Origin: Nautilus pompilius
Taxonomy: Eukaryota; Mollusca; Cephalopoda; Nautilida; Nautilidae
Assembly (NCBI GenBank): GCA_018389105.1
Contig: JACATO010000591.1
Span: 1,102,501 to 1,166,500 of the forward strand
DNA: 64,000 nucleotides
Direction: 5' to 3'
Positions 1 to 64,000 of the stretch are shown here, one piece after another; within the stretch, counting starts at the first letter, position 1, and every line of letters starts with the position of its first letter. The position numbers and the translations under genes were made by a program. The notes beneath the pieces were generated by a model. The model worked only from the letters and a program-made list of their open reading frames with translations, was not told where the DNA came from and ran no database searches.

Positions 1-294
1 ACCTGTAAAAGGGATACCAAGATCTGGATCAACAGTTTCTATTATTAGTCTAAAATTTTCATTACTATGTCCATATTTTTAGGACTTGTTATCTAGCAGC
101 TGGCAAGTGATAAGTTTATGTGAAAGTTTAATATTTCAAAGGAACAGTCATTCTATACTGCATACAGTTTTCACTTGTCTTCTGCATTCACAAGTTTAAT
201 TATGTTTAGTAGTTATGAGGTGGTAGGAATCCATCATTGCTTATGCAAAGCAGATTAATTTAGTTAAGTTTAAAGTTAGCAAGGACTCTAGTGA
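1..294. other. AT-rich non-coding sequence
   Basis: No exon or recognisable motif is seen. It directly follows, in minus-strand sense, the coding end of the LINE relic at 295-1120, so part of it may be that element's 3' tail. It is probably intronic to the ELAPOR gene, whose upstream exons lie outside the window. Confidence 0.4.
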
Positions 295-1120
295 AGTGAA
301 ATGGCCATCAAAACAATTCCTAAATTGACTAATACTATCACAATTAACTGCACCTGCTGGCAGTTTATTCTATTCTTTAACAATACTAAAAATACTTCCT
401 GATAGCTAGCCATGCTGTAATCTTAGTTAATTTGCACTGATAGTCCCCATTAACTGTAGATAGCTGAAAATGTTTGTCCCTGTTAAATGCTTAAAATCCA
501 TGGTTATTTGAAAACAACTTTTAGGTTTTCTAAATGTCAAAAAATACAAACTTGGTAGATTTAGTATTATTAATTCTTAGCATATCATTACAAATGCATA
601 AGACCTGGAAATATTTTATTAAATCTCTGCTGAACTCTTTATAATTTATTTCTGTCTTTTTTTAAAATTAGGACTTCTTGCCTGCACAACATATTCAATA
701 TGTGGATGAACAAAGGATTTATCCAACAGAGTTAAAATGTTTTTACTTTCATGTTTGATACACTGTTTAATTACTCCTGATACATTGTTTGTTTTATTTG
801 TAGCTGAAATGCACTACTCATTACATTTGAAACTTTTGTTAATGATTATCTCTAGATCATACTTTTCTGAAACTATATTTTGTAAATTAGTTTCCTACTT
901 AACTGTCTGATCTAAGTTATTTAAATTTACCTGAAAATTATCTCTATTTTTTTCAGTATTAACATTGGTATATATATTTTAGCATCATCTGTAAACCTTT
1001 TATGTCTACTACATTATTAGTATCATTGATGTAAATCACAAACGATATGGGATCCAGAACTGAACCCTGTGATGCACCATTTGGAGACTTGTTGATATGG
1101 CAGTGATAGTATGCATTGTT
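295..1120 (-). mobile_element. decayed non-LTR retrotransposon, reverse-transcriptase C-terminal half
   Basis: Minus-strand translation shows reverse-transcriptase landmarks in the right order, scattered over frames. An SQGSVLDPISFVIYIND-type block (about 1045-1075; family form PQGSVLGPLLFLIYIND) comes first, then an F-T-D-D-A version of the FADD catalytic box near 983. Next is KSFVHPHIEYVVQARSP (about 670-720; family form RPHLEYAVQVWSP), and finally NKLPAGAVNCDSISQFRNCF (about 305-365; family form WNxLPxxVVxAxSxxxFKxxLD). These motifs belong to CR1/jockey-like LINEs. Several stops and frameshifts make it a dead copy. The 500-800 part aligns well with 29300-29560, a second copy of the same family. 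Confidence 0.8.
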
Positions 1121-3829
1121 GTATTTTTTAAAGAATTTTGCTATTCAAAGTAAAAAGCATCAAGAGCACGACACAAGCCTAACTGAAGTCTAAAGAAACA
1201 ACATCAACTAACTTAGTTAAGTTTTCCAAAAATGTTTAATTTGTTAATTAAATTACCTTTAATGAGAGATTATAAAATTCTGCATACTGCCAACTGTTTA
1301 AACCTAGAATTGTCAATTGTTTCAACTCTTTCATTGTTGATTAATAAAGTAAGATTTTGATGCTGATAGCTTTGTGAACACACAACTTAATAGACCTTAT
1401 CCACATATGTAGTGTCATTAGATATATATATGTCCACAGTGAAAAGTCTTTGGTTCTAAAAAAATTCATAGTGTCTGTTGTTTTTGCATGGTTAAAATAA
1501 AAGTAGAATGTGTACACTGTCATTAAATGGAATTCTATTATATTCTTATATTTATCTGGAGGATTTTTGATGTAATATCCAGAGTCATTGACTCTTCATT
1601 GTTGCTTCGTTTTACCCTATATACATACCCTATGTGTGCATGCATGCATGCAAGGGAGAAAGAGAGAGAGAGACATTGAACATATCTAGTAGTAGTTATA
1701 AACTCTGTTCTTGGTTTGCATTGCTTAGCATTCCCTTTAACTGAATTTAACACCAGGTTCAGACTTTTAGAAATGAAGTAACAGCTTATATCTGCTTGAT
1801 GACCTTATGGGTATGAAAATAGAGGAAGAGCAGAGCCAGCTTCAAGTGGAACTATGTGAGATACACATTGATCTGTTTTTACAAGCAAAGAGAAATAATC
1901 CATGTAAAAAATTTTGGAAAATGATTTCCAGAGATTGCTACTGCAAATTATGTGAATTTAGAGTGAAAATGCTTTTGATAAGTATCTTCCCAACTATGCA
2001 CCATATAAAGTCAAAACAAAGGATAAGAATCATCAATGAAACACTTGGTTCCACTTTCAATCTTGTGACCCTGCAGAATTAGTCAAAGATAAAAATGTAC
2101 AGTTGCCTCATTAATTGTGATTATTGCATAATGACTGAATGAAATTAAATTTTTTCATTATACTTTTGGTGCATTCATTTGAAATTTGTTAGAAGGATTT
2201 TTGATAAAATGATTCTTTTCATCTACAATTTTAGTTAGAATGTTATTATCTGGCTGAAAATTTCTTCTTATGGAAACAAAATCATGACATGCTTATCATC
2301 TGCAAATTGGTAATTTGATCCCCAGTGGGGATAAAGTTGGAACAGCCTGCTCTTGGACATAAGAGTGCAACCAAACTTTTATCAGGGTTTGCATATCCAG
2401 AAAACTAGTTTAATTTAATGTTTATAACAGGCCACACATTACTAAAGAAAAATTTGACTTTAACCCTTAGTTGCAATACATACACGTATGCCTATGTGTA
2501 TATGTATATGGAAATTTCTCGTAGAATTACTGTTAATTGTATTCCTTATTTCATGACGCATCTCAAAAACAAAACATGCAAAACAGACACAAAGCATTAA
2601 TACAACACTGTTACCATAAACACACACATACTGTATAATAATTTGAAACAAATTAAATATTGATACTTTTATTAATAATTGTTGTTTATGAGAATACATA
2701 TTTCTGGAGTAATTATTAATGAGTCATTGTATGGAATGTGGTTTAATTATCTACTTAATGTGGCTCATTGCTGGGCATCATTTCTAGCTATGGTTTGAAA
2801 TCTAGCACAAGTGAAGTAATAGTGCACCTTAATTCTGCTTCTAGATCCTTGTCAGCCAGCAAAAAATTATCAAGTTGTTAAAGTTTTAAAAAATATTTAC
2901 AATATTGAAATGAAGTAATACTCTGTGCCACAGTCAGACAATAAAATTCTGATAGAAATAATAATAAATTGTTGTATTTATAAGTTTGCAGAACATCTAA
3001 AAGGCTTGTACATACTCTGTAATCCATTTTTTAAACTTTTTATTTCTAATTTTTTTAAAAGGTAGACTGAAATCAATATGGTATCACCAGATGTTTACTC
3101 ATGCATATTATGTACAAGGCAGCCATAAACAGAATGAAAAAAAAAAAAAACAATAATATATCTGAAACCCTAAACAAATTTTATGGTTGCAAATTAAACA
3201 TTTTAAGGAAGGTTTAGCTTAATATTGTTTAATATATGATACCACATTTCAGTATATATGCAATATGTTTATTTTATCTACCTGATTTTTGAGGCTACAT
3301 ATGTTACATTATAATATACTGTTTTTTGTTCAGGTCACCTTTGTTCATGACTGAACAATTAAACACTAAACCTTAATTCCATATTGGATTATTTTACATC
3401 TAGTTGAAGAATTGTATATATTACTTCAACCTGTCACCAGGCTATTAATTTCATTTTCTCTTTACTGAATGGCAGTACTATTAGTTTTCACTTGTGTATG
3501 GAAAGAAACTAACAAAGAGTGTAACAGCAGAGGATCTTTAGAGGAAGAGAACAAACCCCAGAGAAGTGTTTTGGATTTTAACTTCCTTACACTCTAAAGT
3601 GACAGGGCCACACTTGGATCATGATTCTCAAGTGTTTCTCTGCTATTTTTCGCTAATTTGGTTTAAATGCAGGGTCTGTACAGATGAATTTTTCTTCGCA
3701 TATCAATAGTGTTTTTAAGAAACTCTCAATTAAGTAGGAATATTTCATTTCTAAGATTGTTTCCTAACATTTGTTTTTTTACCAAATCCAACAGATGCTT
3801 TTCTCAACTGATATTCCTACTTTTTTAGG
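1121..3829. other. AT-rich sequence, presumably ELAPOR intron
   Basis: No exon, RNA gene or intact ORF is supported. A 91-codon + strand ORF at 1807-2082 has no recognised domain. A short GA run lies near 1650-1670 and an A14 run near 3139. The LINE relic ending near 1120 may continue a little further on its 5' side (to about 1200) with no readable motifs. Confidence 0.5.
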
Positions 3830-4735
3830 TATATTGATCTTCCTGTTTCACAACCCAAACCCTTGTAACAGACTTTACAGTAAAGAGGAAACAAAGCATT
3901 TTTCCCCAACTTCTACAATCTACAGCATAGAATCAAACATTTAAAAAATGCTATTTAAGGTCTTTAACCAGATCAGCATACTTTTGTGTCTTATATCATG
4001 CTGTTCCTTCATTCTTAACTTGAATGACACTAAGTTCAATGCGAAAACAAGCTTTGGCTTCTTCTGAACTGAAAAATATTTTTGGGCATTTTTCAGATAA
4101 TTTATTGAACTTCACACCTGTACTCTGATGCTCAGATCTTTGTTGGTCAGTCAGTCTCTCTGACAAACTCTAGTTATTATCTGAATATCAAATTGTGAGT
4201 TTGCTTTTTCAGCAGCAGCATATACATTGTGAAGTAACTTTCAAGGAGCTGTGTTTTTTGTCCTAGGTATCTAGCCAAAGCTTGGGAAACCTTGCATGAT
4301 GAATAATATGATCTATTATCTGTTTTTCTCCACACACAAAACACATTTCATCATTTGTCATTTTCCACTGAACAAGTGTTGGTGTTTGGAGCAGATCATA
4401 GGTAGCTTAGATTAAGTGGCTAAGGGGGCCATGTGCCAGATGTCACTGTGTCAAGGAATTCTGGAGAGCTTCCTTCCAAGTTGTCCAACATCAATGTTTG
4501 GGCTTGTTTCACAGCTTTTTGGAGGAACATGTTGTCTTCATCCTGCCTAATCACATGAATGACCATGTCTCTTCCTTTGTGTTGGCTTTTGACCATAGCT
4601 TATTATTAGCTTCATCATATCCAAATCTGTTTTTACTAGTCTGAGTGTGCCCTATCACCTTTTTTAGCAACAGTGATTGATTTACTCTTTCTACAGGTTT
4701 GCACACCTTTCTTTTACAACCAGTTTTAAGCATAG
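3830..4735 (-). mobile_element. decayed non-LTR retrotransposon, 3' end with zinc-knuckle region
   Basis: Minus-strand translation across frames gives ATYDLLQTPTLVQW followed by CFVCGEKQIIDHI (about 4330-4420). This matches the post-RT tail of a LINE group whose family form is 'ATYDxLPSPxNLxxWG...CxLCGxxxTLxHILSxC'. Further on, YADLVKDLK and FYAVDCRSWGK (about 3905-3990) fit the same tail (family form DLVxxxRxxGWKxxxxPVEVGCRG). The most upstream open stretch is a 60-codon ORF at 4551-4733. Stops and frameshifts show that it is dead. It is a different LINE lineage from the copies at 295-1120 and 29030-29530. Confidence 0.65.
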
Positions 4736-7410
4736 GTTCAGTGGTGTGAACTTGTTTATTGTGTGGCTCCTTGCAGCAGCATCAGTCTTCCCTATTCTGT
4801 ACTCTTTAGTCAGGGACTTGAATGGTAGTTTCAGTAGAGAGCTACTGTACAAAGGCTAATATTTTGGGTACCACTTAGTCAACATTTGTTTTATATTCTC
4901 ATTGGAGACATGAGTAATATCAGACATTGACTTTTAATATAGAATGGAAATGATTTGATTATGTATTTTACTCAAATACTGTAAAATCTGCATTCTTGAG
5001 AGAGTGCATATTTTATTGTGTTTCATGTTTGCATTTAAGGAATTAGAAGTATGACTTAGTCAGTCATGAGGCATAGCTATAGTAGCACTCTTTGCACCTC
5101 TACCATTACAACATTGTCGAGTCAACACAGTGGTCAATTTAGTACAAAAGTTGTTTGGTACATTGTTTTCTGATGAAACTAATTATTCTCTGTTTTCATA
5201 GACCTGGTGAATATTTCTGTTAAATTTAGTTTTCACTCAAATGCTTATTTTATAATAATGTAAACCCATGGGAGATGAATTTAGCAAATTGAACTAATTT
5301 CATAAAATAGCTTTTTTCTTGTAAAATTATTTACAAAATGATTGGCTGTAAAAAAAAAAATTAAACAAACGAATATCACTGTGAAATCTAAGCAGGAAAC
5401 AATGAAAAGTTGAGATGAAGCATCTCTATATTGTTACTGTGTGGGAACTGGTAGTAATATTTAAAAATTTACTTTCAGAAACTATTAATGAAATTACTTT
5501 CTGAAACACTCTGAACACTAAATGGATTATGTCTGTATAATATAAATTTCAATATTGGTTGACAATTCATCAGTAACTGGCATGTGACTTCTATTTCAGA
5601 TTTATTTTCACAGAGATACAATCAAGTTGAAGTAGAAAGCTCAAAGTTTTCATTAATTTTACATTGATTTGTTAATTAATATACAACAACTTCCTTATTT
5701 CGTGCTGCATAAGAGAATAACTGGTGCAATAGGTTTTTAAAAATCTGATATTTTAAGAATTATCTTTTTGTCTGCAATGAATGATAGAATATCTAATTAT
5801 TCTTTTTTTTTCTTCCATAATCTAACATTTTCTAAACTAGTTTGAAAATAGCTAGATTTTATTCAGTTAAAGGCATAGCTTAATTTTCAAATCATGCTTT
5901 GCTTATCTGTACTTCACTCAGAGGAAATGTTCTATCATTGGACTTAGTCTCCATGGAAACAGTAAAGGCAGAAAGCCATTATCGCTATTAAATGTCAGGT
6001 GGTGTGGTTATTATTTGGGTTGTGATAAAGCAGATAATTATAATAATTTTGTCTTAGCTGCTAAAATGATTTGACCCATTAGTTATCAGTAAGTATCAGC
6101 AGTGATTAAGTCAAGTCAGATAGATAAACTGTTTGTATATTTGAGTCTGGAAAAGTAGACCACATAATTGTACAATATTGCCTAGTGTTTTCCAGTAAAC
6201 ATCCAGTTTATAGCTTAGTTTGAACATTATTACCAACTGATTATCAAACTACCAAATAATAAAGAATATTTGTTAAATATTAGTACTGTTATTTAGAATA
6301 TTTAATGTTGCATTACAAAAAAATAAAAAGAGAGAGAGAGAGAGAGAGAGAGTGTGTGTATGTGGCAGATGGCTGGCTGGCTTCTAACCAAAACATTGGT
6401 TATTACTTAAGTTTTATATTGATTGAATTTTGCTAAGCTGCCGATAGATGATTTACATAATCATATTTATGAATATCTGATTATTCAAGACATTTGGAAT
6501 TGTGCTATATGTCATAATCTGTTATGCTTGCAAATATCTATAAATCTTACAGCTAATTCATGAATTTGAGATTCTTTTAAATTATATTTTATGAACACTT
6601 TAAAAAGAATTTTCATGAAATAATAAACATTGTTTTGTAATGTATAAGTATTCTTCTGGTTGTTTATTTTATTTTTTTAAATTCAAAATTTGGTTTTGTT
6701 TTCTAAGCACATTGAAATTTTTCAGTTAAAAAAAAACCACTCAGTGAAGAATTCTCCTCCAGTGAACTTCTGACTTAAGCATGGTTGATTGCTGATGAAG
6801 AGTGGATTTGAATATCTTAAATATTTTAACTCTTGTAATCTTAACTGATGAAAGAAATGTAATCATAAAAAAACAATTGTAATTGTATATTTGTAATATG
6901 TAATATAGGTGTCCTATCTACCTACATCTCATCACAAAGTAATTTTGTATCATTATATTTGCAGTAATGCAGGCTTTTTGTAAAAATGAACATTTCTATT
7001 AACACTTTTCATATGTAGAATGCTTAGTTATTAGCTAATTTATTTTGAAATAAAAACTTTAGGAAAATTACAATGACAAGATTCTATTTTTCTATTAAAA
7101 CTGTGCATAAATGTTTGATGTCAAGTCCTTAGTTTTTATCAATGCAACTTCTAATTATCTGTGGTAAAACTATTTTCTTCAAAATTGAAAAAAACATTTT
7201 CTTTAATTCATTCTTACACAAAAACTGAAGACATCTATCATAACATCTTTTTTTTTTTGAGAAGTATTCTTAGTTTTATTTTGTTAAGAAATGCTAAAAT
7301 TTAATTTTAAAGTTTTTTAAAATTATTTTTAGTTTTAAAAAAGTAGTAAGAGTATGTAAAAATATTATGAAATCTGAACAAATAGCTATGATTTGCTCTA
7401 ATTTTTTTAG
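4736..7410. other. AT-rich sequence, presumably ELAPOR intron
   Basis: Nothing coding is supported. The missing N-terminal ELAPOR exons were looked for here (Cys-rich, 'WDELPxGF'-like) and not found. The pyrimidine-rich tract and AG acceptor of the first recognised exon end it at 7410. Confidence 0.55.
6329..6352. repeat. (AG)n microsatellite
   Basis: Twelve uninterrupted AG units, followed by a short TG run. Confidence 0.95.
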
Positions 7411-7558
7411 GGCAGCATGGATTCCAAAAGGAAATTACATCATAGCATCTCCCCAACAATGTTCTACCACATTAATGTACACAGCCACTCTGGTCCAACC
7501 TGGCTCTGTCAGCTTTGAGTATCAGTACAATGAAGCTTCAGCTCTCTTTAACTTCATG
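7411..7558 (+). CDS. ELAPOR2: ELAPOR exon (visible residues 1-49)
   Basis: The acceptor is a T-rich tract plus AG at 7409-7410 and the donor is gtaagt. The first base completes a codon begun in an upstream exon outside the window. It encodes the AWIPKGNYI...CSTTLMYTATL region, homologous to the 'KWVPRGDYI...CTATLMYAVNL' block of human ELAPOR2. The same W-I/V-P-x-G-D/N-Y-I motif recurs in the exon at 20884, so the ectodomain carries an internal duplication. Confidence 0.9.
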
Positions 7559-10500
7559 GTAAGTACTGGAGCAGAATGAATTTCACTCCATTAACAGCAC
7601 CATTTTATTTTTAAAAAATGTTTTCCCTGCAATGTTCTAATTACATTTTTCTGAAAGTGTTTTTTTTTTTAATTACATTTGTGGTTTTAAAAAGTGTTTT
7701 CTGAAGTTTTTTTTTTTTTTGAGAAATAATTTTTAATAATATTACACATTGTAGGTTTTATTGGATGTACAAATACATTAGAAGTGTGCAGTAGGACCTA
7801 GGTTTATAATTGTTTCCACAGTGGTGACATGGCTCTGCTTAGATAAACAAATCTTCTTAGTGGTGGTTGGTTGCAGGCCAATTGTAAGTTATTTGCAGAA
7901 CTTCATTAAGTTTACTGGAAAACCCTACTAGAACTCTTCAGTTTTAGATGTTGGAGGAAACCAGAGTGCCTGAGCCCCTGCAGTCAGCTTGTGAAAAGTG
8001 AGAAGAAACCATACCAGAGAGGTTTGTTAGATTGAGCTGGTCTTGATTTGGATTTGAACTCAGGCTCTCAACAATGGCAATCCTGTAGTCTTTCAATGGA
8101 TCACTACTGCACTGTGTATGCATTAATTAATTGCATATGCATGGAAAAGTTACACACACTTTTTTCCTCCAGTGCAGTTTGTACTTCTCTTGTTTGAAAG
8201 AGGCATTTAAGGAACACTTTTGATTTTCCATACACTTATTTTCTGTTTCTTGTATTATTTATTTATTTATGTAAATCTTGAAATAAGTAGGTTGCTTGCA
8301 AAAGCAAAAGCTGCAAATCTTTCTGTAGATTTATCTCTTTTGTTTGAAAATATATTTCCTTTCATTGAATACATGGATCCCACTGTTGGGTTGGAGAAGA
8401 AATATTGATAATCTCTCACCCTACATGAGTTTGAAAGAAGAAAACAAATTTTTAACTTTTAACTCATGAGAATGAAAGTTAATCAGCTGTTATTAGTAAC
8501 ACCCAGTCAGCCATTTTGTGTCTTTTATTGTTTTTTAAAATAAAAACGAATGCTTCTAGAAAATAGTAAAAGTGAGTTTTCCACTGAGGCTTGTTTGATT
8601 TACAGATGCAGAATGATCAATGTCAGACAATTGCTGATGACCACAAGTTGAACCAGTACCCACCAAACACGGAGGAAGGACAGTGGCATGAAATAAATGT
8701 AAGTATGGGGTCGACATTGTTCTAAGCCAATTATTTTTCTATTCTAGCCACTTTCTTAAAATCAAACTGGTTTTAAATCTTTCATCATCTATTGATCTCT
8801 ACACTCACTGTTCATAATTCCCTAATTCTGATTCATTTTTCCTGGGACAGTTTTTGATTTTCTTCCAAGTATTTCAAGATTAACTGCAAGGTTTACGTAT
8901 TTTTTCATATATTAGAATTGAAAGCATTAGCTTGCTTTAAATGATAAGCATAATTGTTCTGAAGGTGAAAGATGGATTTTGGGAACAGAATGCAATATGA
9001 CCAGGTAGCTCATTTATGTTAATCAAAAACAAAGTATAAAATCATGTAGCTAGATTTATACAGTACAAAATTTTAGTTTCTGTTGACTTTTGGATCATTA
9101 AAGCTTTATAACTGAATAATATTCTTCAAAAACATCTTATTCCAGGTTAAATGGAAATATTTAATTAGTTTCAAGCATTTAGAATTATTTTCCTTAGGTT
9201 ATAATTTAATTTGTATTAGAAAAAAAAGTTTGAAAGAGGACCAGCATTTATTTGTGACTGAGGTAATATGCATTTGTTTTGTTATTTTGTTATGAGACCT
9301 GATGGTAAGGCATTGAAATAAGATTACACATTTTTGAGTTTTTTGTATGAAAGATTTCTATGGCATATTGTTTCATCTGATTTTTCTTCTGTGAGCAGTA
9401 CATACCATACCCTACTGTACAATCTAGTGAGTGTGTGGTCAACTAATAGTGGGTTGTTTTGTAGACAACCTGATGGTATGTACCATGGTAGGCAGATGTA
9501 CTGTACATGCTTTGTGTGTTTGTATGTGTGCGCACGCGCATGCTAATAGTGGTAGTTCACCTGATGTTGGGTATTGACAACTGTTGCTTTTAATATCTCT
9601 GCTATCAGTTTCCACTCAAGACTGGTCTTAATGTGCTGTTTTGGAAAGTTATTGGTCTGTTACCTGAAGAAGAAGAAACATCTCTCAGCTCAGTGAAGAT
9701 TAGAAAAATAGAAATAAGAGGTGAGAATTATGGATTTATTCTATGTATAAACTCAAAGCCTTTTCTGTGTCAAATACCTAAAACAGTGCCTGTTGTTTTG
9801 ATAAAGACTCCACTAAAGAAAATATTATTTGACTATATTAAGAGTAAACTCTTAAATCAGATTTTAAAAAAAAATTACTACTGTTTGTCAGGGAACACAA
9901 ATCCCTCAAACAAAAAAGATTTAAAAAAAATTTTCTCATTGTCTGTTTTTATCATAAATATTAAAACTACATCCAAGAGGTAACTTCCAATAGCAAGATG
10001 TTTGTTGTTCAATGTTGAATGGTTAAGATATTTTCATAAATTCAGTTCACTCCTATTATTTTAATTTTCATATCTCACATCACAGTGGTCAGCACAAGAA
10101 GCAATTAATTGGAGATATATAATAGTTCATCTTTGTTAACATGGATTTTATTTTGCATGCTTGGCTGGGTTAAGGTGGTGGGTTAGCCTCCAGAGTATAA
10201 CTTCCTGCTGACTTGCTGTACAGGTGGCTGGCTTGGGATGCTGGTGTTATCATCTGGGTTCTCCTGGGAAGTTGACCTAGTTGGTGTTGCTTAATCTTTG
10301 CATGCAAAAACAACAATGAGATGTAGATGGAGAAAGATGTCAGAATCATGGAGAATCCAGACGATAACAACAACATCCATAGCCAGCCACCTGTACTATA
10401 ATGAACATGGAGAGAAAAAGAGAACTTTGAATTTTAAAGCTGTCTTTTTCATTGGTGCTACTGTAATAACACTGCATCAAACTTTGACCTTAATGCAAGT

Positions 10501-13500
10501 TGGAAGTTCTTAGAAAACAGAAATTTAATTAAATATTGTCTAAATGATCATTTCTAATATGGTTTAATTTTAGTTCATTTTTTAATTAATTCTCATTTTT
10601 ATTCATCATAAATTGGAGAGAGAGTCAATAGAAGTTTGTTAAAATGTCATTAAATTTTTTATTGTGAGGCACTGCACAATAGTAAATGATCATATATAAC
10701 TGTTACACAACAACAGGGTTTTAAGTAGCTTCGAAAATAAGGAATTACATAGAAAATAGTTACCTCTGCCTCTGCTATTTACATTTATCACTATCAAGTT
10801 ATTACCCCATTTACTGCAGCTAAAAAAACCCCCTAGGTTAAATATTAAGATGGAGTATGTTGTCTAAATGTTCTTCAGGTGTGGCATACACATCAGAGTG
10901 TACAAAATGTCCAAATGGAACATACAGCAGCGGTGGTACCTCTTTTTGCACGGAATGCCCAATAAACACACACTCAGAGAGAGGAGCCTTTCAATGTAAG
11001 GACTGTGACAAGAAAACACACTACTCTGGTATTTCACTTTTTTACTTGATTTAACCATTTTATTTCCCCCTCCAACTATCCTTACAGATTTTTTACTTAA
11101 ACTATACAATGTTTTGAAAGCAAGTAATTTAACTTAAGTTTGTTTTCTGTATCATCTTTTTGTTTCAAACTGACATTTTTTAGAGTACATTTAGACAGTT
11201 TTCAATGAACTCTGCTTCGTGCTTATGTGTCAGATTTTTTTGAACCTAACCATGGAAACCTTTTTGCAAGAGCAATGAAAAAATACCTTAAAAATATTTA
11301 AATATAGAAGATATCATCTTTTTTTGTCTCAGTTACATGCAGTAAGTTACTAAAGATAGTTTTTTGTTTACCAGTTAAGAATACATATTACAGGTATTGT
11401 AATTAATTTCAGGCTATATACTGTATGGTAATGTCACCAAAATCTATGTGGAAGACAAACCCTGGTGAAGGAGCATAATGCTGCAGTTGTTTTGCTAGGA
11501 AGTATTGCTAGTCTTGCACCACAAGGGGTCCATCACTTCTGATTTTGGCAGGGAAACCTTACTAGAACTTTTTATTTTTTAGATGTGGAAGGAAAGTTTA
11601 GTGCTCATAGGAAACACATGCACACACAACCAACTGATGAAGAAGAGTGAGAAGGAACCATGTGAGGGAGGTACACCAAACTAAGCCAGTTCCTAAACAA
11701 GATTTAAACTTGGGCCCTCAACCTAGTGGTATACCATTGGACCACTGAGCTGCCCTTCTATATACTGTATTATTATATATGTATGCATACTAGCTAAATG
11801 TTATCTATTGTTTTTTGGTGCAGTATGCCACCATAATATATATTTTATATACTGCAGAGTTATTTTCTTTTATGATAATCAAATTTAGTCATGGCTATAA
11901 GATAAGCTTTAGTGGCACTGTTATTTATAAGCTATTATGGGATGATGTAGTTGGTAGAGCTTCTTATTGCAGTATTTCTTTTTTTGGACTGAGTTTGATT
12001 ATCCGAAATTCTTTGAGATTAGGTTAACAGATATTAGAAAAATCATCTTCAAAGATGAGTTTAATTTAATTTTAGTCACAAAATTAGGCAGATAAAATTA
12101 TGGCTTTTACTGGCAAATGGTATGTGCAGTGCTATATGTTTGAAGTAGAAAAGTGGGGAAAAGATGATTGTGAGAGAGATCCTCTTCCTTATCTTTCAAA
12201 GCACTTATATGCCCTGAATTATTATTTGGAATAGCCTGGCTTCAAATTGCAAACTTGTAGAAATAATTTTCTGCATTTTTTGAGATTAAACTTTAATAAA
12301 TTATGTAGTTAGAACATTTTAACATTGCATTTTCTATTAGCTAATTGAATAAATTCTAGATATGAGTGGTTTTACAAAGGGTATAACAAGGAAATCAATT
12401 TTTCATTCACTTCTAAGTAGTTTCATGCACTTTAGTCTGAACTAGACATTTGCATAATGTATTCAGTAAGAACACTATTTTATACTATTAATTTTCTGAA
12501 AAACTAATAATCAGGCAATATTTTAATTTATTTTTGAAAATTTACACTGAGCTGCAATGGTTGAAAGCTTGAGTTTAAATCCCAGTCAGATGGAACTGGG
12601 TTTGTTTATATCTTGCTGGCGTGGCTTCTCCTAGGCATTTTGGTTTTCTCCCACATTTTTAAGTATGCCACCTTCCAGACATGTTTACTTCTCATCCATC
12701 TTTACCAATTGGCCACATGGATTTCCTCCAAGCTCTTTATTTTCTTCTTAAATTAGTTAAAGCATCGAAGTTGAATCTCAGTCTGAACCTGCTTTGTTTA
12801 GCAAATCTTTCTAACATGGTTTTCTCTCACTCTTCTTCACCAACCTACCAATTGAGATTCCACAAGGCACAGTTTTCTTCTACATCTGTAAAGATGTGAG
12901 AGGAAATAGAGTCTGGAGAAAGCCCATATGAGAAAGTATGCCAAACCGATCTGGTCAAATGGGTCTTAATGTTTTTGTTGTTTGTTTTTTTTGAAAAAAT
13001 AAAAAGTTTTTTAGATGACACGGTGAGTACTGCTTACTTGTTTTTCAGTGTTATGGACTATATCTGACTATGTGGTGTTGAAAATATTCTAAAGAGTGAT
13101 GGACTAGGAAAGTTAAAAACTAATAACCATTTATGTACTCCATGCTGTTGAGGCTTTTTGATATATATGTATGTAACAATTCAACATGAAAATCGTATTA
13201 TTGAAACTAGTTTATATTTCATTCAAAACAGGTATTTGTATGATAAACTGTCTATGTTTACAGTAAATGATATGCTTAAGTTGATAATGTACAAGGCAAA
13301 TATCTACAGCTTTGGAGTGCCCCACTGCAGATTTTAAACTTAAGAGTAAACTGTATGGATGGTTTATTATTAATTTTGATTTATAGGAAAAGGAGCAAAC
13401 AAGTGTCTGAAGAGACATCCTTGTACAGAGATGGATTATTATGAATACCAAACTCCATGTGATAAAAACAAACAGGTTAATATTGTTTGCCATCAATTCA

Positions 13501-16500
13501 TTTCATTTCCTAAGTCATTCAATCTATTATTATGCAATCAACTTTTTCTTTGCTTTGGAAAATGGTTAAGTAGATCAGACAAATTAGCTTTGAATTGTTA
13601 GTGATGCTAAGAGGAATGTAATTCAAAAACTGATTTAACATAATCACAAATCCCCCCCAAAAAAAACTTATAAAGAAATAATCAGACACAAATGATTTAG
13701 TTTAGTAGGCAGCTATTTAGTATGATTTACACTGTGTGATAACATATAACATTTTTAAAATTGTAATATACAATCAAAATTATTGTGTCTTTATATAGCA
13801 TAGTTAATGATACAATATCATTTTGCATCTATTTGTATTATTTTGGAACACATTGCTTTTCTGTTCTCTCTTTTGTCCTAGACCTAGAGTATATCATTTC
13901 TGATCAGCAAGTGCTTTATAAATATAGAGTTTCATTAAACACTTCTGGGTCACATGATTATATTTGTGCTATGTTGCATATCAAATCTCAATTGATTTTG
14001 TTTTAATTGCATTTGCTGGTCTGGATCAATCGTAGCAGGTGTGACATTTTGCATTGATCGATCACTTGACGTGCAAATAACTAAGCGAAATACATGTAAT
14101 TGTCTCAAGATCGGAAATTTTAAAAGAAAAATGTGAATCATGAAGTAATGACAAGTGCATGTTTTTTTGTTTTTATTGAAAGCCAAGCCACAAATACATT
14201 GTTGGATTTGGTGTTATAAAGGACCATGTTATAGTGAGGCCCTAGTGTACTTAAAATTATGTCAACTGTTTCTGAATAATGTCTCTGCTTATTATAGTTT
14301 GTTTTGTTTCAAAGAGTTAACAGTGATAATGTCTTAGAGCAACATTTTTTTTAGCTTTATTTAACTTTTTTGAATATTTAAAAATTTAATTTGTAAGCAG
14401 TTATATAAACAAATTATAGCAAGTTTGATCTATACTAATTAATCTCCATTTATATTTGAACTAAGCTAAAAATATGTAATCAATTTAAAATTTGTGTAAT
14501 GCTGCCATACATAACTGAGGGGCAAACAACTTGTTCTTGTAGACACAGACCAAATACAAGTGGATGGAGCCACAGATCTGTCGGACAGATTTACCTGAAG
14601 CAGTTCAACTTCCTCCAGCAGGTGAACTAAAAGTCTGTCCTCTTTGTAACCCAGGCATGCAATATGTCAATGGATCAGATTGCACATTTTGTCCAATCAA
14701 CCATTACTCAGATGGCTCATCACCTTGCAAAGGCTGTCCAGTCTCCACCTCTCCTGTCTATGGACATCAGTACAAATGGTGGTACTCTATGCCAGATAAT
14801 ATCTCTTCGCATTGCTTAAACTTTGAAGGTGAGTCATCATTGGGTAATCTGCAGCAAAAACAATATTTTCCTGGACATTTTATTAGATTTTACTATCAGT
14901 AATGTATTCATACAATTATTTCTACTCACTCATTGCACTTTTATGTTTTTATTTTAATTTTAGATTAGACTAATCAACTTATAAAGGGAGTGGCATAAAC
15001 TACACTATCTTTTGTAATAATAAATACTTGCTTTCCAAAATCTTGATCAAGAAATATGTATACTGCAGATAATTGAACTTCTGCTGTAATTTTTTTAGAA
15101 ATCGCTCCACTAAAGAAAGTTTAAATGGCATGAAGGAGTAATTTTAATAGACAGTGACTTTAAAAAATAAATTTGGTCAGTTAATGTTTGTATACAAATT
15201 CTGTAGACTATCTGTCAAAATGTTTTCTTTAAGGCTTGCATTACAAGTTATTTCTTGATTTCTATTAAACTTGTTTTTATTATTATAAATTGTTTGAGGA
15301 GTATGCCTGTATACTTACAGGGAGTGGGTATTGATCCTGACAGAGCAATCCCTTAAATATGTTTCTAAGGTTTCACATGGGTTTATTCTATCAGGACCAG
15401 TACCCACTCTTTGTAAATGTATGGATTACTCTTCAAAAGATATCAGAAAATTGATTTTTAACATCCTGTTGAAGAGAATTCTAAATATTTTTCTTACTCC
15501 AGATCCCTCCTCCAAACAACTTTCTTGAGCTCTCTCTGGTAATCACTCTAAGTTGATGCTGGTTGAAGACATGTCAATCACTTCAACTAAACTTGCATTT
15601 GAAACCATCTCGATATTTCCATCTCTTCTGCAACCTAATGGTTGGCTGCTTCTCTTGCTTGCTTCTTTGTGATTCTATCTTTACCTGGGTAAGCAATTCT
15701 AATTGTTTTTGTTTCAGCTCACCAAATGAATGTGCATTGCCAGCAAACTGGTCTTTCTTCACATTGTACAATATGCCATTGTGTCCCAGGATGTATACAA
15801 CCTCATTCATCACTCCAGTTTTTTCAAAGCTGTGATCCACTCTCTCTTTACCATGCCTTTCTTAATTCTGTTTACCAGGCTGAGTGAGTCTGTTAGGGTC
15901 ACAATTATGTCTTCAACTTTAGTGTTACTGATTGCTCATACCAAGGTTGCTTCAAAAGCCTTGAACAGCACTGAATAAATACGATCAGTCCTGCTGAGCT
16001 GTTGACCACTCACAGCACACCCTACTACCTTACCAAACTGCGATATCCTCTCTCAGAGACCAATTTATGATCAGTCCTGTTGAGCTATTGACCATTCACA
16101 ACACACCTTGCTACCTTACCAAACTGTGACATCTTCTCTCAGAGACCAATTTGTTGCTATTATTACTGTAAAATTCCTTTTATTCCAACCATTCACTCAC
16201 TAATGCATCTTTAAACTGCTTATTCTTTTCCTGTAGGCTCTTTTTTCTGTTCTTGATGTTCTGGGATTTGAGCTGCTGTGCATCATCCATCCTGTCCTGA
16301 TGTTCTCCACTGGGCAGATTCCCTGAACACACACTCATGCTCCTCTAATTCAGGATTCTAATGTTTTAATCTCTGTTCTATTTCCTTGTTTCTCACAAGG
16401 TTTCAAGTTGACTATTTTGGTGATTGCCATCAGGAAGGTCTGTGCTGTTAGGAACTTCTATGTCTCTCTTTGATACCACTGAGTCCCATCCAGTATCTGA

Positions 16501-19500
16501 GCATCTCACATGATGTGGACCTGACATGGCCTTGTTCTGCACTGTCTGTAATTCATCTAGGGCTGAAATGTTTTCATTTGATTCCAAGTGATTGCACATT
16601 GTTCACCTTATCAAGTTGGCTAGGCCTTCACCTTGACTGTAAGATGGTGAATGTATGTTGTGGTGACATATTTTCCAATCACAACACCAGTATGTGACTG
16701 AGTTGACCTATGGTACTATTTATTTTGCATACAAGATGCTTAAGACAAGAGCAATGATATATGAATGAGTTGCTAACATCCAGAAGGCCTTGTCTGCCTG
16801 AATATTCATGGAATTCTCTTGTGTTCAGTTAAACAGGCTGTCACAAATAATTTGGAGATTCTCTACTGCTTCCATAGGGGTATCAACAGTACACTAAATA
16901 ATATAATCATTGTATATGTGTGATATCAACACTAATATTAATAGTTTATTATCAGGTTGGCCAAGCATACCTTGAACTATATAAAGGTAAATGGAGACCT
17001 GAACTAACTTTATGTATTTTCAAACACCATTCCCTGAAATTCATTTCATATCTTCTAGTGTCCAATAAAGTTAGGATCCATTGGATGAAAATGGTTATCA
17101 GCTTGGTGGCCAGGATACCAATATCTACATGATTATATGCAGCATCTACATCTTATAACCTTGTTTTCTCTGCATGTGCTGCTGTATTTTGTGGACCAGA
17201 GCCTTTTAATTTGATGTAGTTGTTGGCCTTGGCCTAGCTCAGGCATTAAAACTCCCTATTCCTCCAAATCTTTCATCAGTCTTCTTGCTGTAATGCTTTT
17301 CAGGTATTTGCCATTATTATGATTCTGTATCATTTCAGTTAAAAGTGGTTCTTGAACAGCTTTGGCAAGATCGTTCTACAATCTTTCATTTGCTGCAACT
17401 CTAACACTTGTCAATAACTCTGTGATGGATTGGACTAGTTTCTCCACATCTTCCCAGAAGGTCCCTTGATCATTGGGTATCTTGGCCTGGTGCAGAATCC
17501 TCCTTAATTGTCTTGAGCATAGCTTCCAGCTCTCCTACTGTTCCTGACTTTTCCTCTGGTCACCATGTTTTTATGCACCTGTCTAGTTAAGTCTAGGTAG
17601 CTCTGTATCCCCATGCCATTGGGCTGTAATTAACTTTGATATCCTCTGAAGAAAATCCTTACCTTCTTATCTGTTTGCAATAGTCTACTATCTGGTGCTT
17701 TTATCTGTGCTGGACTCACAATATTGCTGCTGGAAATCCTACTCTTTATCTTTGGTAGCTTCCCAAACTTTTTAGAGACTGCAATGTCCATAGGGTCACT
17801 TTGCATGCAAAAATTTATTCCATTTATCTATTTTACACTTCTCTGAGATATTTGCATATGCACTTGCTGCCTAATTAAACTACCTTTTCTTTTATCATTA
17901 ATTTTACCCTCTCTCTTGACATTTGTATACTCACTACTTGTCTTTATCATCTCCTCCCATACTTTATCCACATCCTCAATCATCCACTTGGGCTTCCTCT
18001 ATTGCTTCCACTGCACTTCTGATTTTTTCCACAAATATCTTTTCCTTAATTTTGTAGCAAAACCTGGGTGCTCTACTGCTGAGGTCTGAGTCTTTTCCTT
18101 ATTCTCGCAAACAACAACTACAAAAAAAATCTCTATGATAAGAATAATTGATATATAGATTTTTATAATTTTACCTGTTCTTAGAACACATTAGTTCAGA
18201 AATATGGTCAATAAAGAAACTTGTGAGGTTAACTGCACAAATTGACTTTCTGCTGTCCATCAAGCTGACACTGATCTATCATTCCTACAAAATTTTTTTT
18301 TTTTCATTTTCACAATTTTTTTGTTTTCTTATGGTGTCATTTTGTTTTTCTAAATTGTGCGCACATGAATGCACAAGTCTTGTTACTGGTTGTAAATTAT
18401 ACTTCAAAATTAAAAGCCTTTTATTGTTGTTTTACTTGATTAATAGGTATAATGTTGATGAATTACACTGGGGAACACTCATTTTGTTGCATTAAAAAAA
18501 ATACTTTTTTCTAGTCAATTTGAATATGTAGATTTTAATTTTAAAGTCGGTTTTTGTCTGCAAGCTACAGATTTCATGCAATTTGACATTTTTTATTTTT
18601 CGTTATTTTAACAAATTCCAACATTAATCAAAATTCTTCTGTTCACTTTAATCTTAAAACGGCAAAAAAGTCATTTAAAAATATTTATTGAAGCAAAAGA
18701 TAGAGAATTAAAAAATTTTATGAGTAAATTAAATTATCTAGTGTTGATCGTGCCATATTTTCATTAGTTTTTATCTGAATGTGTATTTTATCCAGGAAGG
18801 AATTTGCGTTTGTAACTTTTGCGTTTGTACACTTTATCTTGGCAATCTCGTTTAATGCTCCAGCAGTAGTCAGCCATCATGCTTTTGTTCCAGCGCCCTT
18901 GGTAACGTTCTTCCATGATCTTTAGGTCTTGGTGGAATCGTTCTCCTTGTTCGTCACTTACAGCTCCCAGATTGTCAGGGAATTTATCAAGGTGGCTGTT
19001 CAAAAAATGAAGCTTGATGCTCATATTGCACCCGAGATCACGAAAAGCGAGGAGCATTGTGTTCACAAGATCACAGTAGTTTTCCGCTTTATAGTTTCCG
19101 AGAAAGTTCTGAACAACTGCCACAAAAGATAACCATGCTGCTTTTTCCAAAGCATTCATCTTAGCAACAAACTGATGATCATGAAATAGTGTTCTAATTT
19201 GTGGGCCATCAAACACACCTGCTTTGATTTTTTCAAATGATAACCCTGGTAAAGCTGTGATGATGTGTTGAAAACATTCACCTTCGGTTTTTAGGGCTTT
19301 AACAAATTGCTTTATCAAACCTAATTTTATGTGAAGAGGAGGAAAGATGATCTTATCTCTGTTTACAATTGGCTCTTTTATGATATTTGGCATGCCAGCT
19401 TTAAGAGTTTCACGGATAGGCCAGTTCTTTTGGACCCAACGTTTGTCTCGTGCTCGGCTGTCCCACATACAAAGGAAACATGGAAACTTGGTAAAACCTT

Positions 19501-22500
19501 TCTGTTGTCCAAGAAGAAAATTGACTATTTTTAAGTCCACACAAATGATCCAATTGTGCTCATGATATTTTAATAAGTCCATGACTATTCTCACATCATC
19601 ATAGTCTTCTCGCAAATGCACAGAATGACCGATGTGTACCGCTCCATAAACATTGCCATTATGTAAAAGAACACACTTTAGACTACGTTTTGAACTGTCC
19701 AAAAAGAGTCTCCATTCGGCAGGATTATAGTAAGATACACCCAGTTCTTTAAGAAGCCCTGGAATGTCATGGCAGTAAACAAAATGTTTGTCTTCTGAAA
19801 AGAAAGCTACAAAAAGTTGGTCACGATTTCTAAAATATGAAACTTTAACAGAGTGATCAACAAGATTTCTACTTTGTAATCTTGATGCCAAAACCTCTGC
19901 TGCTTTTTTTGAAAGGCCCAAATCTCGCACTAAATCATTTAATTCAACTTGCAGAAGAGGCTTAGGGGTGGGAAAAGGTTCAGAGTCTGAAGAACAATTC
20001 TCCGACGACGAACATTTTTCTGCCACTTCACTGTCACTACTATTTTGTTTGTTTGTATCATCTTCAATGTCTTTATCGTCTAATGAAGGTAAGCCTTTAA
20101 ATATTGGAACAGGAACTTCTCTAGAGTGGGGAGTAGGCCGAATAGCTGAGGGAATGTTTGGATACGTAATTTTATGTCGGTTTTTTTTTTCCAACTCCCG
20201 ATGTGTTTACCATGCAGAAATAACAGTCAGTTAAATGGTTGGTTGGTTCACGCCAAACCATCGGAACTCCAAAAGGTAGACTTTTACGTTTTCCTTTGGT
20301 CCAGTCTCGAAGCATTTCTTCACAATTGTGACACACAACATGAGGCGCCCATTACTTGTCTTGGTCACCAAGATGAACTTCAAAATATGCCTTGTAAGCA
20401 CGCTTGACAAAGGAGGATACATTACGTTTTTGACGATTAGTGTGTAGCATCCACATATGTAGCAGAAGGCATTAGGCTTGTTTCTGCAATGATTTCTCTT
20501 AATAGAAGCCATGTTTAAACTGAAACAAATGATAAATTATAATTTAATTATAAAAATACAAAAAGTTATAAATTTATATGGACATGAAAATGCTTATATA
20601 TGGTTTACGTAAGTTCACATTGTAAAATTTCACTAACCTCAAATTGCATGCAAACTAAAGCTTGTAGAGAAAAACTAATTTCAGATTTGAAATCAGCGCC
20701 TAAAGTTCTATCAAAATTTGTTAAAATATTCCATGCAACTGAAAATTATTTAAAATTTGTTCCCCTGTGTTATTAAAGTACCTATTGTACAAGTCATTTT
20801 AGCACCACTGAAGAGAGATTCTTTTTTTGACAGTGTGTTGATTTTCATATACAGCAAATATGTTTCATAATTTTGTATTGTAGAGCGGAAATGCATGACA
20901 AATTCTGGTTGGATACCATCCGGTGACTACATTGAGACCAAGTATGGGCTAGGTGAAGCGGGATATTTATTGTTGGTTTTCAATGTTGCTGGATTCAGAG
21001 GAAAAGCAGCAGTTATGGATGGAAAGGCAGTAAACTTTGGAATGTTTCAATTTGTCTTTGAAACTAACTGTACAGGAGAATGTAGATTGTTCTTCATGGT
21101 TGTAAGTGATCCTTTTTTGTTTTTTTTCATTCCTCTACTTTATTAAGTATTGGTGGTTATACAGCATAGGCATGTTATTGATTTCTTTGATAATGACATC
21201 ATTGTACACAAGAATTAATTTTTTTCTTTTTTCCTCAGGATTTTCAGGATTCTAGACCAAATGTTGTCAAGAAATGGTTTGGTTCACAACAGAAACAGAG
21301 TTTTATGTAAGCTGACATTGCTTAGAATGTATGCCTTTATTAATAAGATTATTTTTTTTAATAGGACTGTAGAAAATTATGCTATCACAAAATGGATATG
21401 ATAATCTTTTTAACAAAGCATAAATATTACAGAATCTGTTTCTGCTGCTGTAGTGTTTTGTGTTATATATATATATATATCTGTAATTTGAAAATTACAC
21501 GGCTTGTACTGTGAAAAATTATCTTCCATAACTTGTTTTGATTTTTCATGTTAATTTAGATGATTTCCCTAAATCATACACTATATCTGTTACCGAGATT
21601 GAATGGTATTGACTGTGTGTCTTGAAGTTAGGAGAGGGATTCTCAAAGCAAGTAAGCAAGCAGACTATATGTAATATGTCGGACAAAAGAACCTACTGCA
21701 CTCATGGTAGCTTCATAAACTAATTTTATTTAACCCCCCACTGAAGTTTGGCTGTTATAAATGGCATATGATGCATACCAAACATTTTGTGTGTGCATAT
21801 GTATATTTTTTACATGTTATCAAATATACTATGAACAAAAACCTAGCACCTCTTTTTAAAATTCATTCACACAGTATATGTATATGTAGAGAAATCTAAT
21901 GTTGTAAAGGAATTAGAAAAGCAATGTGTAACTTCTTGAACTATCTTAATGTAGAAAAGCTGGGGAAATCCACTTATTGATTCAAATCTGCCATTCTTGA
22001 CTTTTAGTTGTCAATACCCTAAGACAAAAGCCTCACCACCACCATTTCTTTATTTCCATGTTTGTTTAGCAGATATGAATTGGTGAAAGTGTGATGCATC
22101 TTTGAATATGCATGTTACATCAGGCAAGATCACAGTTGTTAACAATGGCTTCCATCAAACAACCAGTCTAGTATACCCAAGACTATTGCATAGTGCATAA
22201 ACTTGATGGTGACTGTGAATTTGGCAGTTCTGAGAAATATTGCTTAATTTATTTGGGGTTTTTTGACTTGATTTGCAGTATGTAAGGATAATTATGATAA
22301 AAGAAAGATCCTTGGAACCTTTCCACCATGTCATTAATTACATGTTTCTATTTGTGATCATTTAAGAAAAGATACCACAAATCATTTCAATTTTTGTGTC
22401 TAAGTTAAAAACCTTTGTTTAGCTTTCTTCTAGACAACTAAAGCCAAGAATTATTTAACTACATATTGTGTATTACATTATTATATTCATGGAGATAACT

Positions 22501-25500
22501 TTAACAACTGTAAATAAGAAGCACTGAAATGATTCCTCTTTTTTTTTGGCTTTTAGGGTCTCTTAAAATACTCTTTAATTTTGAATTTTAATTTATTGAA
22601 CAAATCTTTTTTCTAATTCAAAACTTTGAAAAACTTAGTCATTACTCATTTTGTAACCTTCCTGACCATATTCCTCCTTAACTTCATTCTGTTTTAATCT
22701 CTTTCCCTGTTGCCACTTTTATTTCAGTTATACAGTCAAACAGAACAAGAGTATCAAGTTTAGCTGGATTTTTGTCCACACTCAGTGGGATGATCTCTCC
22801 AAATCTGACATCAGTCAACATTATATCAGTGACTATGCTAGAATCTACTCCATTGAAGCCACTAACACAATTGGAGGTGGAGCTTCCACCTGTCAGAAAT
22901 GTCCCAGGGGAACACAGCATGATGGGTAAGTTCTTATTTGGTCTTTTCCCCCCAAAATTTGATGTTTCTAGCTGGCTGAACACTGAAGTTAATCATTAAA
23001 AACTACACAAATTTTCAAAAAAATTTGTATGTTTAATGTAGGAATGTTGCTTTTTGTTTGTTTTCAAATTACTAATACAGATAAAAAGACAGAATAATCA
23101 TTGAAATGAAAATATGCAATTCTCAACCAGCCAGAAACAGAGGTCTACAAATAGACTATAGTTTAAACTTTAAAATGGGTGGGGCTGCTTGTCTGGTGTT
23201 AAAACTACTGGACTCTGTGGTTGATGGAGTTTGAATCTCAGTTGGAATTGGTTTGTTTTGACATTCTCCTCTACCTAGCATGGTTTCTTCTTACTCTTCT
23301 TCACCAGCCAGTTATACTGGTTTCTTCCAAACATTCCAGTTTTTCCCAAATCTAAAAATAAAGTTTTAGTAGGGTTTTTCAGTACATGTGGTAAAGGTTC
23401 TGCAGGTAGCTCTAATGGTTTACACTTTGACCTGAGGCTGATATCTTCCCCATTCTATTCTAGCTCACTGTTGTGAGACTACCTTAGATCTGGAAAGTCA
23501 GGACAGGGTTTGCCAAGAAGAATTTTAAAACTTTTGCTATTTGAAATTTAATTTTTAATGAAAAATTCCAATTTTACACATTATACTTAGCAAAATTGCA
23601 CCTATTGTATTTATTTTATCACTACCTACTTAATATAAATATATTGTAAGCCTTATTTTAATGCGTGCGCATGCGTGCATATACATACAGACAAAAAATA
23701 AAAAGCATGAACGGTGTTTCTAGGAGTTAGTTTATAATTTCATTTTTTTTAAAAAGTTACTATTCAGTTTTATTTGATCTGAAAATAACTTAAAACAGAA
23801 AAAGAAGAAGGTGTGGGCATTAAAAAAAAACTACTTTAAGCTTTTGTTTATAAAACTTATGCAATAAATTATTTTTATTATCTTACAATTTCTTTAGAAG
23901 TATTGTTGTATCTATGCAAAAAAGAAGAGAATGGGTGTTTGTACTGCATGTCAAATTTCCACTGTACTGGTCAAAATACCATTTCATTTAATTATTTAGA
24001 TAATGCAGGACATATAGGAAGTTACTAATGTTTGTTTGTATGTTTCAGCTGTATTCCTTGTCCTAATGGTCACTACATTGACCCCAACACCATACATTGC
24101 ACCCCCTGCCCTCCAGGCACTGTGGTCCATTCTGGGAATGCCTGGGGTAAGGAATCTTGTAAAGCCTGTGGGCATGGTCTACGGGCTGTGGGTGGCAGGA
24201 TATGTGTATCAGACTGCAAGTTTACTGATGATAAAAATAGGCAATACAACTTTAATGAGCTTAGTGGGTAAGTGAATCTGTTTTACTTTTTTATTCTTTA
24301 AATATACTATAATACTAGAATACATTTGAAAATTGAAACACATTGTATGTTCTGCATTTAGGCTGTGATTTTCATCATTAGATAAAATTAAATAAGTATT
24401 TTTTTGTCTTTTATAAGTACAAGCTGAAGTACCTTTATGTTTAAAATAGTATAATAGATATTTTGTGTCATGTTTATAATGGTAACATGTTTAGTCTAAA
24501 CATTGAATAAAGTATAGTAAACTATGAAAAATTCTATAAAATGTAAACAAACTGAAAATGGAGATGCCATTAAGCATTCATAGAAAAACTTTTGAAATCA
24601 GAAATAATTAATTATAGTTAATGCTGCATCTGACATCTCAAGATGACTTTTAAAAATTTTTTGTCAGTTGGTAATGCATAGAAATTTATTTGTTGTTTTT
24701 ACTTGCACAAAGCAAACATCCTATTAATTTGTTTAGAAATCTTTATCATTTTAATTGTCAATAAAATATTAATGAACTCAGATTACTCCATGCACCTTAC
24801 CAAAGAGTGCAATGCAAACATGATTATGATAATGTTATAAGAAACATTAGAATAAACTCTGGTATTCCTTGACACCTCATTTCTTTCATACTGCAAACAA
24901 ATATGTATCAACATTTCTTTTTCTTTTGCCTTTAATTATGAAAATTATTCAAATGAATCTTGGTAATTCTGTAAAATCAAAAGTTTTCATCTGAATGCTG
25001 AATGTCCAGATTTTGGACTGGTAGCAAGTAACAAAAAAAAAAAACTCATTTAGAATCCTTGTCTATTAATTAAGCAGCATAAAATAGTGTTTCATTGCAT
25101 TGTATTAACTTTATTTGTATGAAGCAGTAATTATTCTCATTCTTGATAAATTTATAATGATTTTGGCAGATAAAGAGTATATGGTAATTATTCAGCCAAA
25201 GAATATTAAGATGTAACCTTATATATTTGTTACAGTGCAAACAATCACCTGGCTTATTGTTTATGAAAGAACAAAACTCAGTTTAATATTTGAGAAATAT
25301 AGTACAGTAATCTTCAGAGGAGCATTAGCTTTATATTTTTAAAACTGCTCATTATTTTGTTTAAAGTTGTTAAATCTTAGATAAATAGTGCAGACAAGTA
25401 AAATTCGGGGAGATTTTCTTAATTAGCATCATAAAGCCAGGACTAACTAATTAAATTCAATTAACTTTTTGTGTTCTTTAACTTTTAAAACAATTCCCCA

Positions 25501-28500
25501 CAAGCCCACTAGTTGTGAGCCGGTTCACAGTTCACCATGAGGATTACTATGCATGATACATATAGTGCAACAGTGCCTAACAACACTTCTGAAGTCACTT
25601 AAAAAAGAGTGGAAATATATTTGAATTTAGATAAATAATATGAATTTCAAAATGACAAAATGTATTTTATTTAAAATTAATTTTACACAAATTTAAGTGA
25701 CAAATGTTACTCCATACTATAATTGTTTGCTAATCTTTGAAAATATATAATGTCTTTGCTACTATAATCTATAGTAATTTTGAATATACGCTCATCTGTG
25801 TCGTAATATTTTTTCAATTTTTATGGTAGTTTGTGACCTGCCACTAATTATTCATAATATAAATTGCACTCGTGATGCACTTTATGGAGGCTGTCTATGA
25901 CTTCCCATATTGTTGGGTGTATCATTTCCAATTTGGCCTGTATTCTTTGATGAACAATCTCTGTGTGGTTGTTGGTCCTGTCTTTTTTGAGGACTCTCTT
26001 GTACAATGACCACATTTCTGAGGGAAAAATTGCTGGACATCTTCCATTTCTATGACTAGCTGGGTGGCCTACATAATAATCTTCAAACTAAACAAACAGT
26101 GGCTGCAATTCAAGTTCTTCTGTCAGTCTGTCTATGGCCTCATCTAAGTCTGCAATAGGTACAAATGCGAGCAGAGTGTTCATTTTTGCACTCAATGCAA
26201 ACACAATATCATTGTTATACTTATGGGATAACTACAATTTGTGTAAATGTTTTTTCATATTTTGATTAAAATGAAAAAAGCATCTGTTCAGATGCACATC
26301 AGAAAAGATATTCTTTATTGCAGTGAATGCTGCATTTTCAAAATCTCACAAAACTGATTATGGGGAAACTTCAGATTCAGCTTGTTTAATAAATTGGGAG
26401 AGTCTTTCATATGTATTCCTTTGTTTGTTAGGTAGCAAAGCATAAAATGTTGGATGAACAACACCAAATCTTTCTGCAAGTATGATGTATATCTGCAAAA
26501 TTAATTCCTTATTCTCTCTCATGCTTAATTTACTTCCCATTCTCCATTGTCTTTTGCTCTAAGTCCACACACAATCATCCTGGTCAAACAAACTCATGTC
26601 AATTTGTCTTCTTGGCAAATAGTCCCATTCCTCCATCAGATTATATTTGTTTCATGTCTGTAATGAGACCTCTAGTGTGGTTTTAGCATTAGAACAACAA
26701 TTTATCATTGTCATAATGTATTTTACTGTTTGTTTGTGCCTCTGATAAAGGTTAAATAATGTTTTTGTTATTTTGGTTCTTAAACTTGATTGTTGTTCGA
26801 ATTTGTCATCTAAATTACTTCTAACATTTTTTCTCATTTTTATGGATCACAAAAATGTTAATTTGTGAAGAAAAATTCAAAACATCATTGGAGAATTTGA
26901 GGAAAAATCTCAGTACTAGTATTGTATAAATAGATACTTCAGCAGTTGGTTGTTTTGTGTTTGCAGGGGAAAAAGACTGTCAAAACCCAAGGAAACATTC
27001 TTTACATTAGTGTTAAGGCGAAAAACTACAATGATATCTCTTTGTATTGTTTCAATTTTCCAGATTCCAGCATATAACTGGTGGCCACTTGTTCACATCG
27101 ACAGGTACTCAGTACTATCATGGTTTCAATATCAGCCTCTGTGGTAATAAGGAAGCACCACAGTCCATGTGTGTCAACAATGTCTCCACTTTACCTAATG
27201 AGGTGAGCATTCCTTATCCTGTAAAAATAAGAAAAAATAAAATAATTTTTTATATTACTCTGGTCTAAATTAAAATGAAGAAACGAATTCCTGTTTTATT
27301 TACCACATAAAGTGAATGGTGTAGTACTTAATCTAATGTGGATTTATCATTGCTGGTATGTTAAACTTTGTGTACACTTAAAGGTGACAATTGTGACTCT
27401 TGTCTTAGCAACCAAGCCATGAATATTTCAACACATTCTGGTACAGTAAAGAACATACTCAAGGTGACAGATGGACTCTGATTAGTTATTTTTTTATCAA
27501 CATGAACCAATCAGCATAATGTTTACAAAATGACAACCGAAGTTGACGTAGAATCTTGTGCAAAGCACAGCTTGGAAACATTTTCACAAAATTATTCAAA
27601 ATCTTCCACTTTCTTTTGCTGCCATTACTGAAAAATGGCTTTAGACAATTATCAGTGTTGCTCTTCTTAAAAAACTAAATCTCAACAACTAATAGACTCC
27701 TAAGGAGGAAAATTCTTTCTAATTATCTTTTAATTGTTTGGAAACAAGTGCTGCATTCAAGGGCACTTTCACTTCCTCCTTACATCTAAAATAGTTTGAG
27801 AAGGGGAGATAATTCAATTAACAAGAATAAACAACATGGTTCAAGTGAAATGGACAGGATCCTGCTGGCAGTAAGAAATGTTTGGGAAAATGCTCACTCT
27901 ACTGTTACAATATGCACATATTCACATCTCACAATGGTTAATGAATTTTATTCCCTTGAACATGTAAATCAAGAGCATGATCAAGGAAAATAGGATTGAA
28001 ACAAAAATATTTAAAAGATATATCATTTTATTTTTGTAAAAAAAAAATAGAACTGAAATTAAAGAAAGTATTACCTGGTCTGTTATTCCTTTAGTCTCAT
28101 TTTGACGAAGCCCTAAATTAACCACCATACTTAATGAGTTTTTTCCTTGTTCAATATCAGACTTGGCTCATTCTTTTGCAGCCCCTAGTAGGTCCCAGGG
28201 TACTGACTACTACAATCTGCCGATCCACTCTAATACCAAGTAGGAATGGAAAACGCATAGTGTCAACACAGCCGGTAAGGTATGTAATGTGAGCTTGGCA
28301 ATGAAAAAAAAAAGCAAGATATCTGTAAGTTCAAACATTGGTGAAAATTGATTTGTTTGGCATAATAAAAATTTTGCCTAGCAAACAACTAATTATTATC
28401 TACAAATTAAATGTTGCATTTTCATTTGTTTCTGAAATGTTGTTGCTCAAGACAGTGCTTTATCATTGATTAGACAGATGTCTGTCTTATAGAGACAAAG

Positions 28501-31500
28501 GTAATGGTATCTAATAGTAACACAAAAAAACAAACACTTTTTTTTAATGATATAAAAATTGATGCAGAAATGTGTTAAATGTTCACTTTATAAAGATTAT
28601 TATCTTCTGGTGCAAAGAAATAGGCAAGTGTGTGTGTGTGTGTGTTTAGGAATTTAAAAAAAAAACAATACAATAAATATATTTGTCTCATAACCTTGAG
28701 CCATGTATGGTTTGAGGAAAAGTGTCACAGTTGAATGCACTTCAGAACACTTTCAGTTCAATGCAGTTCTCTTGCCTGATAGTTTACATGCTGTGAAAAA
28801 TGAAGTGAACAAAATTGTAATTTAAAGTCAGTCAAGTTGGGAGTGAGTGATATAAACTAGGTTTTGAGGGTCTTCAAGTCATTAAAGAAAAATGAAAAAA
28901 GTAGTTTCTAGGAGCAAACCTCTGCTTAAAATTAGTTTTAGAATAGAATAGTTTGGCAAGAAAAAATTAAGCTGTTTTTTTAAAAAATTCTTTGTAACCA
29001 TATCTCAAATGTTATGCCTCAGCTTCTTAGTTACAAGGAACCAGGAAACCAAATGGTCCTCACAGTAGGAAAATGGCCAGCCATAAATACAATTCATTAA
29101 CTACACTTACTGGTCATTTATTCCACACATTAACAATTCCATTACTAAAATTATGTATCCTGCTATCTGCTATCTAACTATGCCTGAGTCTGAACTAACT
29201 TGTAATTATAACCCCCCTAGCAAGTGTAGATAGATAAAAAAAAAAACAGAATTGTTCTCATCCACACTCAAAATGTGTAATTATTTTTAAAATCTGTTAG
29301 GTTTCCTCTTAAACATTAAAAATGCAAACTTGGTATATCTAGTAATTTTAATCTTGCAACACATTCAAAATCCTGGAAACATTCTAGTAAATCTCTGCTT
29401 AAATCTCTTTAATAAATCTATATCCTTCCTGTAATTAGGATTCCACACCTGTCCAGGATATTTGAAATGTGGACATATCAAGAATTTATACAACAGAACT
29501 AAAGCTACTTTACTTTTACAGTTGATTACTCCTGACAGTATTCTATTTTGTTGCAGCAGAAATGTTTAGTTTCAAGATTAAAAAAAAAAAAAAACTTGTT
29601 TTAGTGAAGGAGATTCTTGATAAGAGACTGGTTACCAAAAATAGTTTTAAACATCTCTACCATTACTGTGTGCGCGCATGCATTGATGCACGTAAGTTTA
29701 GGAAAATTTCAGGCAAATATGATGGTTAAATGTAGTTTTTCACCTTTCTTTAAATACACCCATTGTTTTTCTTTCATATGGAAAATATACTGATATTGAG
29801 GCAATTTTTAAAATATTTTTCTTTTGTGAAGTATGAAATGAATTCTTGTCTCGGTGGATCTTTCTGGTTTTATTACAAATTAGAATGCTAAGATTATTTT
29901 GCAAATCTAAAACTAATTTTTTTTTTTTTTTTTTAAATAAATGAAGCTTGGGAGAGCATTTGTTAGAGATAACAAACAGTGAAAACATGACAAACTACTA
30001 CAGAGAAGCTGGATTCTCTGACAGCGGTGAGTTTTTATTTTAGTATTTACAGTACATAGACTATCTCTTCTCTGAGCCTGCCTGCAGATGTTGACACATA
30101 AAATATTTATCTACCAGAGAAACCTCCCTGGTCGACCCAAGTGGAGAACAGTGTGTTGACTAGCTGCATGCTCATCACAGAAAATCCCAACTATATCTCT
30201 TCATTTTTTTCTAATTGAGGAAGAGAACTGGAGCACCTGGAGAAAACCTATGTGGCTGGATTGTAAAGAAAAGTGAGTAGAGACCATGCTAGCAAAGTAT
30301 GCCAAACCAAGCTGGTGTCAACTTTGATTTGAACCTGGGGCCTCAACCTCAGCAGTCCAGTAGCCTATCTTTATCATGTTGCCCATATGGATTTTTCTAT
30401 AGTAAAAAAAAAACTTCCACTTTTATTCTGATGTTTAACTTATGTTACTCAAACCTCATCTTTTAGCTAGTGACCCCACCATGAGATACTCTTTTAAAAC
30501 TACTGGAAGTGAACAAACAGAAAATGTTAGCTTTCATAATTGCTGCTTTACATATACTTATTTAAATTAGATAACATTGATAAAACTGTATCTCAATTAA
30601 AGATACAATACTTATTTAAAGTGAATAAAAATAATGCTTAATTTTTAGTGTTTTCAAGCTACATATAGGGATGCTGGAATGGGACATGGTAAAATACTAT
30701 TAAAATGATGCTATTGCATAATATATTCAGCTTCCCATTCCTGGCAGCACAGCCACTTATTTTGTTTACTTTCTACACAATTAGCTGTTTATGTTCACTG
30801 TTTAATGCATTATTAAATTCATACTTTTTCTGTTATTTAATATACCAACATCGATTTGTTCTTAGTGTTTGCTAAAAATTTTCCTGTTATTTTTTTCAAA
30901 GATTCCAACCTGGACATTCATTTCCACTACAAGGCTGAAAAGTAAGTAAAGTGAATCCGAGTGGCACCAAGGAGTCCCCATCTCTCTTTTGGCTGCTCTA
31001 AAGTTTTGTTCTGTTTCTGTATTTTTTAAATTGATCAGATGATACATAGAAAGTTCTTTCTTTTCACTTGTGAAAAATATATGAAAATAATATTTTTTTA
31101 AATTCTGTCATTGACAATACTTTGATTTCTTAAAAAAAAAATTTTTTTTCTGGTTACGAGATTTTTGAAATCACCAAAATGCTCTGCTGGCATGACGAAA
31201 TAAAGGCTGAAGAGATAGGTTATTAGAAGCTTTTGTCTATGAAGTTTGTAGTACAACCATACGGCTAGCAGCCAAGGGTGGTCTGAGAATACCTGTTTGC
31301 TATACACTTTGGCTTGTAAACTGTTTTGTAACAAAACGTTTTTCTTTTAGTAAACAGTTCAACATGTTTTGCTTCTAAGTTGTTTCCTGTGCATGTACCA
31401 GATAGAGCGACCAACCATTTGTTGTTTTTTTTTCATCATCATTTTTCAATTGATTTTCAGTCCAACGCCAGCGTGTCCACATGGTAGAACCACTATTATA

Positions 31501-34500
31501 ACGCTGCGCTGTGATGTGAATGAAAATCATTTGGGCACCATTGATTTGCCACCCAAGTGCCCTGATGGAACCTGTGATGGCTGCATGTTTCACTTCATGT
31601 GGCGCAGCAAACATGCCTGCCCAGTGTGTAAAGACAAGGACTATATTGTAATCAAGGGAGAGTGCAAAACAGGAGAGCAGACTATTCATTATTATCCCCC
31701 AAAGTAAGAGAGTAGTTAATAACTTTGCATTCTTTATGATTATTTTATTACTATGATAACATTTTGAATGAAAAGAGAGATTTAAAGTATTATTATTGTA
31801 TAATGATAATGAGAAATTGTAGAGACTTGCCTGCACTACGGATACATTAGCAAAATTAACAAAATTAATTTTCTTTCTTTCTTTCTATTCTATATTTCAC
31901 CAAATTTTATATTTAGGTATTTCCTATAAAGACTTGTATGATTATGTGACTTACCCAACTTTATATGTCACCTTTAGAGAAATTTAAAACAACAAAATTA
32001 ATGACTTTCCATGTTTACTCCATCTTTTGAGTATGAGCAGCTTTGCTTCTGTTCATTTTCTGCAGGCACTGCATGTTGCTGGGTGGTCAGAAGCCAATGA
32101 CTAAGAAGCAGAAATGTTCTATGATCCCATTTGCTGTAAGTATTAAGACTTCAAAAGGAAGATCAGCATGATGGAACTATGATAAGCAACTTTCTCAGCC
32201 CATTTTACAAAAACTGAACTCACTTTAATAACTTAGACTACTGAGAAATAAAGTTTACATAATACTATTCACTATGAACTAATAGAAGATTCATTGAATA
32301 CCATTATGGCAATACTATTTCAGCTGGGTTTTGATTGAATATTGTTTATAAGAAAAGGTCCACTGATTTTAAAGCATGGATAGCTAACTTTACAGTGAGA
32401 TGTTCTTTTGCATTTTCATAAATAACTAAATCTAGAAGACAAGAAATTTGAAATAATAATAAAGGAACTGAGGAAATTGGACTATTAAGAATGGGTTTGA
32501 AATGTTTTATGCATAAAGATCTATGATTTGTAACAGGTAATCAGTAGAGGGTTGGTCTAGCCAGAATCTTTACCTCATTCAAAGAAAATTTATGACCAGA
32601 TTTGAGTTCCAAATAGTTTTAAAGGACATGGTTTTCTCTTCAAAGTGCAACAATACTGCTCTCTTATACACCAACTGGTCTTACTGATGTATGCAGCTCC
32701 ACTAGACCAACACTGGACAAAATCAATGGCATGTAACCACGTCAGGGATTGAAATTCTGTCCTTTAAAAGAAATAAAGATCAAATTGTTAGAAATTAGTG
32801 AAATAAATTTTTAAATTAAAGGTAGGTCGAGTTTTTAATACTTTTATCAATTGTCTTTTTAGTAGTTTAGTATGAAAGCCAAGATAAGGGATGACCAAAT
32901 ATGCCACCTTTTATTTTTTTAAATACACTTTGTACAGAAAGTTTTAGATTTATTCAGCTTATGCAGAATCTGTGGATTTGGGAATGAATGACAGAAATTG
33001 AAAATCCATTCTGTTTTAACATTTTAGTGATAAATTTAAGCTCTGAATGAAAGTTAATATATAAGGAATAGATCTTATAGGCTGTCAATACTAACGCTGA
33101 TACAAAATCAACTTTATAAAACATAAGGATAAAACTCTTCTATTTCATAATGAAGCAAGTAGTTTTAGGTTTTCTAAATAGAAATATCCACACCATTTAT
33201 GTCATCATGTAAAAGTAGAGTGTTTAGATAGGAAAGCTGGCAATCTAAAGTAAAGGTTAAATTAGGGTTGTGCATTTAGCTAGCATAAGAATTCAATAAA
33301 TTTTAATATATTTGAACAACAGTCTAAGATGAGAGTAAAAATGAATTAATGTAAGACATTGCATATACGGGAAAGCAACAGCTGAAATTAAGCTATTCAT
33401 TGGTTGAAATAGTGATGACTTCCAGTAGTTAATTGTTGAACATCCAGAATAATAAATATTTAGAACAAATGAAAAATATATTCACTAATCAAATTTTACC
33501 ATTTATTTTCTGAAAATATGAATATCTATTTAACCTAAGTGCAGAAAGAAGGTTTATAGCACTGCAACTATAACACTTACTTATAAAACATGAATTATGA
33601 AATAAATTATTCAACCACCTTAATACATTTGCTTCATAAATTTACACTGTAATTTTTGTTAATTTTAATGACTAAGTGCACTTTTATGCACTGAACATGC
33701 AGATAGGCATCTATTAAGAACTGTATTTTCTGGTAATTCTTACTGACCTTTGCCTGCAAACTGATATAGTTCCAGAAAGATATAAACTTTCCTATATTTT
33801 GTGAGGTAACAGCTCCAAAAGAAATGTCATGAGCAAGCGTAGTTGGTTAAGCACCAATAATATGTATCATTAATTTTTCAGATAGAAGTAGGAATTATGT
33901 GTACTCTGTCTGTTGGTATCCTGCTGCTGCTCCTTGTTATCTATTGCTGGAAGAAAAACAGGAAGTAAGTAATACAGAATGAAAGCTTGCAATACTTTAA
34001 AATATTTTTTTTAGAAAAATATCTTTACAATGTTATATAACCAGCAGATCATGCCGGGTGCAAGTGATTTTCTTTATTTTCATGAAGCCAAGAATGAAGA
34101 AACTAATGATGGCGACCATTACAATTACTTTCGATTTAGAACATAAATAATATTTCATTTCTCAATAAGTCACTTTTTCTTTTCCAATGCATGTAATCAT
34201 GGCATACATTTACAAAACAATTTACTTATTCTTTAAACTAGAATGTAGTTGAACTTTAAAAATAAACTGTAGTATTAAAAAAAAATGATCTTTTATTATT
34301 TTTTTTAAATGTTGAGACCTGCCGTCATTTTTTGTCTGTCTTTAGACTGGAATATAAGTATATGAAGCTTGTTGAATCATCTGGAGAAAGAGAGCTTCCT
34401 GCTGCTGAAACATGTGCTCTGGATGATGGTGAAGAGGAACATTTTGACGATGTGAGCTTTCCTGAAGCTGGGCGTGGAAAAAGCTTTTTAAAACGACTCC

Positions 34501-36467
34501 GATCAAAAATTCGACAAAAGGTAAAAACTTGGCAAACAGTTTTTGTGAGGGGTGTGACTGGCTTCCATGTATTAAATAACTTTTGTCCACACTACTAAAA
34601 GATGGAGTACAGGGTTATTCAAAAAGAATGAACCGATTTCATGATGCATTACTTCAGTTCTCAAGCATCGTCATGGAATGAGTCAGTGACCATTTGAAAG
34701 AGGAGTTTTCTAAGTTTTGATTGGCTGCCACAGGGGGGTGCTGTAGTCGCGTCGTTCCTCCAGCAACGTTCAGTTGTTTGTTTACCCTCAGAATGGCGAG
34801 TCCTCAGCAAAAGGCGTTCTGCGTTCTCGAGTTTGCGAAAACAAAATCGGTTGTCACGGTGCAGCGTGATTTCTTCTTATGGGGATATGTAAAAGATCGC
34901 GTTTATGATCCACTGCTACCCACTAACCTCAATGACCTTAAACATCGAATAACAACAGCGATCAACTCAGTGGATCGTGATATGCTGACACGCGTCTGGG
35001 AGGAATTCTCTTATCGCATTGATGTTGCCCGTGCTGGTGGCCACATTGAACACTTGTAAGACAGGAAATAAAACTTGATTGTGAGTAGAATACTTGTGAC
35101 TTAGCTGGAGTTTTCTATTGCTTTTCCTTATTAAAATATTGCATAATGAAATTGGTTCATTATTTTTGAATAACCCTGTATATTCTGTAGTTTGACTTCT
35201 CTGTGTTTATTATCAGTTACCCTACAGAACTGTTCTGTTTGCTAAGCCAGTCACTCTTGTTTCTGCTTTGATTTTTTTTTTTTAAATGTAGAAAAACTAA
35301 CATGCAGTAATATAGAAGTTCAGATTCACAAACCTAATAAATTTTTACTGTATAACAATTAAATTTCTAAATAATACACACATACTAAAGAACTAATGTA
35401 GGCTCAAATTTCTAGTAAACTACTTGGATTTTTGTGAATCTTTCATTTTTAATGAAGAAGAGTTTTCACTTTGCCTTTGTTTTATTTTGTCTTTTTTTTG
35501 CATCATTTCTGATATCTGTAAAGTCAAATTAAGTAACTAAAAAAAACCAGAATAGTATATTTTCTCATGATTGTGAAGTTTAAAAAATTTGATAAATAAA
35601 CCTGAATACAAATTAAATCTTAGAAAATGCAGAAAACTCAATTCCAATGTGGTAATTAAACAAATCTAAATGATTTATTTATACAGATACCAGTGAAAAT
35701 AATCTGAGCATTACAATTTTAGATCTCTTACATGCACAATGAATTAGGCAAGTGGTTTATAGAAGACAATGCATGGAAACTGAGCTAATGTAGGCATGGA
35801 TTTGATGTGGTTTTATATCATTTACCTGGTCTAGATTTTGTCAAAGATGAATGACTGTAGCCAGTTTCTAATCATAGTTTCAAACAAATTCTTTTGGATT
35901 GGAGTCTGGGATATATGGACCTAAGAAAACTAAGATAGGAAGCTGCTTGAGAGAACATCAAGATTGCACTGTACATTGAGTCTGTTCTCTGCTGAATACC
36001 ACCAACTCTTTCACATGTACCAAAGCTCATACCATCAAATGACAGCCATCACAACTGTATAAAATGGTTAGGCTGACTAATATTATTTTTTGTATACTAG
36101 TAAAGTTACACTTTTGTGTTTTATGAAGTAGAGAGTAGAGAATAGTGACTGCTCATAGCCAGCACAAGGTAAAGTGACCATTATTAAAGGTAAAAAATGT
36201 ACTGGCAAAAAAAGTCATTACTAGGAAGAGACTATACCATCTAAGTGTTCTCTTGAAACCTGCTCAAGACACTTTTTTTAATAAAAAAAGAAAATCTGAT
36301 CAACCACTGAAGTTAAAAGTGTTGTGATTATTAATATTTTACCACGAATGCTTATTCAAAGAAATTTGTCTATGTTGTTTGAATAAATTAACAAACTATT
36401 TTCTTCTTTCCAGAATGACAACTCATTCCAGTCGATCAAGTTGTCAGAGAAGTGTCCATTGACATAA
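7411..36467 (+). CDS. ELAPOR2: ELAPOR1/2 (KIAA1324 / EIG121) family transmembrane protein, 3' 19 exons (5' end outside window)
   Basis: Type I membrane protein of endosomes and lysosomes; vertebrate members are linked to autophagy, apoptosis and growth-factor signalling. The exons are 7411-7558, 8606-8698, 9609-9720, 10879-11028, 13387-13475, 14543-14828, 20884-21101, 21239-21306, 22728-22925, 24049-24267, 27064-27202, 28182-28279, 29947-30026, 30902-30941, 31461-31703, 32066-32135, 33882-33964, 34346-34520 and 36414-36467. All junctions are GT...AG, phases agree throughout, and the join reads 853 codons to a TAA. The ectodomain has repeated CxxC Cys-rich modules (visible residues 118-197, 230-265, 445-515). 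The region after them corresponds to the MRH-like domain annotated in vertebrate homologues. One membrane span (about 753-773) and an 80-residue tail follow. Human homologues are just over 1000 residues, so about 170 N-terminal residues, including the signal peptide, are missing. Invertebrates normally have one gene co-orthologous to ELAPOR1 and ELAPOR2, so the symbol is approximate. Confidence 0.93.
7785..8114 (-). mobile_element. tRNA-derived SINE, copy A
   Basis: On the minus strand the tRNA-like head is at about 8051-8114, with a B-box-like GAGTTCAAATCC. The body holds the family's shared core, whose + strand form is AAACCCTACTAGAACTCTTC followed by a TTTTAGATGTtGGAGGAAA stretch (7919-7965). 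The same core recurs at 11551, 23345 (opposite strand), 48810 and 52005. It lies in the intron between the first two visible ELAPOR exons. Confidence 0.7.
8606..8698 (+). CDS. ELAPOR2: ELAPOR exon (visible residues 50-80)
   Basis: A phase 0-0 exon of 93 bp with acceptor tttacag and donor gtaagt. It begins MQNDQCQ, matching VQNDQCQ in vertebrate homologues, and ends in QWHEIN. Confidence 0.9.
9609..9720 (+). CDS. ELAPOR2: ELAPOR exon (visible residues 81-118)
   Basis: Acceptor ctatcag, donor gtgaga, ends in phase 1. It encodes TGLNVLFWKV...KIRKIEIRG, aligning with the 'GNNVLYWRT...VRNIAITG' strand-rich segment before the first Cys-rich module. The run of four Glu in its middle is a lineage-specific difference. 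Confidence 0.88.
10218..10396. repeat. fold-back (long inverted repeat) in ELAPOR intron 3
   Basis: Arms 10218-10264 and 10350-10396 are inverted copies of each other, 41 of 47 bases matching, around an 85-base centre. The outermost 16 bases (GTACAGGTGGCTGGCT) are perfect. It could be a small fold-back transposon or an inverted pair of a dispersed repeat. No coding or TSD evidence was found. Confidence 0.75.
10879..11028 (+). CDS. ELAPOR2: ELAPOR exon, first Cys-rich module (visible residues 118-168)
   Basis: It encodes GVAYTSECTKC followed by CxxCP spacing typical of TNFR / ephrin-receptor-like Cys repeats, with six Cys in 40 residues. GVAYTSEC is identical in human ELAPOR2. Acceptor tcttcag, donor gtattt, phase 1. 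Confidence 0.93.
11440..11755 (-). mobile_element. tRNA-derived SINE, copy B
   Basis: The best preserved head. On the minus strand it starts at 11755 with GGGCAGCTCAGTGGTC, which contains an A box (family form TAGCTCAGTGG). A B-box-like CCCAAGTTTAAATC follows about 40 bases on. The body has the GTGAGAAGGAACCATGTGAG-type stretch (+ strand) and the AAACCTTACTAGAACTTTTT core shared by the other copies. Confidence 0.75.
12545..12975. mobile_element. tRNA-derived SINE fragments, copy C (rearranged)
   Basis: A + strand copy begins at about 12545 (GAGCTGCAATGGTTGAAAGC, then GAGTTTAAATCCC as B box) and runs to about 12900. It includes the CATGGTTTTCTCTCACTCTT stretch shared with the copy at 23182. 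A short minus-strand piece of the same family (AAAGTATGCCAAACCGATCT, compare 30290-30315) abuts it at about 12900-12975, so two insertions are joined. Confidence 0.6.
13387..13475 (+). CDS. ELAPOR2: ELAPOR exon (visible residues 168-197)
   Basis: Acceptor tttatag, donor gttaat, ends in phase 0. It encodes CLKRHPCTEMDYYEYQTPCD, aligning with the 'CxxRPACTDKDYFYTHTACD' segment of vertebrate homologues. Confidence 0.9.
14543..14828 (+). CDS. ELAPOR2: ELAPOR exon, second Cys-rich module (visible residues 198-293)
   Basis: The longest exon. It encodes TKYKWMEPQIC, then CPLCNPGMQY with CPxNHYSDGSSPC spacing, then HQYKWWYSMP. These match MYKWAKPKIC, CPPCNPGF and FEYKWWNTLP of human ELAPOR2. Donor gtgagt, phase 1. 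The following 6-kb intron holds a LINE relic and the TTA-flanked transposon. Confidence 0.93.
15300..18110 (-). mobile_element. decayed non-LTR retrotransposon with reverse-transcriptase core
   Basis: Minus-strand translation near 16960-17150 gives DVDAAYNHVDIGILATKLI, then KVSSGLHLP. This matches the LINE reverse-transcriptase pattern 'xDxxxAYDNVDIxILxxKL...SSGLPQGSPLSP' with the PQGS box decayed. Downstream, the ORF at 16393-16599 reads ISALDELQTVQNKA, matching the post-RT 'LxxLDxVQNxALR' motif. Regions before (17200-18100) and after (15300-16390) are stop-interrupted but look formerly coding on the same strand; their outer limits are estimates. It lies antisense in ELAPOR intron 6. Confidence 0.7.
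15983..16154. repeat. 86-bp tandem duplication inside the LINE relic
   Basis: Two direct copies with a period of 86 bp (15983-16068 and 16069-16154) starting GATCAGTCCTG and ending near CTCAGAGACCAATTT. They differ at about ten positions, so the duplication is old. It occurred in the dead LINE. Confidence 0.85.
18466..18615. repeat. left terminal inverted repeat of the TTA-flanked transposon
   Basis: It starts CACTGGGGAACA and shares, in inverted order, several blocks with the right end: GTTGCAT (18489), TCTGCAAGCT (18559) and CATGCAATTTGA (about 18577-18588). Confidence 0.75.
18788..20512 (-). pseudogene. putative DDE-type transposase, widespread uncharacterized family, N-terminus broken
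   Basis: I recognise this as a multi-copy family of uncharacterized proteins in arthropods, cnidarians and other invertebrates; no function is established to my knowledge. The core (20194-18788) is open for 468 codons but has no ATG at its head. Visible landmarks, numbered from 20194, are LFLDSSKRSLK (D166), ICVDLK (D220), KFPCFLCMWDSR with a CxxC pair (C239, C242), and VSDEQGERFHQD (E415, E418), ending YKRKSYKRKF. I infer a D-D-E catalytic triad with a zinc-knuckle insert. The N-terminal 110 codons start at ATG 20512 and carry Cys pairs (FCYICG, CHNC, CYFC). They are broken three times: a frameshift near 20415-20440, a stop at 20352-20354, and one extra base in a run of ten A (20181-20190). 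This copy cannot make a full protein. Confidence 0.8.
20620..20769. repeat. right terminal inverted repeat of the TTA-flanked transposon
   Basis: Read on the minus strand it starts CACAGGGGAACA, then GTTGCATGG (about 20730), TCTACAAGCT (about 20665) and CATGCAATTTGA (about 20640-20651), matching the blocks of the left end. The inner edge is uncertain. Confidence 0.75.
20884..21101 (+). CDS. ELAPOR2: ELAPOR exon (visible residues 293-365)
   Basis: It encodes SGWIPSGDYIETKYG, then a hydrophobic beta-rich stretch ending FVFETNCTGECRLFFMV (human FVFETLCSVNCELYFMV). Acceptor attgtag, donor gtaagt. It lies only 114 bp beyond the end of the transposon at 18466-20769, which did not damage the acceptor. 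Confidence 0.93.
21239..21306 (+). CDS. ELAPOR2: ELAPOR exon (visible residues 366-388)
   Basis: A short 68-bp exon with a strong pyrimidine tract before its AG and donor gtaagc. It encodes KKWFGSQQKQSF, matching ETWKGSKGKQSY of vertebrate homologues. Confidence 0.9.
21464..21480. repeat. (TA)n microsatellite
   Basis: A short TA run in the intron after the exon at 21239-21306. Confidence 0.85.
22728..22925 (+). CDS. ELAPOR2: ELAPOR exon (visible residues 388-454)
   Basis: It encodes IYTVKQNKSIKFSWIF, DYARIYSIEATN and the start of a third Cys-rich module (STCQKCPRGTQ). Human counterparts are YTYIIEENTTTSFTWAF and DVAKIYSINVTN. Acceptor atttcag, donor gtaagt, phase 2. Confidence 0.92.
23182..23520 (+). 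mobile_element. tRNA-derived SINE, copy D
   Basis: A + strand copy starting GGGCTGCTTGTCTGGTGTTA with the B-box-like GGAGTTTGAATCTC about 45 bases on. The body shares CATGGTTTCTTCTTACTCTT with copy C, then the core in direct orientation (CCCAAATCTAAAAATAAAG, then TTTTAGTAGGGTTTTTC). The tail to about 23520 resembles the tail of copy B only loosely. Confidence 0.7.
24049..24267 (+). CDS. ELAPOR2: ELAPOR exon, third Cys-rich module (visible residues 454-527)
   Basis: Rich in Cys: CIPCPNGHYID, CTPCPPGT, CKACGHG, CVSDCKF, then YNFNELSG. It closes the CxxC array and leads into the region corresponding to the MRH-like domain of vertebrate ELAPOR proteins. Acceptor gtttcag, donor gtaagt. Confidence 0.93.
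24268..25849. other. ELAPOR intron 10, left part
   Basis: AT-rich intronic sequence without recognisable genes or repeats before the MULE relic. Confidence 0.6.
25850..26840 (-). mobile_element. decayed MULE (Mutator-like) transposase
   Basis: Minus-strand frames carry the MULE transposase signature. FYALLPNKQRNTYERL (about 26395-26445; family form YALLPNKxxxTYxRxF) comes first. Then TLLAFVPIADLDEAIDRLTE (about 26135-26195), CPAIFPSEMWSLY (about 26000-26045) and DRTNNHTEIVHQRIQ (about 25945-25990; family form PRTNNxxEGWHRxF). Last is HPTIWEVIDSL (about 25890-25925). Stops and frameshifts separate the blocks, so it is dead. It lies antisense in the 2.8-kb ELAPOR intron 10. TIRs were not identified. 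The 60- and 61-codon ORFs at 26358-26540 and 26652-26837 are pieces of it. Confidence 0.82.
27064..27202 (+). CDS. ELAPOR2: ELAPOR exon (visible residues 527-573)
   Basis: It encodes FTSTGTQYYHGFNISLCG and SMCVNNVSTLP, matching FTSKGLKYFHHFTLSLCG and SVCTDNVTDL of human ELAPOR2. Acceptor ttttccag, donor gtgagc. The preceding 2.8-kb intron holds the MULE relic. Confidence 0.92.
27203..28181. other. ELAPOR intron 11
   Basis: No mobile element or RNA gene is recognised in this intron. An alternative in-frame acceptor exists at 28159-28160. Confidence 0.6.
28182..28279 (+). CDS. ELAPOR2: ELAPOR exon (visible residues 574-606)
   Basis: It encodes LTTTICRSTLIPS...IVSTQPV, aligning with AYVCQAVIIPP...VSSQPV. 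The acceptor at 28181 is chosen over one at 28160 because it preserves the homologous spacing. The donor is taken at 28280 (gtatgt) rather than 28275 so that V and the split Ser codon match SQPVSLA. Confidence 0.82.
28627..28646. repeat. (GT)n microsatellite
   Basis: About ten GT units in ELAPOR intron 12. Confidence 0.9.
29030..29530 (-). mobile_element. decayed non-LTR retrotransposon, 3' end
   Basis: Minus-strand translation gives LYKFLICPHFKYPGQVWNP (about 29440-29500; family form LYKSLVRPHLEYAVQVWSP), then RKDIDLLKRFKQRFT (about 29395-29440). NFSNGIVNVWNK and PVSVVNE (about 29090-29145; family form FSxRVVxxWNxLPxxVVxA) follow. It is a second copy of the family at 295-1120; the two share a long alignable stretch (for example GATTACTCCTGA-like blocks at 769 and 29523). 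Stops show it is dead. It lies antisense in ELAPOR intron 12. Confidence 0.8.
29917..29934. repeat. T18 tract before exon 29947
   Basis: An uninterrupted T run that serves as the polypyrimidine tract of the acceptor at 29946. On the minus strand it is an A tail, so it may come from a retro-insertion. Confidence 0.7.
29947..30026 (+). CDS. ELAPOR2: ELAPOR exon (visible residues 606-633)
   Basis: It encodes LGEHLLEITNSENMT...REAGFSDS, aligning with SLADRLIGVTTDMT...ESLGIPD. Its acceptor is preceded by an 18-T tract (29917-29934). Donor gtgagt, phase 1. Confidence 0.85.
30071..30384 (-). mobile_element. tRNA-derived SINE, copy E
   Basis: Near full length on the minus strand. The head begins GGGCAACATGATAAAG at 30384 and has the B-box-like CCCAGGTTCAAATC about 40 bases on. 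The body shares AAAGTATGCCAAACC (+ strand) with copy C. It lies in ELAPOR intron 13. Confidence 0.72.
30902..30941 (+). CDS. ELAPOR2: ELAPOR micro-exon (visible residues 633-646)
   Basis: Only 40 bp. It encodes DSNLDIHFHYKAE, aligning with DVIFFYRSND in the vertebrate proteins. Acceptor ttcaaag, donor gtaagt. Skipping it would break the reading frame. Confidence 0.82.
31461..31703 (+). CDS. ELAPOR2: ELAPOR exon (visible residues 646-727)
   Basis: It encodes CPHGRTTIITLRC, then CPDGTCDGCMFHFMW and CPVCKDKDY, nearly matching CSSGRSTTIRVRC, CSDGTCDGCNFHFLW and CPLCSVADY in human ELAPOR2. It is the best conserved part of the ectodomain. Acceptor ttttcag, donor gtaaga. Confidence 0.95.
32066..32135 (+). 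CDS. ELAPOR2: ELAPOR exon (visible residues 727-750)
   Basis: It encodes the juxtamembrane segment (HCMLLGGQKPMTKKQKCSMI) ending just before the membrane span. Acceptor tctgcag, donor gtaagt, phase 0. Confidence 0.9.
32136..33881. other. ELAPOR intron 16
   Basis: A 1.7-kb AT-rich intron with no recognisable element. A stretch near 32570-32770 is slightly GC-richer and could be an old SINE, but no family core is visible. Confidence 0.5.
33882..33964 (+). CDS. ELAPOR2: ELAPOR exon, transmembrane segment (visible residues 751-778)
   Basis: It encodes a hydrophobic helix rich in Leu, Ile and Val (visible residues 753-773) followed by WKKNRK, a positive stop-transfer cluster on the cytoplasmic side. 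Acceptor tttttcag, donor gtaagt. Confidence 0.93.
34346..34520 (+). CDS. ELAPOR2: ELAPOR exon, cytoplasmic tail (visible residues 778-836)
   Basis: It encodes KLEYKYMKLVE, then LPAAETCALDDGEEE. The tail holds overlapping YxxPhi signals (YKYM, YMKL); vertebrate homologues have YSKL at the same place. YxxPhi motifs recruit AP adaptor complexes, which fits endosome/lysosome trafficking. An acidic cluster and a basic patch (FLKRLRSKIRQK) follow. Acceptor tctttag, donor gtaaaa. Confidence 0.93.
34610..35178 (+). mobile_element. internally deleted mariner transposon with intact TIRs
   Basis: 569 bp flanked by TA (34608-34609 and 35179-35180). The TIRs are 33 bp (34610-34642 and 35146-35178), begin CAGGGTTATTCAAAAA on both sides, and match at 31 of 33 positions. 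The interior keeps the start and the end of a mariner transposase gene but lacks the catalytic core. It lies in sense in the last ELAPOR intron. The near-identical TIRs suggest a fairly young insertion. Confidence 0.95.
34793..35059 (+). pseudogene. mariner transposase remnant, N-terminal HTH fused to C-terminus
   Basis: An open 88-codon ORF starts at the mariner-type ATG (MASPQQKAFCVLEFAKTKSV, the first helix-turn-helix) and continues through VQRDF directly into FLWGYVKDRVY, the conserved block after the third catalytic Asp. It then runs to RVWEEFSYRIDVARAGGHIE and a TAA. The whole DD34D catalytic domain (roughly 200 residues) is missing, yet the frame stays open across the join. The join falls on a short sequence found at both places in related elements (the D-F codons), which suggests a microhomology deletion. 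It is not catalytically active. Confidence 0.9.
35181..36413. other. ELAPOR last intron, 3' part
   Basis: AT-rich. A minus-strand stretch near 35880-36090 faintly resembles a Tc1-type transposase (PDSNPKEF, compare the family PDxNPIEN) but is too decayed to call. Confidence 0.45.
36414..36467 (+). CDS. ELAPOR2: ELAPOR last coding exon (visible residues 837-853)
   Basis: It encodes the final 17 residues (NDNSFQSIKLSEKCPLT) and the TAA at 36465-36467. Vertebrate homologues end in a similar F-D/Q-S-V/I-x-L stretch. Acceptor tttccag. Confidence 0.85.
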   Translation, partial: NDNSFQSIKLSEKCPLT

Positions 36468-39400
36468 GAGCATTAACAAAACCAGGTCTGATCTGAAAGA
36501 ATTTCACAGATCATGACAGTAAGGTTATTGTAAAGAAACCTAATTTTCCAAGACTTGTAAATGAAAAATAATACATTTAGCTCAGTATTTTGATTTGTCT
36601 CAAGATACTATTCATGTATATGTTGGTGTTGGTTTAGTTATATTATTGTATTCATACCTTTTTGTTGTTCATTGTAGGTAAGATTTCTGTTGCTTGTGCT
36701 AATGATGTGGAAATTCTGCAATTTCACATTCACACCAGCATTTGTAAAATTAAATAGTATAGGTAAAATGAAACAAATTTCTCTCTGTATTGTATGCAGA
36801 AATAATCAAACTTTAGATATCCCTAACATTATTGCTATCAAATTTAATTTATAATCATGCTTCAGATTTAAGGGATTTAAAGTATCAAGTGTGGTTTTTT
36901 TGCGTGAAGATAGCTTGAGGTTTAAGAATTCAGACTGACTAACATTAATCATTGGCAAATTTAACTGACTCAACAACTCTAGCATTAATATACCATAATA
37001 AGTTTTTTTTTCTACAAGCTGTAGCATAGAGTTTCTCAACAACTGATTTTTGATCTTGGCTTTAAAGTATTTTGCATTTCAGACATTACCAGTAGGTGTT
37101 GATGAAGGCAATTAAATTCCCTTAGTTAGTGTAAACATATTTGAATGGTCTTAATGGAATATTTTAAATTATTGCTGGTTTAGAATTTGGATATAAATAT
37201 TTTTATTTATCAGTAAAAAAATAGAAATATTGTAATTTTCTGTCAGTCTAAGATACAATATCCACCTACTGTATAGAGGCAGACTTTAGTATCAGGAGGA
37301 TTGTTCATTAATGTTAGCCATGTACTGTTGATTTTTATTTTTGTTAATATAGAATCTAGTTGTTTTGTTTTAACTTTAATTCCATTGGTCTTTGGCTGTT
37401 TCACTAGCTTGGTATAACAGTATGTTGCCAGCACATTTCCAATCTCAAAAAAAAAAAACAAACAAAAACACAAGGTCTTGTTTTTAGTGATTTTGTTTTA
37501 GCTTAGATCTGTAGTCACGTAATACTGGTACAGGTGATCATTCTCAATACAGGTGAGACACTGCACAAAGCTGTTCTACAATAGAGATTTTCTGTTTTTC
37601 TGTGAATGAAAATGTTAGTGGTTACAGAGGTTGACTGCATATACAATACATAATATAAAGATTTTAGATGTTATAAATCATTGTTAGTATTTTATAAATG
37701 GCAACAGTTGACTTCAGAGTACATTTACTGGCTTGCTTTTTTTTCCATACATTAGTGGAGAAAAAATTTTCAATGGTTAGGTCATTTTGTTTTTCATTTT
37801 CATCTCACTACAGAATTCCAGTTAGGTATGTATTTTTGAACATATTTAGCACCCACTTTGCAAGACAGCTTGTTAAGTATAGTTCTGTTTTGTTGAGAAA
37901 AATTTTGAGTTGTGGCTCTGGATGTGCCATTTTTACTCTAAAATATCAAAAATCTATACTTTGAACAAAAGATCACAGACACTTTTACTTTTTTAATTTA
38001 AAATTTTTTAAAAGAAGTTATGATGCTTCAAATATTTGAATGTTGTAGTATTGATCTTGGTAGAAAAAACACTTTAATGAATTAAATCGTATGGACATCC
38101 TTAGTTTTTTTCATTTTGGTTTCCTTGGAGGATGTTCTGAATCTGATTTGGCTGTTCAAATGATATGGAGCATTATTTATAGTTTGGGATATATCATTTG
38201 GTTGAGGACCATTCTTTAAAGTTTCATAGAACATCTACTGGTGTAATTTTGTCATTGAACTAAAAAAAATGTCATTGAGATTTTGAAAATAAGGTGCTTG
38301 AATGCCTTTGGTAGACAGTGACAAACAATTTTTGCATAGTTTCTGTAGCAAAATAGATATAATTTGTCATATCTCATTTTAGGCCAGAATATCTACATGA
38401 TAGGGATGTTTATTGACTGAGTATTCCTGCATTCTACCTGGTCCAATTTGTTTTTTTTTTTTGCTTCATCTTAAGCACCATCTTGAAACAATTGAGCTAT
38501 TTCCTCTGAATAGAGCAATATACTGTGAACCATAGCAGAATCCATATGCTGGTTGAATGGCCCAAACTCCTCTGCAATACTGGTATTGGACATTGGGGTA
38601 CCTACTTGAATGAAATTATTCTTTCTCTTTTTAATAAGTTTTTTGCATGAACCAAAGCAGCTGATCTGCAACACCTTCGCAAACGAAAATGAAGAAATTA
38701 AAAAAATAGTAAGTTTTGGACTTTTCAGATGATAAGACAGTTGGAAAAGTTAGCTGAAACACTATTATAAAAAATCTAACAGAAACATATCAAGCTGTCT
38801 TGCAAACTGGATTTTAAAACTTAACACATTGCATTCTGATGCATCTGCAGCCAAATATCTTTTAGATTATTTTGTTATTACAATAGTAATTGGGTCAGCT
38901 TTTGGTTAACATGGAGACTAAACTTTTTCTTTACTCTTTACTTTCTAAAATATTCAGCAGTAAGAAGAAAGAACTGAGGATTTAAGGTGATAAAGTATTC
39001 CTCTAGAGAGTTAATCTGATAACATTTTTACTTATCAGTAATAGATTTCAGTTACTACTGTAAAAAAAAAATGGAGATTTTGAATAGTTTTTTTTTTAAA
39101 CAGCAGAGTGAGCCAACATTAGCAGACGTGGTCTGTGACAAATAAAATCTGCCTAAAACACATTCTACAAGTTCTGTTCTCTAATGGGCCCATCTGAAGT
39201 TTAATTTTCCTTTAAATGAACTCATTTAGTTTTTTTTTTATGTTAACTAGAATTTCCATAAAGTTATTTATGTAATGTAAGTTGTTGAAAAATATTTTTC
39301 ACAAAATTAGTTTGGGATGGTTGAGTGTGAAGAAAAAAGCATCTTACACATTTTAGTAACCTTGCCACTGCTAAATGGTGCTATTTTAATAGCTTTTACA

Positions 39401-39874
39401 TCTGTTACAGATATCTGGATCTATGTCAAACCTACTATCAAAAGTCCAGACTTGACTTAATTTGTGAGTACCATGAAATGCTTATCAGCAAAATGGCTAC
39501 TATAAGTTACAAGTTTTTGTATACTCAGTTTCATTGTAACATCATAATTTGGAAAACTAGTCAAATATGGTTAACACAAGCTTTGTACAGGCAAATTGCT
39601 GAATTTGTTTTTATTTAGAAGAATTTCATTTTGTCTAAATATTTTTAAGTGGAGTTATTTGTTGCTAACATCCTAATTATTCATTTACAATTTGTACTAC
39701 AGGTAATACAATGCTGCCTTATTAAATAAACCGTGGCAAATGTTTTACATTTTAATTCTGTTTTTTTGAGATAATGAATATGCATGCATAATAAGATCAT
39801 TGATACACTGCAGCAGTTCTTAATGTAATTACTGATGCACTGCAATGATTCTCAATGTAACATCTGTAAATAAA
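36468..39874 (+). other. ELAPOR 3' untranslated region and downstream sequence
   Basis: It follows the TAA with no coding signal. Candidate poly(A) signals AATAAA occur at 39141-39146, 39725-39730 and 39869-39874; which is used cannot be told. No GT...AG structure is evident, and no other gene fits before the EBP promoter. Confidence 0.4.
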
Positions 39875-40919
39875 ATTGATTTCCACATATTAATTTGTTT
39901 GTACAAGTATACTATTGAAATTTGATGTTTTAGTTTACTTGGAAGTAATAATAATAATAATTTTGATTGTAGGTCTTGCATAAGATGTGTTAAAACAAGT
40001 ATGTTGCATGCTTCAAGACAAAAAATGTCTGCCTTTTTATGGGCTGTATGACATGAGGAAGACTGGTTGTATCTTTCTTATTGAACAATAAGACTTGCAA
40101 TTTTAAAATTTTTTTTACTGTTTTCTTTTTTTTTGTTAAAAATTAAAATTAATAAAATTTTTAAATTAGTTCTAAAACAACTGTATTTAACATTGGCAGT
40201 TTTGGATGTCCACTATAGTGCAGCACCTGCCTGCTATTTTGAAAACTCTAAAAATGCATTTATCTATTTTCTCCCACTTATTCCTTATGGCAGTAGAAGG
40301 AAGCAGTTCAGCACATTATATGAAATTCACATATAATTATATCAAGTGATAGATAAGCTAGTCCCTTGATGGACAAAACCAATTTCTCAATCCCAAAATT
40401 CTGTAGTCAGTCTGATTTTTTTTTTAATCATTTGAAATTATATTTAATGTTATGAAAAAACAACAAATTCTTTTATCCTGTTTGCAATTATGCCCCTAAT
40501 ATTTCTGGCTAAAGTTTCAGCACATGCAAGGAGGCTGTACAACGGCTGGTTTAAATAAATCAGGGTGGAAAGATGTACTGCGGACAGAAGAAAATAAGTT
40601 TCAGCAAGGTAAAGCAGGTGAAAATAAAATAAACAAAAACTATGGGCAAGAGTAGGGCAGATTCTGTTTCTGAAGTAGTTCTCATATTGCCTGCTTGCCA
40701 CTTCCTTATATGTATTTGTAACTATTACTAATTTCATTCTTGTTGAAATGTTATATTTCGTTAAAAGCTCAGTTTCCATTCAACTGCAAAATCGATGTTT
40801 TAATTCCAATATTAATAGTGAAAGGTGCCTCTCCCAGCACCGCCAATAAGTGGGGCAATTAAATTCTTTAGCAGTTTTTGATATTTCTGTCTGTTTAAAG
40901 AGACTAATTAGAGGGCACA

Positions 40920-41019
40920 TGGACTGGCTGGCTGGCGATCTTAGCGCCCCCTACGTGGGCAGGCAGTCAACTCCAGTTATCTCGACCCCGACTCCTCCGA
41001 AGGCCTGGGTGCCGGAATC
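40920..41019 (+). promoter_or_regulatory. EBP promoter / 5' UTR, GC- and CpG-rich
   Basis: Base composition shifts abruptly from AT-rich to GC/CpG-rich at about 40920 and stays so through EBP exon 1 to about 41420. No TATA box is obvious. The ATG at 41020 sits in ATC-ATGG context, with G at +4. The composition is that of a CpG-island-like promoter. Confidence 0.55.
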
Positions 41020-41320
41020 ATGGAAAGCGAAGGACAACCGAAAGCTCACCCCTATTATCCCAGGACTCTTGTCTTGCGGAACTACCTACCCAACGACAGG
41101 AGCGCGACGGAGCTGATGGGGGGGTTTTTCGGGGTGGTGGCGATTCTGGTGGCTGCGCAGTACGCGTACGTGAGCGCGAGCCGGCCGCGGGTCTCCACCC
41201 GCCAGAAGCTCGTGCTCAGCTGGCTGCTGGCCTGCGGGGTCATACACTGCGTCCTGGAGGGGTACTTCGCTCTCTTCCACGCCTCGCTGGCCGGGGAAAA
41301 GGGTTTTCTGGCGCAGATAT
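41020..41320 (+). CDS. EBP: EBP exon 1 (residues 1-100)
   Basis: Start ATG at 41020; donor gtaagt at 41321 in phase 1, splitting the Trp codon of WKEY. GC-rich, unlike the rest of the window. It holds the first two membrane helices and the H76/E80 pair. Confidence 0.94.
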
Positions 41321-42457
41321 GTAAGTATCTAAGTTGTCCGTGAACCTTCATGGGAGGGGAGATAATCGACTCGTGCCCCGGGCCCTCGGTGCTTCTGCAG
41401 GGGTGGTAAACTTTGATCAGCTGCTCCCTTAAGCCGTTTAGAAGTTTGCAACCCTAGCGTAGCCCCGTCGGCACGGCACCGAATAATTTGGAATGTTTTG
41501 GAGATGAAGCCGACATCTGGTCCATTTGGAGGGAGGAGCGTCCACGAGGGCGGCTGCTGGACCCTGTATCTGGACTGTGAAGCATTTTTTCTGATTGACG
41601 ATGATTAATAAATCGAAACCATTCAAGTATAACCGTACCTGTCTTTAGGGAAAGTCAGTCCTGGAGACAGACACCTGGGCCCTTAAACCCCGAGTGCGTG
41701 TAAGCTTATGTCAGTGCTAAAAAAATCGATCGTCTTTGTAGATTCTGTAAGTTTGTTACTTCCCTTTAATCCCTGCCAGCTGCTGCTGCTGCTGCTGACT
41801 GTGAAACCACTTCTGATGGAGCAGGGTATTCCAGACGAGGAAACCTTTCTAATGTTCCTAATATTTGTCTTTTTCAGGGAAAGAATACAGCAAGGGAGAT
41901 AGTAGATACGTTAGGTAAGCTCGATAACATGATTTTTAAGATGTAAATGTTTTGTTTACTTTTACTAATGTTTGTGTTATTTGATGCGTTGCCGTGTATA
42001 ACAAACTGACAGCTGGAGAGGACCCTGCAGAGCTTTAGAAATGAATGTCTGCCAGTCACTTTTTCAACACAGTGAATTTCTACAAAACAAACTTGTAGGA
42101 TGCTAGTGTTGGTGCCGTTAAAATGAAGCGTTTGGGTTCAAATGTTACTCTGATTGAGTGGCTCATTTGGGGAGATTCTAGTTAAGTTTTGCCAAACTGA
42201 ATTTATGCCTATGGATATTTAGGGTCCTTATGAATGGAAAGCAGTTTAGTGCTATACTGGTCGTTCTCCGATTTGATTTTTATTCTGTGCATATGACTGA
42301 GTGAACATAAAAAGTAACAATTTAGTTTTAGTGAAGACATTTGTTAGCATTAAACAACTTTTCTAATAATTGATTTTAAAGAGTTGTAAAAAATATTAAC
42401 GTTATCATCCTTGTCTATAAATCAGCATTGGATATTCTTGTTTTTCTTTTTGCACAT

Positions 42458-42502
<45 letters not shown>

Positions 42503-42911
42503 TATTATTATTATTATTATTAAAGTTGTATTAATTTGTAAAAAAAAAATTTTTTTTTCTAGCTCTGACAACTTTGCCGTGTGTATGGAAAGTATCACAG
42601 CTTTTGTGGATGGTCCTCTGTGTTTTCTGACAATTGTGTCATTTCTGAAGAACTGGCCAAGCCGATACGTGCTGCAGTTGGTAGTGTCTCTCTGCCAGTT
42701 GTATGGTGACTGCTTGTATTTCATGACGGAGTACAGAGACGGCTTCAGTCACTCAGAGATTGACAATATACAGTACTTTTGGTTTTATTTTATGTTTATG
42801 AACCTGTGCTGGATTGTTATACCTCTAATTCTCACTTTTCAGGCAGCTTACTACCTGATACGTGCTCAAAGAAATGTAGACAAAACTGCATTTGGGAAAA
42901 AAAGGAAATGA
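41020..42911 (+). CDS. EBP: EBP, 3-beta-hydroxysteroid delta8,delta7-isomerase (emopamil-binding protein)
   Basis: An ER membrane enzyme that moves the sterol ring double bond from C8-C9 to C7-C8 in sterol synthesis. Three exons (41020-41320, 41878-41914, 42563-42911) join in phase to 228 residues; human EBP has 230. HPYYP near the N-terminus and NYLPNDR match HPYWP and NFVPNDR. Five hydrophobic segments are visible (about 32-51, 63-86, 121-141, 149-167, 185-212). The residues known to line the human active site occur at the same numbers: H76, E80, E122, T125, N193 and W196. WKEYSKGDSRY and LYFMTEYRDGF are near-identical family signatures. The C-terminus is Lys-rich (GKKRK), as in human EBP, and suits ER retention. 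The H76/E80/E122/T125 set argues for active EBP rather than EBP-like (EBPL). Confidence 0.95.
41878..41914 (+). CDS. EBP: EBP exon 2 (residues 101-112), 37-bp micro-exon
   Basis: Encodes only WKEYSKGDSRYV. Acceptor tttttcag, donor gtaagc. The family motif and matching phases on both sides make this tiny exon secure. It is far too short to appear as an ORF. Confidence 0.93.
42459..42522. repeat. (TTA)n microsatellite next to EBP exon 3 acceptor
   Basis: About 21 trinucleotide units with one slip near 42500. The run ends about 40 bases before the splice acceptor of EBP exon 3. Confidence 0.95.
42563..42911 (+). CDS. EBP: EBP exon 3 (residues 113-228)
   Basis: Acceptor ttttttctag at 42562 completes a split Ser codon, and the TGA is at 42909-42911. 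It holds E122, T125, N193, W196 and the last three membrane segments. A long ATT/TTA microsatellite ends 40 bases upstream of it. Confidence 0.94.
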
Positions 42912-43780
42912 ATGTCACATGAATTAGCTTAACTCATCTTGCTTTAAAAATAGCTTATAGTCTCATTTTAAAGTTCTTATCTGTTTGTGAGTACTACAGT
43001 ACTAATTTTGCTGGGTAAAACAGTTTTCTCCTCTTAGCTTGTTGGATAACAACTGAGCTGGCGGGTTTTTGATGTAGCCTATACTTGCATGCCCTGCTTT
43101 CTCTGGTGAAATGGTTTCATCTAATCAAATGGTTGAACTAGTTTGGTCTTTCCATCATCTGTGGTTGTCAGTTTTGTTGGCTTAAGGGGCCAAGGTTTTG
43201 AAGGGAGATCAAAGGTCGTCTTAGTGCTTAGGTTGGTATTTCTACAAGTGAATCAAGTTATTTACTCAGAGACAAAACCAGATGAAACACTTCCTCCTCT
43301 TTAAATGCTTTGTGAGACTGTGATTTTCTTTTGTTTGGTTTTTTTTAAAATTGTTTTTTTTGTTTCAACCATCTGCTTCTCGTACTCAGTTATTTTCTCA
43401 CCTATATCAGATGGCCATTTGGTATTTAGTAGCAGATTATTTATTCAGTGGATTAGCTGTTTTTGTGACTTTGGCCAGTTAGATAGGAAAGGTAATTTAG
43501 CTAATGTTTTGAAATTTTTATTGCTCTATTTTTGGCATTCCAACAGAATTTCATGAAATTAATCTAAGTAAAAAAAATGTTTGTTTTTATTGATAATTTT
43601 ATAATTCAGTATGAAGGAAGTTATAACTTGTATTTGCTGGTTGGTTTAATTTCAGTAATGTCATGTGAAGTGAAGTAAATGGTCCTTTTTTGCATTTGAT
43701 CGTCAGTCTGTGATTAGCTGACTGCTTCAGGCTAGTTGTGGTTCTTTAGCAAACAGATTTCAGACAAGAGTTTATATTGA
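42912..43780 (+). other. EBP 3' untranslated / downstream sequence
   Basis: No coding signal. The first clear AATAAA hexamers after the stop are at about 44169 and 44493, beyond the hAT insertion, so either the 3' UTR is long or a variant signal is used. Confidence 0.4.
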
Positions 43781-43788
43781 TTCTAGAG

Positions 43789-44093
43789 CAGGGATTCCCA
43801 ACCTTTTTTTATTTTTGTATCACCAAATCGAAAAAGGAAAAGTCAGTGTACCACCATGGCGGACTGTCTCGGTCACCTGAGAAAACCTGGGCAGGGGCTT
43901 GGTGAGCTCGCTCAAAGAAAATTGCTTAAACATTGCATGTAAAATGGTGCATACAATAGGTAAAGGTGGAATAGAATGTTCTTGAATGCTAATTAAGTTA
44001 ACATTTTAAATAATATGGTTAATTTTATTAATTAGGAATGAAAAGAAAAGAAAAAGTTATATTCATGTACCACAAGTTGAGTGAGAACCCTTG
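43789..44093. mobile_element. hAT-type MITE with 8-bp target-site duplication
   Basis: A 305-bp insertion flanked by identical TTCTAGAG octamers (43781-43788 and 44094-44101). The ends are CAGGGATTCCCAACC and, inverted, CAAGGGTTCTCACTC, the classic CAGGGGTTCTCAACC-like terminus of hAT elements. There is no ORF, so it is non-autonomous. If EBP uses a distal poly(A) site, this element would be part of its 3' UTR. Confidence 0.93.
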
Positions 44094-44101
44094 TTCTAGA
44101 G

Positions 44102-45559
44102 TCAGATTGATATGATTTCCAAAATACATATCATCCTAGTAAATGTGTTCAGAGTTATATTTTTCCTAAATAAAAATTAAACCAAACAAAAGATTTTTAT
44201 CTATAATTTTATGTACCATTTAAAGTTTATTATTTTTTAAGAATTTATTATAATGCACATTAATAAATGTAGCACTATATATAATACTATGTAAGGGAAG
44301 TAAGTCATTGGTAACCAATGCAACAGATTTATTTCCCCTTGTATTTTTCTCATTAAATCGCGTTAATATTACTGTACTACAATTAGGATATTGCAAAATT
44401 TTATGTAATGTATATCTGATATTTTTCTTAATTTTTTATTACTGCAGTAAGATGGAGAAATTTTAAAATAATTTAATTTGTATTTTAGACTGAATAAAGA
44501 TGCTCCTAACTGAATAAGTATAAGTGCACTTGTGGTCTTAATGAATGTGTAATATTGCTGTTCTTTGGTCCTCATCTATGCAAATGATTAGTGTGCCTTT
44601 GTGAGTGTTTGAGCCATTGGGTAATCCCAACATTGATTCCAGAAGAGGCCTTAGGTGTCAGGCTGGTTAATATAGATCTATTAGGGAGCATACCACCAAC
44701 TGCTTTGGTGGTGGGTGTCAGCCTAGAAGATGAAATTGAACAAGTCTGGGAGAGTCTCAGCTTGTTGACACATGTTACTGTATTGAATTTGGCAATTTCT
44801 GCCTTCCTAGCTGCCAACTTTAACTGTATTCCCGATCACAATCTAGATGAAGAATGCGATTAATAACTGGATACTTCCTAACTGTGTGACAGTTGTAGCT
44901 GCAGATTGTTCAGCACTAGACCTCGTGACTGCTTAAATCTAAATACCCAGATTTTAAATTATACACTCATTTCTGTTATTTAATTTTTTGACTGTTGTCT
45001 TATGTATACCCTATATTCTGTGGTATAATCTGCACAGTGTATTGCCTGCATAACACCACCTTAAAGATGCAGAAATTGTATTATTTCACTTTGTTTTTTA
45101 AATATTCTGAGAAAGTATTTCCCAAGATCTCTCCCCCCCCCTCCCACCTTCAGGGTTCTTGTAGCTTCTATTGATGGTATTTGAAGTTGGGTTTGCAAGA
45201 ATGTCACTGCTAATGGGGTCTTACTGAGAAAAAGATTGGGAACTGTTGATGCACCTGCTAGTTTTGTTAGGGCATACATAATTAGCAATAAACTTACCTT
45301 GCTTCTCTAGGATTTAATCCACTACGTCAAACCATCCTCACCCTTAGGTTTGGTCATTCACAAGGAGGGCTAGCCAGTGAATAACTTAGTCCTGACAGAG
45401 TTGGATTATGTTAATAGGGCGGGCAGGTTCTGGAAATATTGGAGAATGCAAAAAACCTAGATTTACTGAACTTCAGAAAAGATTTTACTACAAGGATGAA
45501 ATTATGTTGCATTGACACCTAGACAAATCTGAATACCATTTCATTTGCTTATTTAAATC
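44102..45559. other. intergenic sequence with an unexplained ORF-bearing stretch
   Basis: Mostly AT-rich. The 44580-44870 part is less AT-rich and open for 90 codons on the + strand (44591-44863, LLGSIPPTALVVGVSLEDEI), with no family I recognise. It may be a transposon fragment. A C9 run lies at 45133-45141. Confidence 0.35.
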
Positions 45560-45940
45560 CCTCAAAGGTATTTGTCAGGTTTTCCTTCTCAGTGCTATGA
45601 CATTTTAGGTGGTCCAATAAATGATAGACTCCTAACAATGACATGGTTTATACTGTGCTGGGTATTTGAGGTTGCTTCTGTTGCCTATGCAAATGTGCAC
45701 AAGACCAAATGGGAATGGCTAGAGGTCCTATGAGACCTCAGTCACCAACCTTATGGTAAAAATTCTTGGCATTTTAGCCTCATAAACAGCAGCTCGGCAT
45801 GGAGCTGATCAAGCCACACCTAACGCGCTACAAACAAAGTCTAGCTTGCTGCACTTGTGCTGGATTGGAGAACGATGCTGAGACAATTTGACCCACAAGT
45901 GAACTGGTTAATTGAAGACTAATGTACCAGTCATTGTTTT
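45560..45940 (+). mobile_element. possible piggyBac-like transposase remnant
   Basis: The + strand reads TMTWFILCWVFEVASVAYANVH (about 45637-45700 region), then QLGMELIKPHLTRYKQS (about 45792-45840). In piggyBac transposases a hydrophobic 'xxFxxLLDxAxxNAxxxYK' helix is followed some 30-60 residues later by 'FLxxLxxELIxPHxxRR'. The order and spacing fit, but there is no catalytic Asp block and stops intervene. The call rests on two short motifs. Confidence 0.35.
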
Positions 45941-47399
45941 ATTGGGTTTATTTTAAACAAAAACAATAACAGGCTGAGTGTGATAATTGATGCTTTGGTA
46001 ATAAAGATTGAAGCATTTTAAAGGAAATGTTAACTGTACCCGAATTTGAGATGTTACTTCTAAGTTCTAGAATTATAAAATTTAGGACATTTTTCTATGC
46101 AGATATTATGAGGATCAGAGACTAATACAAAATAGTCATAGTTGTTAATATTTAAGAGAAATTGCATTACTTTTTCCATGTAGGTACTAATTTTCATTTA
46201 GCAGTTTTGTTTTTATGCTAGTGTAGAATGTCAGGATCAGTACTTCACAATTTTGGGATGAAAAAGAACGATCCTTTCTAACCAGTAATATTATAGGGTG
46301 TGGAAAATTAAATTAATTGCATTCAATTTTAGTAGAAACATTCCCATCATTACATATATTAAGCTGCTTAAGTGGTTCTGACAAAGTTGCACATGTAAGT
46401 CGACTCCTGTGAGAGAGAGTGAAAAAAGATAAAATGTAAACTCTGGAGCCTATGTAGTAGAGCATGAGACATTTCCCAGACTTTCAGCACATATTGACTT
46501 TTGGTATTATGGCTAATAAATTGAAATAATTTTAGAGAGCAGTTCTGATGACCAATTATTAACGTTTTAAACTCTTAGTGATCCTCGAAAAGACATTGAA
46601 GTTTATTACTGTTGTTTTTTGTGTACACCGTATTTGCTAGTTTAATCTTCGAGTAAGACTTAAGAACTTTATATTTTATGACAAAACTTTAATTCTAGAA
46701 AATCTCTAGTTTAAAAATTGTTGTTTTAGAGAGATCACATGTGAAAGGAAAGTTATAATTTAAGGATTTTGCCAGCAACTTGATTGAATACAACTGTCAA
46801 AATTGTACTGTGGATATAATAACAAAAGATAGGCAGGGATTGCATTATAAAATCTATTGACACTAAATGGGTTAAATTGAGACCTTGATCTATATATTTT
46901 TTGATAAGGGTCAAATATTTCAGAGCCATCCTTTAGCTGGCTTGTCTTTTAACATCAGCTCACTTTAATTCAGCAGCAGTTCTTGATTATTCTATGTTGT
47001 CAGCAGGGACTTTAGCGGTGCTTGCACGGTATGTTTGATCTACCTCTCTTAGACCCAGAGAATAATCGCAAACATTCTACGATTTAAAAAATTTGACGAG
47101 ATTTTTTTGTTTGCTTGAAAGGAAAAATTTGGTGTCTGCCTCTTATAAAACAGTCTTCTTTGATGGATGAATTTCCTTAGCTTCAGTGGTACATACAGCA
47201 CTTTTTCTTGTTGATATATATGGCAGCATTGTGCAATGCTTATAATAAGTAAAAGCTTTTCATTTATTTAAGTAGCAAACGGGAAATAATGATGGCTATT
47301 ATTTGGCTGTCATGTTGATTTGTGTAGTTTCTGAAAAGTGATCTACACAATTTCCCCTTTAAGGTGCTTTTGATCTTATCCAACATTCAAAATGATGAT
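45941..47399. other. intergenic AT-rich sequence
   Basis: Nothing recognisable on either strand. Confidence 0.6.
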
Positions 47400-48360
47400 A
47401 CATTCTCCCTACTTAGAAGCTGCTCTACCATCTCTAAGGTCAGATGTACAGTCATGTCTGATTTTTTTAAAACTTTGTTTGCCTTTTTTAAGAAAGAATT
47501 AGATAGCAACTCTACTTAATAGAAGTAGTCAAGGGCTCTAGCTGAGATGCCAAATACTTTTTGTAAACATTTTAACACTATGTCTGTATTCCTGCAACGT
47601 ACCAGTTAATATCAGTTTGCAGGCTTTATCAAAATAAACCGATTTTCTATAACCCTGTCTTCATTGAAAAGCATAATATCAATATCAGGTGAGCGAGTTC
47701 CCCACGAATAACTACTTATGGATTCATACTTGAGGCATTCTTTAATAAAATATTCTGGTCTCTGGTTACCCATAGTTCTTCAGTTATTCAGAATCTTCAA
47801 TTCCAACTCTGAATGCACAGGCATTCATAAAAGTGTAGCCAATTCTTAGTCTAGCCAACAAAATCTGTCTTGGGAAGGCCTCCATCATTGCTCTGTTACT
47901 CACCCCATCTCTTTCTCTGTCCTTCATTTCAATGTACTAAAATTTTTCACAACTTTTTAAAACTTATGTAAAATGGAGCTTGTATAAGCTGCACTTCTGA
48001 AATTAGTGTTGCAATTTTCTGAAGCTGCAGATTTGCCAACAGCATTACCCTTTTTCTCTGATTACCTGGGATCCACTGAATATGAAAACTGTTGTTTCCT
48101 TTAGTATTCCAAATTTTGTTTTGTTCCTGAGAGCTGTTTTATTCTAACTTTTGGCTGCCAGCTGCCGATATTAGTTGGGACAAACTGGAAAAGTCTATGC
48201 ACTCCACAGACTTCAAGATACCATTTTTTTCTTCACTGGAAGTTTAAAACAAACGAATCAATACCAAACAGTCAGATTTTCTTTTCCTTAAATGCTCGCT
48301 TAACTTCCTCGCCCGCTATTCTCTATCTAAAAATGCATGACAACATAGATTCTCCCCCCT
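47400..48360 (-). mobile_element. decayed non-LTR retrotransposon with RNase H and 3' tail
   Basis: Minus-strand translation gives IQWIPGN followed, in a shifted frame, by GNAVGKSAA (about 48020-48085). This is the last RNase H block (family form WxPxHxxIxGNExADxxAK). About 150 bases on comes FPRQILLARLRIGYTFMNAC (about 47815-47880; family form LxRLRxGHTxLxxxxHR), and then ECLKYES in the C-terminal cysteine region. Elements with this order belong to the I/LOA-like RNase-H-bearing LINEs. Several frameshifts make it dead. Confidence 0.72.
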
Positions 48361-48734
48361 AAAATCATGTTCAATATCTGCTGATAATTGATTGTATCTG
48401 TACTTTAGAATCATTTTTAACAAATAGCTTTTTCCAGATACCTTAACTGACACATTAAAAGATAAACAATGAGATCTGCAATCTATTTATAAAAAATATT
48501 TTTTGTTTTACCTAAAATATATCTGAAGATCGACTTTTCTATTTCCAAAGGGATTTATGTATACTGCATTTTCACTTTACTAAGAATATCTAACTTCAGA
48601 TGTAAATAGATTCCTAAAGCAAAACGTTTTTTTGCAAACTAATGAAAATTCTTTTTTTTTTTTCTGGCTGAACCCTTTCCTGATTTTTGGGGTCTAAGAA
48701 TATCTCTCAGCAGTAAGCTAAAAGGAGGTGTGGG

Positions 48735-48880
48735 ATATTAGCCTTGGTACTGTCAGGGACTCTTGGATGGCAATCAGAGTGTGAGCCAGTCAAGAATTAC
48801 CACATGCACCTGGAATACCCTACTAAAACTCTCTTATTTTTAGATGTGGGAAGAACCTTAGCAACTCAAGCCACCTGTAA
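48735..48880 (-). mobile_element. tRNA-derived SINE fragment, copy F
   Basis: It carries the family core on the + strand side (ATACCCTACTAAAACTCTCT, then TATTTTTAGATGTGGGA). The tRNA-like head is missing. Confidence 0.6.
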
Positions 48881-48989
48881 GTTTGATTTAAAAGAAAAAA
48901 ATTGCTTGGGCATTAACAGTCAATTATATCCATTCATTGATGCTCATTTATTACAAAGACACGAACTTGTAGATGATGAGACATTTTGC

Positions 48990-51944
48990 AAGTGAATTTT
49001 GATCAGTTTGGAAAGGGACTGCAAGAATGACAGACCCTCTTAGCAAATAACAAAACAAAATAAAATAGCAATTATTTTGTTAATTATATTAATATTGTAA
49101 AAAACACGTTGAGGGAATAATGTAGAGAGAACTGCTCACGTTCACTTTTTCACTTATTTGTGGCTTCCAATAAGCTCGTGTACTCAATGAAATGTACATG
49201 ATTTTAGAGAGGTAATTTAGCTGACTGCATCAGTTCTCTGGTAGAATGCAAGTTAATCTACTGAGTTTTTTGTTTTGCGCACAGTAAGAGAGCATAAATG
49301 TATAAATAATCTGGCACCAGTTCTGTTTGTCCTAATGTTCTGAATGCCATGGCTTTCTTTGTTTAACAGCTGTGGATCTTTCATGATCATGGACATGTAT
49401 ATACAAGTCTGCTTTAGCCGCCTGTCTGGCCCAGTGGTGTGTCGGGTCACATATCTATCACCCAAACAACATCGGTCATTTTAACAGGTAGATGCTGAGC
49501 CCTATATGGGTCATCTCAGAATTAATCCCTTTGCTGCTGTCTACAGTTTCTTAAACATTTGAGGAATCAACAAACAGGACTAGTGCCAGGGTGTATGCGT
49601 GCATGTGCATATGTTGTAATTCTGTTACCTAGCTATGCGAGAATCTACAATGTAATTAATAATTGTGTTGTTTCATAATGATAAACTATCACTAAAAAAA
49701 ACTACGATATTTTTTAAAGCTGTAATTGTTTTTCTTTGGTTAGATGTTATACTATTGTCTACTACAAATGATACTCTAAATACAAGTGCATCTGGTCTGC
49801 TAAATAAACTGAAAATGTTTCATCAACATTCTTTTCAAGCAACCATTCCATGGCTCTTATAGTCCGATTTCTTTGAAACCTTATCCTAAATTGTCTATGA
49901 ACTGCATTTCAGTAATAAGTTCTCACAAAATGACTGAAAACTAATAATTTGTTCATTAGCTTGGTGTTTAATTCAATAATTTCTTTTAATTTTTGTTAAA
50001 AATCAGTTTCTCAGTTTTGTATTTAAATAAGGTAAAAAAAAAACAACAAAAGCAAGAGAACTTAAGAATTATTGAGAGGAGAATAATTCAGTTGCATATG
50101 TTATGGATGTCCGACTGACACCAATAGGGTGATACTACTACAGCTGTTTTATTGGAACATCCCTAGCATAAAAATCTATCCAGTGAATTATGCCTTTGTC
50201 AATCAGAAGAATGAGATGTATACATTTTTTAAGTGAAAGTTTTAAAAATAATCAATAATGTATTTGATTTCAGTACAAGCATAAGTAGTTAAAACGGCAC
50301 ATGCTGGTAAAATGCGATTTTTCTATGAGACAGCAGATACATTTTTAAAACGGCCAACAATGGAGATTTCAAAATGATTTGTGATATTTTGGTTTTTTGC
50401 AAAAGTTATTTAAGATGACATCAACATATTTTCTAGTCAAGAGTTTGCGGTTTTTTGGAGAGATTTATGTTAGCGGATGAAGTTGTTACGAATAATAACA
50501 TAAATAATATGCAGTGAAACTGTCATTACCATTCTGTCGGTTGCTTATACTTGAAGCCTGTTACATGCAAAGTGTGGGCTGCAGCACTCTTTGTGAATCA
50601 TATGAACAAGTTAAAAAGTTGCCAGAGAGTTTATGGAAGAACCTGGCATGTAGTTTTACTTCATTTCCTACAGACACACCTGAATAACAAGTAGATTTAA
50701 CATTTGGCCTGACAGTGCAAAGTTTTAAATTACAGAGAGTGGCAAGTTTAACTTAGTTGCTGCATTTCTATTAAATGCTCTGATTTACTTGCTGACTGTC
50801 AGTGTATCCTGTTGCAGCATTGCATTCTGCAATAAAATTATGTTATCCATACTGTTTCATAAGGAAACAGGGATGTTCAAACACATCACATCCTTTCACT
50901 CTCCAGGAATCAGATGTTTTAAAGATAAGATGTCATTTTTAAGAGATTTATATTGCTTTTGCTCTCATGCATGAATTTAAAATCAATTTTTGTTTAAATT
51001 GAAAGATGGCTTTGTCATTTTGATAAAAACAAAAAAATAAATTTACAATTTTTTATGTAATGTTCCATTATTGCTTAACCATTTATTTTATTGATCTCAT
51101 AACTAAATTTTATCATTTTCATTAATATAAACTCATGCATCCATCCATCCCTTCAGTCTGATACTAATCACCATTTATCAACTGCATGGTTAAGATTGCC
51201 AATTAGAAACTCAATTTAAATACAACAGAACAATGGAAAAAACTATGTATTTTATCATTATTCTTAAAAAATTTCTAAGTGCTCATAGAGTAAAATAGGC
51301 TACAATGATGTGTTCTTTTTTGCAAAACAAAATGATACTTTTATAAAAGGAATAAAGATGAGTACAGATGATGAAAAGTGTGTCATCCACACTTATTTTG
51401 CAAAAGAATCCATTTTTCTTGTTGAGATACTGACGCATTCTAAAGTTTATTTCTGGCGCAACTTGAAAATTGCTGATCAATAGCACAATACCATCTCACA
51501 GCAACAACTGTTAAGAAGTGTTTATGTTCTCGGAAATTCTGTTTGCAACACAACTAAATAATGGAAGGATGATGATTAATAATAATTGTAGGTTTTTCAG
51601 AAAATCTAGTAGAAAATGAGCAGACAGATAAAATTAGTGCCATATATATGATTTATAAAAAAATAGATCTACCCATAACTACCATCACTAAGTCGTCTTT
51701 ACCAGAAGACGTGTTGCTATTCATATAACATTTTTTGAAAGTGTGTATTGAAACAAACAAAACAGTCTACACAGATCACCTGAAATAAATCCACCAGGTA
51801 CAAATTAGCTAGTCTTTCACTCGCCTGCCTGAGATCAAAATTTTCATTGTACAAACTATTTTAAAAAAAGCAACAATGAATTACTATCCTCATAAACCAT
51901 TCAAAAGTAATTCCTTTTTTATATTGCTCTTGAGTTTATGAAAT
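48990..51944. other. intergenic AT-rich sequence
   Basis: No host exon or recognised element. A 70-codon minus-strand ORF (49253-49465) and the GC-richer stretch 49380-49470 around it match nothing I know. Confidence 0.45.
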
Positions 51945-51954
51945 CAGTTTGTAA

Positions 51955-52085
51955 TGGATGACTCAGGAGCTGCTGCTACTGGACACATGTCCACAAAGGA
52001 GAGAACCCTGCTAAGGGATTGCTGTCTATCTCTTAATTTTTAGATATGGGAGGAAATTGATGTCAATGGCTGATGAGAAAAAACC
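51955..52085 (-). mobile_element. tRNA-derived SINE fragment, copy G
   Basis: It shows the core GAACCCTGCTAAGGGATTGC and, 20 bases on, TTAATTTTTAGATATGGGAG. Head missing. Confidence 0.5.
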
Positions 52086-53820
52086 AAGAAAAACATCACT
52101 CATGAGCTGTTGTGAAATGTAGACAATAATCTACCTATGAATATTCATGAAAAAGTGTCAGCTGCATATGAATAATTAAAGAATATCAATGAATAGATCT
52201 TGTTTATTTTGGTCTGTTGACTTTTCTGAGCAGGGGTAACCACTGATAATTATTCTGACAGATGAATGTTGTGTCATTCTACTGTCTTTTGATGTTAAGC
52301 TAAAATCTGTTCAAATCTTTGTCTGCCTCCCTAGCTACTGGGGAGGGAGAAATGTTTATCACCATTGTAATAGATCTTTGATGTTATCCTCTGTATAATC
52401 CTAGTAAAGATGGAGTATTTATTTACAAGTGTAACTATGGAACACTGAAAACATCTAAGCCTGCCATAAACAAAAGATGAGGAAGAGAATAAAAATCAAC
52501 CCTAAAAGAAACACCGTGATGGAAATAGGGTTTATTTTCTCCAGCATCCTCTGTTAATTTATTTTCATTTCTATAAAAATATAGATGTGAATATGCACCT
52601 GCCACAGAATTGTAGCATACTAGCTAATCAAACAATAAGTAGTAAAGTTAAAAAAAAAACAAAAAACACATCATTTTTTCTAGTTCTGCCTCAATAAAGC
52701 AGACCTTTCTTGGTATCACTTTATAATAATTTCTGAGCTAACAGAAACATGCCTATTAAAAATGAACAATATTACATAGAGAAATATTCAGAAAATGTCT
52801 AGCATCCGAGAGTTCTATCTTTATTCCGAACAAACAGCATATTCCATCTTTAAACTTTTGGACCATAGCGAATAGAACAATCATTTGTAGGTAACTGATT
52901 ATTTCAAAAAAATTACACTGAATTCTCAGTCTAAAAGCATCGCAAAATAGATGTGCTTCTAAAACTATGATTAGATTTCAACAGCTGACAATTTTCTTTC
53001 CTGCAAGAATTTGTTATTAGATTTTTGCAATTTATTGATTTTTGCTCATATTTCTCGGAGACCTGAAATTGCTCGTCTTCATGTCATTGTGTCTGTATTT
53101 AAAAATCAGACATTAAGAAAAAAAAAGTTAATTTTTAATTTGAAAATAAATTTAGCAATTATTTATATTACTGTTATTTATGTACATGCATCCTCCTTAC
53201 TTCTCTGGTAATAGGGCGGTGGTTTAGCAGAATCCTTTTATATATTACACACTCGCTGCCAGAGGAAACCCAGTTAAGTGAATGATTATTATGAGTAATA
53301 AAGCTGATTGGGTGCCAGCTAAGATATTATATAGTAAATGAAAGTTTCAAGCAAAAACACTATTTCGTGAAGAATAATGGCCCACAAAAGATACAAGTTA
53401 ATGTTCATGGCTATGTTCAAATTAGCCATCAATCTAAAAAAAAAAGAAAATGTCGGCAAGTAGTTCTTAGGTCAGTAGGAAATTCCACACAATCTAAATA
53501 ATTGGCATTATACCTCATGGAGTAAAGTTCAAGAAAGACAAGGAGGAAAAAAATATATCCCGTGCTGTTTGGTGGTACGGAGTTTTGCTGGTAATTAAGA
53601 ACAATTATTAGCCGAGCATACCGATTATTTACGCCGAAGGGATCGACATATTAGATTTTATCATTCTTTCTGTCAGCTACCAGCCCCCAGAGCAGCAAGG
53701 GAACCTATGGAAGTGGGAAGGCTTCCTGCTCGTCTGACAATGAACTGCCACTTTATTTAAATAGATGCCATTTAAATTAAAGGAGGAAGCTTAATTTCTA
53801 TTCGAACAGAAAATGTCCTC
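52086..53820. other. intergenic AT-rich sequence
   Basis: Nothing recognisable. GC content begins to rise after about 53630. Confidence 0.5.
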
Positions 53821-53838
53821 AAAAAAAAAAAAAAAAAA
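53821..53838. repeat. A18 run
   Basis: An uninterrupted A run directly followed by GGGGCCGGG, at the left edge of the GC/CpG-rich block. Confidence 0.9.
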
Positions 53839-53849
53839 GGGGCCGGGTT

Positions 53850-55105
53850 CCAAAACTTTTCTTTCTTCAGTGAGCTGCTGCTGTGTGACCCCTTGCTTGC
53901 TGCGAGGTCGCATGGCCGGTCCCCTCTTCTTGCTAGAGGGGAAACTATTATAATTTCCGATGAGTTAAATATCTCAGAATTGATTTAAAACAGTTGAAGA
54001 GCAAAACAAGGCCGGGAACCCCTGATAAAGGGCCGTCTTTCCTTCCCGACCCCCTAACTACAAAAGCCGCCATTTCAAAAGGACGAAAACGCCAAGGTTA
54101 TTCCACAATCCGGTTGATGTCTCGAGGCGCCCTCTAGCGGCTTGGAAGACTTCCGGAATTCCTTTCGGAAAATCTCCAGAAATGCGTGCCGTTCTAGCTC
54201 GGTGCCGCAGCGAGGAGCGGGGCCCCCAGTAGCCTGGGCTTCATGCCTGCCTTCGTCATGGCGTCTCTCTCCCTCCCTCCATGTTTAATACTCGTACTTA
54301 GGAAAATGTTATCTTTAAGGGTAAAGATAAATGAGATGAGATTGAATGAAGAAATATAAACTGCATATATGCTGCACGATGGTAAGTATTACAAATGATG
54401 CGCAAGAAGAGAAATGTATAGAAAAATACTGCGAGCGGCTTAAAGCCAGAAAAAGACCCATCAAACCATTTTTTTTTTCCCCAAAGCGAGGCGAAAGTCA
54501 CGTGACGTTAAAAAACAAACACCCAACCCGCGAAACGGGGGCCGGCGGTCGTCTGCTTTCGGGTGAGGAGGGTAAAGCCGTCCTCGAATTAAGTACCCGC
54601 AAGAGCCTTGAGTCTGGGACGAGCTGCTTCAGATTGATCCTCCATTCAATGGAACTTCCTTTTGTGTTTTTTTTTGGCCAATTCACATTGAGGACAGAAG
54701 AAAGGTAGCGATTTATTATCGATTATGACGGATGCATGGACTCGCTCGGGGCCCCCTTCACTCAGGAGAGGGGTGTTTCGCCGAGGTCGCTTCCGAACCC
54801 CGGTCTCCATCCCGCTCCTCCTCGGAGTTGTTTTGCTATTGGTAGAACTTCCTCGGCCGACCCCCTCCCCCCATAACAGTAATTCTGTCCGAATCGTCTT
54901 CCTCCGAGGGTAGGGATGGATGGATACCTCCACCGCCTGTCAGACGCTGGTGCCCTGTAGGTGCGATACCAAGAAGGAAAACCTGGCGAACGGAGAGCAG
55001 TTACTGCCTCGAGAGCAGCATTATAGGGTCTCCAGCGGACCACCCGCTGGTTACATATGTAGGAGGGGCGGCGGATGAGGTATCCTCGGGCCGGACGCGG
55101 GAGAC
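53850..55105. promoter_or_regulatory. unassigned GC/CpG-rich block, possible promoter or first exon
   Basis: Against an AT-rich background this 1.25-kb block is rich in C, G and CpG (for example around 54120-54240 and 54720-55090). It resembles the block over EBP exon 1. Open frames here (54346-54708 and 54725-54913 on +, 54762-55145 on -) are expected by chance in GC-rich DNA and show no recognised domain. It may mark the promoter of a gene that continues outside the window, in either direction. Confidence 0.45.
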
Positions 55106-55110
55106 GACAA

Positions 55111-55578
55111 TATAACAACCGGTTCAAAGATGGCCGCCGCACCACCTCAGTGGACAGTGAGCCACGTTGTGGCAGACCATCGGCTAGCAGAAATGACGAA
55201 ATGATTGCAAAGGTTCGAGGAATAGTCTATGAAGACCGTCGTGTGACCATTGAGGAGATTGTGGTCAGTTCAGTCAATTATAACAGAAGATTTGTGCATG
55301 AGGAGGAGGGTGTCGGCCAAATTCGTACCTTCTGGCTATTCCCAAAGCTCAAAAAAACACTCAAAGGGAGAAGATTTGAGTCAACAGAGGAGGACATTAA
55401 GCGAAATTCGACGGCACAGCTCTACAGCATCCCAAAAAGGGGATTTCCAGAAACGTTTCCAGCAGTGTGTAGACTCCCAAGGCGGATACCTTGAAGGAGA
55501 CTAGATCAGAATGGTGAGTTTTTTAATATTACTTGTTTTTTTTTGGCCAAAGGTCGGATACTTTTTGACTACACCTCG
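55111..55578 (+). mobile_element. truncated, internally deleted mariner (second family)
   Basis: A + strand transposase relic. The N-terminal part reads YNNRFKDGR and CGRPSASRNDEMIAKVR (about 55111-55225) and DRRVTIEEIV, with a frameshift near 55260. ITEDLCMRR and SAKFVP follow. The sequence then jumps, with the catalytic core gone, to FWLFPKLKKTLKGRRFES (about 55331-55385). The C-terminus ends GDFQKRFQQC...GGYLEGD at a TAG (55500-55502). The 3' TIR, read inward on the minus strand, is CGAGGTGTAGTCAAAAAGT, ending at 55578 next to TA. No 5' TIR was found, so the left end is lost. It differs from the mariner at 34610. Confidence 0.88.
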
Positions 55579-55580
55579 TA

Positions 55581-56429
55581 TAAGTGGCCTAGGAAAGCTT
55601 TGTGTTGCTTAAATTCGGTTACTATTGATTTCTATGGTTTGCGGTAAGACAGATTAGGGAAATTCTTGGTTGCTAGCACAAATTTAATAAGTTCCAGTAG
55701 GAAATCTGAAAGGCAGTTTTGATTGTTGAAATCGCTGAGTTCTGAGTGAAGTAGATTTAAATGAGTCTGAGAAATTGCTCACAAATCAAACTTAGTGGAT
55801 TAAAATTTTGGTAAAAGAATTACATTGTGAACTATATAGAACAGCAAGTGTTAATGTTTAGGACCTGATTTTGTTAAATTTATGTTATATACTATTTTTA
55901 CAGTGTTACTTTGATCTCAGAAACAATGCATTGGACTGACTCTTGTGTGGTTGTCATTTATAAAGGAATGTATGGACAAAGTACGGTTTTATTATTGGCA
56001 GTTTTGCTGACAAAAAGTAGTGTTTGTCATATTTATATTATGCTTCTGATAACAAAAATTATTTGTACAAATGTCAATAAGTATGCTGAGTGAAATTCAT
56101 CAAACTGTGGCTACCACTGAAGACATCTTTTATTACTTTAAATATGGTTTGTGCCATTTGAAATTTTCTTTTAAAAAAATATGCACATTAACTTAAATTT
56201 GTTTATATTTACATGCTGATACAATATTTGGAAAAACTATGGAAACAAAGAAAAAAGAACACTTGATAGACTTGCATCTTGTGTATAAAATTGAATGCTT
56301 CATAGTATAGCTGTGTGTTGATATAGTACACTGTGAGTGGTTGTTATATAACAGTTGGAAAGTGCCACACCTGCAGAAGGGTTATACAAGTGTAGGCGGT
56401 GATATAATTGCAGTATGGTGAGTACTTTG
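55581..56429. other. intergenic AT-rich sequence
   Basis: Nothing recognised. The 5' end of the Tc1 relic may extend into its right side (from about 56300). Confidence 0.5.
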
Positions 56430-57540
56430 GTTCCTAGAAAGGAAATAACATATGACAAACAGCAAATTGCAGCCTGCCTTTGTGTTTCAAATCTGCTGTA
56501 TGCAAGAAGACAATAAAGATATGGGAAACTGGTATTGTTGACAATAGATTCATTCATGGAAGAAAGCCTAAACTTTCCAAAAGTAATGTGAAATATGTTA
56601 TTTATGTGACAGACAGTGAATCATTAGAGATCCTACTAGTTACTTAGCTCCAAGCATGGATGTTAATGCTGCTTCAAGAACAGTAAGGTGTAGATTAGAG
56701 TTAAAGGAAACCAAATGGAAAGGCTAAAATGGGCAGCAGAAATGAAACAGTTGGATGTGCAAATCTTTCAGTCTAAGTTTGAACTGTTTGCCAATAATCA
56801 GCAGTAGTGTAGACTAGGAAAGAAAATGTACAACAGCTACAGTGAAGCATGGGGATGAATCAATACAAGTGTGGGGCTGAATATCAGCCAAGGGTGTCAG
56901 AGATTTTAAAGGTATACTGACTGCCAATAGGTATAAGCAGGTTTTCATTCATTATGCCATTCTTTCAGGAATATATCCATTTTCGTTGGGTGGGATTCAT
57001 CTTCCAACATGGCAGCAATGCTAAGCTTACAGCTAATATGGTGAAAAACCATCTGGAATATAAAGAGACTGACAGAACATTCACAAAGTCCTGATATGAA
57101 CAACATTGAGGTTACATGGATGCTGAGAAAGTCAAACAGCAGCCAATCATCTTTTTTTTTTTTTTGTGTCATGCGAAAGTGGGATGTGTGTGTAAAGTTG
57201 CATGTGTGTGTTTGGGAGCTGGGTCGGTTCCACGACCGGCCGCCACAGCTATTTATAAGTGAGGCCTTATTTCGACCTGTATTTTGTATTCATGTTCCTC
57301 ATCCTAGCGAGAGCAGCGGGCTACCCAATTCCTTTGTATTACACGGCAGGAGGGGTAGGTTTATCCAGGCTGGACTCTCTAGAACAGAGTTTTCTTCCAT
57401 TCATCTTAGTTGAATTGTGGAAAATGATACAGAATATTTGGATCAACATTCTATAGTCATACATTAATAACCTGTATGGGAGCATAAAAACGAGGTGTCA
57501 TGCTCTCTATAAAGCAAAGGACTTGCATGCCAAATACTAA
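56430..57540 (+). mobile_element. decayed Tc1-type transposon, split by an insertion
   Basis: The + strand shows Tc1 transposase blocks in order over several frames. An HTH region comes first (KEITYDKQQIAACL, then WETGIVDNR and HGRKPKLSKS near 56525-56585). Next is the TVKHG...SIQVWG-like block near 56850-56880, then GFIFQHGSNAKLTANMVKNH (about 56990-57050; family form GFIFQQDNDPKHTANxVKxx, with the catalytic Asp lost). SPDMNNIEVTW (about 57085-57120) follows. After a 247-bp insertion comes ELWKMIQNIW and KTRCHALYKAKDLHAKY with its TAA at 57538-57540. Stops and frameshifts are frequent. TIRs were not identified. Confidence 0.87.
57154..57400 (-). mobile_element. 247-bp A-tailed insertion inside the Tc1 relic
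   Basis: The block starts with a T12 run and is flanked by TCATCTT on both sides (57147-57153 and 57401-57407). This fits a minus-strand retro-insertion with an A tail and a 7-bp target duplication. It is much richer in G, C and CpG than its host Tc1 (for example CGACCGGCCGCC near 57232) and does not match the tRNA-SINE family. Its identity is unknown: a new SINE, a 5'-truncated LINE end, or a processed transcript piece. Confidence 0.65.
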
Positions 57541-60500
57541 TGCCACAGTACAATGTATTTACTTTGTTTTTGTCTATTTCCTTTAATGTTTTGTGCTTGT
57601 ATTATATGTATCTTTCAGTTGAAATTCCATATCTTGTGTATGTTTTCCTAATTATTTCCAATACTGTATTTAGATTTCAATTCAAAACATTTCTGATTGA
57701 ATGATAGATGTTTTTTACAGCATTTTCTGTAATAAATTCATTTATTTTTTAAATCTTGAAACAACTCATTATAAAACTTATTTATTTGTTCCTCCATTTC
57801 TTTTGCTGTCCTCTGAGATTCCATAGTTCTTGGAGGACATCATCTTCAGAAATGGTCCCATCACCATTGAGGTAGAATTAGTATTTAGCTAGATTGGCCT
57901 GTTTACTTATCTGGGTTCAGTAATTCCTTCATGAATGTCCTTTTACCTGAATACTATGAAATATGATGCAAAGCTATTGTAGTTTTTAAGATCACAAAAA
58001 CATTTATTTACTACTATTTACTTATTAAAAAACTGGACATTATCATTTGAATGGGTTTTTACAAACAAATAAGATTCTTTGTACATTAGTTCATAAAGTT
58101 TTACTTTTTAATGGGCCCATCATTCTGCAGAGTTTTGAGTCAATTTCCAAAACTGCTATTTTTATTGTATTTTTTATTTCCCCCCTTTGTTTTCATTTTC
58201 TTGTTCCATTTGAAATTGCAAATGATTTTTAGAGGGTAATTACAATGAACTTCCAGATAGAATTCTCAACCTTTGATTCATTAAATGAATACTTTAAAAG
58301 TGTTTGACTATATAATTTGAGTCTAAATGTATTCAGAGTACTAAACTATTAATGTTCTGGGTAGATTTAATACTGGTGTTTTAGGGGCACAGCACAATTT
58401 ATTATTTACTTGCATAGATTAACTTAAAAATACTTTATACTTATGCATTTGTTGTTCATACTAGTTGTTACTGGCGGATCTCCAAGACACTGAGTGCATT
58501 TCCATTTTAGAATCATAAGAATGAAGAAATGCTCTTATTTACCACCAATGTGCATATTAGAGGTAACTGAGCGGGGACAGTCCACTGTTAGTTTGTTTTA
58601 TAGTTATGGAAGATACTTTAATTTTAATCATTGGGTGAGATAAGAGAAGAGTTTGTCTTTTTCCTCATTGAAACAAAATCCCAATGTTTAAAAACTAAAG
58701 AATTTACATAACTTTAAGGAAAAAAACAAAACCATAACACGAAAGTATATATAAATTATAGTGTAGAGAAAATGTTATGTTATAAAATTTCTAATGTTTT
58801 TAGAAATTTGTCTGTCTATTCATTACTCTACTTATACCACCTGGGGTGTTCCAGTCTAGGAGCATCATTTACTATTTGTGTTAAATTGGCTGGCATATTC
58901 AGTTAACACACCAATAATGCAAAACACCTGAGGTTGGAGAGATATGGGTTTGTTGTTATAAAGGGTTATCACAGTTCCCCTGACTCAACCTGTGGTGAGT
59001 AAAACACATTTAAAGGATAGTGTGGTGCAAATGCACTAAAGTGACATTTCTTTAACCTTCCGTATACCACATGTTATGATAACTTGCTCTGTATAATCTT
59101 TTTGTTATGTACTATATGTAAAACTTTTACTGGCAACAATCACAAATTAATTCACTTTGATTTGATTTTAATGAATCTCACGGAAAATCTGCACTTGTTC
59201 TCTTCAATCTAAAGACATGATACAATAATGAAATTTTGTTCATGTTATCACCACTAATAAATAATTTTTAAAAGTTGGATAATAAAAACAGAATGATATA
59301 GCATTTACTTAAATTAATAAGATATTTACTAAAAATTTTTTTGTGTAGTTAAAATGACTTATCTTCCCTGTGGTTTAAAATTATGTTATAGGTAGACAGC
59401 AGTTTTTTTGTGAAATTATTACCAATGTGACATGATATTTTGTCATATTTCAGTCAGCTTACAATTGAATCTTTTCTTTTCTGTATTGCCAAATCAAACT
59501 AATTTTGCTATACTGGTATAAAATAAAACCCCTTTTTCTCTCTACATGCCCTTTTCTGCACGTCTTTGTCTATCTAAGTCTATCTTTCCCTTGCTATCTT
59601 TTTCTTGGTGTCTTTGTTTGTCTCCATTGAAATTGGTTGGTACTGTTTTAAAGTGAAAATTTGATAAAAAGAAATGCTTATTTTCACTGTTGCTAAGAGT
59701 AGAAATTCTTTACACTAAGCATAGTTGAAACTATATATTTTTAAAGATTAGCAAAGTCTAGTAATTTTTAAGATTAAATTTTCTATATGAATCCTCATCT
59801 GCTGACTTGGTTATAGTTCTGTTGTTGACATCACATTTGAGATCAATAAACCATGGATGGTTTCATGATTTTATTATTTACAATTGATACTAAATCTGAT
59901 ATCTTCAGAAATTTCTTTTATAGAAACATCTTCACATAAGACAATCATTGGACAGAAATTTATCTTTACATCATCTGTAATGAAACAGTAAATGTTTTGA
60001 AGGAGCCATCTTTGTCACTCATCAAAGATGTCTTTTTTTGTCTAGTGTATTGCTATATTTTTAGCACTTAGTTTTGAAAGTGCTTCTATATTTATAATTT
60101 TTTGAGTATTTGGGTATCTTTGATCAAAGAATCTCGCTTTATTGTAGAAATGTCTTCACTTTAAAAAGCATGAACTAATGGTATAAGGGATTTTGTCTTT
60201 ATTTTTCATTTGCATTACCAACTTCTGAATAGTTTTCTGAATGTCAGAAAAGTTGATTATTGAGGTAATTTTCTAAGGAGGGTGACCCAACTGACATCAC
60301 TTCACATGGTGCTTTTTGGAAGAATTGTGATAAATTCTAAGCCTTAGCATTAGTTCTGATTTAAAGAAATCATAATAATAATGTTGCAATTATTAAAAAA
60401 ATAAACAAGTACTTCTCACTGACAGAAAAAGTTAATGAAAGTTCAATCTAGCAAAATACAATGTGTGCCCTCCAAAAAAGCAGCTTTAATATAGTGAATT

Positions 60501-61311
60501 AAATGATGATAAAAGCTTTTACTTTTATGTAATATAATATCAAAATGGCTGATTGTCATATGCAAGTTGTAGTGCAATGGCAGAATTTTATAAAATAGGA
60601 AAATAAATTCCTTACTTTAGGGTGCTTTGTTAATCTTTTCATTGACTAGTGTTTCTGTGTATTATATTTCTATTGTTTTTGTTTGCTTGTTTGTGTTTTA
60701 GCTGTATTATCATGTGTCTTCTGCCAAAGGAAGAAGAAGAAGTTTTTCTTTCATGTAGATGTATAGTTAGAGATGATAAAAACAGTTTTTGCTGTGCTTC
60801 TGGCTATATGCATTTTAGTTTCTTGTTGGCATGTGATTTACATATTTGGTAGGAAGCTATGGAATGATAGCAAACACTGAGTTGTATGAGTTAAGTACAT
60901 AAATCTATACTTACAGAATGTTTGTTTTATTTTCCTAACTAGTCTGTTTACAAGAATTTCCCATCTTGATCTTGAATTTCATAAGGAATTTTGAAATGGG
61001 TAAAAAGAAAAAGATGATAGCAATAGGTAAATTTGGTAATGAAAGCCACTATTTGTTATGCTGATTTATTTTCATTTCTTCCATTTAAACTATAGTTGAT
61101 CTCGATTTTTCACCCATTTCAGATTTTAAGTTATCTTCAAGCTGAATACAATTAAGATTAATTTTATTTAGAGATATTTGTCTATTATTTTTCTCCAGAA
61201 AGTATTAGCTTTAAAAACTGTCATTTATTAATAATCAAAGTGACTAATTGTGATTTATATTAAAATGTCTTGAGATTTAAATTAATATTTCATAAAATTT
61301 TTGGAATTTTA
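57541..61311. other. intergenic AT-rich sequence
   Basis: No exon or clear mobile element. A minus-strand 20-residue stretch near 57780-57880 looks like an EF-hand loop (LNGDGTISEDDV) but is followed by a stop and has no supporting context. Confidence 0.5.
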
Positions 61312-61312
61312 C

Positions 61313-61357
<45 letters not shown>
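61312..61357. repeat. (TTA)n microsatellite
   Basis: About 15 uninterrupted trinucleotide units, the same motif as the run beside EBP exon 3. Confidence 0.95.
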
Positions 61358-61358
<1 letters not shown>

Positions 61359-64000
61359 GTCTAGACTTAACTGGAGTTGTGGTAATAACATTTTTTGTAG
61401 CTTAGAATCGTGTGCATTTTCTCTCTAACTGAGCAGTATTTTATACACAAAACTATAAGACAGGCTATCTGTGTCACTGTGGCTGTTTTCACCATGACTA
61501 GGAAGTCAGATTAACAAATACTCGCTTTCAGTGCTACATTTACCTACTGTTGATCATTGAAGAATGTCCGCCCATCTCTACATGCTTGAGCCTTGTGATA
61601 ATGTAAAAAAGATTAAACAGCTTAATGGCTGCATTGTTAATTGCTCACTGGGGCATTTGATCATCAACACGCAGATCAATAGTCTGTATGTGTTGTTGTA
61701 GTATTGTCATTTCCGAGTAATTCATCAAGAATTTACCTGTTCCCCCTATAGGATGAAAATGGTAAAAACCAGTAGTCTATGAGCAGTGGGTGGGCCTAGT
61801 CGATCAGCTTGCTAACACTAGCACCAAGGCAATGCATTGGGGGAACATGACTTAGTAAGTGTAATATTACTACCTCCTGTCATTACAAGGCTGCAGCTAA
61901 AGGGCTTGACACACTGTCACCTATTCAGCATACTTAGATGACCATGCCTTGGCAGACACATCTACTCTTTGCTCTCTCAGTGCTAGTACTATTATTTCCA
62001 AGTTTGTTTGCACTACCTTCGGAATCCATTCTCATCAAAACAGAGTATGTATTATCTTTTCCTTGTTGTCTTTGTGCTTAATTATTGATCTGAACCAAAA
62101 AGTTAATGTGCAGCCAACAGTTAATGCAGTTTATTTAGCACACATTGAGATCTCAATTCTGTTGAGATGGTGTGGTGGTATTAGCAAGAGGTGTGATCTC
62201 ATTAAGTGCATTGGTTATATTGACTGCATGTGGACTATGGGTTTGGGCAGTTATGAGCATGTTACTTCCTTCTGATTCTTTGTAATAATTCTGAGATTTT
62301 AAAGATCCTATATCAGACCTAGATACATAATTATTCTCTCATTGCCAGTTTGTATTACAGTACAAGCTTACTAAAGACATTGACTGTTGATAGGTATTGA
62401 TCATGCATACACTCCAACTTGTTTTGATATGAACTGGCAGATATCTAGAACTATCTTCTGCACCAATTTGTCTTACTGTGTCAGTGGATCTGTTATGATA
62501 TTCTATGAGAAAAAGCTTTTTGCTGCTGCTAAGTGTTAGTTTTTCTCTGAAAAACTGAATAAAGAATTGTTTTCCTTTAGGTAATTGTTAAAAAATCAGA
62601 TGACAAAATAGCAGTTTGTAGTCAAATGTGTTTATAAAATATTAAAATGCTGCACAAAAAGTGAAAGAGCTACTACTTATAGGCTATCGACAATCTATAA
62701 ACATTTCCCCTGTAGAATAAAATAGTGTCTAATAGTAAAAAAAAAAAATAATCAGAAAACATTTTTACACAAATTTTTGTTAAAATTTTTTTACATAGGG
62801 TAAAAGGAAGCAGCTTGTGTTTTGAAATTTCCCTCATTCTTTTCCTAAAATACTTTTTTTTTTTTTTTCTGGGCACCCTGTTGAATATGTAAATTAGTTT
62901 TTGTATTTGGAAGAACTTCAATTATAACACGTTTCTTTTTGGTAGATGAATAGCTTAGAACATGAAGTATCTTGATTTGGTTGGTGCAATTAATGCATTA
63001 AAAATAACAAGCAGTTTTGAGAATTAACACTGGCTGAATGAAAACATTATCAGACAATTTTGGTAGATACTTTATCATATATCTTGCATTTCATTTTATT
63101 TAGCTTTATTGTTATTTTAAAGCAAAAGATTCAGAGAGAGGCAACTAGCAAATAGTTGTTTATAGCAATTATTGAAAGTACAGAGACTTAACTTTGTAGG
63201 AAATTTTAGAATTTAGTGTGTAAAGTTGATGAATACTCAGTATAAAATGTTATCTTTTAGGCTTTGTAAATTCACTTTTATTCAAAATCTGGCTACTGTA
63301 TTCCATGGATGCACTTTGAGACTTCTTAAATGTGTATTTCTTGGCAAAAATTGCTCAGAGTATTCTCTGGCTATCTGGCTGGCCTAACCCTTAAAGTTTA
63401 ATCTGCAAAAATTGTATAATCAGATAAGTATATTTTACTATGCTGACAGTTTTTAATGTCTTAATATTAATCTAATATAATTAAAATAAATTGTTTTTGA
63501 TTGTTGTAGAATTGTATAGTATTATTTTAAAAAAAATCTAGTATTCATAATAATCTAGACTTTATTTTATTAAAGTGGTATTCTAAATTATAAGAAGTAA
63601 ATTAAATTGTAAGTTTGGCACAAACATACTGAATGTGGTGCTAATGAAGCCCCTCATAACAAGAGCTGCTTGCCAAATTAAGCATTGACAAGTGCTTTCC
63701 CTTCATTGTAAAAGAGTGTCTTGATGGGAATTGATGCAAGTTTTTTAGCCACAGTTTTTGGTCTAGAGACTTTAATTGGTGACCAGATTATGGTGGCTTG
63801 TTGCTCAGATCTAACCTGGTTGCTATTTCAGGCAGCTAATAAAGTAGCCAGCAGACTTGTAAGCTATCCACACACATTGACTGGGTATTTTTTGGCTTAA
63901 AATAAACCAGCTATGGCCAATGTCCTGACAACTCCCTACACTGTAAAGAGTTTGCAGATCTGTTTCCATTTATTTTCTAGCTGCAGAGATCAAGAAATAA
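61358..64000. other. intergenic sequence, possibly with an old retroelement at 61480-62280
   Basis: The 61480-62280 part is less AT-rich than its surroundings and includes a 108-codon + strand ORF (61949-62275). Just upstream the frame reads AYLDDHALADT, faintly like a reverse-transcriptase YADD box. This is too weak to call an element. Nothing is recognised in 62280-64000. Confidence 0.35.

What the first reader, a model, noticed from the sequence alone, without database searches (positions are those of the whole stretch)
18466..20769. An 'uncharacterized' multi-copy protein family sits inside a complete DNA transposon with TTA target duplication
The gene at 20512-18788 belongs to a protein family I know only as repeated hypothetical proteins in invertebrate genomes. 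Here it is bracketed by matched ends (CACTGGGGAACA / CACAGGGGAACA), about 150-bp imperfect TIRs and direct TTA flanks, with nothing else inside. That gives the family a natural role as the transposase. The ends recall CACTA/EnSpm, the TSD recalls PIF/Harbinger, and the protein resembles neither at sight. It may be a distinct superfamily.
Basis: partly seen in the sequence, partly recalled or inferred. Interest (0 to 1): 0.85.

Follow-up and report, generated by a model that had tools for sequence, protein, structure and literature searches.

The report
A young Chapaev3-type animal DNA transposon
The 'uncharacterized' protein is most likely the transposase of a complete, recently mobile cut-and-paste transposon whose ends, target site and protein motifs fit the known Chapaev3 group, so it looks like a new family of a known kind rather than a new superfamily.

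Summary
18466-20769 is a complete 2304-bp DNA transposon in a 727.6-Mb genome. A DNA search scored 40 places at 97-100% identity. In the 38 copies read with both ends, the element lies between A-TWA and TWA-T, 38 of 38 on each side. At one locus, tandem-repeat units without the element carry one TSD copy, an empty site. The protein is one 574-codon ORF, uninterrupted in 5 of 38 copies; the window's copy is broken.

The 'distinct superfamily' reading is not supported. TWA duplications between A and T are published for Chapaev3 in particular; CAC..GTG ends and C(2)C, LH and H(4)H motifs for Chapaev at large (PMC4079192). All are met. No Chapaev3 sequence was available for comparison, and Pfam, PDB and structure prediction gave no significant match.

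Two related families in the same genome have similar ends; one includes a very young internally deleted class. One oddity: 5 of 38 copies have duplications that differ at the middle base only, against about 0.04 expected from mutation.

The parts
18463..18465 (.). left target site duplication, TTA (preceded by A)
   Evidence: TWA preceded by A in 38 of 38 two-ended copies
18466..18620 (.). left terminal inverted repeat (beyond the 3' end of the gene), starts CACTGGGGAACA; inner limit approximate
18788..20512 (-). transposase gene; broken in this copy (two frame changes and a stop in the N-terminal part); 574 codons in 5 of 38 copies
18788..19582 (-). C-terminal part, open in the window copy: CxxC, LH, HxxxxH and the presumed last E
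20620..20769 (.). right terminal inverted repeat, ends TGTTCCCCTGTG; inner limit approximate
20770..20772 (.). right target site duplication, TTA (followed by T)
   Evidence: TWA followed by T in 38 of 38 two-ended copies

Best explanation
A young family of the Chapaev3 group (CMC/CMCT clade of DDE transposons). The single ORF encodes a transposase with an N-terminal Cys/His-rich, probably zinc-binding region (perhaps the 'Chapa' finger) and a C-terminal, presumably RNase H-like catalytic half with D272, D326, C345-x2-C348, L393-H394, H502-x4-H507 and E521 (or E524). It binds the CACTGGGGAACA ends, excises the element and inserts it at the palindromic site A-TWA-T with a 3-bp stagger, which gap repair turns into a TWA duplication. 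Shown: element boundaries, TWA duplication, target consensus, empty site, recent multiplication, selection on the protein between families, motif order. Inferred: the fold, the catalytic residues, that this protein does the cutting, and Chapaev3 membership by descent.
For: 40 places scored in the own genome. 38 of 38 two-ended copies have TWA on both sides, A before and T after. Empty site with one TSD copy. One 574-codon ORF in 5 of 38 copies. Family B encodes a 562-aa relative, 59% identical, with pS 0.81 (saturated) against pN 0.28. Mean divergence of the 38 from the column majority is 0.32%. PMC4079192 (passages, section 14): all Chapaev3 elements its authors examined have TWA TSDs and lie between A and T; Chapaev at large has CAC/GTG termini and C(2)C, LH, H(4)H motifs; Garfield_BM is 2289 bp with a 556-aa transposase; most other Chapaev3 transposases seem single-exon. 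Here: 2304 bp, 574 aa, one exon, the motifs in that order. PMC4411706 (passages): Chapaev3 carries the Chapa zinc finger; here C17/C20, H58/C61/C64 and H93/C97/C100 are invariant between A and B.
Against: No Chapaev3 sequence could be compared. Only the TWA-between-A-and-T trait is specific to Chapaev3 in what I read; the ends and motifs are shared by Chapaev or by the wider clade. The Chapaev Pfam model DUF1280 (PF06918; PMC3985635) does not match, although HMMER's filters drop most matches above E 0.1. It matched nowhere in this genome either, but there the controls also gave nothing. Within family A, the open copies differ by 0-1 synonymous and 2-9 nonsynonymous changes (4 pairs), so no selection shows inside the recent burst. 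Structure models are weak (mean pLDDT 38.6 and 53.2), and Foldseek gave no match at E <= 0.001.
Confidence: 0.85

Rival explanations
1. A separate lineage of the CMCT clade (CACTA-Mirage-Chapaev-Transib), sister to Chapaev3 or parallel to it, that shares its target preference.
For: No Pfam match, DUF1280 (Chapaev) included. The CMCT clade in PMC12730594 (passages) shares CA..TG ends in most cases, 2-5 bp TSDs and C(2)C/H(3-4)H motifs, so those alone do not single out Chapaev3.
Against: The TWA site between A and T, the size and the single exon match Chapaev3. Chapaev3 is described as distantly related to other Chapaevs, which would explain the missing DUF1280 match.
Confidence: 0.11
2. A PIF/Harbinger element, as the 3-bp TWA duplication might suggest.
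For: Canonical Harbinger elements also make 3-bp duplications (PMC12730594).
Against: No Pfam transposase match, one ORF only, and CAC..GTG ends with CxxC/LH/HxxxxH motifs, which are those of the CMC group.
Confidence: 0.01
3. A non-autonomous carrier of a host gene or passenger ORF, moved by another element's transposase.
For: The window copy is broken, and internally deleted copies are common among the family B copies scored.
Against: The ORF recurs in families A, B and C with related ends, is under purifying selection between A and B and carries the CMC motif order.
Confidence: 0.03

Closest known systems
Chapaev3 group (Merrow, Garfield, Conan families; PMC4079192)
   Same: CAC..GTG termini, TWA TSD between A and T, about 2.3 kb (Garfield_BM 2289 bp, 556 aa), C(2)C, LH, H(4)H motifs, mostly single exon
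   Different: No direct sequence comparison was possible, so the family could not be matched to a named one
Chapaev proper (DUF1280, PF06918)
   Same: Same larger group, CAC..GTG ends, C(2)C, LH, H(4)H motifs
   Different: No DUF1280 match here
CACTA/EnSpm and Mirage (CMC)
   Same: Short TSD, CA..TG type ends, C(2)C and H(3-4)H motifs
   Different: No Pfam match to their families; the fixed A-TWA-T target is published for Chapaev3
Transib / RAG1
   Same: C(2)C and H(3-4)H motifs in a DDE core; Chapa-type N-terminal finger in RAG1 relatives (PMC4411706, which counts Chapaev and Chapaev3 as clades of the Transib superfamily)
   Different: No PDB sequence match to RAG1 or Transib at E up to 10
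PIF/Harbinger
   Same: 3-bp duplication
   Different: Different ends and motifs, one ORF here, no Pfam match

Membership tests
Chapaev3 | 3-bp TSD of TWA | tested here: met
   38 of 38 two-ended copies TWA on both sides; 33 of 38 equal left and right, 5 differ at the W; empty site with one TSD copy
Chapaev3 | A immediately 5' and T immediately 3' of the TSD | tested here: met
   38 of 38 and 38 of 38
Chapaev3 | 5'-CAC ... GTG-3' termini (Chapaev at large) | tested here: met
   window and 37 other two-ended copies, found with up to 2 substitutions allowed; L037 has CTG at the right end; family B copy L078 both ends, family C copy L080 right end
Chapaev3 | transposase with C(2)C, LH and H(4)H motifs (Chapaev at large) | tested here: met
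   C345-x2-C348, LH 393-394, H502-x4-H507; invariant in the four aligned A, B and C rows. Catalytic roles of D272, D326, E521 are inferred
Chapaev3 | N-terminal Chapa zinc finger | tested here: inconclusive
   conserved Cys/His-rich N-terminus; weak zf-AD hit, E 0.14, in 1 of 3 members; the published Chapa alignment was not available
Chapaev3 | groups with Chapaev3 transposases in a sequence tree | not testable with these tools
   no Chapaev3 sequence was reached; viral contigs and genome-contig scans found no relatives
Chapaev proper (DUF1280) | match to PF06918 | tested here: not met
   not among matches at E up to 10 (the filters drop most above 0.1)
CACTA/EnSpm | Transposase_21 domain (PF02992) | tested here: not met
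   not among matches at E up to 10 (same limit)
RNase H-like DDE transposases | predicted RNase H fold | tested here: inconclusive
   strand and helix order fits in low-confidence models; RNase H1 and HIV integrase cores among the 50 Foldseek rows shown, none with E <= 0.001

The most novel reading that the evidence does not exclude
The element can carry its old 3-nt TWA flank into the new site: paired against the target's TWA gap with a W:W mismatch and then repaired either way, this would leave TTA on one side and TAA on the other. That would be an unusual end-processing step for a CMC transposon. Alternatively, the lineage is a sister group of Chapaev3.
Probability: 0.15. Interest if true: 0.45.

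Novelty: new member of a known kind. Interest (0 to 1): 0.22.

Why it matters
The element is young, with open frames in some copies, sharp ends, an empty site and a wide palindromic target consensus. It would be a good natural system for a group related to the RAG recombinase whose biochemistry is, to my knowledge, little studied.

Tried and rejected
Distinct superfamily: not kept as the main reading, because the Chapaev/Chapaev3 traits that I could test are met. PIF/Harbinger: rejected on ends and motifs. Relatives elsewhere: five related-loci scans found none (viral contigs 34, 36, 78; genome contigs 35, 37); a DNA pattern scan of viral contigs gave one phage contig, a chance match. Pfam on the window's N-terminal fragment gave only Herpes_UL52 below its cut-off (E 0.032), taken as chance. 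Structure: the full-length model (pLDDT 38.6) and the catalytic half (53.2) are too weak for a fold claim; Foldseek had 971 rows at E <= 10, none at E <= 0.001, with separase at the top and ribosomal proteins, RNase H1 and HIV integrase cores among the 50 shown. DUF1280 in the own genome: nothing, and the controls gave nothing either, so that search shows little. The first TSD script placed some ends two bases off and printed 'no' for every TSD; it was replaced. Papers: search listings; passages of PMC4079192, PMC12730594, PMC4411706, PMC3630058 and PMC3985635; section 14 of PMC4079192; no supplements. Repbase and Dfam could not be searched, so I make no claim that this family is unpublished.
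Full report
What is there. The window is G000:C568:1102501-1166500 of a 727.6-Mb genome in 2558 contigs. At 18466-20769 lies a 2304-bp element with TTA on both sides. Read inward, its ends are CACTGGGGAACA and CACAGGGGAACA. The inverted repeats are imperfect: 56 nt at 77% inside and 100 of 147 aligned bases overall, with a local score of 47 against a mean of 21.4 and a maximum of 44 in 2000 shuffles.

Copies. The DNA search scored 40 of 1616 candidates (41 rows, one copy in two pieces), 97-100% identical. Leaving out the window copy, left matches start at query base 49-63 (the TSD is 64-66). Right matches end at 2374-2385 (the TSD is 2371-2373) in 37 of 39; two break off inside the element, and one of the 37 lacks an internal piece. 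I fetched all 39 and used the window as the fortieth. L045 and L046 had no right end in the stretch and were dropped from two-sided counts; their left flanks are also A-TAA. In the other 38, found with up to 2 substitutions allowed per end, TSDs are TTA/TTA 16, TAA/TAA 17, TTA/TAA 4, TAA/TTA 1. The base before the left TSD is A and the base after the right TSD is T in 38 of 38 each. Further out the target is a wider palindrome: purine at -5 (32 of 38), pyrimidine at +5 (37 of 38), A at -8 (26), T at -7 (20), A at +7 (22), T at +8 (21). A search with the right end alone scored 40 of 100 candidates; 18 of these places are not, and all 40 matches end at the first or third TSD base. Whether those 18 are whole copies was not checked, and both lists are capped.

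Empty site. The copy in L013 sits in a local tandem repeat. Its joined flanks match another unit in L006 at 87% over 405 bp without a break. Where the filled site has GAGA-TTA, the element, then TTA-TTAATG, this unit has GAGA-TTA-TT-ATG, with one base missing, and a second unit has GATA-TTA-TTAATG. Both lack the element and one TTA. The flank itself repeats TTA, so the exact register rests on the other copies.

The gene. The window copy is broken: its N-terminal part changes frame twice and holds a stop, and the rest is open for 472 codons. A 574-codon frame is whole in 5 of 38 copies; one of these has H in place of D326. Mean divergence of the 38 from the column majority is 0.32%, so the family spread recently. 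Among open A copies, 4 compared pairs show 0-1 synonymous and 2-9 nonsynonymous differences: no selection is visible inside the burst.

Related families. A protein search scored 145 of 6712 candidates, all at E 4.5e-119 or better, among them a second set at 64% and a third at 71-74% identity. Family B, read in one copy (L078), is 2516 bp with CACTGGTCAACA at both ends, TAA duplications between A and T and a 562-aa ORF, 59% identical to A. Of 40 scored out of 1110 candidates, 6 are full length, 31 share one kind of internal deletion (27 with one junction, 4 with a slightly different one) and 3 have other deletions, all 99-100% identical over the main piece. The list is ranked by score, so these are not population figures. 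The common deletion takes out the start codon and about 210 codons and keeps the catalytic half. Family C, read in one longer copy (L080) and a fragment (L082), is decayed; its right end read inward is CACTGGGCAACAG with TAA outside, and its left end was not found in the stretch. Between A and B, pS is 0.81 (saturated) and pN 0.28: selection kept the protein.

What the protein is. Pfam gives no match above a cut-off: nothing for the catalytic half, Herpes_UL52 at E 0.032 for the window's N-terminal fragment, and zf-AD (E 0.14) and FYVE (E 1.2) in 1 of 3 intact proteins each. PDB sequences give nothing for the catalytic half and 3 rows at E 0.74-1.9 for the profile. The motif order is D272, D326, CxxC at 345-348, LH at 393-394, HxxxxH at 502-507, E521 or E524. 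I assign the catalytic residues by this order; no structure proves it. Low-confidence models put D272 at the end of the first strand of a beta-beta-beta-alpha-beta unit and D326 just after the last one, which fits RNase H, but Foldseek is not significant.

What is known. PMC4079192 (passages; section 14) says that all Chapaev3 elements its authors examined have TWA duplications and lie between A and T, confirmed by empty sites. For Chapaev at large it gives CAC and GTG termini and C(2)C, LH and H(4)H motifs. It describes Garfield_BM as 2289 bp with a 556-aa transposase in two exons, and most other Chapaev3 genes as single-exon. PMC4411706 (passages) says that Chapaev3 carries the Chapa zinc finger and is distant from other Chapaevs. 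PMC12730594 (passages) joins EnSpm, Mirage, Chapaev, Transib and others as the CMCT clade, with 2C and 3H besides DDE, and calls Chapaev3 a sublineage of Chapaev. PMC3985635 (passages) equates DUF1280 with Chapaev; the missing DUF1280 match here fits the distance of Chapaev3 or a sister lineage. I file the element as a Chapaev3-type family, with the tree test open.

The oddity. Five of 38 copies (L021, L031, L034, L042, L043) have unequal duplications, always TTA against TAA. Mutation at the observed rate predicts about 0.04 such cases and 0.7 TSD changes of any kind. Either the excised element keeps its old 3-nt flank and a W:W mismatch is repaired, or copies have exchanged ends. In family B all 39 non-self copies scored match the query's TAA on both sides, which does not repeat the effect, but that list is ranked by score and so favours TAA. 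The main text of PMC4079192 has no occurrence of 'mismatch' or 'footprint'. The cause is open.

Noticed in passing
L021, L031, L034, L042, L043 (family A copies): Target duplications that differ at the middle base only (TTA against TAA) in 5 of 38 copies; mutation predicts about 0.04.
   Followed up: partly
G000, family B (L078 and the rows): A second family with Chapaev3-type ends in which 31 of 40 scored copies carry one kind of internal deletion that removes about 210 N-terminal codons, 99-100% identical over the main piece: a very recent burst of a derivative.
   Followed up: partly
L044, L081: Copies with H in place of the presumed catalytic D326; L044 has an otherwise open 574-codon frame.
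   Followed up: no
window 42390-42911 (+): An open stretch with an EXPERA/EBP domain (PF05241, E 1.8e-24), probably an exon of a host sterol isomerase-like gene.
   Followed up: partly
window 15980-16151 (+): An 86-bp tandem duplication, 88% identical.
   Followed up: no
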